Shown: piece after piece, positions 1 to 40,367 of the stretch
Layout: every line of letters begins with the position of its first letter
Position numbering within the stretch: position 1 is the first letter of the stretch
DNA from: Ruminococcus sp.
GTDB taxonomy: Bacteria; Bacillota; Clostridia; Oscillospirales; Acutalibacteraceae
Direction of reading: 5' to 3'
Length of the DNA stretch: 40,367 bases
NCBI GenBank assembly: GCA_017403985.1
Contig: JAFRDE010000011.1
Coordinates: 1 to 40,367 of the forward strand
Made by a program: the position numbers and the translations under genes
The notes under the pieces: model-generated
Told to the model about the DNA's origin: nothing
Databases searched by the model: none
What the model saw: the letters and a program-made list of their open reading frames with translations, nothing else

Positions 1-1
1 C

Positions 2-508
2 AAAGGTCTGGACGCGTACCTCTCTCCGGAAATGAAATCGACCGGCGAGGCGATCGGCTACGATAAGAGCCTGTCGAGAGCGATGTACAAGGCGCTCGTC
101 GCGGCGGGCACCAAGGTACAGAATTACGGCACGGTCATCGTGACCCTCGCCGATGAGGACAAGGAAGAGGCGATCCCGCTGATCCGCCGTTTCTACAACC
201 TCGGCTTCAACATCGAGGGTACCGATCTGACCGCGAAGGTCCTGCGTGAGCACGGCATCAAGACGCGCACGCTGAAAAAGCTCAGCGAGGGCTCCAATCA
301 GCTGCTTGACGCTCTGCGTGCGGGACATGTCGCCTATCTGATCAACACCCGCGCGATCCTGTCGGGCGTTCACTATGAGGACGGCACCGCGATCCGCAGA
401 ACCGCTATCGAGAACGGCGTGACGACGTTTACATCGCTGGATACGGTACGCGTCCTGCTCGATGTTCTCGAGGAAACGACGCTGACGATCTCGACTATTG
501 ACGCGTGA
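2..508 (+). CDS. carB: Carbamoyl phosphate synthase large subunit, C-terminal part (5' truncated by window edge)
   Basis: The frame is open from base 2, so the gene starts before the window; 168 residues of a protein that is usually about 1060-1070 residues are present. The opening residues contain the PEMKSTGE motif found near the end of the second ATP-grasp half of CarB. What follows is the MGS-like regulatory domain, which in the family binds allosteric effectors such as UMP or IMP. The enzyme makes carbamoyl phosphate from glutamine-derived ammonia, bicarbonate and two ATP, feeding PyrB downstream. It is the first visible gene of the pyrimidine operon and is separated from pyrK by a short repeat. 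Confidence 0.95.
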   Translation, partial: KGLDAYLSPEMKSTGEAIGYDKSLSRAMYKALVAAGTKVQNYGTVIVTLADEDKEEAIPLIRRFYNLGFNIEGTDLTAKVLREHGIKTRTLKKLSEGSNQLLDALRAGHVAYLINTRAILSGVHYEDGTAIRRTAIENGVTTFTSLDTVRVLLDVLEETTLTISTIDA

Positions 509-510
509 TT

Positions 511-568
511 GAATTAGGAGTTAGGAATTAGGAGTTAGGAATTGTGGGCGGGACACCCGCACCCGATT
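511..568. repeat. Family A intergenic repeat: heptamer array plus GC-rich palindrome
   Basis: Degenerate 7-nt units alternating TTAGGAG and TTAGGAA are repeated in tandem (about 511-543) and run into the palindrome GGGCGGGACACCCGCACCC (about 547-565). The same pair recurs at 11470-11522, and the palindrome recurs at 20570 and 12873. It fills the carB-pyrK gap and ends just before the pyrK start. Confidence 0.85.
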
Positions 569-586
569 GAATGTAATGGTGAAATG

Positions 587-1321
587 ATGCAAGACTCTGT
601 TTTCACAATTATCGACAACAAAAGAATTGCGAAGGACGTTTACAAATTGCTCCTGCGCGGCGATACCTCGGCGGTCAAAAACGCCGGGGAATTCGTCAAT
701 ATACAGCTCGATGGCTTTTACCTACGCCGACCGATCTCCGTCTGCGACGTCGAGGGCGACGTGCTGACACTGATCTATAAGGTGGTCGGCAAGGGTACGG
801 AAGCGATGAGCCAAATGCCTGCTGACACGGAGTTAAAGCTCCTGACAGGGCTGGGCAACGGCTACGATCTTTCGCTTTCCGGCGACCGTCCGCTGCTGAT
901 CGGCGGCGGCGTCGGCGTTCCGCCGATGTACTTTCTCGCCAAAAAGCTGCTCGCGCAGGGCAAAAAGGTCAGCGTGATCCTCGGCTTTAACACCGCCGAC
1001 GAGGTCTTTTATGAGGACGAGTTCAAGGCGCTCGGTTGTGACGTTACCGTCACGACGGTCGACGGAAGCCGCGGTGTCAAAGGCTTTGTCACCGACGCGC
1101 TGCCTGACGAGTACACCTACTTCTATACCTGCGGTCCGATGCCGATGTTCAAGGCACTGAATAGGGAGGTCACAACTTCCGGACAGTTCAGCTTTGAAGA
1201 GCGCATGGGCTGCGGATTCGGCGCGTGCATGGGCTGCTCCTGCAAGACGCTGACCGGCAATAAGCGTATTTGCAAAGACGGCCCCGTGCTGAGAAGGGAG
1301 GAGATCATATGGGCAGACTGA
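587..1321 (+). CDS. pyrK: Dihydroorotate dehydrogenase B, electron transfer subunit
   Basis: PyrK carries FAD and a [2Fe-2S] cluster and passes electrons from PyrD-bound FMN to NAD+. The sequence has the N-terminal ferredoxin-reductase-like FAD domain (RRPISV flavin motif), an NAD-binding region (GGGVGVPPM) and a C-terminal cysteine cluster C-x4-C-x2-C with a fourth Cys in RICKDGP. The frame stays open back to a TTG at 542 inside the upstream repeat, but that stretch reads as repeat sequence. ATG at 584 or 587 suits the family length of about 245 residues, with GGTGAA as a weak ribosome binding site; 587 is chosen. The 3' end overlaps pyrD by 13 bases. Confidence 0.93.
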   Translation: MQDSVFTIIDNKRIAKDVYKLLLRGDTSAVKNAGEFVNIQLDGFYLRRPISVCDVEGDVLTLIYKVVGKGTEAMSQMPADTELKLLTGLGNGYDLSLSGDRPLLIGGGVGVPPMYFLAKKLLAQGKKVSVILGFNTADEVFYEDEFKALGCDVTVTTVDGSRGVKGFVTDALPDEYTYFYTCGPMPMFKALNREVTTSGQFSFEERMGCGFGACMGCSCKTLTGNKRICKDGPVLRREEIIWAD

Positions 1322-2226
1322 GCGTGAATCTCTGCGGAATCGAGCTCGATAATCCCGTGATCCCCGCTTCCGGTACCTTCGGATACGGTTACGAGTTCGC
1401 CGAGATATACGATATTAATATGCTGGGGACCTTTTCCTTCAAGGGAACGACCAAGGATCCCCGCTTCGGCAATCCGACCCCGCGCATCGCAGAGTGTACT
1501 GCCGGCATGATCAACGCCGTCGGACTTCAGAACCCGGGCGTGGACAAGGTTATCGCCGAGGAACTGCCGAAGCTGAAGCATTGCTTTCATAAGCCTGTGA
1601 TGGCGAACGTCAGCGGCTTTTCGGTCGAGGACTACGCCTATACCTGCGCGCTGCTCGACAAGGAAGATCAGGTCGGCTGGCTGGAGGTCAACGTCAGCTG
1701 TCCGAACGTCCACGGTGGCGGCATGAGCTTCGGTACCGATCCTAAGGCGGCGGCAGAAGTCACCAAAGCAGTCAAAGCGGTGACAACAAAGCCCGTCATC
1801 ATCAAGCTCAGCCCGAATGTGACCGATATCGTCGCTATCGCCAAGGCGTGCGAAGACGCGGGAGCAGACGGCATCAGCCTGATCAATACCTTATTGGGAA
1901 TGAGAATCGATTTACGAACAAGAAAGCCGATCATCGCGAATACCATGGGCGGCTTCTCCGGCCCCGCGATCTTCCCGGTCGCGCTGAGGATGGTGTATCA
2001 GGTCGCTCACGCGGTAAATATCCCCGTCGTCGGTATGGGCGGCGTCAGCACCGCCGAGGACGTCATCGAAATGATGCTCGCCGGCGCGACAGCGGTCGAA
2101 ATCGGCGCACAGAATTTAGTCAATCCCGCGGCGTGCAAGGAGATCATCGAAGCTCTCCCCGCCGTTATGGACAAATATAAAATCAATAATTTGAATGAAA
2201 TCATAGGAGGCGTGAATCATGGGTAA
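1309..2226 (+). CDS. pyrD: Dihydroorotate dehydrogenase (NAD+), catalytic subunit, class 1B
   Basis: This FMN enzyme oxidises dihydroorotate to orotate, step four of UMP synthesis. The 305-residue protein has the class 1B active-site segment NVSCPNVHGG, where Cys is the catalytic base, and the C-terminal phosphate/FMN-binding GMGGV segment. The ATG at 1309 is preceded by GGGAGGAG at the right distance, so upstream in-frame codons are discarded. Adjacent PyrK fixes the class as 1B, which works as a PyrD2K2 heterotetramer in the cytosol. The 3' end overlaps pyrF by 8 bases. Confidence 0.96.
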   Translation: MGRLSVNLCGIELDNPVIPASGTFGYGYEFAEIYDINMLGTFSFKGTTKDPRFGNPTPRIAECTAGMINAVGLQNPGVDKVIAEELPKLKHCFHKPVMANVSGFSVEDYAYTCALLDKEDQVGWLEVNVSCPNVHGGGMSFGTDPKAAAEVTKAVKAVTTKPVIIKLSPNVTDIVAIAKACEDAGADGISLINTLLGMRIDLRTRKPIIANTMGGFSGPAIFPVALRMVYQVAHAVNIPVVGMGGVSTAEDVIEMMLAGATAVEIGAQNLVNPAACKEIIEALPAVMDKYKINNLNEIIGGVNHG

Positions 2227-2923
2227 AGACGTGATCGTAGCTTGCGATTTTTCTTCCGCGCAGGCTACCTTCGATTTTCTCGACAAGTTCGAGAACGAAA
2301 AGCGTAAACCGTTCGTCAAGATCGGCATGGAGCTCTATTATGCCGAAGGTCCCGCAATCGTGCGCGAGATCAAGCGCAGAGGTCACAAGATATTCCTCGA
2401 CTTAAAGCTCCACGATATCCCCAACACCGTGATGAAAGCGATGCGGGTACTGAGCAATCTCGACGTAGATATCACCAACCTCCACGCTGCCGGTACCAAG
2501 GCGATGATGAGCGCCGCTTTGGAGGGCTTGACCCGCCCCGACGGCAGCCGTCCGATGCTGATCGCGGTCACCCAGCTGACCTCGACCGATCAGGACGCGA
2601 TGGAAACCGATCTGCTCATCAAAGAGCCCATCGACAAGGTCGTGATGCACTACGCGAAGAACGCGATGGAATGCGGTCTTGACGGCGTCGTATGCTCGCC
2701 GCTCGAAGCCGGTAAGGTGCACGAGACCTGCGGCCACAGCTTTTTGACCGTTACCCCGGGCGTACGCTTCGCGGACGGCGATATCGGCGACCAGAAGCGC
2801 GTGATGACGCCCAAGGCGGCGAAGGAGATCGGCTCCGACTATATCGTCGTCGGCAGACCGATCACCGCGGCGAAGGACCCCGTAGCGGCATACAGAAGAT
2901 GCGTAGAGGAGTTTGTAGGATAA
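2219..2923 (+). CDS. pyrF: Orotidine-5'-phosphate decarboxylase
   Basis: The enzyme decarboxylates OMP to UMP, the last step of the pathway. The 234-residue protein is of normal length for group I PyrF. It shows the catalytic motif DLKLHDIPNT around residues 61-70, with the Asp/Lys network, and the phosphate-binding end TPGVRF...VVGRPIT. The ATG overlaps the pyrD stop and has AGGAGG upstream. It is followed by a family B repeat instead of joining pyrE directly. Confidence 0.97.
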   Translation: MGKDVIVACDFSSAQATFDFLDKFENEKRKPFVKIGMELYYAEGPAIVREIKRRGHKIFLDLKLHDIPNTVMKAMRVLSNLDVDITNLHAAGTKAMMSAALEGLTRPDGSRPMLIAVTQLTSTDQDAMETDLLIKEPIDKVVMHYAKNAMECGLDGVVCSPLEAGKVHETCGHSFLTVTPGVRFADGDIGDQKRVMTPKAAKEIGSDYIVVGRPITAAKDPVAAYRRCVEEFVG

Positions 2924-2933
2924 CAGAGGATAT

Positions 2934-3064
2934 GTCATTGCGAGGGGCTTTGCCCCGTGGCAATCCCCTTGTCATTAATAATGTTTTGGAGGAGATAATC
3001 TGCTCCTCTTTGTGGGATCCCCACGTCAGGACAGACAAGAGTGTCTGTCCCTCCTCGGAATGAC
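2934..3064. repeat. Family B intergenic repeat, complete copy
   Basis: This 131-bp element starts GTCATTGCGAGG and ends CCTCGGAATGAC, so its ends are inverted repeats with one mismatch. Inside are hairpins such as GGGGCTTTGCCCC, GAGGAG...CTCCTC and GACAGACAAGAGTGTCTGTC. A second full copy is at 32891-33011 and one end is present at 7209. It separates pyrF from pyrE; no coding potential is evident. Confidence 0.85.
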
Positions 3065-3088
3065 AGATGATTTGCAAAGGAGAAAACT

Positions 3089-3733
3089 ATGGATTTGAAT
3101 ATTAAAATCGCGAAAGATTTATTAAAGATAAAGGCGGTATTCTTCCGCCCCGAAGAGCCCTTTACCTGGGCGAGCGGCATCAAAAGCCCTGTCTACTGCG
3201 ACAACCGTCTGACCCTTTCGGACGTGGACGTCCGCACCGACGTGGAAGAGGGCTTGGCACAGCTGATCAAAGAGAATTACCCCGACGTCGAGGTGCTGAT
3301 GGGTACCTCCACCGCCGGTATCGCCCACGCGGCGATCACCGCCCAGATCATGGGTCTGCCGATGGGCTATGTCCGCTCCGGTCACAAGGATCACGGCAGA
3401 CAGAACCAGATCGAGGGCAGACTCGAAGCAGGGCAGAAGGTCGTTGTCGTCGAGGACCTGATCTCCACCGGCGGTTCTGTGCTGGAGGTCGTCGACGTAC
3501 TCCGCGAGGCGGGCGCCGAGGTGCTGGGCATCGTGTCCATCTTCACCTACGGCATGCAGAAAGGTCTCGACCGTCTTGCCGCCGCGAACGTGCAGAATAT
3601 CTCGCTGACCAATTTCGATGTGATCGCTCAGGTCGCCGCCGAGGACGGCTACATCAAGCCCGAGGACGTCGAAAGACTGATCAAATTCCGCAACAATCCC
3701 TCTGACGAAAGCTGGATCGGAGGAAACGCATGA
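3089..3733 (+). CDS. pyrE: Orotate phosphoribosyltransferase
   Basis: PyrE joins orotate to PRPP to give OMP. The 214-residue protein carries the PRPP-binding motif [13 protein letters not shown] around residues 112-124, characteristic of type I phosphoribosyltransferases, and the flexible-loop segment [13 protein letters not shown] that closes over the active site. The ATG follows AAAGGAG. Its stop overlaps the pyrB start as ATGA, which implies translational coupling. The gene lies after pyrF behind a 165-base gap occupied by a repeat. Confidence 0.97.
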
Positions 3734-4653
3734 GAAGTGTACTCGATATCGTAGACCTGAGTGTGGAAGAGCTGCAAGAGCTCATGGACACCGCCTGCGA
3801 CATCATCGATCATCCCGAAAAATACGAGGAAGTCTGCCGGCATAAGAAACTGGCGACTCTCTTCTTTGAACCCTCCACCCGTACCCGCCTGAGTTTTGAA
3901 GCGGCGATGTACGAGCTGGGCGGCAACGTGATCTCGGTATCCTCTGCGGGCGCGAGCTCGGCGGCGAAGGGCGAATCCGTCGCCGATACCGCCAAGACCG
4001 TTTCCTGCTATGCCGACATCATCGCGATGCGCCATCCCAAGGAAGGCGCGGCACTGGTGGCGTCGAGAGCCGCGACCATCCCGGTCATCAACGCGGGCGA
4101 CGGCGGTCATAACCACCCGACCCAAACCTTAGCCGATCTTTTGACGATCTACCGCGAAAAGGGAAAGATGGAAAACCTGACTATCGGTCTGTGCGGCGAC
4201 CTGAAATTCGGCAGGACCGTCCATTCCCTGATCAACGCGATGTCGCGATATCCCGGTTCGCGTTTTGTTCTTATTTCTCCCGAAGAATTAAAAGTACCGA
4301 GCTACGTTAAAAAGGACGTGCTCCAGCGCCGACGTATTCCGTATCTGCAGACGACGAGCCTCGAGGACGTTATGCCTCAGCTCGATATCCTATATATGAC
4401 GCGCGTCCAGCGCGAGCGCTTCTTCAATGAGGAGGATTATTTAAGGCTGAAGGACAGCTACATCCTCACCCCGCAGAAGCTGAAAACCGCCAAGGAGAAC
4501 CTCGCGATCATGCATCCGCTGCCCAGAGTCAACGAGATCAGCATCGCGATCGACGACGATCCCCGCGCTTGCTACTTCAAGCAGGTCGCGAACGGCAAGT
4601 ATATGCGCATGGCGCTGATATTAAAACTCTTGAAGGAGGCGGGCACCATATGA
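3730..4653 (+). CDS. pyrB: Aspartate carbamoyltransferase, catalytic chain
   Basis: PyrB condenses carbamoyl phosphate with aspartate. The 307-residue length is standard. The carbamoyl phosphate signature [16 protein letters not shown] is at about residues 46-61 and the aspartate domain contains the [10 protein letters not shown] loop. The start overlaps pyrE (ATGA) and the end overlaps pyrI (ATGA), so the two ATCase chains should be made in a coupled way. The pyrI partner implies a dodecameric, allosteric holoenzyme instead of a free trimer. Confidence 0.97.
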
Positions 4654-5075
4654 ATATCGATTCGATCCAAAACGGCGTGGTGATCGACCATATCACCGCC
4701 GGGCGCGGGATGCGGCTGTATGAGCTGCTGCGTCTCGATGACCTCGACTGCTCCGTCGCCATCATCAAGAATGTCACCTCAAAAAAGATGGGGAAGAAGG
4801 ACATCATCAAGATCGATTCCAAGACCCATATCGATATGGACGTCATCGGATTCGTCGATCCGCAGGCGACGGTGAACATCATCCGCGACGGAGAGCTGGT
4901 ACGCAAGCGCTGTATCGAGATGCCGAAGGAACTGACCAACGTCATCCGCTGCATGAATCCACGCTGCATCACCACCACCGAACAGGAGCTGGATCACGTG
5001 TTCCGGCTGACCGACCCCGAAAATAAAATTTACCGCTGTATTTACTGCGAGACCAAGGCTGAAAGGAAGTATTAG
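4650..5075 (+). CDS. pyrI: Aspartate carbamoyltransferase, regulatory chain
   Basis: PyrI binds ATP, CTP and UTP and transmits allosteric control to PyrB. From the ATG at 4650 the protein is 141 residues. The N-terminal allosteric domain includes the nucleotide-binding start ([10 protein letters not shown]). The C-terminal zinc domain has Cys101, Cys106, Cys130 and Cys133 in the family pattern C-x4-C...C-x2-C. The upstream in-frame extension lies inside pyrB and is rejected; GGAGG precedes 4650. Only one base separates it from the IMP dehydrogenase gene. Confidence 0.95.
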
Positions 5076-5076
5076 T

Positions 5077-6582
5077 ATGGCTACATTTATTAACGAACCC
5101 GCCCATACCTTTAATGAATATCTGCTGATTCCGGGCTACTCCTCTTCGGAGTGCGTGCCCGCTAACGTGACGCTGAAAACCCCGCTCGTCAAGTATAAGA
5201 AGGGCGAAGAGAGCGCGATCACCATGAACATCCCGCTCGTATCCGCCATCATGCAGGCGGTCTCCGGCGACCGTCTCGCCGTAGCCCTTGCGACGCAGGG
5301 TGGTGTGAGCTTCATCTACGGTTCCCAGAGCGTTGAGGATGAGGCGGCGATGGTCAAAAGAGCCAAGAGCTATAAGGCGGGCTTTGTCCAGAGCGACAGC
5401 AACATCCGTCCCGATGCGACTTTGGCTGACGTTATCGAGCTGACCGAGCGCACCGGTCACAGCACCTTGGCTGTCACAGAAGGCGGCGCTCCCGACGGCA
5501 AGCTCTTAGGCGTTGTTACAAGCCGTGATTACCGCATCAGCCGTATGGATCCTTCCGAGAAGGTCGAGACCTTTATGACCCCCTTCGACAAGCTGATCTA
5601 CGCTTATGAGGGCGCGACCCTTTCCGAGTGCAACGATATCATCTGGGACCATAAGCTCAACTCCCTGCCTGTTATCACCAAGGACGGCAGAATGAGATAT
5701 TTCGTCTTCCGCAAGGACTATGACAGCCATAAGGCAAATCCTGACGAGCTGCTCGACGAACATAAGAGATATGTCGTCGGTGCCGGCATCAACACCCGCG
5801 ATTACGCCGAGCGCGTTCCCGCGCTGATCGAAGCGGGCGCTGACGTACTGTGTATCGACTCCTCCGAGGGCTTCTCGGAGTGGCAGAAGATCACGATCGA
5901 CTGGATCCGCGCGCATTACGGCGACAGCGTCAAGGTAGGCGCGGGCAACGTCGTCGACGCGGAGGGCTTCCGCTATCTCGCCGACTGCGGCGCCGACTTC
6001 ATCAAGGTCGGTATCGGCGGCGGCTCTATCTGTATCACCCGCGAGACCAAGGGCATCGGACGCGGTCAGGCGACCGCGCTGATCGAGGTCTGCGCCGAGA
6101 GAGACAAGTATTTTGAAGAGACCGGCGTGTACATCCCCGTCTGCTCCGACGGCGGTATCGTATACGATCATCATATCACGTTGGCGCTGGCGATGGGCGC
6201 GGACTTCATCATGCTGGGCAGATACTTTGCCCGCTTCGATGAGAGCCCGTCCAACAAGGTCAGCATCAACGGCACCTATTATAAAGAGTACTGGGGCGAG
6301 GGTTCCCAGCGCGCGAGAAACTGGCAGCGCTACGACCTCGGCGGCGACAAGAAGCTCAGCTTCGAAGAGGGCGTCGATTCCCTCGTACCGTACGCGGGTC
6401 CGCTGAAAGACAACGTCGCGCTTTCGCTCTCCAAGGTGAAATCCACCATGTGCAACTGCGGCGCGCTGACCATCCGCGAATTACAGGAAAAGGCGAAGCT
6501 CACGCTCGTGTCCGCGACCTCGATCGTCGAGGGCGGCGCGCACGACGTTATCCAGAAGGATAAGAGCTCCGCGATGAAATAA
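5077..6582 (+). CDS. guaB: IMP dehydrogenase (divergent, protozoan-like form)
   Basis: The enzyme oxidises IMP to XMP with NAD+, the committed step to GTP. The 501-residue protein has a (beta/alpha)8 barrel interrupted near residues 100-220 by a CBS pair. The catalytic loop is [12 protein letters not shown] with nucleophile Cys319, and the Arg-Tyr dyad is in QRYDLGG. The wording around the loop ([18 protein letters not shown]) resembles, from memory, protozoan (trypanosomatid) IMPDHs more than the B. subtilis GuaB wording GPGSICTTR. It follows pyrI by one base, which puts a purine branch enzyme in the pyrimidine operon. GuaB function is highly likely. Confidence 0.92.
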
Positions 6583-6586
6583 AATC

Positions 6587-6634
6587 GTAGGGACGGTCAT
6601 TGACCGTCCGCGGACGAGCAATGCTCGTCCCTAC
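6587..6634. repeat. Family C intergenic repeat, compact copy
   Basis: This 48-bp element consists of two back-to-back hairpins (GGACGGTCATTGACCGTCC and GGACGAGCAATGCTCGTCC), and its outer ends GTAGGGACG and CGTCCCTAC are inverted repeats. A longer relative lies at 8776-8883. It lies in the guaB-purE gap and stops 8 bases before the purE ribosome binding site. No U-run follows, so terminator function is doubtful. Confidence 0.85.
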
Positions 6635-6653
6635 AAAAACCGGAGGTATATAT

Positions 6654-7142
6654 ATGAAAAAAGTCGGAATCATCATGGGCTCTGACAGCGATCTGCCCAT
6701 CGTGAAGAAAGCGACCGATATGCTGACGATCCTCGATATCCCTTTCGAGGTACACGTCTATTCCGCTCACAGAACACCTGTTGAAGCGCGTGATTTCGCG
6801 CTGAACGCCCGCGCGAACGGCTTCGGCGTACTGATCGCCGCGGCAGGTATGGCGGCGCATTTAGCAGGTGCGATCGCCGCGAACACCACTCTGCCCGTTA
6901 TCGGCATCCCCTGCAAGGGCGGTATGATGGACGGTCTGGACGCGCTGCTGTCTACCGTACAGATGCCCACCGGCATCCCGGTCGCGACCGTCGCCCTGAA
7001 CGGCGCGGCTAACGCGGCGCTCTTAGCGGCGCAGATCATTGCGGTCGAGGATGCGGAATTAGCGGCGAAACTGGACGCGAAGCGCAAAGCCGACGCGGCA
7101 GTTGTATTAGAGAAAGATAAGGGAATAACAGAAAGACTGTAA
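6654..7142 (+). CDS. purE: 5-(carboxyamino)imidazole ribonucleotide mutase
   Basis: PurE moves the carboxyl group of N5-CAIR to C4 to make CAIR. From ATG 6654, preceded by GGAGGT at 6642-6647, the protein is 162 residues, the class I size. Signature segments are GSDSDLP near the N terminus, SAHRTP with the catalytic His, and AAGMAAHLAG. No purK is adjacent, so the N5-CAIR synthetase is either elsewhere or absent; class I and class II PurE cannot be separated with certainty by eye. It is the first purine biosynthesis gene of the run that ends with purL. Confidence 0.96.
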   Translation: MKKVGIIMGSDSDLPIVKKATDMLTILDIPFEVHVYSAHRTPVEARDFALNARANGFGVLIAAAGMAAHLAGAIAANTTLPVIGIPCKGGMMDGLDALLSTVQMPTGIPVATVALNGAANAALLAAQIIAVEDAELAAKLDAKRKADAAVVLEKDKGITERL

Positions 7143-7315
7143 TTAGTTAGGAGTGAGAAGTGAGGAGTGAGGAGTTTCGGGAAACGCTGACGCGTTTTGG
7201 TTATAATTGTCATTACGAAGCCATTTATGGCTGTGGCAATCTCAATCTTATAAAATGGGTGAGGGCGGAGTCCTCCCACAATTCCTAACTCCTAATTCCT
7301 AACTCCTAACTTCAT
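7143..7315. repeat. Composite repeat: inverted heptamer arrays around family B and family A cores
   Basis: On the left are GGAGTGA-type heptamers (about 7147-7175); on the right is the reverse-complement array of CCTAACT/CCTAATT units (about 7283-7310). Between them are one end of family B (GTCATTACGAAGCC from 7209, with GCCATTTATGGC hairpin) and a reverse-oriented family A palindrome (GGGTGAGGGCGGAGTCCTCCC, 7257 onwards). The flanking arrays are inverted relative to each other, so the unit could fold as one long hairpin. Confidence 0.75.
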
Positions 7316-7329
7316 ATTTGGAGGTTTAT

Positions 7330-8754
7330 ATGGGAGGCTTTTTTGGCATCACATCCACCGAAGACTGTATGATGGATGTGTTTTTCGGCGTTGACTACCA
7401 TTCCCATCTCGGAACGCGCCGCGGCGGACTCGCCGCTTACGATCCGAAGATCGGTCTGCAGCGCAAGATACATAATATAGAGAATGCTCCCTTCCGCACG
7501 AAGTTTGAGCATATTTTTGAAGAGATGACCGGCACCACGGCGATCGGCGTGATCTCGGACACCGATCCCCAGCCGATGCTGATCCGTTCTCATTTAGGCA
7601 CCTACGCCATCTGCAGCGTCGGTATCATCAATAACGCAGACGAGCTGATCGATCAGCACCTCAGCCGCTCTTACGGACATTTTGATGCGATGACCGGCGG
7701 CAGGGTGAATACCACCGAGCTGCTCGCGGCGCTGATCGATACCCAGAGCTCCTTTGCCGAGGGCATCAAGTTCGCCCAGAGCATCATCGATGGCACCCAG
7801 AACATCCTGATCATGCTCGAGGACGGCTCGCTGATCGCCGCCCGCGATAAGGTCGGACGGCTGCCCGTCTGTATCGGCAAGAGCGAGTACGGCTACGCGG
7901 TGTCCTTCGAAAGCTACGCGTATCAGAAACTCGGATATGAGGACGATAGGGAGTTAGGCCCCGGCGAGATTGTTCTGCTCACGCCCACCTATCTCAAACA
8001 GCTTGCGAAGCCCGGAAAGAAAAAGCGCATCTGCTCTTTCCTGTGGAGCTACTACGGCTATCCGACCTCGACCTACGAGGGCGTGAACGTTGAGATGATG
8101 CGTTACCGCAACGGCGCGATCATGGCGCAGAACGACGAAAAGAACTTAGGCGAAATCAATGTCGACTACGTCGGCGGCGTGCCGGATTCGGGTACGCCGC
8201 ACGCGATCGGCTACGCCAATAAGAGCGGCAAGCATTTTGCCCGCGCGTTCATCAAATATACGCCTACCTGGTCGCGCTCCTTTATGCCGACCAACCAGAA
8301 CGACCGCAACAAGATCGCCAAGATGAAGCAGATCCCCGTTTACGATCTGATCAAAGACAGAGACCTGCTTTTCGTCGACGACTCCATCGTGCGCGGCACC
8401 CAGCTGCGCGAGACGGTCGAGTTCCTGTATGAGAACGGCGCTAAGAGCGTGCATATGCGTTCCGCCTGCCCGCCGATCATGTACGGCTGTAAGTACCTCA
8501 ACTTCTCGCGCAACACGTCCGACATGGACCTGATCGCGCGCCGCGTGATCATCGAGTTAGAGGGGGAAGAGGGCTTCAACCATATCAAGGAGTACGTGGA
8601 CGGCTCGACTGCAAGAGGCAAGCGGCTCAGAAAAACCATTTGCGAAAAGCTGAAATTCGACTCGCTCGATTTCCAGTCCCTCGACGGCATCGTTGAGGCG
8701 ATCGGGCTTCCTAAGTGCGAGCTTTGCACTTACTGCTGGGACGGAGAAGAGTGA
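7330..8754 (+). CDS. purF: Amidophosphoribosyltransferase-like protein lacking the glutaminase nucleophile
   Basis: By position and fold this is the PurF step, forming phosphoribosylamine from PRPP. ATG 7330 follows GGAGG by five bases and gives 474 residues; an upstream in-frame TTG overlaps the ribosome site and is rejected. The C-terminal PRPP motif LFVDDSIVRGTQ is intact. Cysteines in RICSFLW, PPIMYGCKY and KCELC resemble the [4Fe-4S] ligand positions of the B. subtilis enzyme. The N terminus reads MGGFFGI where PurF normally has a processed Cys (CGVFGI): Gly2 replaces the nucleophile. The oxyanion NG motif reads Val97-Gly98. Glutamine hydrolysis is therefore doubtful; use of free ammonia or a partner protein is inferred. 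Symbol assigned by context. Confidence 0.82.
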   Translation: MGGFFGITSTEDCMMDVFFGVDYHSHLGTRRGGLAAYDPKIGLQRKIHNIENAPFRTKFEHIFEEMTGTTAIGVISDTDPQPMLIRSHLGTYAICSVGIINNADELIDQHLSRSYGHFDAMTGGRVNTTELLAALIDTQSSFAEGIKFAQSIIDGTQNILIMLEDGSLIAARDKVGRLPVCIGKSEYGYAVSFESYAYQKLGYEDDRELGPGEIVLLTPTYLKQLAKPGKKKRICSFLWSYYGYPTSTYEGVNVEMMRYRNGAIMAQNDEKNLGEINVDYVGGVPDSGTPHAIGYANKSGKHFARAFIKYTPTWSRSFMPTNQNDRNKIAKMKQIPVYDLIKDRDLLFVDDSIVRGTQLRETVEFLYENGAKSVHMRSACPPIMYGCKYLNFSRNTSDMDLIARRVIIELEGEEGFNHIKEYVDGSTARGKRLRKTICEKLKFDSLDFQSLDGIVEAIGLPKCELCTYCWDGEE

Positions 8755-8775
8755 CGCGTATTTCCGGAGCCTCTT

Positions 8776-8883
8776 GTAGGGATGACCATTGGTTATCCGT
8801 AGAATGACGGGCGCGGCTAACAGCGGAAACTGCAGATAGGGATGAAACGCTCCTACCGGCGGACGAGCAATGCTCGTCCCTAC
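8776..8883. repeat. Family C intergenic repeat, longer copy
   Basis: This 108-bp element starts GTAGGGATG and ends CGTCCCTAC, with the same GGACGAGCAATGCTCGTCC hairpin at its right end as the copy at 6587-6634. The left half (GATGACCATTGGTTATCC) is a decayed version of the other hairpin, and the middle is additional sequence. It fills most of the purF-purM gap. Confidence 0.75.
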
Positions 8884-8944
8884 GGAGGATGCCCATTATA
8901 ACTGATATGTATCAATGCTCTTTATGAGCAGAAAGGTTATTTAT

Positions 8945-9994
8945 ATGAACACAAATTCTAAATCCGACGCTTATGCAGCGGCGGGCGTCGATATCACCGC
9001 CGGCTACAAGGCGGTTGAACTGATGAAGCAGCACGTGGCGCGCACCGCGACCGCGGGCGTATGCTCCGATGTAGGCGGTTTCGGCGGCTTGTTCGAGCTC
9101 GACCTGACGGGCATCACCAAACCCGTTTTGGTCAGCGGTACCGACGGCGTCGGCACCAAGTTGAAATTAGCGTTTTTGATGGATAAGCACGACACGGTCG
9201 GTATCGACTGCGTCGCTATGTGCGTCAACGACATCGTCTGCGTGGGCGCGAAGCCCCTGCTGTTCCTCGATTACATCGCCTGCGGCAAGAATGTTCCCGA
9301 GCGTATCGCAGACATCGTCAAAGGCGTCGCTGACGGCTGTGTGCAGTCGGGCGCGGCGCTGATCGGCGGCGAGACCGCAGAGATGCCCGGCTTCTATCCC
9401 GAGGATGAATACGACCTTGCGGGCTACAGCACCGGCGTGGTCGATAAAGATAAGATCATCGATAACAAGACGATGGAAGCGGGCGACGTTGTGATCGCTC
9501 TGCCTTCCTCCGGCGTACACAGCAACGGTTTCTCGCTGGTGCGTAAGGTGTTCGACGTCGAGAACGCCGATATCAAAGCGCCTGTCGAGGCGCTCGGCGG
9601 CAGGAGCGTGGGCGAGACCCTGCTCACCCCAACGAAGATCTACGTCAAGCCTGTTTTGGCGCTGCTTGAAAAGGTGCAGGTCAAGGGTATCTCTCATATC
9701 ACCGGCGGCGGCTTCTATGAGAACATCCCGCGCTCCATTCCCGACGGACTGTGCGCGAAGATCGATAAAGACGCTGTTCGTATCCTGCCGATCTTCAAGC
9801 TGATTCAGGAAAAGGGCGGTATCAGTGAACACGATATGTTCAACACCTTTAACATGGGCGTCGGCATGAGTATTGTCGTACCCGCATCTCAGGCGGATGA
9901 GGCGCTCTCGATCCTCAAAGCCGAGGGCGAGGACGCATATGTTATCGGCGAGATCGTCAAGTCCGGCGACGGGGAGAAGATCGACTTATGCTGA
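8945..9994 (+). CDS. purM: Phosphoribosylformylglycinamidine cyclo-ligase (AIR synthetase)
   Basis: PurM closes the imidazole ring of FGAM with ATP to give AIR. The 349-residue protein has the family's ATP-binding segments: the [12 protein letters not shown] stretch, then [16 protein letters not shown], and [10 protein letters not shown] later. ATG 8945 with GAAAGG upstream is preferred over the in-frame 8915 start, which has no ribosome site. The stop overlaps the purN start (ATGCTGA), so the two are probably translationally coupled. Confidence 0.96.
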
Positions 9995-10596
9995 AGGCAA
10001 GAATAGCCGTGCTGGTTTCCGGCGGCGGCACTAATCTGCAGGCGATCCTCGACGCGCAGAACAGCGGCGTGATCAAAAGCGGTGAGGTCGTATTGGTGAT
10101 CTCTAACCACGCTGACGCCTACGCTTTGACCCGCGCGAAGAACGCCGGCGTCGAAGGAATATATATTTCTAAAAAGGAATTAAAAACGCAGGAAGCTTTT
10201 GAGAACGCGATCATTGCGGCTCTGGAAGAGAGGGAGATCGATCTGATCGTCCTCGCGGGTTTCATGTCGATCCTGTCCGAGCGCTTCACCGCGCGCTATG
10301 ACCACCGCATCATCAACATCCACCCGTCCCTGATCCCGTCCTTCTGCGGACAGGGCTTTTACGGACTAAAAGTGCATGAGGCGGCTCTGGCCAAAGGCGT
10401 AAAGGTGACCGGCGCGACCGTTCACTTCGTCAACGAGATTCCCGACGGCGGCGAGATCATCGCACAAAAGGCGGTCGAGGTGCAGGACGGCGATACGCCT
10501 GAGATCCTGCAAAAGCGCGTGATGGAGCAGGCGGAGTGGATCATCTTCCCGCAGGCGGTGGAGCGAATTGCTTATGAAATAAGCAATTCTAACTGA
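9988..10596 (+). CDS. purN: Phosphoribosylglycinamide formyltransferase (10-formyl-THF dependent)
   Basis: PurN formylates GAR to FGAR. The 202-residue protein opens with the substrate-binding segment [13 protein letters not shown]. It carries the catalytic [11 protein letters not shown] (Asn and His) and the Asp-containing [14 protein letters not shown]. It overlaps purM by seven bases. An odd feature is a perfect 11-bp inverted repeat inside the last codons (10565-10589), just before the stop. Confidence 0.96.
10565..10589 (+). repeat. Perfect hairpin in the 3' end of purN
   Basis: GAATTGCTTAT (10565-10575) and ATAAGCAATTC (10579-10589) form an 11-bp perfect stem with a 3-base loop, inside the purN reading frame. 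There is no U-run after it, so it is not a standard terminator. It could protect the upstream mRNA or be a repeat remnant captured by the coding region. Confidence 0.7.
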
Positions 10597-10604
10597 AGGT
10601 TTAA

Positions 10605-10732
10605 GACTGAAAACTGAAAAATGAATAATGATTGGAGGGCGCTGCCCTCACCCGATTCCTATTTTGTTTGAGCACAGCGAGTCACTGATATGATTCGTTT
10701 TTCAATTTTAAGTTTTCAGTATTCATTATTTG
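10605..10732. repeat. Family A type repeat with inverted flanking arrays
   Basis: The left array (ACTGAAAACTGAAAAATGA and following, to about 10632) is matched in inverted orientation by the right array ending AGTATTCATTATTT (10698-10732). A palindromic core, GGAGGGCGCTGCCCTCACCC, lies at 10634-10653, followed by GATT as in other copies. The segment GAGCACAGCGAG near 10670 resembles GAGCGCAGCGAG near 39298. It fills the purN-purO gap. Confidence 0.75.
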
Positions 10733-10749
10733 TTTTGGGGGTATATGAA

Positions 10750-11469
10750 ATGGATATTTACAAGATCAACGATATTGCCGAGCTGCTCGACGGCAACACC
10801 TATCCGGGCAGAGGCATCGTCATCGGCAAAACCGCCGACGGTACAAAGGCGGCGACTGCCTACTTCATCATGGGCCGCAGCGCCAATTCGAGAAACAGAG
10901 TCTTTACAGAGCGCGACGGCGCGGTGTTCACCGAGCCCTTCGACGCTTCCAAGGTCGAGGATCCCTCGCTGATCATCTACGCGGCGATCCGCGAGTATGA
11001 AAATAACTTGATCGTCACCAACGGCGACCAGACCGACACGATCTATGAGGGCTTACAGAACGGCAAGTGCTTCAACCGCGCGCTCCAAAGCCGCGAGTTC
11101 GAGCCCGACGCGCCCAACCTCACGCCCCGCATCAGCGGCATCCTGACCTTTGAGGACGGCGACTTTACCTACAAGATGTCTATTCTCAAATCGATCGATC
11201 CCGAGGGAAGCGACTGTGCGCGTTACCTGTACAGCTATCCGTCCAAGGCGGGCTTGGGTCATTTTATCCACACCTATGTCTGCGACGGCAACCCGATCCC
11301 GACCTTCCAGGGGGAGCCGGAGCGCGTCGCGATCGACGACGATATCGATGCTTTTACCGATAAGCTGTGGAACGCGCTGGACGAGAACAATAAGATTTCG
11401 CTCTACGTCCGCTATATCGACCTCGAGACCGGGGAAGAGGAGAATCGGTTAGTTAATAAGAATCAGTGA
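10750..11469 (+). CDS. purO: IMP cyclohydrolase, PurO type
   Basis: This is likely the last step of IMP synthesis, cyclising FAICAR to IMP. The 239-residue protein matches the stand-alone PurO family (first known from archaea), not the N-terminal half of PurH. It has an N-terminal YPGRGIVIGKT segment, the GRSANSRNRVF stretch, and a C-terminal half with HFIHTYVCDGNPIPTFQGEP. ATG 10750 has five Gs at 10737-10741 as ribosome site. The next gene encodes only the AICAR transformylase domain, so the two together replace bifunctional PurH. Family assignment is by recognition of segments and context. Confidence 0.85.
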   Translation: MDIYKINDIAELLDGNTYPGRGIVIGKTADGTKAATAYFIMGRSANSRNRVFTERDGAVFTEPFDASKVEDPSLIIYAAIREYENNLIVTNGDQTDTIYEGLQNGKCFNRALQSREFEPDAPNLTPRISGILTFEDGDFTYKMSILKSIDPEGSDCARYLYSYPSKAGLGHFIHTYVCDGNPIPTFQGEPERVAIDDDIDAFTDKLWNALDENNKISLYVRYIDLETGEEENRLVNKNQ

Positions 11470-11522
11470 GGAGTTAGGAATTAGGAGTTAGGAATGAAGG
11501 GCGGGACACCCGCACCCGATTC
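11470..11522. repeat. Family A intergenic repeat
   Basis: GGAGTTA/GGAATTA heptamers begin directly after the purO stop codon and run into the palindrome GGGCGGGACACCCGCACCC and GATT. It is close to a duplicate of 511-568 in the same orientation. Confidence 0.85.
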
Positions 11523-11576
11523 TGCAATCCCTCCGCCTCCATTGGAGGCACCTCCCTTTACCAAAGGAAGGCTTTA
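11523..11576. repeat. Family D intergenic repeat
   Basis: Two adjacent hairpins are seen: GCCTCCATTGGAGGC, then CCTCCCTTTACCAAAGGAAGG, followed by CTTTAG. A relative in inverted orientation lies at 39233-39284. It abuts a family A copy, so two repeat families are stacked upstream of the AICAR transformylase gene. Confidence 0.75.
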
Positions 11577-11596
11577 GTACCATAAAGGAGAAAACT

Positions 11597-12781
11597 ATGA
11601 AAGAATTTGAATTGAAATACGGTTGCAATCCCAACCAGAAACCCGCGAAAATCTTTATGCACGACGGTTCCGATCTGCCCATCGAGATCCTCAGCGGCAG
11701 ACCCGGCTACATCAACTTTCTCGACGCGTTCAACTCCTGGCAGCTCGTCAAGGAGCTGAAAGAGGCGTTAGGTTTACCCGCCGTCACCTCGTTCAAGCAC
11801 GTCAGCCCCACCTCGGCGGCGGTCGGCATCCCGCTTTCCGATAAGCTCAAAAAAGCATGCTTCGTCGACGATATCGAGGGTCTGGACGACAGCCCCCTCG
11901 CCTGCGCCTACGCCCGCGCCCGCGGCACCGACCGCATGTGTTCCTTCGGCGACTGGGTCGCGCTGTCCGACGTCTGCGATGTGACCACCGCGAAGATGAT
12001 CCAGCGCGAGGTATCCGACGGCGTTATCGCCCCCGGCTATGAGCCCGAAGCGCTCGAGATTTTGAAGTCCAAGAGAAAAGGCAATTACAATATCGTACAG
12101 ATCGACCCGAACTATGTTCCCGATCCGGTCGAGCATAAGCAGGTCTATGGTATTACCTTTGAGCAGGGACGCAACAACTTCGAGATCAACCGTGAGCTGT
12201 TGACGAATATCGTCACTGATAACAAAGAGCTCCCCGAGTCTGCGATCCGCGACCTGATCGTTTCGCTCATCACCTTAAAATACACCCAGTCCAATTCCGT
12301 ATGCTACGCGGTGGACGGTCAGGCGATCGGCGTCGGCGCCGGCCAGCAGAGCCGTATACATTGTACCCGTCTCGCCGGCTCCAAGGCGGACACATGGTTC
12401 CTCAGACAGAGCGACAAGGTGCTGAACCTGCCGTTCCGTGACGACCTCAAGCGTCCCGAGCGCGACAACGTCATCGACGGCTACATCAACCGCAACGAAG
12501 AGGACGTTACTGCCGACGGTGTCTGGCAGAATTACTTCACCGAGCAGCCCGCTCCCTTCACTGATGAGGAGCAGCGCGCTTACCTCGATACCATCGACGG
12601 CGTAGCGCTCGGCTCCGACGCGTTCTTCCCGTTCAGCGATAATATTGATCGTGCCTTCAAGAGCGGCGTCAAGTATATCGCCGAGCCCGGCGGTTCCATC
12701 CGCGATCAACTCGTCATCGACTGCTGCAACAAGCACGGCATCGCGATGGCGTTCACTGGTATGAGATTGTTCCACCACTAA
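11597..12781 (+). CDS. AICAR transformylase (PurH C-terminal domain as a separate protein)
   Basis: The protein transfers a formyl group from 10-formyl-THF to AICAR, giving FAICAR for PurO. The 394-residue product begins with ELKYGCNPNQKPA, the typical opening of the AICARFT domain. It contains SFKHVSPTSAAVG, whose Lys-His pair is catalytic in the family. The IMP cyclohydrolase domain (methylglyoxal-synthase-like) that normally precedes it in PurH is absent. ATG 11597 has AAAGGAG upstream. Such stand-alone forms are annotated as purH-like; the symbol is left blank because the gene is only half of purH. Confidence 0.92.
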   Translation: MKEFELKYGCNPNQKPAKIFMHDGSDLPIEILSGRPGYINFLDAFNSWQLVKELKEALGLPAVTSFKHVSPTSAAVGIPLSDKLKKACFVDDIEGLDDSPLACAYARARGTDRMCSFGDWVALSDVCDVTTAKMIQREVSDGVIAPGYEPEALEILKSKRKGNYNIVQIDPNYVPDPVEHKQVYGITFEQGRNNFEINRELLTNIVTDNKELPESAIRDLIVSLITLKYTQSNSVCYAVDGQAIGVGAGQQSRIHCTRLAGSKADTWFLRQSDKVLNLPFRDDLKRPERDNVIDGYINRNEEDVTADGVWQNYFTEQPAPFTDEEQRAYLDTIDGVALGSDAFFPFSDNIDRAFKSGVKYIAEPGGSIRDQLVIDCCNKHGIAMAFTGMRLFHH

Positions 12782-12895
12782 TAGTGCCGCAAAGCGTCGC
12801 AGTGATGTTCGGCTATGCCGAGTGAAGTTGCTTCGCAGTGAAGAAGTGTTGTTTGCTCTGCGAGCAAGTTAAGGGCGGGACACCCGCACCCGAAT
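12782..12895. repeat. Hairpin-rich spacer with a family A palindrome
   Basis: The spacer holds small imperfect stems (for example TTGCTCTGCGAGCAA at 12853-12867) and ends in the family A palindrome GGGCGGGACACCCGCACCCG at 12873-12892. The heptamer array seen in other copies is missing or degraded. The purD ribosome site GAGGAG follows at 12901. Confidence 0.65.
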
Positions 12896-12913
12896 GTATA
12901 GAGGAGAATGACC

Positions 12914-14182
12914 ATGAAAGTATTAGTCGTTGGCGGCGGCGGACGCGAGCACGCCATCATCAAAAAGCTGAAAGAAAATCAAGATATTGAAAAGATCTAC
13001 GCCCTGCCGGGCAACGGCGGTATCGCTGCCGACGCCGAGTGCGTGAACATCGGTGCGACGGATATCGATGCTATCGTGAAGTTCGCTTATGAGAACAAGA
13101 TCGACTATGCAGTCGTCGCTCCCGACGATCCGCTGGTGCTGGGCTGTGTCGACGCGCTCGAAGCGCACGGTGTCCCCTGCTTCGGTCCGAGATCGGAAGC
13201 CGCGATCATCGAGGGCAGCAAGGTCTTTTCCAAGAACCTGATGAAACAATACGGCATCCCGACTGCTGCCTATGAAGTGTTCGACGACGCTGATAAGGCT
13301 CTCGCATACATCAAGACCGCTCCGCTCCCCACCGTCATCAAGGCGGACGGCTTGGCGCTCGGCAAGGGCGTCATTATTGCGACCACCCGCACGGAGGCGG
13401 AGGACGCTGTCGTTTCGATCATGAAAGACAAAAAGTTCGGCAAGAGCGGCAACAGCATCGTTGTCGAAGAGTTCCTCGAAGGACCCGAAGTCAGCGTGCT
13501 GAGCTTTACCGACGGCAAGGTCGTCGTCCCGATGATCTCCTCGATGGATCATAAACGCGCGGGTGATAACGACACCGGGCTGAATACCGGCGGTATGGGT
13601 ACCGTCGCGCCGAATCCGTACTATACCGAAGCGGTCGCGAAAGAGTGCATGGAGAAAATCTTTCTCCCCACCATCAATGCGATGAACGCCGAGGGACGCA
13701 CCTTCAAAGGCTGTCTGTACTTCGGCCTGATGATCACGAAGGACGGTCCCAAGGTCATCGAATACAACTGCCGATTCGGCGATCCTGAGACGCAGGTAGT
13801 ATTGCCTCTCTTAAAGTCCGATCTCTTTACGATCATGAAGGCGACCACCGACGGCACCCTTGCCGATACCCCCGTGGAGTTTTATGATAAATCCGCTGCG
13901 TGCGTCATCATGGCGAGCGAGGGTTATCCCGTATCCTACGAAAAGGGCTATGAGATCACGATTCCCGGGGAGATCGCCGACTGCGTATTTGTCGCGGGAG
14001 CCGTCAAAAAGGACGGCAAGCTCCTGACTTCCGGCGGCAGAGTCTTGGGCGTGACCGCAATCGCGGATACGCTGAAAGAGGCGATCGACGATTCCTATAA
14101 TATGGTAGAGAAGATTCATTTTGACAACGCCTTTTACCGTCACGACATCGGTCAGAGAGCATTAATGGCAAAGGTAGAGTAA
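12914..14182 (+). CDS. purD: Phosphoribosylamine-glycine ligase (GAR synthetase)
   Basis: PurD joins phosphoribosylamine and glycine using ATP. The 422-residue ATP-grasp protein starts KVLVVGGGGREHAI, the classical PurD N terminus. It has the ATP-grasp segment TVIKADGLALGKGV, a conserved GLNTGGMGTVAPNPYY stretch and the metal site YNCRFGDPETQ. In-frame ATGs occur at 12908 and 12914; GAGGAG at 12901-12906 is only one base from the first, so 12914 is used. purL follows after four bases. Confidence 0.95.
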   Translation: MKVLVVGGGGREHAIIKKLKENQDIEKIYALPGNGGIAADAECVNIGATDIDAIVKFAYENKIDYAVVAPDDPLVLGCVDALEAHGVPCFGPRSEAAIIEGSKVFSKNLMKQYGIPTAAYEVFDDADKALAYIKTAPLPTVIKADGLALGKGVIIATTRTEAEDAVVSIMKDKKFGKSGNSIVVEEFLEGPEVSVLSFTDGKVVVPMISSMDHKRAGDNDTGLNTGGMGTVAPNPYYTEAVAKECMEKIFLPTINAMNAEGRTFKGCLYFGLMITKDGPKVIEYNCRFGDPETQVVLPLLKSDLFTIMKATTDGTLADTPVEFYDKSAACVIMASEGYPVSYEKGYEITIPGEIADCVFVAGAVKKDGKLLTSGGRVLGVTAIADTLKEAIDDSYNMVEKIHFDNAFYRHDIGQRALMAKVE

Positions 14183-14186
14183 TAAT

Positions 14187-17100
14187 ATGGTATACAGAAT
14201 CTATGTAGAAAAGAAAGACGGTCTGCAAAACGAGGCGAAAGCGCTTTTGTCCGAGATCAACGATCTCTTGTCGATCAAAGCCTTGAAGAATGTGCGCGTC
14301 ATCAACCGCTACGATGCAGAGGATATCAGCGCGGAGCTCTTCGATTACGCTGTCAAGGCGGTATTCTCGGAGCCGCAGCTTGATATCGCGACGCCTGAGA
14401 TCGACACAGAAGGCGCGATCGTCTTCGCGGTCGAATTTCTGCCCGGTCAGTTCGACCAGCGCGCGGATTCCGCCGCCCAGTGTATCCAGATCATCTCGCA
14501 GGGCGACCGCCCGACGATCCGTTCGGCGAAGGTCTACGTCCTGTACGGCGACCTGACCGACGCTGAGGTCGCCGAGATCAAGAAATACGTCATCAACCCC
14601 GTCGAGGCGCGCGAGGCAGCTCTCACAAAGCCCGCGACCTTAGCGGTGCAATATGAGATTCCGACCACCGTCAAGACGCTCGACGGCTTCAACGAGCTCG
14701 ACAGAGAGGGTTTGGAGGCTTTTGTCGCGGAGTACGGTCTCGCGATGGACGCGGACGATATCGCGTTCTGTCAGCAGTATTTCCGATCCGAACACCGCGA
14801 CCCGACCATCACCGAGATCCGCATGATCGACACCTACTGGTCGGATCACTGCCGTCACACCACCTTCCTCACCACCATCGACAGCGTGAAGTTTGAGGAT
14901 GATTTGCTGCAGGCGGCGTACAACGACTATATCAATGTCAGAAAGAATCTGGGCAGAACCAAGCCGATCTGCCTGATGGATCTGGCGACTATCGCCGTCC
15001 GCCAGCTGAAAAAAGACGGAAAGCTCGATAAACTCGACGAGTCTGAGGAGATCAACGCCTGTACCGTGAAGATGGAGGTTGAGGTCGACGGCAAGACTGA
15101 GCCGTGGCTGCTCCTGTTCAAGAACGAGACCCATAACCATCCCACCGAGATCGAGCCTTTCGGCGGCGCGGCGACCTGTATCGGCGGTGCGATCCGCGAC
15201 CCGCTGTCGGGACGCGCCTACGTCTACGGCGCGATGCGCGTGACGGGTGCTTCCGATCCGACCGTTCCCGTGTCCGAGACCATCCCCGGCAAGCTGCCCC
15301 AGCGCAAGATCGTTACCACCGCCGCGCAGGGCTACAGCTCCTACGGCAACCAGATCGGTCTTGCGACCGGAATCGTCGACGAAATCTATCACCCCGGCTA
15401 TGCTGCGAAGCGCATGGAGATCGGCGCGGTCATTGCCGCCGCTCCCGCTGAGAACGTCCGCCGTGAAGTTCCCGCTCCGGGCGACGTCGTCATCCTTTTG
15501 GGCGGCGCGACGGGACGCGACGGTATCGGCGGCGCGACAGGTTCCTCCAAGGCACACAACGCCCATTCGGTCGAGACCTGCGGCGCGGAGGTGCAGAAGG
15601 GCAACGCGCCCGAGGAGCGCAAGCTCCAGCGCCTGTTCCGCAACAGCAAGGCGACCCGTATGATCAAACGCTGCAACGACTTCGGCGCGGGCGGCGTATC
15701 CGTCGCGATCGGCGAGCTCGCCGACGGTCTGGATATCGACCTCAACGCCGTACCCAAGAAGTACGAGGGCCTCGACGGCACCGAGCTCGCGATCTCCGAG
15801 TCGCAGGAGCGCATGGCTGTCGTTGTCGAGAAAGAGAACGTAGAAGCCTTCCTCGCTTTAGCAAAAGAAGAGAACCTCAACGCCTGCCCCGTAGCGGTCG
15901 TCAAGGCGGAACCCCGCCTCACCATGACTTGGAACGGCAATAAGATCGTCGATATCTCGCGTGAATTCCTCAACAGCAACGGCGCTGAGAAGCATATCGA
16001 CATCGCTCCCGTTGCTCCCGAGGCGTTTGATAAAGAAATCAACGGCACTTTTGCCGAAAACATGAAAAAGCTCGCGTCCGATCTCAACGTCTGCTCCAAG
16101 CGCGGATTGTCAGAGCGCTTTGACTCCACCATCGGCGCCGGCACCGTACTGATGCCCTTCGGCGGCAAACACCAGCTCACCCCGATCCAGGCGATGGTAC
16201 AAAAGGTGTCTGTCGAAAAGAAGCACACCGATACCGTTTCCCTGATGGCGTGGGGCTATAACCCGCTGATCACCGAGAAGAGCCCTTATCACGGCGCGTA
16301 TCTGGCGGTCGTGGAATCCGTTTCCAAACTGATCTCGACCGGCGCGTCCTTTGAGGACGTTTACCTGACCTTCCAGGAGTATTTCGAGAAGCCCGGTACC
16401 TGCGGCAAACGCTGGGGCAAGCCTTTGGCAGCGCTGCTCGGCGCGTTCAAGGCGCAGATGAACCTCGGTATCGGCTCCATCGGCGGCAAAGACAGCATGA
16501 GCGGCAGCTTCGAGGATTTCGACGTTCCTCCGACGCTGGTATCCTTTGCCGTTACCACCGACAAGGCGGAGAATATCATCTCTCCCGAGTTCAAGGCGGC
16601 GGGTCACAAGGTTTATCTGCTTGCTCCCGAAATCGATGAAAACGGTCTGCCCGAGACCGACAGCCTGATCGCGCTGTACGGCAAGGTCACCGAGCTGATG
16701 CGCGCGGGCAGGGTCTATGCCGCGTATACGCCGACCATCGGCGGTATCGCCGAAGCGGTGATGAAGTCCGCTTTCGGCAACGGCTTCGGCTTCAGATTCA
16801 ATGAGAGCGTCGGCTTAGATCAGCTCTTCGGTTACTGCTATGGTTCATTTGTCGTAGAAACCGACGATGACCTTGACGGCACGCTGATCGGTACCGTTAC
16901 CGACGACGGCAAATTCACCTACGGTGATGAAACTGTCGACGCTAACGCTATATTAAATGTATATGAAGATAAATTAGAGGGCGTTTACTCCTGCAACATC
17001 CCCGACACGCACGCGCCCGTCGAAACATTCTCTTATAAGCCGCAGGAAAAAATTGTCTGCGCTCCGGCGATAAAAGTGGCTAAGCCCAAAGTGCTGATCC

Positions 17101-17882
17101 CCGCGTTCCCGGGCACCAACTGTGAGTACGACTCCGCCAAGGCGATGGCTGACGCGGGCGCGGAGGCTGAGATCATCGTCATCAATAACCTGACGGCAGA
17201 AGGTATCCAACAGAGCGTCGAACAATTCGCAAACGCTTTAAAGACTGCTCAGATGGTATTCATCCCCGGCGGCTTTTCCGGCGGCGACGAGCCCGACGGC
17301 TCCGCGAAGTTCATCACCGCCTTCTTCCGCAACGCGGCGGTCAAAGAGGGCGTCACCGACCTGCTCGACAACCGCGACGGTTTGATGTGCGGTATCTGCA
17401 ACGGCTTCCAGGCGCTGATCAAGCTTGGTCTGGTGCCCTACGGCAGGATCATCGATACGGATGAAAACTGTCCGACCCTGACCTACAATACGATCTCGCG
17501 CCACCAGAGCAAGATCGTTCGCACCCGCGTGGCTTCCAACAAGAGCCCGTGGCTGAGCCTGACCAATGTCGGCGACGTCTACACCGTCCCGATCTCTCAC
17601 GGAGAGGGCAGATTCCTGTGCTCCGAGGAGCTCGTCAAAGAATTAGCGGCGAACGGTCAGATCGCGACCCAGTATGTCGATCTGAACGGTAGCGCCACCA
17701 CGGACGTACACTTCAACCCGAACAACTCCGTCTATGCGATCGAGGGCATCACCTCGCCCGACGGCAGAGTCTTCGGCAAGATGGGTCACAGCGAGCGCAA
17801 AGGCAGCTTCCTGTACAAGAATGTCCCCGGCGATTACGATATCCGCATGTTCGAGGCGGCTGTCAAGTATTTTAAGGGATAA
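14187..17882 (+). CDS. purL: Phosphoribosylformylglycinamidine synthase, single-chain form
   Basis: This large enzyme converts FGAR to FGAM with glutamine and ATP. At 1231 residues it includes a PurS-like N-terminal region, two AIR-synthetase-like halves (TYWSDHCRHTTF, then KNETHNHPTEIEPFGGAAT) and a C-terminal class I glutaminase domain. The glutaminase has nucleophile Cys1071 in MCGICNGFQ and the His-Glu pair in ISHGEGRF. A single chain replaces the purS-purQ-purL trio of bacilli; its length resembles the long clostridial/streptococcal clade. It ends the purine run and is followed by a strong terminator. Unlike the PurF-like protein, its glutaminase site appears intact. Confidence 0.96.
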   Translation: MVYRIYVEKKDGLQNEAKALLSEINDLLSIKALKNVRVINRYDAEDISAELFDYAVKAVFSEPQLDIATPEIDTEGAIVFAVEFLPGQFDQRADSAAQCIQIISQGDRPTIRSAKVYVLYGDLTDAEVAEIKKYVINPVEAREAALTKPATLAVQYEIPTTVKTLDGFNELDREGLEAFVAEYGLAMDADDIAFCQQYFRSEHRDPTITEIRMIDTYWSDHCRHTTFLTTIDSVKFEDDLLQAAYNDYINVRKNLGRTKPICLMDLATIAVRQLKKDGKLDKLDESEEINACTVKMEVEVDGKTEPWLLLFKNETHNHPTEIEPFGGAATCIGGAIRDPLSGRAYVYGAMRVTGASDPTVPVSETIPGKLPQRKIVTTAAQGYSSYGNQIGLATGIVDEIYHPGYAAKRMEIGAVIAAAPAENVRREVPAPGDVVILLGGATGRDGIGGATGSSKAHNAHSVETCGAEVQKGNAPEERKLQRLFRNSKATRMIKRCNDFGAGGVSVAIGELADGLDIDLNAVPKKYEGLDGTELAISESQERMAVVVEKENVEAFLALAKEENLNACPVAVVKAEPRLTMTWNGNKIVDISREFLNSNGAEKHIDIAPVAPEAFDKEINGTFAENMKKLASDLNVCSKRGLSERFDSTIGAGTVLMPFGGKHQLTPIQAMVQKVSVEKKHTDTVSLMAWGYNPLITEKSPYHGAYLAVVESVSKLISTGASFEDVYLTFQEYFEKPGTCGKRWGKPLAALLGAFKAQMNLGIGSIGGKDSMSGSFEDFDVPPTLVSFAVTTDKAENIISPEFKAAGHKVYLLAPEIDENGLPETDSLIALYGKVTELMRAGRVYAAYTPTIGGIAEAVMKSAFGNGFGFRFNESVGLDQLFGYCYGSFVVETDDDLDGTLIGTVTDDGKFTYGDETVDANAILNVYEDKLEGVYSCNIPDTHAPVETFSYKPQEKIVCAPAIKVAKPKVLIPAFPGTNCEYDSAKAMADAGAEAEIIVINNLTAEGIQQSVEQFANALKTAQMVFIPGGFSGGDEPDGSAKFITAFFRNAAVKEGVTDLLDNRDGLMCGICNGFQALIKLGLVPYGRIIDTDENCPTLTYNTISRHQSKIVRTRVASNKSPWLSLTNVGDVYTVPISHGEGRFLCSEELVKELAANGQIATQYVDLNGSATTDVHFNPNNSVYAIEGITSPDGRVFGKMGHSERKGSFLYKNVPGDYDIRMFEAAVKYFKG

Positions 17883-17906
17883 TACTAAACCAATAAACTC
17901 AAGAAG

Positions 17907-17944
17907 AGCTGCCGCACTTATCTCAGTGCGGCAGCTGTTTTCTC
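17907..17944 (+). terminator. Intrinsic terminator after purL
   Basis: AGCTGCCGCACT (17907-17918) pairs fully with AGTGCGGCAGCT (17925-17936) across a six-base loop and is followed by GTTTTCTC. It separates the nucleotide operon from the ribosomal promoter. From here to the promoter at 18075 nothing is recognised. Confidence 0.9.
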
Positions 17945-18074
17945 AATAGAGGTATAGAGTATTCTTGTGGTGCTGTGCAGAGTGAAACACAATATATAGT
18001 TCTATTGTGCAAGTTGCATAAAAAGCAATCAAAAACTTCGTCGTATTTCTCAAATGTAAATTTTCTGTAATTTC

Positions 18075-18103
18075 TTGCTTTTTCGGATCTTATATACTAT
18101 AAT
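18075..18103 (+). promoter_or_regulatory. Promoter of the S10 ribosomal operon
   Basis: TTGCTT (18075-18080) and a perfect TATAAT (18098-18103) are 17 bases apart, matching a sigma-A-type promoter with a weak -35 box. Transcription would start near 18110, about 270 bases before rpsJ. A-T-rich DNA lies upstream. The inference rests on spacing and -10 match. Confidence 0.75.
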
Positions 18104-18109
18104 AAACCC

Positions 18110-18382
18110 TGCGTGACTGCACAAGATATGCGATGAAGCGGGAGGTTGCAACCTGAAAGGTTGGTTTTTCCGTGGAGTATGTCCGATTTTAAACCGGGCG
18201 AAAGAATAGTTTGAGCTTTTTGCGACATTGGGGTTGCTATGTCGTAACTGCGCCACTGTGCTTCCGGTTGCCGTTTTTGCGGCTATCGGCTTTTTTAACG
18301 GATGGGGTAGGAACACCCGGGCGGGTGTTTGAAAAGTTGAACGAAATATCGCACCACCAAACAATATTTAGGAGGCGAAGAT
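18110..18382 (+). promoter_or_regulatory. Long structured 5' leader of the S10 operon (likely attenuator)
   Basis: The leader has a three-tier hairpin: GATATGC (18125) with GTATGTC (18177), CGGGA (18139) with TTCCG (18168), and CAACC with GGTTG around a TGAAA loop (18149-18163). A second hairpin, GCGACAT...ATGTCGT, lies at 18222-18245. Then comes a terminator-like hairpin (18264-18296). AACCGG at 18192-18197 is exactly complementary to CCGGTT at 18264-18269, the 5' arm of that terminator, so a competing antiterminator is possible. The inferred role is autogenous control by a ribosomal protein (L4 does this in E. coli); the ligand is unknown. GGAGG precedes rpsJ. Confidence 0.65.
18264..18296 (+). 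terminator. Terminator hairpin inside the S10 leader
   Basis: CCGGTTGCCG (18264-18273) pairs with CGGCTATCGG (18280-18289) in nine of ten positions including one G-U, followed by C and six Ts (18291-18296). It lies upstream of rpsJ within the same transcript, so it would act as an attenuator. A further stem, AACACCC/GGGTGTT, follows at 18312-18329. Confidence 0.75.
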
Positions 18383-18694
18383 ATGGCAGTCAAGGAAAAA
18401 ATCAGAATCAGATTAAAGGGCTACGATCACCAGCTGGTCGACCAGTCCGCAGAGAGAATCGTTGCTACCGCTAAGCGTACAGGCGCGAGGATCTCCGGTC
18501 CCGTCCCGCTCCCCACAGAGAAGCAGGTCGTCACCATTCTCCGCGCTGTTCACAAGTATAAGGACAGCCGCGAACAGTTCGAGATGCGCACCCACAAGCG
18601 CCTGATCGACATTTTAAGACCGTCAAATAAGACAGTCGAGGCTCTTATGAGCTTAGAGCTCCCTGCCGGCGTTGAGATTGAGATTAAGTTATAA
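18383..18694 (+). CDS. rpsJ: 30S ribosomal protein S10
   Basis: This is S10 (NusE), a 30S head protein that also joins the transcription antitermination complex with NusB. The 103-residue protein has the family opening [19 protein letters not shown] and the later THKRLIDI segment that contacts 16S rRNA. AGGAGG lies ahead of the ATG. It is the first gene of the ribosomal operon, behind a long leader. It is separated from rplC by 269 bases holding the conserved element at 18695. Confidence 0.98.
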
Positions 18695-18823
18695 GCGCTG
18701 AGGTCCGGAGCCCTCGGATAACGACGGACGAACCGGGACCGCCCGGAGGACTCAAAGAGTCCGCAGGGTGGTTGGGTGAGTAGGAGTTATACGAGGAACA
18801 GCGAAGGACAACGAGGCGTGACA
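18695..18823 (+). ncRNA. Conserved structured element, copy 1 (unidentified)
   Basis: This 129-nt segment begins one base after the rpsJ stop and is matched by 34044-34171 after rpoA. The first 31 bases are identical to the other copy but for one base. The last 48 (from 18776) match at about 43 positions, including GGAGTTATACGAGGA and AGGACAACGAGGCGTGACA. The middle differs in sequence but folds alike: AACC/GGTT outer stem and GGACTC-AAA-GAGTCC hairpin. CTGAGG pairs with CCTCGG near the 5' end and ATAAC (18718) with GTTAT (18786). It behaves like a folded RNA; family unknown, with a HEARO/omega-RNA-like element as one untested candidate. Confidence 0.7.
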
Positions 18824-18908
18824 TGCTGTCGCAGACCGATTTTACCCAACGATTTCGGTTTGGACGCGCACTTATCACATTCCCAACCTACCACGCAGAC
18901 AGGGTCAT

Positions 18909-18936
18909 GTCGGCTATATATAATGTATAAGCCGAC
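18909..18936 (+). promoter_or_regulatory. Palindrome with a possible internal promoter before rplC
   Basis: GTCGGCT (18909) and AGCCGAC (18930) form an inverted repeat around an A-T loop that contains TATAAT (18919-18924). CAGACA lies 17 bases upstream (18896-18901), a 4/6 match to a -35 box. It may be a hairpin in the rplC 5' region, an internal promoter, or both. From 18824 to 18895 nothing is recognised. Confidence 0.4.
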
Positions 18937-18963
18937 CAATAACCTAAAAGGAGGATATACAGA

Positions 18964-19596
18964 ATGCAAAAAGCATTAATCGGCAAGAAGATCGGTATGA
19001 CACAGATCTTCGACGAAAAGGGAAAAGTAGTTCCCGTAACCGTAGTCGAGGCGGGCCCCTGTGTTGTTTCACAGGTCAAGACCGTTGAGACTGACGGCTA
19101 CACAGCCATCCAGATGGGTTTCGGCGATATCAAGCCCAAGCACGTCACAAAGCCCCTGCAGGGTCACTTCAAAAAGGCTGATGTAGCTCCAAAGAGAATT
19201 CTCAAGGAATTCAGATTTGACGACTGCTCCGCGTACACACTGGGTCAGGTCATCAAGGCAGATTTATTCGAGATCGGCGACAAGGTCGACGTCACGGGCA
19301 AGAGCAAGGGTAAAGGCTACGCCGGCGTTATCAAGCGCTGGAACTTCGCCCGCTTGAAGGAATCTCACGGTACCGGCCCGAACGCGCGTCATGGCGGTTC
19401 CATGGGCGCCTGCTCCTCTCCCTCCAGAGTATGGAAGGGCAAGAAGATGGCAGGTCACCTGGGCGCTGAGAAGGTCACCGTTCAGAACCTCGCTGTTGTC
19501 AAGATCGACGCTGAGGATAACCTCATCGCCATCAAGGGCGCCATCCCCGGCGCTAACGGCGGCTACGTTGTCATCAAAGACAGCGTAAAGGCTTAA
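18964..19596 (+). CDS. rplC: 50S ribosomal protein L3
   Basis: L3 nucleates 50S assembly and reaches toward the peptidyl transferase centre. The 210-residue protein starts [17 protein letters not shown], typical of bacterial L3, and includes the internal extension [20 protein letters not shown] that carries the conserved Gln/Gly loop region. AAAGGAGG precedes the ATG. It follows a 269-base spacer and leads rplD by 16 bases. Confidence 0.98.
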
Positions 19597-19612
19597 GGAA
19601 GGAGGAAATCAT

Positions 19613-20236
19613 ATGCCTAACGTACAGGTTGTTGATATGCAGGGCAAGAAGGTTAGTTCCGTAGACCTTGCAGATTCGATTTTCGGCATCGAGCCGAACG
19701 CGGCTGTTATGCACATGATGGTGGTCAGCTACCTCGCTAACCAGCGTCAGGGCACCCAGTCCGCTCTTACCCGTTCCGAAGTTTCCGGCGGCGGCAGAAA
19801 GCCCTGGAGACAGAAGGGTACAGGCCGCGCCCGTCAGGGTTCGACCCGCGCACCCCAGTGGTACCACGGCGGCGTAGTATTTGCTCCTAAGCCCAGAGAC
19901 TATCGTTTCTCCGTGAACAAGAAGGTCAAGAGACTTGCGATGAAGTCCGCTTTATCCAGCAAGGCTCAGGCTGAGGAGATCATCGTTATCGATAAGATCG
20001 CTTTCGATGAGATCAAGACCGCTAAGGCTGCCGCTATGCTCAGCGCAGTAGGCAGCGAGCGCAAGGCGCTCATCGTCCTGCCCGAGGTTGACGAGAAGGC
20101 TATCAAGTCTTATCGCAACATCCCCGGCGTCAAGACAGCTCAGGTCAACGAGCTGAATGTTTACGACATTCTCAACGCCGACAAGCTGATCATCGCTAAG
20201 GACGCGCTCACTAAGATCGAGGAGGTATACGCATGA
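19613..20236 (+). CDS. rplD: 50S ribosomal protein L4
   Basis: L4 binds 23S rRNA domain I and lines the exit tunnel. The 207-residue protein has the conserved extended-loop sequence GGGRKPWRQKGTGRARQGS. In E. coli L4 represses the S10 operon through its leader, so it is the first candidate ligand for the leader at 18110-18382; nothing in this sequence proves it. GGAGG precedes the ATG and the end overlaps rplW (ATGA). Confidence 0.98.
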   Translation: MPNVQVVDMQGKKVSSVDLADSIFGIEPNAAVMHMMVVSYLANQRQGTQSALTRSEVSGGGRKPWRQKGTGRARQGSTRAPQWYHGGVVFAPKPRDYRFSVNKKVKRLAMKSALSSKAQAEEIIVIDKIAFDEIKTAKAAAMLSAVGSERKALIVLPEVDEKAIKSYRNIPGVKTAQVNELNVYDILNADKLIIAKDALTKIEEVYA

Positions 20237-20526
20237 TTGCTCAAGATATCGTAATCCGCCCCATCATCACTGAGAAGTCGATGCAGGACATTACCCAGAA
20301 GAAATATGTTTTCGAGGTAGCGAAGAACGCTACTAAGATAGACGTCGCCAGAGCTGTAGAAGAGCTCTTCAAGGGCGCCAAGGTCGCGAAGGTCAACACC
20401 GTTCACGTCAGAGGCCGCATGAAGAGACAGGGCCGCTTCGAGGGCTACACCCGTTCTTGGAAGAAGGCTTATGTACAGTTGACTGCCGACAGCAAACCGA
20501 TCGAGTTTTTTGAAGGCATGATGTAA
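20233..20526 (+). CDS. rplW: 50S ribosomal protein L23
   Basis: L23 sits at the tunnel exit and is a docking point for trigger factor and SRP. The 97-residue protein has the family segments IIRPIITEKS (read here as VIRPIITEKS) and YVFEVAKNATK, and KVNTVHVRGR in the middle. It overlaps rplD by four bases. The following 189-base gap before rplB is unusual for this operon and contains a family A repeat. Confidence 0.97.
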   Translation: MIAQDIVIRPIITEKSMQDITQKKYVFEVAKNATKIDVARAVEELFKGAKVAKVNTVHVRGRMKRQGRFEGYTRSWKKAYVQLTADSKPIEFFEGMM

Positions 20527-20530
20527 GCCT

Positions 20531-20592
20531 GTGGGTTCGCTTCGCTCACAGTGAATAGTGAATAGTGAAGGGCGGGACACCCGCACCCGATT
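20531..20592. repeat. Family A intergenic repeat in the S10 operon
   Basis: A short hairpin (TGTGGGTTCGCTTCGCTCACA, 20530-20550, split by mismatches) is followed by AGTGAAT heptamers (20550-20569), the palindrome GGGCGGGACACCCGCACCC and GATT. The remaining bases up to rplB show only the ribosome site region. It lies between co-transcribed essential genes, so it must be tolerated in the mRNA. Confidence 0.8.
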
Positions 20593-20715
20593 CCTGTTCA
20601 TCTGTCACTGCAGCGGCAAGCGAAACAGAAATTCATCTTTACAATAACGACACAGGCATGAATGTATGGGATGCGCCATCATCCCGCAAAGCCATCATGA
20701 GGAGAGTGAAATAAC

Positions 20716-21549
20716 ATGGCTATTAAGGTTTATAAGCCGACAACTAACGCAAGACGTAATATGTCGGTTACGGATTACTCCGGACTTTCCAAGGTCGCTC
20801 CCGAAAAGAGCTTGCTCGAGCCTCTTAAGAAGCATTCCGGCCGTAACAGCTACGGCCGCATCACAGTTCGTCACAGAGGCGGCGGCAACAGGAGAAAATA
20901 CCGTATTATTGATTTCAAGAGAAACAAATTTGACGTAGAAGGAACCGTAACGACCATCGAGTACGATCCCAACCGCTCCGCGTTCATCGCGCTGGTTGAG
21001 TATGAGGACGGCGAGAAGAGCTACATCATCGCGCCTCAGGGTCTGAAGGTAGGCAGCAAGGTCGTAGCAGGCGAGACCGCGGATATCAAGCCCGGTAACG
21101 CGCTGCCCCTCAAGTCCATCCCCACCGGTACTTTCGTACACAACGTAGAGCTTTATCCCGGCAAGGGCGCTCAGCTCGCCCGCGCCGCAGGCAATATGGC
21201 TCAGCTCATGGCTAAGGAAAACGGCTACGCGCTCTTAAGACTGCCCTCCGGCGAGCTGAGAAACGTACCCGAGATCTGCATGGCTACTATCGGCCAGGTA
21301 GGCAACATCGACCATGAGAACGTCAAGATCGGTAAAGCCGGTCGTAAGAGAAACATGGGTATCCGCCCCACCGTCCGCGGTTCTGTTATGAACCCGAATG
21401 ATCACCCTCATGGTGGTGGTGAGGGTAAGTCCCCCGTAGGCCGTCCCGGCCCTGTTACCCCCTGGGGTAAGCCGGCTCTCGGTTATAAGACCAGAAAGTC
21501 CAACAAGGCGTCCGATAAGCTTATCGTAAGACGCAGAAACAGCAAGTAA
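20716..21549 (+). CDS. rplB: 50S ribosomal protein L2
   Basis: L2 is needed for subunit association and supports peptidyl transfer. The 277-residue protein has the basic N-terminal region ([19 protein letters not shown]) and the C-terminal [16 protein letters not shown] motif containing the conserved His near the peptidyl transferase centre. The ATG follows GAGGAGAG at a slightly long distance. rpsS starts 24 bases later. Confidence 0.98.
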
Positions 21550-21573
21550 GGCAGAAAGGAAGGAACTTAATTT

Positions 21574-21846
21574 ATGAGTAGAAGTACTAAAAAAGGACCT
21601 TTTGTTCAGCCGGTGCTGCTCAAAAGAGTTCAGGAAATGAACGAAAAGGGCGAGAAGAGAATCTTAAAGACATGGTCCAGATCCTCGACGATCTTCCCTG
21701 AATTTGTAGGTCACACATTTGCCGTACACGACGGCAGAAAGCACGTTCCGGTATACGTTACCGAGGATATGGTCGGTCACAAGCTCGGCGAGTTCGCCCC
21801 GACCCGTACCTTCCGCGGCCACGCCGGTTCGAAGACAAGTAAGTAA
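21574..21846 (+). CDS. rpsS: 30S ribosomal protein S19
   Basis: S19 forms a complex with S13 in the 30S head. The 90-residue protein starts [13 protein letters not shown] and has the signature segment [19 protein letters not shown]. The ribosome site is AAGGAAGG. It lies 24 bases after rplB and 20 before rplV, in standard order. Confidence 0.98.
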
Positions 21847-21866
21847 GGCAAAGGAGAGTACAGAGA

Positions 21867-22202
21867 ATGGAAAGTAAGGCATATTTAAATTATGTCCGTA
21901 TCTCACCTCGCAAGGTTTCCGTTGTTCTCGACCTCATCAGAGGCAAAGACGTAAAGCTCGCGAAGGCTATTCTTGAGCAGACTCCCAAGGCCGCTTGCGA
22001 GCCGCTTTTGAAGCTGCTCAAGTCCGCTGTGGCAAATGCTGAGAATAACCATGATATGGATGTGGCAAGTCTTTACGTGGCCGAGTGCCATGCAAGCCAG
22101 GGCCCCACACTCAAGCGTATCCGTCCCCGTGCACAGGGCAGAGCCTTCCGCATCGACAAGAAGACCTCGCACATCACCCTGGTGCTCAAGGAAAGAGAAT
22201 AA
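21867..22202 (+). CDS. rplV: 50S ribosomal protein L22
   Basis: L22 contributes a beta-hairpin to the exit tunnel and is a site of macrolide-resistance changes in other bacteria. The 111-residue protein has [19 protein letters not shown] near the start and the tunnel hairpin segment [24 protein letters not shown] is upstream of the ATG. rpsC follows after 12 bases. Confidence 0.98.
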
Positions 22203-22214
22203 GGAGGTAGAGTT

Positions 22215-22961
22215 ATGGGCCAGAAAGTTAATCCGCACGGTTTACGTGTAGGTATCATCAAAGATTGGGATTCCCGTTGGTTCGCTGACAAGAAGCACTT
22301 CGGCGATACACTGGTTGAGGACTACAACCTCCGCCGTGATCTGAAGAAGCAGCTCTTCGGCGCAGGCGTTCCCAAGATCGAAATCGAGAGAGACGGCAAG
22401 AAAGTCCGTATCCACATCCACTGCGCAAAGCCCGGTATGATTATCGGTAAGGGCGGCTCCGAGATCGAGAAGCTCCGCCAGCAGTGTGAGAAGAAGCTGG
22501 GCAAGCCCGTCGCCATCAATATCGTAGAAGTCAAGAACCCCGACCTCAACGCACAGCTCGTCGCTGAGTCCATCGCCGCACAGCTGGAGAGACGTATCTC
22601 CTTCCGCCGCGCGATGAAGCAGTCTATCGGCAGAGCGATGCGTCTGGGCGCCAAGGGTATCAAGACCCAGTGCTCCGGCCGCCTCGGCGGCGCTGAGATC
22701 GCTCGTTCCGAACAGTATCACGAGGGTACTATCCCGCTGCAGACCCTGCGCGCCGACATCGACTACGGCTTTGCCGAGGCGAACACCACCTACGGTAAGA
22801 TCGGCGTAAAGGTTTGGCTGTATCGCGGCGAGGTCCTTCGCGACAACGCGGGCAGCGAGCAGCGCAGAGAGAGACGCGAGAGACGCGGCGACAGACGTGA
22901 CCGTGACAACCGCGGTGACAGAAGACCCCGCAGAGACAATAGGGAAGGAGGCAGAAAATAA
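22215..22961 (+). CDS. rpsC: 30S ribosomal protein S3 with charged C-terminal tail
   Basis: S3 lies at the mRNA entry tunnel. The 248-residue protein has the [13 protein letters not shown] start, a KH domain with [13 protein letters not shown] and the C-terminal domain ending [15 protein letters not shown]. Beyond it is a tail of about 40 residues made almost only of Arg, Asp, Glu, Gly and Asn ([15 protein letters not shown] type). This is longer than E. coli S3 (233 residues), though such tails occur in some clostridia. Stop and rplP start share one base. Confidence 0.97.
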
Positions 22962-23377
22962 TGCTGATGCCTAAGCGTGTGAAGTACAGAAGAGTTCACA
23001 GAGGCAGAATGACAGGCCGCGCCTACAGAGGCAACAAGGTTACCTACGGCGAGTACGGTCTGCAGGCATTAGAGCCTGCATGGATCACTTCCAACCAGAT
23101 CGAGGCAGCCCGTGTCGCCATGACCCGTTACTGCAAGAGATTCGGTAAAGTTTGGATCAAAATTTTCCCCGATAAGCCGGTTACAGCGAAGCCCGCTGAG
23201 ACCCGAATGGGTTCCGGTAAGGGTTCACCCGAGTATTGGGTAGCTGTTGTCAAGCCCGACAGAGTTATGTTCGAGATTGCCGGCGTACCGGAAGAGACAG
23301 CGAGAGAGGCTATGCGCTTAGCGGCTGCCAAGCTGCCGATCAAGTGCAAGTTCATCAAGAAGGAAGAGGAGGCTTAA
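22961..23377 (+). CDS. rplP: 50S ribosomal protein L16
   Basis: L16 organises the A-site region of the 50S subunit. The 138-residue protein starts [19 protein letters not shown], matching the standard L16 N terminus, so the first of two nearby ATGs is used. The [18 protein letters not shown] region is conserved. AAGGAGG lies inside the end of rpsC, giving coupled translation. rpmC begins two bases after the stop. Confidence 0.97.
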
Positions 23378-23379
23378 GC

Positions 23380-23574
23380 ATGACTGCTAAGGAATTAAGA
23401 GAATATACACCGAGCGAGCTTGAGCAAAAACTGAAGGACCTCAAAGAGGAGCTCTTCAACCTTCGCTTCCAGCTTGCTATCAACCAGCTCGAGAACCCGA
23501 TGCGTATTACTGCGGTCAAGAGAGATATCGCGCGCGTTTCCACCGTTATGCGCGAGCTCCGCGATGAAGCATAA
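23380..23574 (+). CDS. rpmC: 50S ribosomal protein L29
   Basis: L29 is a small helical protein next to L23 at the tunnel exit. From ATG 23380 the product is 64 residues, standard for the family, with [18 protein letters not shown]-type helix (here [18 protein letters not shown]) and the second helix [10 protein letters not shown]-like [11 protein letters not shown]. The upstream open extension lies in rplP and is ignored. The ribosome site GAGGAGG lies in the rplP end. Confidence 0.97.
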
Positions 23575-23585
23575 GGAGGTAAATC

Positions 23586-23843
23586 ATGAGCGATAGAAAT
23601 ATGAGAAAGACTCTCGTCGGTCGCGTTGCTTCCGATAAGATGGATAAGACCATCGTCGTAGCGATCGAGGACAGCGTAAAGCATAAGCTTTACAACAAGG
23701 TTATCAAGCGCACCATCCGCGTCAAGGCTCACGATGAAAAGAATGAGGCGCGCGTGGGTGACCGCGTTAAGATCATGGAGACCCGTCCCCTGTCCAAGGA
23801 CAAGAGATGGAGACTCGTAGAGATCGTCGAAAAAGCGAAATAA
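23586..23843 (+). CDS. rpsQ: 30S ribosomal protein S17
   Basis: S17 is an OB-fold primary binder of 16S rRNA. The 85-residue protein contains [19 protein letters not shown] and the conserved [20 protein letters not shown] segment. AAGGAGG precedes the ATG by a normal distance. It sits 11 bases after rpmC and 22 before rplN. Confidence 0.97.
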
Positions 23844-23865
23844 GTTCTTGAGAGGAGATTAACAC

Positions 23866-24234
23866 ATGATTCAACAGCAAACTTATCTCAAGGTCGCCGA
23901 CAATACCGGTGCAAAAGAACTTATGTGCATTCGTGTACTCGGCGGTACCAGGAGAAGATATGCCAATATCGGCGACGTAATCGTTGCTTCTGTTAAGAAG
24001 GCTGCGCCCGGCGGCGTAGTAAAGAAGGGTGACGTCGTTCGCGCGGTAGTCGTTCGCTCTGCTAAGGGCGTTCGCCGCGAGGACGGTACCTACATCCGTT
24101 TCGATGAGAACGCAGCCGTTATCATCAAGGAAGATAAGAACCCGCGCGGTACTCGTATCTTCGGACCGGTAGCAAGAGAGCTTCGCGACAAGGATTATAT
24201 GAAGATCCTGTCCCTTGCTCCGGAAGTACTTTAA
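23866..24234 (+). CDS. rplN: 50S ribosomal protein L14
   Basis: L14 forms part of an intersubunit bridge and is the docking site for RsfS. The 122-residue protein has the [19 protein letters not shown] start and the signature segment [20 protein letters not shown]. It is exactly the usual bacterial length. GAGGAG precedes the ATG. rplX follows after 14 bases. Confidence 0.98.
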
Positions 24235-24248
24235 TGGAGGTGTCATAA

Positions 24249-24566
24249 ATGAATAAAGTTCATGTTAAAACCGGTGACACCGTCTTAGTTATCAGCGGTA
24301 AAGACAAGGGCAAAAAGGGCAAGGTGCTCGCGGTATCCCCCAAAGAGGGTAAGGTCATCGTAGAGAAGATCAATATCGTTTCTAAGCACATCAAGCCCCG
24401 CCGTATGGGCGAGCCCGGCGGCATCATCAAGGCTGAGGGCGCTATGTACGCTTCCAAGGTCCAGGTGATCTGCCCCCGCTGCAAGAAGCCGACCCGCGTA
24501 GGTCACAAGATCTATGACGACGGCACAAAGAGCCGTATCTGCGTCAAGTGCGGCGAAGCACTGTAA
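24249..24566 (+). CDS. rplX: 50S ribosomal protein L24 with zinc-ribbon-like C terminus
   Basis: L24 is an assembly initiator with a KOW domain, seen here as [20 protein letters not shown]. The 105-residue protein ends with Cys75, Cys78, Cys98 and Cys101 in a CxxC...CxxC pattern that could bind zinc; this feature occurs in many Firmicutes L24 proteins. TGGAGGTG precedes the ATG. It opens the spc-type part of the cluster after rplN. Confidence 0.97.
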
Positions 24567-24580
24567 GGAGGACTGAAGAA

Positions 24581-25120
24581 ATGGCAAGACTGAAAAAGTA
24601 TTATGCTGAGGAAGTTGCACCTGCTCTGATGAAGAAGTTCTCTTACAAGAGTGTGATGCAGATCCCGAAGCTCGACAAGATCGTAGTTAACGTCGGCGCC
24701 GGCGAGGTCAAGGACAACGCGAAAGCGATGGACGCGATCCTCTCCGATCTGGCTCAGATCACGGGTCAGAAGGCGCATATCTGTAAGGCGCGCAAGAGCG
24801 TTGCGAACTTCAAGCTCCGTGAGGGCATGCCCATCGGCGCGAAGGTCACGCTCCGCGGCGAGCGTATGTATGAGTTCCTCGACAGACTCTTCAACGTAGC
24901 GCTCCCCCGTGTACGCGACTTCAGAGGTATCAACCCCAACTCCTTCGACGGACGCGGCAACTATGCTCTCGGCCTGAAGGAACAGCTGATCTTCCCTGAG
25001 ATCGACTACGATAAGATCGATAAGGTCCGCGGTATGGATATCGTTTTCGTTACCACCGCGCAGAACGATGAAGAAGCACGCGAGCTGCTCAGACTGATGG
25101 GCGCTCCGTTCGAAAAGTAA
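24581..25120 (+). CDS. rplE: 50S ribosomal protein L5
   Basis: L5 binds 5S rRNA and touches the P-site tRNA. From ATG 24581, preceded by AAGGAGG, the protein is 179 residues, the usual size. Segments include [15 protein letters not shown], the [18 protein letters not shown] stretch and the [18 protein letters not shown] end. An upstream in-frame ATG at 24548 lies in rplX without a ribosome site and is rejected. Confidence 0.97.
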
Positions 25121-25132
25121 GGAGGGATTGTT

Positions 25133-25318
25133 GTGGCAAAGACTGCTATGAAAATGAAGCAGCAGAGAAAGCAGAAGTTCTCTACTCGCGAATATTCACG
25201 TTGTAAGATATGCGGTAGACCACACGCCTACCTTCGTAAGTTTGGCGTATGCCGTATTTGTTTCCGTGAACTCGCTTACAAGGGCGAGATCCCGGGCGTA
25301 AAGAAAGCAAGCTGGTAA
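25133..25318 (+). CDS. rpsN: 30S ribosomal protein S14, zinc-binding type
   Basis: The 61-residue protein is the short S14 form with Cys24, Cys27, Cys40 and Cys43 binding zinc, as in B. subtilis RpsN (type Z). It has the conserved [22 protein letters not shown] end. Translation starts at GTG 25133 (GTG GCA AAG), with GGAGGG nine bases upstream; no ATG fits the family N terminus MAKTA. It lies between rplE and rpsH. Confidence 0.96.
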
Positions 25319-25336
25319 GCAAGGAGGATTTAAGTT

Positions 25337-25735
25337 ATGCAAATTACTGATACTATCGCTGATTTACTGACACGAATCCGTAATGCTAACTCAGCGAAGC
25401 ACGATACCGTTCAGATCCCCGCGTCCAACATGAAGAAGGCTATCTGCCAGATCCTCTTGGACGAGGGTTATATCAAGAGCTTCTCCGTAGAGGAGGACGG
25501 CAAGCAGGGCGTCATCACCGTGACGCTGAAGTACCTCGAGGGCAAGCAGCCCGTTATCCAGGGACTTCGCCGCGTTTCTAAGCCCGGCCTGCGCATTTAC
25601 AGCAGCGTAGAGGATATGCCCAAGGTCATGAAGGGCCTGGGTATCGCCATCATCTCGACCTCCAAGGGCGTGATGACCGACCGTGAAGCAAGAAAGCAGA
25701 ACGTCGGCGGCGAGGTTCTCGCGTTCATTTGGTAA
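25337..25735 (+). CDS. rpsH: 30S ribosomal protein S8
   Basis: S8 is a primary binder of central-domain 16S rRNA and, in E. coli, the spc operon repressor. The 132-residue protein has [20 protein letters not shown] at the start and the conserved [15 protein letters not shown] near the end. AAGGAGG precedes the ATG. The stop is 14 bases before rplF. Confidence 0.98.
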
Positions 25736-25749
25736 GAGGAGGTGCGAAA

Positions 25750-26289
25750 ATGTCTCGAATTGGAAGAAAACCTATAAATATTCCCGCCGGCGTCGAAGCA
25801 AAATTCGAAAACGGCGTTATGACAGTCAAGGGTCCCAAGGGTACTCTGACCCAGAAGATCAACCCTAACATGACCGTCGAAATCAATGGGGCAGTCATCG
25901 AGGTAAAGCGTCCGAACGACGAGAAGCTCAACCGCTCTCTGCACGGACTTACCCGTACCATCATCCACAACATGATCGTAGGCGTCACCGAGGGCTACAA
26001 GAAGGAGCTCGAGGTCAACGGCGTCGGTTACCGTGTTCAGAAGCAGGGCAAGAAGCTCGTCATGAACATCGGTTACTCCCATCAGGTGATCATGGAGGAT
26101 ACCGAGGACATCACCATCGAGGTCCCCAACCCCAACAGCATCATCATCCACGGCATCGATAAGCAAAAGGTAGGTCAGTTTGCTGCCGAGGTAAGAGAGA
26201 AACGTCCGCCGGAGCCTTATAAGGGTAAGGGCATCAAGTATGCCGGTGAATATATCCGCCGTAAGGAAGGCAAGGCCGGTAAGGCTTAA
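25750..26289 (+). CDS. rplF: 50S ribosomal protein L6
   Basis: L6 lies near the factor-binding site of the 50S subunit. From ATG 25750 (GAGGAGGTG upstream) the protein is 179 residues, typical for L6. It starts MSRIGRKPINIP and ends with the signature PEPYKGKGIKYAGEYIRRKE. A frame extension to 25729 falls in the rpsH end and is not used. rplR starts 20 bases later. Confidence 0.98.
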   Translation: MSRIGRKPINIPAGVEAKFENGVMTVKGPKGTLTQKINPNMTVEINGAVIEVKRPNDEKLNRSLHGLTRTIIHNMIVGVTEGYKKELEVNGVGYRVQKQGKKLVMNIGYSHQVIMEDTEDITIEVPNPNSIIIHGIDKQKVGQFAAEVREKRPPEPYKGKGIKYAGEYIRRKEGKAGKA

Positions 26290-26309
26290 AGAAGGAGTGA
26301 AATAAACAA

Positions 26310-26666
26310 ATGGTAAGTAGACCTGATTCGAAAGCTGCTCGTGCCAAGAGGCACAAGAGAGTACGCGGTAAGTTAAGCGGCACAGCCGAGTGTCCCCGCC
26401 TTTGTGTGTTCCGCTCCACCAATAACATCTATGCTCAGATCATCGACGACGTCAAGGGCGTTACCCTGTGCAGCGCTTCTTCTCTCGATAAGACCATAGA
26501 GGGCGGCGGCAACAAAGAGGCTGCTAAGGCAGTCGGCAAGCTCATCGCTGAGCGCGCTAAGGAAAAGAACATCACCGACGTCGTATTCGACAGAGGCGGT
26601 AACATCTATCACGGCCGTGTACAAGCGTTGGCCGAAGGCGCCCGTGAGGGCGGCCTCAATTTCTAA
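26310..26666 (+). CDS. rplR: 50S ribosomal protein L18
   Basis: L18 binds 5S rRNA with L5. The 118-residue protein has a basic N terminus ([20 protein letters not shown]), the [18 protein letters not shown] core and the [26 protein letters not shown] end that is diagnostic for bacterial L18. AAGGAG is upstream of the ATG. rpsE follows after 18 bases with a TTG start. Confidence 0.98.
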
Positions 26667-26684
26667 GGATTGGAGGAAACAACT

Positions 26685-27185
26685 TTGGCTAATATTATTG
26701 ACGCATCTACACTGGAGCTTACCGAGCGCGTTGTAGCGATCAACCGCGTAAGTAAGACCGTAAAGGGCGGCCGTGTCATGAAGTTTGCCGCTCTCGTTGT
26801 CGTAGGCAACGGCGAAGGCATCGTAGGCTTCGGTATCGGCAAGGCCGGTGAAGTTCCCGACGCGATCCGCAAGGGAATCGAGGACGCTAAGAAGCACCTC
26901 ATGACCGTAGCCCTCAAGGGCACAACTATTCCGCACGAGATCATCGGCGCCTACGGCGCGGGCAGAGTTCTGATGAAGCCTGCCGCTCCCGGTACCGGCG
27001 TTATCGCGGGCGGTCCCGTTCGTGCCGTTGTCGAGGCAGTCGGCATCAAGGACATCCGTACTAAGGCGCTCCGTTCCAACAACCCCTGCAACGTCGTTCG
27101 CGCGACTCTTCAGGGTCTGGGCGCTCTGCGTACCGCGGAAGAGGTTGCCCGCGTACGCGGCAAGTCCGTAAAAGAGATTCTGTAA
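26685..27185 (+). CDS. rpsE: 30S ribosomal protein S5
   Basis: S5 acts in translational accuracy and mRNA helicase activity of the 30S subunit. The usable start is TTG 26685: GGAGGA at 26672-26677 is seven bases upstream, giving 166 residues, the normal size. The other in-frame TTG (26670) overlaps that ribosome site and no ATG fits. The double-stranded RNA binding domain has [18 protein letters not shown], followed by the conserved [20 protein letters not shown]. Confidence 0.95.
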
Positions 27186-27197
27186 GGAGGCGGCAAG

Positions 27198-27368
27198 ATG
27201 AAAATTAAGTTGGTTAAGAGCCTTATCGGCTCCAAGAAGGATCAGATTGCTACCGCTTATTCGCTGGGTCTCAAGAAGATCGGCGATATTACCGAGCAGC
27301 CCGACAACGCGGCTACCAACGGTAAGGTACAGAAGATTATCCACCTCGTAGTGGTTGAGAAAGACTAA
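27198..27368 (+). CDS. rpmD: 50S ribosomal protein L30
   Basis: This short gene was read directly from the DNA: ATG 27198 after GGAGGCGG, 56 codons, stop TAA at 27366-27368. The product begins MKIKLVKSLIGSKKDQIATA and contains LGLKKIGD, matching the L30 family (about 60 residues) in length and pattern. It fills the rpsE-rplO space exactly where rpmD is expected, 12 bases after rpsE and 14 before rplO. Confidence 0.95.
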   Translation: MKIKLVKSLIGSKKDQIATAYSLGLKKIGDITEQPDNAATNGKVQKIIHLVVVEKD

Positions 27369-27382
27369 GGAGGTGCGAATAA

Positions 27383-27823
27383 ATGAAACTTCATGAATTA
27401 TCCCCCGCAGAGGGTTCCAAAAAGGAAGTTAAGAGAATCGGCAGAGGCCACGGCTCAGGCTGGGGCAAGACCGCCGGTAAAGGTCACAAGGGTCAGAAAG
27501 CAAGAGCCGGTAAGGGTATGCGCGTCGGTTTTGAAGGCGGCCAGATGCCGCTTCAGAGACGTATCCCTAAGCGTGGCTTCAACAACATCTTTGCGAAGAA
27601 GGTTGTTGCTATCAATGTCGGCACCCTCAACAAGTTTGAGGACGGCGCTGTTGTAGATATCGCTGCGCTCACCGAAAAGGGTATTGTCAAGAATTCCTTT
27701 GACAGCGTAAAGATTCTTTCCAACGGCACGCTCACTAAGAAGCTCACAGTCAAGGCTCAGGCGTTCTCTCAGGGCGCTGTCGCCAAGATCGAGGCTGCCG
27801 GCGGAAAGACTGAGGTGATCTAA
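27383..27823 (+). CDS. rplO: 50S ribosomal protein L15
   Basis: L15 is a late assembly protein of the 50S subunit. The 146-residue protein has the diagnostic N-terminal extension [20 protein letters not shown] and the [20 protein letters not shown] segment. AAGGAGGTG precedes the ATG. Its stop codon directly abuts the secY TTG, and its last codons contain the secY ribosome site. Confidence 0.98.
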
Positions 27824-29185
27824 TTGTTTAAAACAATCAGAAACGCATGGTCCATCCCGGATCTGCGTAAGAAGATCCTCTTTACGCTTTTGATCGTCAT
27901 CATCTTCAGAATCGGTTCCGTTATCCCGGTACCGTTCCTGAACATGGACGCACTCGCCCATGTTATGGGTAACGCTCAGGGCGTTGACGATACGCTCGTC
28001 GGCTACCTGAATACCCTCTCCGGCGGCGCGTTTTCCAACGCGACCATCTTCGCAATGGGTATCACCCCCTACATCAACAGCTCCATTATCATGCAGCTGC
28101 TGTGCGTGGCGATCCCTCCCCTCGAGCGCCTTTCCAAGGAAGGCGAAGAGGGCAGAAAGAAGATCGCCGCTATCACCCGTTATGTAACGGTCGCCCTCGG
28201 CTTGATACAGGGTACCGCTTACTTCTTCTTCCTGAAGAACACCTATGACAGCACGGCTCCCTCCGACGGCAGCTGGACTCCCACCAACCTGCCGATCGCG
28301 AAGTACACCGAAGGCTTTTCGATGTGGTTCGCCGCGATCGTGATCATCCTCACGTTCACCGCAGGTACCGCGCTGATCATGTGGCTCGGCGAGCAGATCA
28401 ACAAGAACGGTATCGGCAACGGTATCTCCATCCTGCTGTTCGCGGGCATCATCGCAAGACTGCCCTACACCGTCAACCTTCTGTCTCAGTACTGGAACCT
28501 CGGTTCTCAGGGCAGCACCCAGTACTACATCTTCGTACCGCTGTGGATCATCCTCTTCCTTGCTGTTATCTGGTTCATCACCTTTATGCAGGACGCGGAG
28601 AGACGTATCCCCATCCAGTATGCGAAGCGTGTAGTCGGACGCAAGATGTACGGCGGCCAGTCCACCCACCTGCCCATCAAGGTAGCGCTGGGCGGCGTTA
28701 TGCCGATCATCTTCGCATCGTCCATCCTCTCCATCCCCAGCACCATCCAGATGTTCATCGGCGAAAACAACCTCTCTGATTTCTGGAAAGGCTTCTTTAA
28801 CGCTTTCTCCACCAGAGGCTGGCTGTACGCGGTGCTGTACTTCGTTCTGATCCTTGCGTTCGCGTATTTCTACACCACCATCCAGTACAACCCGATCGAA
28901 ATGGCGAACAATCTGAAGCAGAACAACGGTACCATCCCCGGTATCCGTCCCGGCAGACCTACTGCCGACTTTATCGCTAAGATTCTCTCGAGAATCACCC
29001 TTATCGGCGCGCTGTTCCTGGCAGTTATCGCGCTGCTCCCGATCCTGTACTCCGACTTTACACAGATGTACGGCCTGTCTATGGGCGGTACCTCCGTCAT
29101 CATTATCGTCGGCGTCGCTCTGGATACCGCTAAGCAGCTCGAGAGCCAGATGATGATGCGTCACTACAAGGGCTTCCTTGATTAA
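27824..29185 (+). CDS. secY: Preprotein translocase subunit SecY
   Basis: SecY is the channel of the general secretion system in the cytoplasmic membrane, working with SecE, SecG and SecA. The 453-residue protein has ten predicted membrane helices, the GITPYINSSIIMQLL segment of helix 2 and the cytoplasmic loop GQSTHLPIKV. Translation begins at TTG 27824 immediately after the rplO stop, with GAGGTGAT eight bases upstream; no ATG precedes the conserved FKTIRNAW start. The zero spacing suggests tight coupling with rplO. The 37-base gap to adk is larger than most neighbours. Confidence 0.96.
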   Translation: MFKTIRNAWSIPDLRKKILFTLLIVIIFRIGSVIPVPFLNMDALAHVMGNAQGVDDTLVGYLNTLSGGAFSNATIFAMGITPYINSSIIMQLLCVAIPPLERLSKEGEEGRKKIAAITRYVTVALGLIQGTAYFFFLKNTYDSTAPSDGSWTPTNLPIAKYTEGFSMWFAAIVIILTFTAGTALIMWLGEQINKNGIGNGISILLFAGIIARLPYTVNLLSQYWNLGSQGSTQYYIFVPLWIILFLAVIWFITFMQDAERRIPIQYAKRVVGRKMYGGQSTHLPIKVALGGVMPIIFASSILSIPSTIQMFIGENNLSDFWKGFFNAFSTRGWLYAVLYFVLILAFAYFYTTIQYNPIEMANNLKQNNGTIPGIRPGRPTADFIAKILSRITLIGALFLAVIALLPILYSDFTQMYGLSMGGTSVIIIVGVALDTAKQLESQMMMRHYKGFLD

Positions 29186-29222
29186 TCGCAGCCATTGTTA
29201 ACTTATTAATGAGGTGTAGATT

Positions 29223-29855
29223 ATGAAATTAATCCTGTTAGGCGCTCCCGGTGCCGGTAAAGGCACTCAGGCCGCTGTTATCAGCGAGCGCTACAATATT
29301 CCCCAGATCAGCACGGGCAACATCATCCGTGCCGCGCTGAAAAGCGGTACAGAGATGGGTAAGATGGCTAAATCCTTCATCGAAGAGGGCAAGCTGGTTC
29401 CCGATGACGTCGTGATCGGCATCATCAAGGATCGCCTTGCCGAAGACGACTGCAAGGAAGGCTTCATCCTCGACGGCTTCCCCCGTACCATCCCTCAGGC
29501 CGAGGCTCTGGACAAAATGGGTATCGAGATCGATAAGGTTATCGATATCGAGGTACCCGACGAGGTCATCGTCGACCGCATGTCCGGACGCCGCGTGTGT
29601 GAAAAGTGCGGCAGACCCTACCATCTTGTGAGCTTACGCCCCAAGGTAGACGGTGTCTGCGACGATTGCACAGGCGCCCTTATTCAGCGCAAGGACGACC
29701 ATCCTCTTACGGTCAAGGCGCGTCTCGATATCTATCACAAAGAGACCGAGCCGCTCAAGGGCTACTATGAGAAGCAGGGTAAGCTCTATATCGTCGAGGG
29801 CGCAAGCTCCGTCGAAGAGACTACCAGACTGACTTTTGAGGCGCTCGAGGCGTAA
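29223..29855 (+). CDS. adk: Adenylate kinase with zinc-binding LID
   Basis: Adk interconverts AMP, ADP and ATP. The 210-residue long-form protein has the P-loop [10 protein letters not shown] at residues 7-16, the AMP-binding DGFPRT segment and a LID domain with Cys126, Cys129, Cys146 and Cys149, the zinc type seen in Gram-positive bacteria. TGAGGTG precedes the ATG. It lies in the usual secY-adk-map order, six bases before map. Confidence 0.97.
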
Positions 29856-29861
29856 TTACGC

Positions 29862-30617
29862 ATGATCGTAGTCAAGACCGCACGTGAAATTCAGAAAATG
29901 CAGGACGCGTGTACACTGTCCGCGCGGGCGCTGAAGCTCGCCGGAGAGATGGTCGAGCCGGGCGTGTCGACCTTAGAGATCGACACAGCTGTTCGTAAAT
30001 TCATCGAGGGTGAGGGCGGCTTGCCCTCCACCCTCGGTTACGAAGGCTATCCGGCTTCCACCTGTATCTCCGTGAACAGTGTGGTTGTCCATGGCATACC
30101 GAGCAAAAAGACGATCCTGCGTCAAGGCGATATCGTGTCTATCGACATTATGGCTGGCATGCACGGGTATCACGGCGACAACGCCTATACCTACCCCTGC
30201 GGCGATATCAGCGACGAGGCGCAGCGCCTGCTTGACGCGACGAAGGAGAGTCTTTACGAGGGAATCAGGGCGGCGCTTGCCGGCAATCGCATCGGCGATA
30301 TCGGCAGTGCCGTGCAAAGGTATGTCGAAGCTCGTGGCTACGGGGTGGTACGGTCTTTTACCGGCCACGGCGTAGGTACGAAACTGCATGAAGACCCAAG
30401 TGTACCGAACTATGGTACACCCGGACGGGGCCCTCGCCTCATTCCGGGCATGACTATCGCAATCGAGCCGATGATAACGGCGGGCGGTTACAATGTGAAG
30501 GTGCTATCCGACGGGTGGACGGCTGTCACTACGGACGGCTCACTCGCGGCGCACTATGAACACACGGTGTGTATCACGCCCGACGGTCCGCGGATCATGA
30601 CGCTTCTGAAAGAATAG
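29862..30617 (+). CDS. map: Methionine aminopeptidase, type I
   Basis: Map removes the initiator Met from nascent proteins. The 251-residue protein shows all five metal ligands of the family: Asp95, Asp106, His169, Glu202 and Glu233, plus His78 in VVVHGIP for substrate binding. The GHGVGTKLHEDPSVPNYG stretch is conserved. There is no N-terminal zinc finger or extension, so it is the short bacterial form. The ribosome site (GAGGCG) lies in the end of adk. Codon choice looks less restricted than in adjacent ribosomal genes, in line with lower expression. Confidence 0.96.
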   Translation: MIVVKTAREIQKMQDACTLSARALKLAGEMVEPGVSTLEIDTAVRKFIEGEGGLPSTLGYEGYPASTCISVNSVVVHGIPSKKTILRQGDIVSIDIMAGMHGYHGDNAYTYPCGDISDEAQRLLDATKESLYEGIRAALAGNRIGDIGSAVQRYVEARGYGVVRSFTGHGVGTKLHEDPSVPNYGTPGRGPRLIPGMTIAIEPMITAGGYNVKVLSDGWTAVTTDGSLAAHYEHTVCITPDGPRIMTLLKE

Positions 30618-30626
30618 AGGTCCGTC

Positions 30627-30872
30627 ATGGATATCGCTAAGGGCTCTGTTGTCATCGCAAAGGCAGGTCGTGATAAAGGAAAGGCGTTTGCGGTAACCGA
30701 GGTTCTCGACGCGAGGACGGTGCTGATCGCGGACGGCAAAAGCCGCCCCATCGAGCGCCCCAAGCGCAAGAACGTCATCCATCTGCAAGCGACCGGCACG
30801 ACTGTCGATTGCACCGCAACAAACCGACAACTACGTATTTTTCTGAAAGATTTCCAAACCCATGAGAAATAA
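30627..30872 (+). CDS. KOW-domain RNA-binding protein (L14e-like)
   Basis: The 81-residue protein has a KOW motif at its start (KGSVVIAKAGRDKGKAFAV) and a basic segment RPIERPKRKNVIHL, features of the small KOW proteins found between map and infA in many Firmicutes and compared with eukaryotic L14e. Its function is not established; ribosome or rRNA binding is inferred from the domain and the location. It follows map by nine bases and precedes infA by twelve. The ribosome site is weak (AGAGG). It could also be a translation-regulating RNA-binding factor. Confidence 0.85.
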   Translation: MDIAKGSVVIAKAGRDKGKAFAVTEVLDARTVLIADGKSRPIERPKRKNVIHLQATGTTVDCTATNRQLRIFLKDFQTHEK

Positions 30873-30884
30873 GGAGGTTAAGTC

Positions 30885-31103
30885 ATGTCAAAACAGGATG
30901 TTATCGAGATAGAGGGTATCGTCACCGACGCTCTGCCGAACGCCCAGTTCACCGTAGAGCTTCCCAACGGCCATAAGATCCTGGCCGTCATCTCAGGTAA
31001 GCTGAGAATGAACTTCATCCGCATCCTCCCGGGCGATAAGGTCACCGTAGAGATGTCTCCCTACGACCTTACGAGAGGACGCATCACATGGCGTACTAAA
31101 TAA
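30885..31103 (+). CDS. infA: Translation initiation factor IF-1
   Basis: IF-1 blocks the A site during initiation with IF-2 and IF-3. The 72-residue OB-fold protein matches the normal length. It includes [20 protein letters not shown] (read here as [19 protein letters not shown]), [24 protein letters not shown] and ends in RITWRTK, all typical. AAGGAGGT precedes the ATG. The next gene, rpmJ, begins 56 bases downstream. Confidence 0.98.
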
Positions 31104-31159
31104 CGCCATCCCTTGAAACAAGCAAACAACTATCAACACAGAAGGAAAGGAATGATATT

Positions 31160-31273
31160 ATGAAAGTCAGACCTTCAGTAAAGAAAATGTGTGAAAAGTG
31201 CAAGGTTATCAAGCGCCACGGCAAAGTCATGGTGATCTGCGAGAACCCCAAGCATAAGCAGCGTCAGGGATAA
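31160..31273 (+). CDS. rpmJ: 50S ribosomal protein L36, zinc-binding type
   Basis: This short gene was read directly from the DNA: ATG 31160, stop TAA at 31271-31273, 37 residues. The start [17 protein letters not shown] and the zinc ligands Cys11, Cys14, Cys27 and His32 identify the zinc-binding form of L36. The ribosome site is GGAAAGGA. It sits between infA and rpsM as in other Firmicutes, but a repeat separates it from rpsM. Confidence 0.97.
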
Positions 31274-31289
31274 GGCTCCCTTTGGTCGC

Positions 31290-31347
31290 AGTGAATAGTG
31301 GATAGTGAATAGTGAATAGTTAAGGGAGGGCTCCGCCCTCACCCGAT
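31290..31347. repeat. Family A intergenic repeat before rpsM
   Basis: Heptamers of the GTGAATA/GTGGATA type (31291-31320) lead into the palindrome GGGAGGGCTCCGCCCTCACCC and GATT. It is one of five insertions into the ribosomal operon. The rest of the gap to rpsM (31348-31431) shows only an A-T-rich stretch and the GGAGGTG ribosome site. Confidence 0.8.
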
Positions 31348-31431
31348 TTAAATTATCGCTGTCGCCTTCATTATTCGACGAACGTTTCACACAGCTAAAA
31401 CTATTATTTAATCTAAATGGAGGTGCACTAA

Positions 31432-31800
31432 ATGGCTCGTATAGCAGGCGTCGACTTACCCCGTGACAAGAGAGTCGAGATCGGACTCACTTATATCTAC
31501 GGTATCGGTCGTAAAACCGCTACAGACATTATTGCTGCAACAGGTGTCAATCCGGACACTCGCGTCCGCGATCTCACCGAAGAAGACGTATCAAAACTCA
31601 GAGAATATATCGACCATAATTGCCGCGTTGAAGGTGATCTCCGTCGTGATATCGCTTTCGACATCAAGAGACTTATCGAAATCGGTAGTTACCGCGGTGT
31701 TCGCCATAGAAAGGGTCTGCCCGTAAGAGGTCAGCGTTCCAAAACCAACGCTCGTACCCGCAAAGGCCCGCGCAAGACTATGGCTAACAAGAAGAAGTAA
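31432..31800 (+). CDS. rpsM: 30S ribosomal protein S13
   Basis: S13 sits at the top of the 30S head and contacts the 50S subunit. The 122-residue protein starts [21 protein letters not shown]-like ([19 protein letters not shown]), has IYGIGRKTA and ends with [18 protein letters not shown], all S13 signatures. GGAGGTG precedes the ATG. rpsK follows after 14 bases. Confidence 0.98.
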
Positions 31801-31814
31801 GGAGGGCAATTTAA

Positions 31815-32216
31815 ATGGCAGTTAAAACAGGTAAGAAGGCTCCTATCCGCCGCCGCCGCGAGAGAAAGAATATCGAAAAGGGCTCGGCGCATATCCAGTC
31901 TACCTTTAACAACACTATCGTTACTATATCCGACACACAGGGCAACGCGATCTCCTGGGCAAGCGCCGGCGAACTCGGTTTCCGCGGCTCCAGAAAGTCC
32001 ACTCCCTTCGCGGCGCAGAGCGCTGCCGAGACAGCCGCTAAGGCTGCGATGGAGCATGGCATGAAGAGCGTTGAGGTTTTTGTCAAGGGCCCCGGTCAGG
32101 GTCGTGAGGCGGCTATCCGCGCTCTGCAGACCGCAGGTCTCGAGGTCACCATGATCAAAGACGTTACCCCCATCCCGCACAACGGATGCCGTCCTCCCAA
32201 GAGAAGACGTGTATAA
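31815..32216 (+). CDS. rpsK: 30S ribosomal protein S11
   Basis: S11 forms part of the platform near the mRNA exit. The 133-residue protein has a basic N terminus ([17 protein letters not shown]), the [20 protein letters not shown] segment and the conserved end [25 protein letters not shown] is upstream of the ATG. rpsD starts 22 bases later. Confidence 0.98.
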
Positions 32217-32238
32217 AAGAATAAGGAGGATATAGAAT

Positions 32239-32838
32239 ATGGCTAAAAATCAACAGCCTATCGCAAAGCGCTGCAGAGCGCTGGGCATTTCGCCCGCTGT
32301 TATGGGTTACTCCAAGAAAAACACCACCAAGCGTAACCCCGGCGGCAAGATGAGAAGAAAGCAGAGTGAATACGGCGTTCAGCTGACCGAGAAGCAGAAG
32401 GTAAAGTTTATCTACGGCATCCTCGAGAAGCAGTTCCGTATGTACTATGAGAAGGCTGAAAAGATGGAAGGCAAGACCGGTGAGAACCTGCTCTCTCTCG
32501 TTGAGCGCAGACTCGATAACGTTGTTTATCGCCTCGGTCTCTGCTCCACCCGCCGTGAAGGCCGTCAGCTGGTCAACCACGCTCACTTCACCGTCAACGG
32601 CAAAAAGTGCAACATCCCGTCCTACATCGTTAAGGTCGGCGATGTGATCGCTGTCTGCGACGGTTCCAAGGACACCACCCGCTTCAAGGCGATCGCCGAG
32701 AACGACGGCACTGTCCTCGTACCCAAGTGGCTCGAGAAGAATGATAAGCTCAGCGGTAAAGTCATCGCGCTTCCCGCTCGTGACGATATCGACTATCCTG
32801 TTGAGGAACATCTCATCGTCGAGTTGTACTCCAAGTAA
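32239..32838 (+). CDS. rpsD: 30S ribosomal protein S4
   Basis: S4 nucleates 30S assembly and, in several bacteria, autoregulates its operon. The 199-residue protein has EYGVQLTEKQKVKFIYGILE, an S4 RNA-binding domain (RRLDNVVYRLGLCSTRREGR) and HFTVNGKKCNIPSY. The N-terminal zinc Cys cluster of some S4 proteins is not present. AAGGAGG precedes the ATG. A 244-base gap with a family B repeat separates it from rpoA. Confidence 0.97.
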   Translation: MAKNQQPIAKRCRALGISPAVMGYSKKNTTKRNPGGKMRRKQSEYGVQLTEKQKVKFIYGILEKQFRMYYEKAEKMEGKTGENLLSLVERRLDNVVYRLGLCSTRREGRQLVNHAHFTVNGKKCNIPSYIVKVGDVIAVCDGSKDTTRFKAIAENDGTVLVPKWLEKNDKLSGKVIALPARDDIDYPVEEHLIVELYSK

Positions 32839-32890
32839 TTTGTACGCCGGTCGGATCATCTCCGACAATGCGCTCATGTGTATTTTCACA

Positions 32891-33011
32891 GTCATTGCGA
32901 AGCCCTTTAGGGCTGTGGCAATCCCACAAAGAGGAGCAGAACTTCTCATTCATAACGGTATCTACGACCGTGGGATTACCACATCGGGTCTGCGACCCTC
33001 CTCGTAATGAC
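32891..33011. repeat. Family B intergenic repeat, second complete copy
   Basis: This 121-bp element begins GTCATTGCGAAG and ends CTCCTCGTAATGAC, giving near-perfect inverted ends. Internal hairpins include AGCCCTTTAGGGCT and a GTGGGATTACCAC stretch. It matches 2934-3064 in both ends and layout. It lies in the rpsD-rpoA gap. Just outside are two more stems: GTCGGATCATCTCCGAC at 32851-32867 and CACGGCAGGAACCCCTGTCCGTG at about 33031-33053. Confidence 0.85.
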
Positions 33012-33082
33012 CGATTAGTATGTGAGCATCACGGCAGGAACCCCTGTCCGTGCAGTATAAAAATTTAAGGAGGAATTCGTTC

Positions 33083-34036
33083 ATGATAGAGATTAAAAAA
33101 CCCAGTATTGATACAGAAGAGTTATCTTCGGACGGTAAGTACGGCAGATTTGTGGTTGAGCCTCTTGAGCGCGGCTTCGGCAACACGCTGGGCAACTCTC
33201 TTCGTCGCGTGCTGCTCTCCTCTTTAGAGGGCGTAGCCGTTACATCGATCAAGATCGACGGAGTGAACCATGAGTTCTCTACCATCCCCGGCGTCAAGGA
33301 AGACGTCACCGAGATCGTTCTGAACATGAAGAGCCTGGTGGCAAAACTCCACTCTAACGGTCCCAAGATCGTTGAGATCTCTGCGGAAGGTCCCTGCGAG
33401 GTCACCGCTGAGAGCATTAAGTGCGACAGCGAGGTCGAGATCCTCAACCCGCAGTTGCACATCGCGACCCTCGCCGACGGCGCGACTCTGAACATGGAGA
33501 TCACGCTGGATAAGGGCAGAGGTTATATCCCCGCCGAGAAGAACAAGCTCATTTCGGGCAACGAGATCATCGGCGTACTCCCCATCGACTCTATCTACAC
33601 CCCTGTTCTCAAGGTGAACTATACGGTGGACAACACCCGTGTCGGTCAGATCACCGACTACGACAAGCTCACCCTGAGCGTTTGGACAAACGGCGTTATC
33701 AACGCACAGGAGGCGGTATCGCTTGCCGCTAAGGTCCTCACCGAACACCTGAATCTCTTCGTCAACCTCTCCGACAGAGGCTTCAACACCGAGATCATGG
33801 TCGAGAAGGACGACAAGGGCAAGGAGAAGGTGCTCGAGATGACCATCGAAGAGCTCGACCTCTCCGTCCGTTCGTTCAACTGCCTTAAGCGCGCCGGCAT
33901 CAATACCGTCGAAGACCTTATCTCTAAGTCTGAAGAGGACATGATGAAGGTCCGCAACCTCGGCAGAAAGTCGCTGGAGGAAGTCGTCTTCAAGCTGGAT
34001 TCCTTAGGTTTCAGCCTGCGTAAGGACGACGAATAA
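33083..34036 (+). CDS. rpoA: RNA polymerase alpha subunit
   Basis: RpoA dimerises to start core polymerase assembly and its C-terminal domain contacts promoters and activators. From ATG 33083 (AAGGAGGA upstream) the protein is 317 residues, the usual length. The N-terminal domain shows [20 protein letters not shown] with LLSSLEG; the C-terminal domain has [20 protein letters not shown] and LGRKSLEEV. The start at 33050 lacks a ribosome site and is rejected. A 200-base spacer with the second copy of the conserved element precedes rplQ. Confidence 0.97.
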
Positions 34037-34043
34037 ATAAGAA

Positions 34044-34171
34044 GCGCCGAGGTCCGGAGCCCTCGGATAACGACTGGCGAGCCTGTGCCTGAAGAAGTGA
34101 CCGCAGGTCACGGAAACAGGCAAGCGAGTGGGAGTTATACGAGGAGAAGCGGAGGACAACGAGGCGTGACA
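34044..34171 (+). ncRNA. Conserved structured element, copy 2 (unidentified)
   Basis: This 128-nt segment starts seven bases after the rpoA stop and matches copy 1 at 18695-18823 in both end blocks. CCGAGG pairs with CCTCGG near the 5' end (copy 1 has CTGAGG, a C-G to U-G change) and ATAAC with GTTAT. The divergent middle keeps the same fold: GCCTGT/ACAGGC outer stem and GTGACC-GCA-GGTCAC inner hairpin. The rest of the spacer to rplQ (34172-34236) is A-T rich and carries the rplQ ribosome site. No ORF is embedded. Confidence 0.7.
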
Positions 34172-34236
34172 CACCTGATATTTACTATTAACTTTATAGA
34201 TATCTGTAAAGAAAGACCCGAAAGGAGTGAAACATA

Positions 34237-34578
34237 ATGCCGGGTACCAGAAAACTGGGCAGAGCTACCGACGCGCGTCTTGCGATGCTGAGAGCTCTCG
34301 TGACCTTCCTGCTCGAAAACGGCAAGATCGAGACCACGCTTTCCCGTGCGAAAGAAACCGCTTCCATGGCGGAAAAGATGATTACCATCGCGAAGAAAGA
34401 CACCCTCGCGAACAAGAGACAGGTCATGGCGTTCATCACCAAAGAGGACGTTGCGACCAAGCTGTTCAAGGAGATCGCTCCCAAGTATGCGGACCGCAAC
34501 GGCGGCTATACCCGCATCACCAAGATCGGACCCCGCCGCGGCGACGCAGCGGAGATGGCGATCATCGAGCTTGTCTGA
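34237..34578 (+). CDS. rplQ: 50S ribosomal protein L17
   Basis: L17 sits by the tunnel exit. The 113-residue protein has the start [20 protein letters not shown] and the [29 protein letters not shown] end that marks the bacterial short form. AAAGGAG precedes the ATG. It is the last gene of the ribosomal run and is followed 24 bases later by a terminator. Confidence 0.98.
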
Positions 34579-34602
34579 TTGATTAAATAATCGTAAGAAT
34601 TT

Positions 34603-34632
34603 GCCTCACCTTTCGGTGGGGCTTTTCTTTTT
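34603..34632 (+). terminator. Intrinsic terminator of the ribosomal operon
   Basis: GCCTCACC (34603-34610) pairs with GGTGGGGC (34615-34622) over a TTTC loop, followed by TTTTCTTTTT. This closes the transcript after rplQ. Confidence 0.92.
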
Positions 34633-34655
34633 GTTCATAAAATGTACTTTATTTT

Positions 34656-34687
34656 TTGACGATATATGGTATAATAGGGTATATAAT
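34656..34687 (+). promoter_or_regulatory. Promoter region before the cyclase-family gene
   Basis: An extended -10 (TGG TATAAT, 34667-34675) is present. Alternatively TTGACG (34656-34661) pairs with TATATA (34680-34685) at 18 bases. Being just behind a terminator supports promoter activity; which box pair is used cannot be decided. Confidence 0.5.
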
Positions 34688-34698
34688 GGAGCAATATG

Positions 34699-34790
34699 TA
34701 GTTTTAGTTTCGAGTTTTTAGTTCTTAGTTTTTAGTTTCGAGTTCTGTTTATTTGCCAACTATCAATTGCCCACTGCTCACTGCCAACCG
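34699..34790. repeat. Degenerate heptamer-type repeat
   Basis: Units of the TTAGTTT/TTTAGTT kind are repeated from 34699 to 34746, then CCACTGCTCACTGCC near 34771. These resemble the arrays of family A without a palindromic core. They lie between the putative promoter and the cyclase gene. Confidence 0.55.
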
Positions 34791-34807
34791 AAACAGGAGG
34801 TTCAACT

Positions 34808-35398
34808 ATGCTGCTGTACGATATTTCACGCGAAGTTTTTTCGGCGCCGGTCTATGACGGCGATCCGAAGCCGGAATTAAAAATGCTCAGTACCATCGGC
34901 GATGATTCGGTGGTTAACCTGTCCGCTGTCAGTATGTGCACCCATACCGGCACCCATATCGACGCGCCCCTGCACTTCGACGAGGACGGCGCCGATATCG
35001 CATCCATGCGCCTGTCGCATTTCTGCGGCAAGTGTACGGTGGTCACGATCGACGGTATCCTGACCGGCGAGGACATGGAGCGCCTGCTCCCGCTGTGTCA
35101 GAAGCGCCTGATCCTCCACGGCTCCGGAAAGGCGTACCTCAGCGTATCTGCCGCGCGTGTGATCGCGGATAATAAGCTTTTGCTTGTCGGCACCGACGCG
35201 TTGTCGATCGCCACGCCCTATGATGAGCTGATGCCCCATCTGGAGCTCGCGCGGGCGGGTGTAGCGGTGCTCGAGGGACTGTACCTTGAGGGCATCGAGG
35301 ACGGCGATTACAAGCTCGCCGCTTTCCCGCTGAAGATGAAAGGCTGCGAAGCGTCCCCCTGCCGCGCGATCCTGATGCGTGAGCCGAAGGGCTATTGA
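34808..35398 (+). CDS. Cyclase-family (kynurenine formamidase-like) metal-dependent hydrolase
   Basis: The 196-residue protein belongs to the cyclase/KynB-like family by its metal-binding motif HTGTHIDAPLHF (His46, His50, Asp52, His56) and the C-terminal GCEASPCRAILM segment. Known members hydrolyse N-formylkynurenine or related amides and imides, using zinc or manganese. No kynurenine pathway gene is nearby, so the substrate is unknown. ACAGGAGG lies upstream of the ATG. It appears monocistronic between a terminator/promoter pair and a repeat. Fold assignment is sound; substrate is open. Confidence 0.8.
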   Translation: MLLYDISREVFSAPVYDGDPKPELKMLSTIGDDSVVNLSAVSMCTHTGTHIDAPLHFDEDGADIASMRLSHFCGKCTVVTIDGILTGEDMERLLPLCQKRLILHGSGKAYLSVSAARVIADNKLLLVGTDALSIATPYDELMPHLELARAGVAVLEGLYLEGIEDGDYKLAAFPLKMKGCEASPCRAILMREPKGY

Positions 35399-35403
35399 TG
35401 TAT

Positions 35404-35510
35404 AATAGTGAACAGTGACCAGTGGTTAGTTGTTATTCAGATGGTCGCATCGCTCCGATGATAAATCGGTTGCGGGCAGAGCCCGCCGAATCACTAACCA
35501 CTAACCGCTC
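35404..35510. repeat. Family A type repeat with inverted arrays and hairpin core
   Basis: AGTGAACAGTGACCAGTGGT and TAGT units on the left (35407-35430) face ACTAACCACTAACCGCT (35493-35509) on the right in inverted orientation. The core is GCGGGCAGAGCCCGC (35472-35486), close to the family A palindrome. It fills the gap to the lipoprotein gene. Confidence 0.75.
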
Positions 35511-35524
35511 AAAAAGAGGTTGTT

Positions 35525-37651
35525 ATGAAAAAACTGATTGCTTTATTGATTGTGATACTTTTGATACTGAGCCTATGCTTTTCCCTTTCCGGCTGCGATC
35601 AGCCGACGGTCATCGTGCGCTCCGAGCTGATGATCAGCGACGGCTTTTCCGGTACGCGCACCGTCACGGCAGTCTATCCGCTGTCGGCGGATATCGACGC
35701 CGTCAAGGACACGCTCCTTGCCGATTCGCCTACAGACGAGATCGACGGTGCGGATTTTACCTATGTCGGCGTGGAGGAGGACGGCTACCACTTCCAATTA
35801 CTCCTGCATTTCGGCAACAAGACGCAGTATGAGAAGATCATCGCCGCCCTGATCAACCGCTCCACCGGCGTTTTCCTATCGCGGAAGAACACCTTTCTTA
35901 CCCACGGCACCCGAATGGAAGAGGACTTCGACGTCAGCGAGCTGATCCCCTGGGTTATCAACGATACCGCTTCTTCGGACGCGCTGAAGAATCTGAAATT
36001 CGCTTTTGATACCAACACCGTGCGAATCGGCTCCGATACCTTCGATACCGCCTCCACTGTCAGCATCAACGACTGCACCGGCAGTCCGATCAATTCTATC
36101 TCCCTTAAAACGACCAACGATAAGGCGGATACCTACACCCGAACCTTTGCCTTTTCCATCCCCAACGATACCTATACTGCGGATAAGGACGCCATCGAGC
36201 AGTATTTCATGACCAACACCCTCCCTGACGCCCGTTACGCGGGCTGGACGCAGGAAGGCTCCAATATGGTCTATACCGTCATCTATGAGCAGCTCGACCT
36301 CGAAAAGATGACCGATGTCACTTCAGCCCTGCTCGACACCGACAGCGTTTCGATCACCTACGGCGATGTTGATAACGCCTCGACGCCTCTCTCGGAGGGA
36401 CTTGCCTTTGAGGAAAACCTCGATACCTTCTCCTTTATCGGACCTGATAACGGCTACACTCCTTTGTATTATTCCTATTCGCTCCCGCTGAACACCACCT
36501 ACGGCGACGGTTCCGTTTTTGAGGGCGGCCGCTGGGTAAGCGCGGGCGAGTGGAAGGATGACTTATATAACGTAACACTCGACTCCGGTTCCGCCAGACT
36601 GCGCATACCCGACGGCATCCAGTACAGCGTCACCGGTATTGAGTTTTCGCTGGCGAGTCTCGGCGAATCACGCTTCCGCCGTTCGACTGATTTTCTCTAT
36701 GCCAAAAGCGACCGAAGCGCCGCCGATTATGCCCAAAGCTATTTTGCCGGCAGGAATGTGGAAAGCGAGATCAGCGAAACGGATGACAGCCTTGTCTGCC
36801 GCGTCGTCTTTGAAGGTACGACCGACGAGATCACGGCCCAACTCGTTCATGTCTTCGGCAGCGGCAACTTCATGGCGTATGAACAGCACAAGGGGACTTT
36901 CGACCTGAGCGTCAAGACCGAGTTCACCGATTATGTCAACCTCGGCTATATGCTGAACGCCGACAACGCCGCCGTGCCGATGAACTATACCGTCAGCTCC
37001 GAGGGCGGCGAAAATATCGTCTCCGTCTCCGTGGACGGCAGCGAGACCGCATACACCGATCACAGCCGCGGCACCATGCCTATGAAGAACGGCTGTGCCG
37101 AGATCCGTTACCACGGCAATATCCCCGTTGTTTCGAGCATCATTATTTATCTCGCATCCGGCGCGGTACTGCTCCTGCTGACCGCCTTCATCGCGATCAA
37201 GCTGATCAAGCCGAAGAAGAAGCGCCGCTATGCCGACCCGCTGAACAATCCCGACGCGGTCTATGAAGCGGAAGAGGAGGCTGTTGAGGAGGAAGCGGCT
37301 CCTGCCGATGCATCCGATACTGCCGCCGCCAATAACCCCCTTGCTCAGACCACTACCTTCAGCATCCTCGAGCTGAACACCCTTGTCCGCAACAAGAAAT
37401 ATGTGGACGAGATCAACAAGGACGTTGAAGAGCGTATGCACGCCCAGAGCATCGAGGAACAGAAGCAGGATATCCGCGCGAAAGAACTGGAGGAAATGAG
37501 CCGCAAGGTCTACGGTCCCGACGCTGAGGCCGGCGAAGCTTCAGAGGAATCCGAAAACGAAACTCCCGAATCGACCGATACCGCGGAAGTGTCCGATACA
37601 CCTGCGGTAACCGATGAACCGTTATCCACTGAGGAAGAATCCGATGATTAA
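35525..37651 (+). CDS. Large putative lipoprotein with C-terminal membrane helix and cytoplasmic tail; function unknown
   Basis: The family is not recognised. The 708-residue protein starts with a signal peptide and lipobox LSGC (Cys24), so it should be lipid-anchored outside the membrane. Residues 25-535 are extracellular with three related modules at about 51-112, 211-270 and 391-446: each has an Asp/Ala-rich helix opening, a strand, and a Thr-x-x-Leu helix. A membrane helix at about 536-560 is followed by a KPKKKRRY stop-transfer and a 145-residue tail with Glu-rich stretches and a likely coiled coil (YVDEINKDVEERMHAQSIEE). The ribosome site is AGAGG. The 3' end overlaps the HAD gene by eight bases, so the two are probably co-translated. 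Confidence 0.8.
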   Translation: MKKLIALLIVILLILSLCFSLSGCDQPTVIVRSELMISDGFSGTRTVTAVYPLSADIDAVKDTLLADSPTDEIDGADFTYVGVEEDGYHFQLLLHFGNKTQYEKIIAALINRSTGVFLSRKNTFLTHGTRMEEDFDVSELIPWVINDTASSDALKNLKFAFDTNTVRIGSDTFDTASTVSINDCTGSPINSISLKTTNDKADTYTRTFAFSIPNDTYTADKDAIEQYFMTNTLPDARYAGWTQEGSNMVYTVIYEQLDLEKMTDVTSALLDTDSVSITYGDVDNASTPLSEGLAFEENLDTFSFIGPDNGYTPLYYSYSLPLNTTYGDGSVFEGGRWVSAGEWKDDLYNVTLDSGSARLRIPDGIQYSVTGIEFSLASLGESRFRRSTDFLYAKSDRSAADYAQSYFAGRNVESEISETDDSLVCRVVFEGTTDEITAQLVHVFGSGNFMAYEQHKGTFDLSVKTEFTDYVNLGYMLNADNAAVPMNYTVSSEGGENIVSVSVDGSETAYTDHSRGTMPMKNGCAEIRYHGNIPVVSSIIIYLASGAVLLLLTAFIAIKLIKPKKKRRYADPLNNPDAVYEAEEEAVEEEAAPADASDTAAANNPLAQTTTFSILELNTLVRNKKYVDEINKDVEERMHAQSIEEQKQDIRAKELEEMSRKVYGPDAEAGEASEESENETPESTDTAEVSDTPAVTDEPLSTEEESDD

Positions 37652-38300
37652 GCTTGTCGTATTCGATCTCGACGGTACGGTTGCCGATACCCTCAAGGAT
37701 TTAGGCACGGCGATGAACGCCGCTTTATCATCCGATAATCTCCCCGGATACCCGATCGAGGATTACCGTCATTTCGTCGGCAACGGGATCGACAATCTCG
37801 TAAAAGTCACGATGGCGCAGGGATATACCCCCGAGGGAGCCGAAAGAGTCAAAGCGGCGTTTTACGCGTACTACGCTGATCACAGCACGGATTATACGAC
37901 CGCCTATGACGGCATGGACGCGCTTTTGCGTCGGCTGTCGGAGGATGGCATCCTGACGGCAGTGATCTCCAATAAACCAGACCGCTTCGTTCCCGGGATC
38001 CTCGCTAAACTGTACCCCGGTTACCGATTCGCCTATGCGTGGGGACAACGGGAGGAATTTCCGCGCAAGCCCTCACCGGAATCGCTTGAGGCACTGATCG
38101 CCCTGTGCGGCTTTGCCAAGAGCGAGGTTCTGTATGTCGGCGACAGCGATGTGGACGTCGTCTTTGCTCATAACGCCGGCGTGAAGGTCTGCGGCGTCAG
38201 CTGGGGCTTCCGCGGCGCGGAGGAATTGAAAAAGTCCGGCGCAGATACGATTGTTAATTCTGCAGAAGAATTATATAACAAGATAACAGAGAACAGATAA
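37644..38300 (+). CDS. HAD-superfamily hydrolase, phosphoglycolate phosphatase-like
   Basis: The 218-residue protein carries the HAD motifs: FDLDGTVADT with nucleophile Asp8 and acid/base Asp10, VISNKPD (motif II) and YVGDSDVDV (motif IV), with a Lys in RKPSPE (motif III). The cap region (residues about 15-80) is the C1 helical type seen in Gph and pyrophosphatases. Substrate may be phosphoglycolate or another small phosphomonoester. ATG 37644 is chosen over 37614 because of GAGGAAG upstream and the conserved start. It overlaps the lipoprotein gene and is followed by a terminator. Confidence 0.88.
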   Translation: MIKLVVFDLDGTVADTLKDLGTAMNAALSSDNLPGYPIEDYRHFVGNGIDNLVKVTMAQGYTPEGAERVKAAFYAYYADHSTDYTTAYDGMDALLRRLSEDGILTAVISNKPDRFVPGILAKLYPGYRFAYAWGQREEFPRKPSPESLEALIALCGFAKSEVLYVGDSDVDVVFAHNAGVKVCGVSWGFRGAEELKKSGADTIVNSAEELYNKITENR

Positions 38301-38304
38301 AAGC

Positions 38305-38330
38305 CTTCCCCTCCGAGGGGAAGCCTTTTT
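38305..38330 (+). terminator. Intrinsic terminator after the HAD phosphatase gene
   Basis: CTTCCCC (38305-38311) pairs with GGGGAAG (38317-38323), followed by CCTTTTT. The upstream A-rich stretch suggests it could also work in the other direction. Confidence 0.85.
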
Positions 38331-38356
38331 ATCAAGGTTTTCAGCAGAGGCTATTC

Positions 38357-38989
38357 ATGAACAAACGCAATTATCAAAAAGAAATGGACGCCCTGATCGA
38401 GCGCAATACCCGTGAGGGCAAGCACCCTACGCTGCTCCTGCACGTATGCTGCGCTGTCTGCGCGAGCTATGTGCTCGAGTACCTGTACCGCCATTTCGAT
38501 ATCACGGTCGCCTACTACAACCCCAACATCACCGAAGAAAGCGAGTACCGCTACCGTTACAGCGAACTCAAACGCTATGTCGACGAGGCGGGATTGAGCA
38601 AATATATCCGCTTTGCCGAGGTCGAATACCGTCCCGACGACTTTTTTGAAGCTGTCAGAGGCAGGGAAGCAGACCGCGAGGGCGGCGCGCGGTGCGCGAT
38701 CTGCTTCGATCAGCGTCTTCGCTATACCGCACAGCTGTGCAAAGCCGGCGGTTACGATTATTTCGCCACCACCCTGACCATCAGCCCCTTAAAGAACGCC
38801 GAGCTGCTCAACACGATCGGCGAGCGGATAGGGGAGGAGCTTGGCGTGAACTATCTCTGCTCCGATTTCAAGAAAAAAGAAGGCTACAAGCGCTCGATCG
38901 AGCTGAGCCGTCAGTATGACCTCTACCGCCAGAACTATTGCGGCTGTGTCTTTTCCAAGCGCGAGGCGCAGGAAAGGGCTTCTGAATAA
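38357..38989 (+). CDS. queH: Epoxyqueuosine reductase QueH
   Basis: QueH reduces epoxyqueuosine to queuosine in tRNA, a non-orthologous replacement of QueG common in Firmicutes. The 210-residue protein has the N-terminal cysteine motif CCAVCASY (Cys31, Cys32, Cys35), the conserved YYNPNI and CAICFDQRL segments and the C-terminal YCGCVFS pair (Cys195, Cys197), which fits the family's cluster-binding pattern. The family was formerly DUF208. The ribosome site is AGAGG. No other queuosine gene is in the window. Confidence 0.92.
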   Translation: MNKRNYQKEMDALIERNTREGKHPTLLLHVCCAVCASYVLEYLYRHFDITVAYYNPNITEESEYRYRYSELKRYVDEAGLSKYIRFAEVEYRPDDFFEAVRGREADREGGARCAICFDQRLRYTAQLCKAGGYDYFATTLTISPLKNAELLNTIGERIGEELGVNYLCSDFKKKEGYKRSIELSRQYDLYRQNYCGCVFSKREAQERASE

Positions 38990-39185
38990 TCGATGTATCA
39001 TGATCGTTTATCGATCATCCTTATTTATCGCCCTGCCGTTTCGTTTGCTTTCGACGCTCATCACTATCGTATCGGCATGGATCAAAAAGCGATTTTTCCG
39101 ATAGCAGGGGATAGGCGCAATAGCCTTATACATTATATATGCTGTTTTTCTTTTTGTGAAAGGCACCTAAATTTATTGATATCTA

Positions 39186-39214
39186 TTGTAATTCGCCGTT
39201 TTTTCGTGTAATAT
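39186..39214 (+). promoter_or_regulatory. Possible promoter for the acyltransferase-like gene
   Basis: TTGTAA (39186-39191) and TAATAT (39209-39214) are 17 bases apart in an A-T-rich stretch. The match is moderate. The rest of 38990-39232 contains only the TGATCG...CGATCA hairpin at 39001-39017 and no convincing gene. Confidence 0.4.
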
Positions 39215-39232
39215 TATCATGAAGCAAGTTAA

Positions 39233-39284
39233 GAAGGCTCCTTTTGGGAAAAGGAGCTGTCGCCCTTTGGCGACTGAGGAATTG
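39233..39284. repeat. Family D repeat with outer inverted arms
   Basis: GGCTCCTTTTGGGAAAAGGAGC and GTCGCCCTTTGGCGAC form two hairpins, in inverted orientation relative to the copy at 11523-11576. Outer arms CAAGTTAA (39225) and TTAACTT (39318) are inverted, and GTATCAATTGACTGAGCGC...GAGATAC lies between. The 38990-39351 gap otherwise holds no gene. Confidence 0.7.
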
Positions 39285-39351
39285 TATCAATTGACTGAGC
39301 GCAGCGAGATACATTATTTAACTTATCGATATTGAAACAGAGGTTATGGCT

Positions 39352-40194
39352 ATGGGCAGACCCGACGGAAAAAGACTGAAAAATTTAGGCGTAGAGTATC
39401 TGGTAGGCGCTCACGTGATGGCGGAGCGCACCGACGCGATGAATATGATCACCATCGACCTCCCCGAAGCGCCGATGAAAGAGTACCTAAATAAGAAGCG
39501 CAAGGAGGGCAAGCGCTATTCGCACCTGACGCTGATCCTGACGGCGATGGTACACGCCTTTGCCGAGTACCCCCAGCTCAACCGCTTTGTGGTCAATAAG
39601 CGCATCTACGCGCGCAACGAGATCTCCGTCGGCATGGTCGTACTCAAGGGCGGCAAGATCGACGGCGCCTCTACTGTCAGTAAGATGAAGTTCCCGCCCG
39701 ACGCCACGCTCGATCAGGTCAACGACATCATCGACAGCTATATCAAGACCAACCGCAGCGACGACCAGGTCAACTCGACCGATAAGCTTGCGAACTTTTT
39801 GTGCTCCGTGCCGGGACTTTTGCGCGTTGCAGCGAATTTTGTCAAGTGGCTGGATAAGCACAACTGGTGTCCCAAGGCGATCATCGAAGCCAGCCCCTTT
39901 CACTGTTCTATCATGCTGACCGACCTCGCCAGCATCAAAACCAATTCAATCCACCACCATATCTACAACTTCGGCACCGTCTCCATTAGCCTCGCGATGG
40001 GCAACCTCCGCGAGGTCCCCGTCCGCAAGAAGGGCGAGGTCACCTTCGAACGCTGCCTGCCGCTGGGTATCGTTACCGACGACCGCATCGTGTCCGGCAA
40101 TATCCTCGGTCTGGCATTCCGCCGGTTCGAAAAATTTCTGGAGCATCCCGAAGTCCTCGAGCTCCCGCCCGAAAAGATCATCACGGAAGTATAA
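39352..40194 (+). CDS. 2-oxoacid dehydrogenase E2/CAT-fold acyltransferase homologue without the catalytic His
   Basis: The 280-residue protein resembles the C-terminal catalytic domain of lipoate acyltransferases (E2) and chloramphenicol acetyltransferase. It has the HLTLILTAMVHAFAEYPQLN helix region, the SVGMVVLKGGKI segment and a final helix pair. The active-site motif (Asp-His-Arg-Val-Ile-Asp-Gly in E2) reads DDRIVSG, with Asp244 for His and Ser248 for Asp. There is no lipoyl or E1/E3-binding domain. CoA-dependent acyl transfer is therefore doubtful; structural or binding roles are possible. ATG 39352 is preferred to 39346 by the spacing of AGAGG (39339-39343). Confidence 0.78.
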   Translation: MGRPDGKRLKNLGVEYLVGAHVMAERTDAMNMITIDLPEAPMKEYLNKKRKEGKRYSHLTLILTAMVHAFAEYPQLNRFVVNKRIYARNEISVGMVVLKGGKIDGASTVSKMKFPPDATLDQVNDIIDSYIKTNRSDDQVNSTDKLANFLCSVPGLLRVAANFVKWLDKHNWCPKAIIEASPFHCSIMLTDLASIKTNSIHHHIYNFGTVSISLAMGNLREVPVRKKGEVTFERCLPLGIVTDDRIVSGNILGLAFRRFEKFLEHPEVLELPPEKIITEV

Positions 40195-40226
40195 TTCTGT
40201 ACAGTATAGCAAAGGCTGCCTTTCTA

Positions 40227-40367
40227 TGAACTGCCCCGAATTGTACGGACAGCACAAAAGAGCCCCTAAAAGGCAGAATATTAAGATTTAAGCAACATAC
40301 TGACGTCGGTATTCGATCGGCGTCAGTTTTGTTTTTAGTTGAAGACGCTGGTTGTTGTAAAAGTAGA
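40227..40367 (-). mobile_element. IS3-family insertion sequence, end fragment (cut by window edge)
   Basis: The likely terminal repeat begins TGAACTGCCCCGAATTGTAC at 40227, which has the TG...CTGCCCC look of IS3/IS150-group ends. The transposase stop lies 61 bases inside. The element continues past base 40367. Placing the outer end needs the other terminus. Confidence 0.65.
40288..40367 (-). CDS. IS3-family transposase (OrfB), C-terminal end
   Basis: The reverse strand from 40365 down to the TAA at 40288-40290 encodes 25 residues containing YNNQRLQLKTKLTPIEYRRQ, which is the typical end of IS3/IS150 OrfB integrase domains (YNxxRxQxxLxxxxPxxYR). The rest of the gene is outside the window. It is the only feature on the minus strand that can be supported as coding. 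Confidence 0.85.
   Translation of the reverse strand, partial: YFYNNQRLQLKTKLTPIEYRRQYVA

Follow-up and report, generated by a model that had tools for sequence, protein, structure and literature searches.

A rod-like hairpin behind the ends of genes and RNA units in Ruminococcus, apparently a mobile RNA element

Two copies in one window

Why should the same structured element stand directly behind two different genes of a ribosomal-protein operon? The question is raised by a stretch of 40,367 nt from a Ruminococcus sp. (GCA_017403985.1, contig JAFRDE010000011.1; analysed in full and hereafter called the window), in which one copy of an element of ~130 nt, here termed the rod (18692..18825, + strand), lies directly 3' of rpsJ, encoding ribosomal protein S10 (18383..18694, +; an ORF whose protein was matched in 43 of 60 genomes), and a second (34041..34173, +) directly 3' of rpoA (33050..34036, +; an ORF that takes its name from an earlier, sequence-only reading). 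Both copies are inside a conserved operon. Copy 1 begins with the TAA stop codon of rpsJ (18692-18694), and four bases intervene between the end of the rpoA ORF (34036) and the start of copy 2 (34041).

The sequence-only reading had claimed one element at both places, with near-identical ends and diverged middles that refold alike. The first claim was confirmed by the sequence and by matches to a covariance model (R1) of 147.3 bits for copy 1 and 137.1 bits for copy 2. As for the others, the copies differ at one position in their first 31 bases and at four in their last 46, both end in GTGACA, and their middles do pair as described. Upstream of copy 1, Rfam placed an S10-Clostridia leader (RF03136) at 18125-18201.

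A dispersed family in the genus

BLAST with one copy as query gave seven matches in the genome of origin (G000), which resolve into six copies; two of these stand head to tail on contig C13. The model R1 was built from these six copies and recovered the same six. A covariance-model search for further copies, as suggested by the sequence-only reading, was extended to 60 same-genus genomes, where the R1 match column summed to 197 in 33 genomes, with 1 to 25 matches per positive genome. A larger model (R2, from 114 copies) detected the rod in 6 of 250 genomes and 3 of 135 genera of a family sample, and in 3 of 394 genomes of an order sample, all of the same genus; these counts are lower bounds, since filters were stricter and few candidates were scored in the large samples. 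In addition, a DNA pattern search returned 27 named loci carrying the rod, from metagenome-assembled genomes or uncultured isolates labelled Ruminococcus, Ruminococcaceae, Clostridia, Clostridiales or simply bacterium; several of the isolate names contain rumen or gut. Neither phage nor plasmid collections had a blastn match, and no exact pattern match was found in viral contigs.

For the analyses below, copies were taken from among the R1 matches listed, by fetching 60 regions together with the 27 named loci. R1 gave 145 matches on the fetched regions, the named loci and some short loci, and removal of matches of ~100 nt or less and of repeats of the same context left 120 unique copies, of which 99 lead an array; these are not independent, because orthologous sites were counted separately. 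Gene ends came from our own simple codon-usage gene caller, and only one of the 120 own-genus copies overlaps a called gene.

Searches of Rfam at gathering scores gave no match over the rod in the window or over the element at 20 further rod loci. At E up to 10, copy 1 had no match and copy 2 just two, both on the minus strand, very weak and far under cut-off. Among open-access full texts (subscription papers being outside this scope), no paper was recognised as describing the element. The rod family is new in sequence, host and placement, and it looks like a mobile RNA element outside the Rfam library searched.

These searches also bear on a HEARO/omega-RNA without its ORF, an identity that the sequence-only reading had put forward as a candidate. 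HEARO elements insert next to ATGA or GTGA, and the rod shares with them a structured, mobile, RNA-like character and, in both window copies, the terminal GTGACA. Against this stand the lack of an Rfam HEARO match for both copies at E up to 10 and for the 20 loci at gathering score, and an upstream flank that is variable, with no fixed ATGA/GTGA by eye. Moreover, a protein-domain screen of the 60 genomes (PF00078, reverse transcriptase; PF01797, Y1 transposase; PF14239, the RRXRR domain of IscB/IsrB) detected PF14239 over cut-off in none of them, its single weak match, below cut-off, being in the element-negative genome G008. The candidate was not upheld, and we give it hardly any credence.

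Fold and covariation

The MFE z-scores were -6.28 for copy 1 and -5.67 for copy 2, and for neither was any of 200 dinucleotide shuffles as good. The predicted fold is a single unbranched hairpin built of short helices separated by purine-rich loops; by eye, several of the loops resemble tandem G-A steps. In the MFE structure of copy 1, the basal stem joins a GCGCT arm (18695..18699, +) to a GGCGT arm (18815..18819, +; part of helix 1), and the apical stem-loop, GGACTC-AAA-GAGTCC (18748..18762, +), is helix 8, the most variable helix; the apical stem-loop of copy 2, GTGACC-GCA-GGTCAC (34097..34111, +), is given by the MFE fold and by the pairing over 114 copies. The rod was also considered as an intrinsic terminator and rejected, given no terminator-like site at copy 1 and no T-run, by eye, behind either window copy.

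The compensatory change and selected structure claimed in the sequence-only reading hold over 114 aligned copies. Standard pairs occupied 91.7% of cells, compared with 32-41% when partners were slid, in a count that leans towards the rod structure because the alignment was fitted to a model of that structure. In the same copies, 36 of 40 pairs showed double-sided changes, and the covariation score was 0.596 against 0.04-0.09 for slid partners. However, 14 of 39 pairs were already double-changed in a MAFFT alignment of six copies. Pairing was found in 97.8% of cells in helix 8, with all six pairs changed on both sides, and in 89.6% in the basal helix 1, a figure that includes a doubtful first pair: the pairing of position 1 with the C of TGAC, which the models include, was dropped, its second commonest state being U-U, which is no pair.

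Sites shared between genomes add a more local view. Probable orthologues in the rplW-rplB gap of G015 and G033 had three pairs doubly changed and kept, one changed on one side and kept, one broken and 34 the same. Other same-site copies (G000/G035, G000/bin172 and G012/G055) had four to seven broken pairs against each other.

The non-Watson-Crick cells comprised 319 G-U, 31 A-C and 346 others, and the large excess of G-U over A-C, concentrated largely in a few pairs, suggests that the given strand is the one that folds. In the outer helices, covariation is almost entirely of the Watson-Crick type, nearly without G-U, and a single-stranded DNA hairpin would suit these stems as well.

Gain and loss between species

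The rod is present in multiple dispersed copies, inserted at sites that are empty in relatives, and is gained and lost between species; the mobility proposed in the sequence-only reading is thus substantiated by sites occupied in one genome and empty in others. At one place, a 133-bp insert of G017 is absent from G044, with flanks 97.7 and 95.9% identical, and another insert, of G044, is absent from G017 and G012 (flanks 82-86% and 96-98%). The gap behind rpoA, the site of copy 2, is occupied in L049 and L125 and empty in L059 and L117. G035 lacks an array that the genome of origin carries in the leader of a gene taken to be thrC; the flanks are 88 and 92% identical, and the change there also takes in extra flanking bases. 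On a tree of 38 genomes, at least seven changes are needed to account for rod presence, which is clustered, none of 500 shuffles giving so low a number. A burst of 25 copies was found in G055, compared with 0 to 6 in the seven genomes of its sister group on the tree.

The gaps of the S10 operon behave likewise. Of 31 rpsJ-rplC gaps read, 29 were empty and only G000 and G013 had the rod; these two were also the only occupied loci among 39 scanned. The rplW-rplB gap is occupied in G012, G055, G031, G015, G033 and G036 and is without the rod in, e.g., G017, the closest tree relative of G012.

Other elements were observed in both gaps. The rpsJ-rplC gap holds a conserved motif at 18883-18960 (CAACCTAC..GCAGACAGGGTCATGTCGGC..GCCGACCAATAACCTA..AGGAGG), with variants in the relatives read and no Rfam match at gathering score, which is a candidate rplC leader. 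In the rplW-rplB gap (20527-20715), a GCCTGT..ACAGGC hairpin whose loop varies is accompanied by a tail (GAATGTATGGGA..CCATCATGAGGAG) that is strongly conserved; found in many relatives read, this is a candidate rplB leader and spot for inserts. A short repeat at 20570-20592 (GGGCGGGACACCCGCACCCGATT) recurs in the rplW-rplB gaps of G037 and G058. The G058 locus (L193) has the rplW end in tandem duplicate and no full rod, with a 10-nt piece resembling the rod 5' end (TGTGCGCCGA) between the duplicated ends.

Being short, non-autonomous, dispersed and hairpin-forming, the rod resembles a MITE. One possible explanation, which we consider somewhat unlikely, is a purely selfish MITE: a host transposase would mobilise it in trans in the form of a DNA hairpin, its structure would persist as a requirement of that transposase, and its placement would show no more than where insertion is harmless. 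Dispersed copies, empty sites, bursts such as that of G055 and the nearly strict Watson-Crick covariation of the outer stems agree with it, and passages of two earlier accounts view many small hairpin repeats in this way (PMC2229807, PMC10969869). On the other hand, no general target-site duplication was apparent: 54 copies showed a slight excess over shuffled flanks, and the cleanest empty site showed no duplication beyond a 3-nt ambiguity. Placement and the distribution of Y1 transposases, considered below, count against a selfish MITE.

Placement behind the ends of genes and RNA units

In more than half of the cases examined, the rod shares the orientation of a gene, terminator or RNA gene that ends directly before it. 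Of the 99 array-leading copies, 41 start within -9 to +8 nt of a stop codon belonging to an upstream gene on the same strand, and the mirrored arrangement at the 3' end occurs in none of them. Starts at +1 to +5 nt from a stop codon account for 32 of the 99, a range that takes in 0.99% of non-coding positions and strands (binomial p 3.5e-39, which overstates the independence of copies). Sense-strand starts immediately after a stop codon are in extreme excess.

As a control, another hairpin repeat of the same genomes was examined in the same way, with 40 loci fetched, 32 of the 40 copies usable and 8 dropped because an end was not found; only two of its 64 ends fell in the -9 to +8 range. This repeat (L003:1077-1197; ends GTAGGGGACGGCGC / CGTCCCCTAC) is more abundant than the rod and has many matches in G000, G012, G017 and G044. 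Harmlessness of insertion alone, as supposed for a selfish MITE, does not predict the single orientation of the rod (41 vs 0), and the second hairpin repeat shows no such placement.

For the rest of the 99 copies, the script assigned 10 to positions behind terminators, two behind tRNAs, two behind 23S rRNA and two behind CIRCE elements. The remaining 42 were given no upstream unit; inspection by eye placed several of them a short way downstream of a promoter-like -10 box and a few at stops or terminators that the script overlooked. A terminator-like hairpin on the mirrored 3' side of nine of the 99 counts against a perfect placement rule. Besides stop codons, 5' junctions occur at the T-runs of terminators, the CCA ends of tRNAs and the ends of 16S and 23S rRNA. 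In one rRNA operon (L088:72-5281), the order is 16S, tRNA, rod, tRNA, rod, 23S, with a rod directly behind each spacer tRNA.

Similar contexts were found in two other genera, where 14 copies comprised four at stop codons (L161, L170, L177, L167), two behind terminators by eye (L162, L165), one behind 16S rRNA (L166), one in frame in a valS-like ORF (L181) and six with unclear or short flanks. The L181 insert (1501-1629), a rod with a second partial copy, is in frame in a valyl-tRNA-synthetase-like ORF with no stop in frame and is not at a unit boundary.

The first two copies, behind rpsJ and rpoA, had also led the sequence-only reading to consider a ribosomal-protein-linked regulator. The S10/spc/alpha operon, about 16 kb of genomes of 1.4-2.9 Mb, does hold 15 of the 99 array-leading copies, a number that includes both window copies that prompted the search. 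The other 84, however, are elsewhere, beside tRNAs, rRNAs, terminators and other genes, no one gene is tied to the rod, and among the loci read the rpsJ-rplC and rplW-rplB gaps are mostly rod-free. A cis-regulator of ribosomal-protein operons is already largely refuted by these mixed contexts and is very improbable; a ribosomal-protein leader was likewise rejected, as the element is not conserved at one gene across species. All 15 copies of the S10/spc/alpha operon are sense and none antisense; together with the predominance of G-U over A-C, this suggests that the rod is probably selected as RNA.

Arrays and mobilising machinery

Among the 116 copies whose right flank was long enough, a full copy follows 18, only the first 8-54 nt of one follows 27, and neither follows 71. 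To the left of 120 copies, a full copy precedes 18, nothing precedes 99, and three were scored as following a 3' fragment, of which two are copies cut by the locus end and one follows what is really a full copy. With 27 of 116 copies followed by a 5' fragment and no genuine mirror case (a 3' fragment ahead of a copy) among 120, arrays evidently begin at the rod 5' end and stop at a variable point.

Integration directed to the places where RNA units end (RNA 3' ends, R-loops or terminating complexes) would produce a constant 5' junction, short linkers and a 3' end that varies. Both the 5' junctions listed above and the contrast within arrays between full 5' and truncated 3' ends are in keeping with this reading, which we nevertheless regard as unlikely. 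Copies shortly behind promoters and inside coding sequence fit it poorly, the sequence 3' of the insert is retained at rpsJ-rplC, and the reverse transcriptase domain was not found in G055, G039 and G045, three near-complete, copy-rich genomes of which G055 and G039 are the richest. Spread dependent on a reverse transcriptase of the same genome was rejected on the same ground.

Nor do the screened domains follow the rod, which further weakens the MITE explanation. Among the 33 element-positive genomes, 13 had a reverse transcriptase domain and 18 a Y1 transposase over cut-off; among the 27 negative ones the numbers were 8 and 12, which makes 30 of 60 for the Y1 enzymes. No Y1 transposase was found in the genome of origin or in G055, G039 and G045, and dependence on a same-genome Y1 (RAYT-type) enzyme was rejected accordingly. 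Among proteins recurring near copies, the largest cluster spans seven loci, and ribosomal proteins of the shared operons were recognised. Pfam identified no transposase or nuclease among ten other recurrent neighbours, which were metabolic, transport, regulatory, peptidase or dockerin-bearing proteins or had an unclear, patchy match.

The fixed 5' junction, the arrays of n copies plus a fraction and the short linkers also suggest a bolder and quite improbable reading, that of a viroid-like, termination-coupled mobile RNA of bacteria. Its DNA copies would be made from a multimeric or circular RNA of rod shape and placed directly behind the 3' ends of transcribed or translated units, on the sense strand; no reverse transcriptase dedicated to it was found.

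A possible role for the rod

The facts of structure and placement are much firmer than any function. The explanation that we prefer, with about even confidence, is a mobile, RNA-selected, portable insulating or processing hairpin of the ERIC/BOX/Correia kind. Under this explanation, the rod as part of the host transcript would fold once a translated or structured unit has ended, and the folded rod would act as a portable insulator or processor where co-transcribed units meet, keeping cistrons, tRNAs and rRNAs protected or apart, while its copies would spread in trans. Since a ribosome would extend into the basal stem when it terminates 0-5 nt upstream, the state of that stem could follow translation of the preceding gene, as argued for ERIC. 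Copies behind terminators need not be part of the upstream transcript. Such a role as a co-transcribed insulator or processor, which the host may exploit or simply tolerate, is the part of which we are least sure.

Either the rod carries a transferable RNA function that species gain and lose, or its insertion senses the ends of translation or transcription. A comparable repeat ignores stop codons, whereas the rod keeps one orientation, very often starts right after stop codons, terminators, tRNAs or rRNAs, the S10/spc/alpha operon and an rRNA operon included, and preserves its fold by compensatory change. The covariance model provides a candidate RNA family for gut Ruminococcus.

Comparison with known small repeats

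Rickettsia palindromic elements (RPEs) insert in frame in genes, and the rod copy that reads through in frame in the valS-like ORF of another genus resembles them in this; the rarity of overlap with called genes in the rod's own genus (one of 120 copies) sets it apart. The RPE entry in a table of PMC2229807 gives only an open reading frame. Correia elements (NEMIS) of Neisseria are transcribed stem-loops of 107-155 bp for which, in passages of PMC2229807 and PMC10969869, cutting by RNase III is proposed or shown. As described there, they have 24-bp terminal repeats and target duplication, unlike the rod, which also differs in being interrupted by frequent internal loops.

Enterobacterial ERIC (also IRU or RU-1) is portrayed in part of PMC2229807 as a stem-loop-forming repeat of ~127 bp, co-transcribed with its neighbours, whose orientation matters for its effect on upstream mRNA stability. 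Compared by description, it is similar to the rod in length and stem-loop form and differs in host. The TA termini and target duplication tabulated for ERIC (PMC2229807) were not found generally in the rod flanks inspected, and those passages describe no sense-only placement of ERIC directly behind stop codons. BOX, RUP and SPRITE are, like the rod, small structured repeats with variable internal arrays. BOX, in the portion of PMC3049150 consulted, is a composite of boxA, boxB and boxC that is over-represented between convergent genes, with no fixed post-stop place described there; in Streptococcus pneumoniae, the stop codons of 36 CDSs are provided by a BOX element downstream of them (PMC3049150). 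With this supply of stop codons by BOX and the orientation-dependent effect of ERIC on upstream mRNA, as far as these sources describe them, a function of the kind proposed for the rod has precedent.
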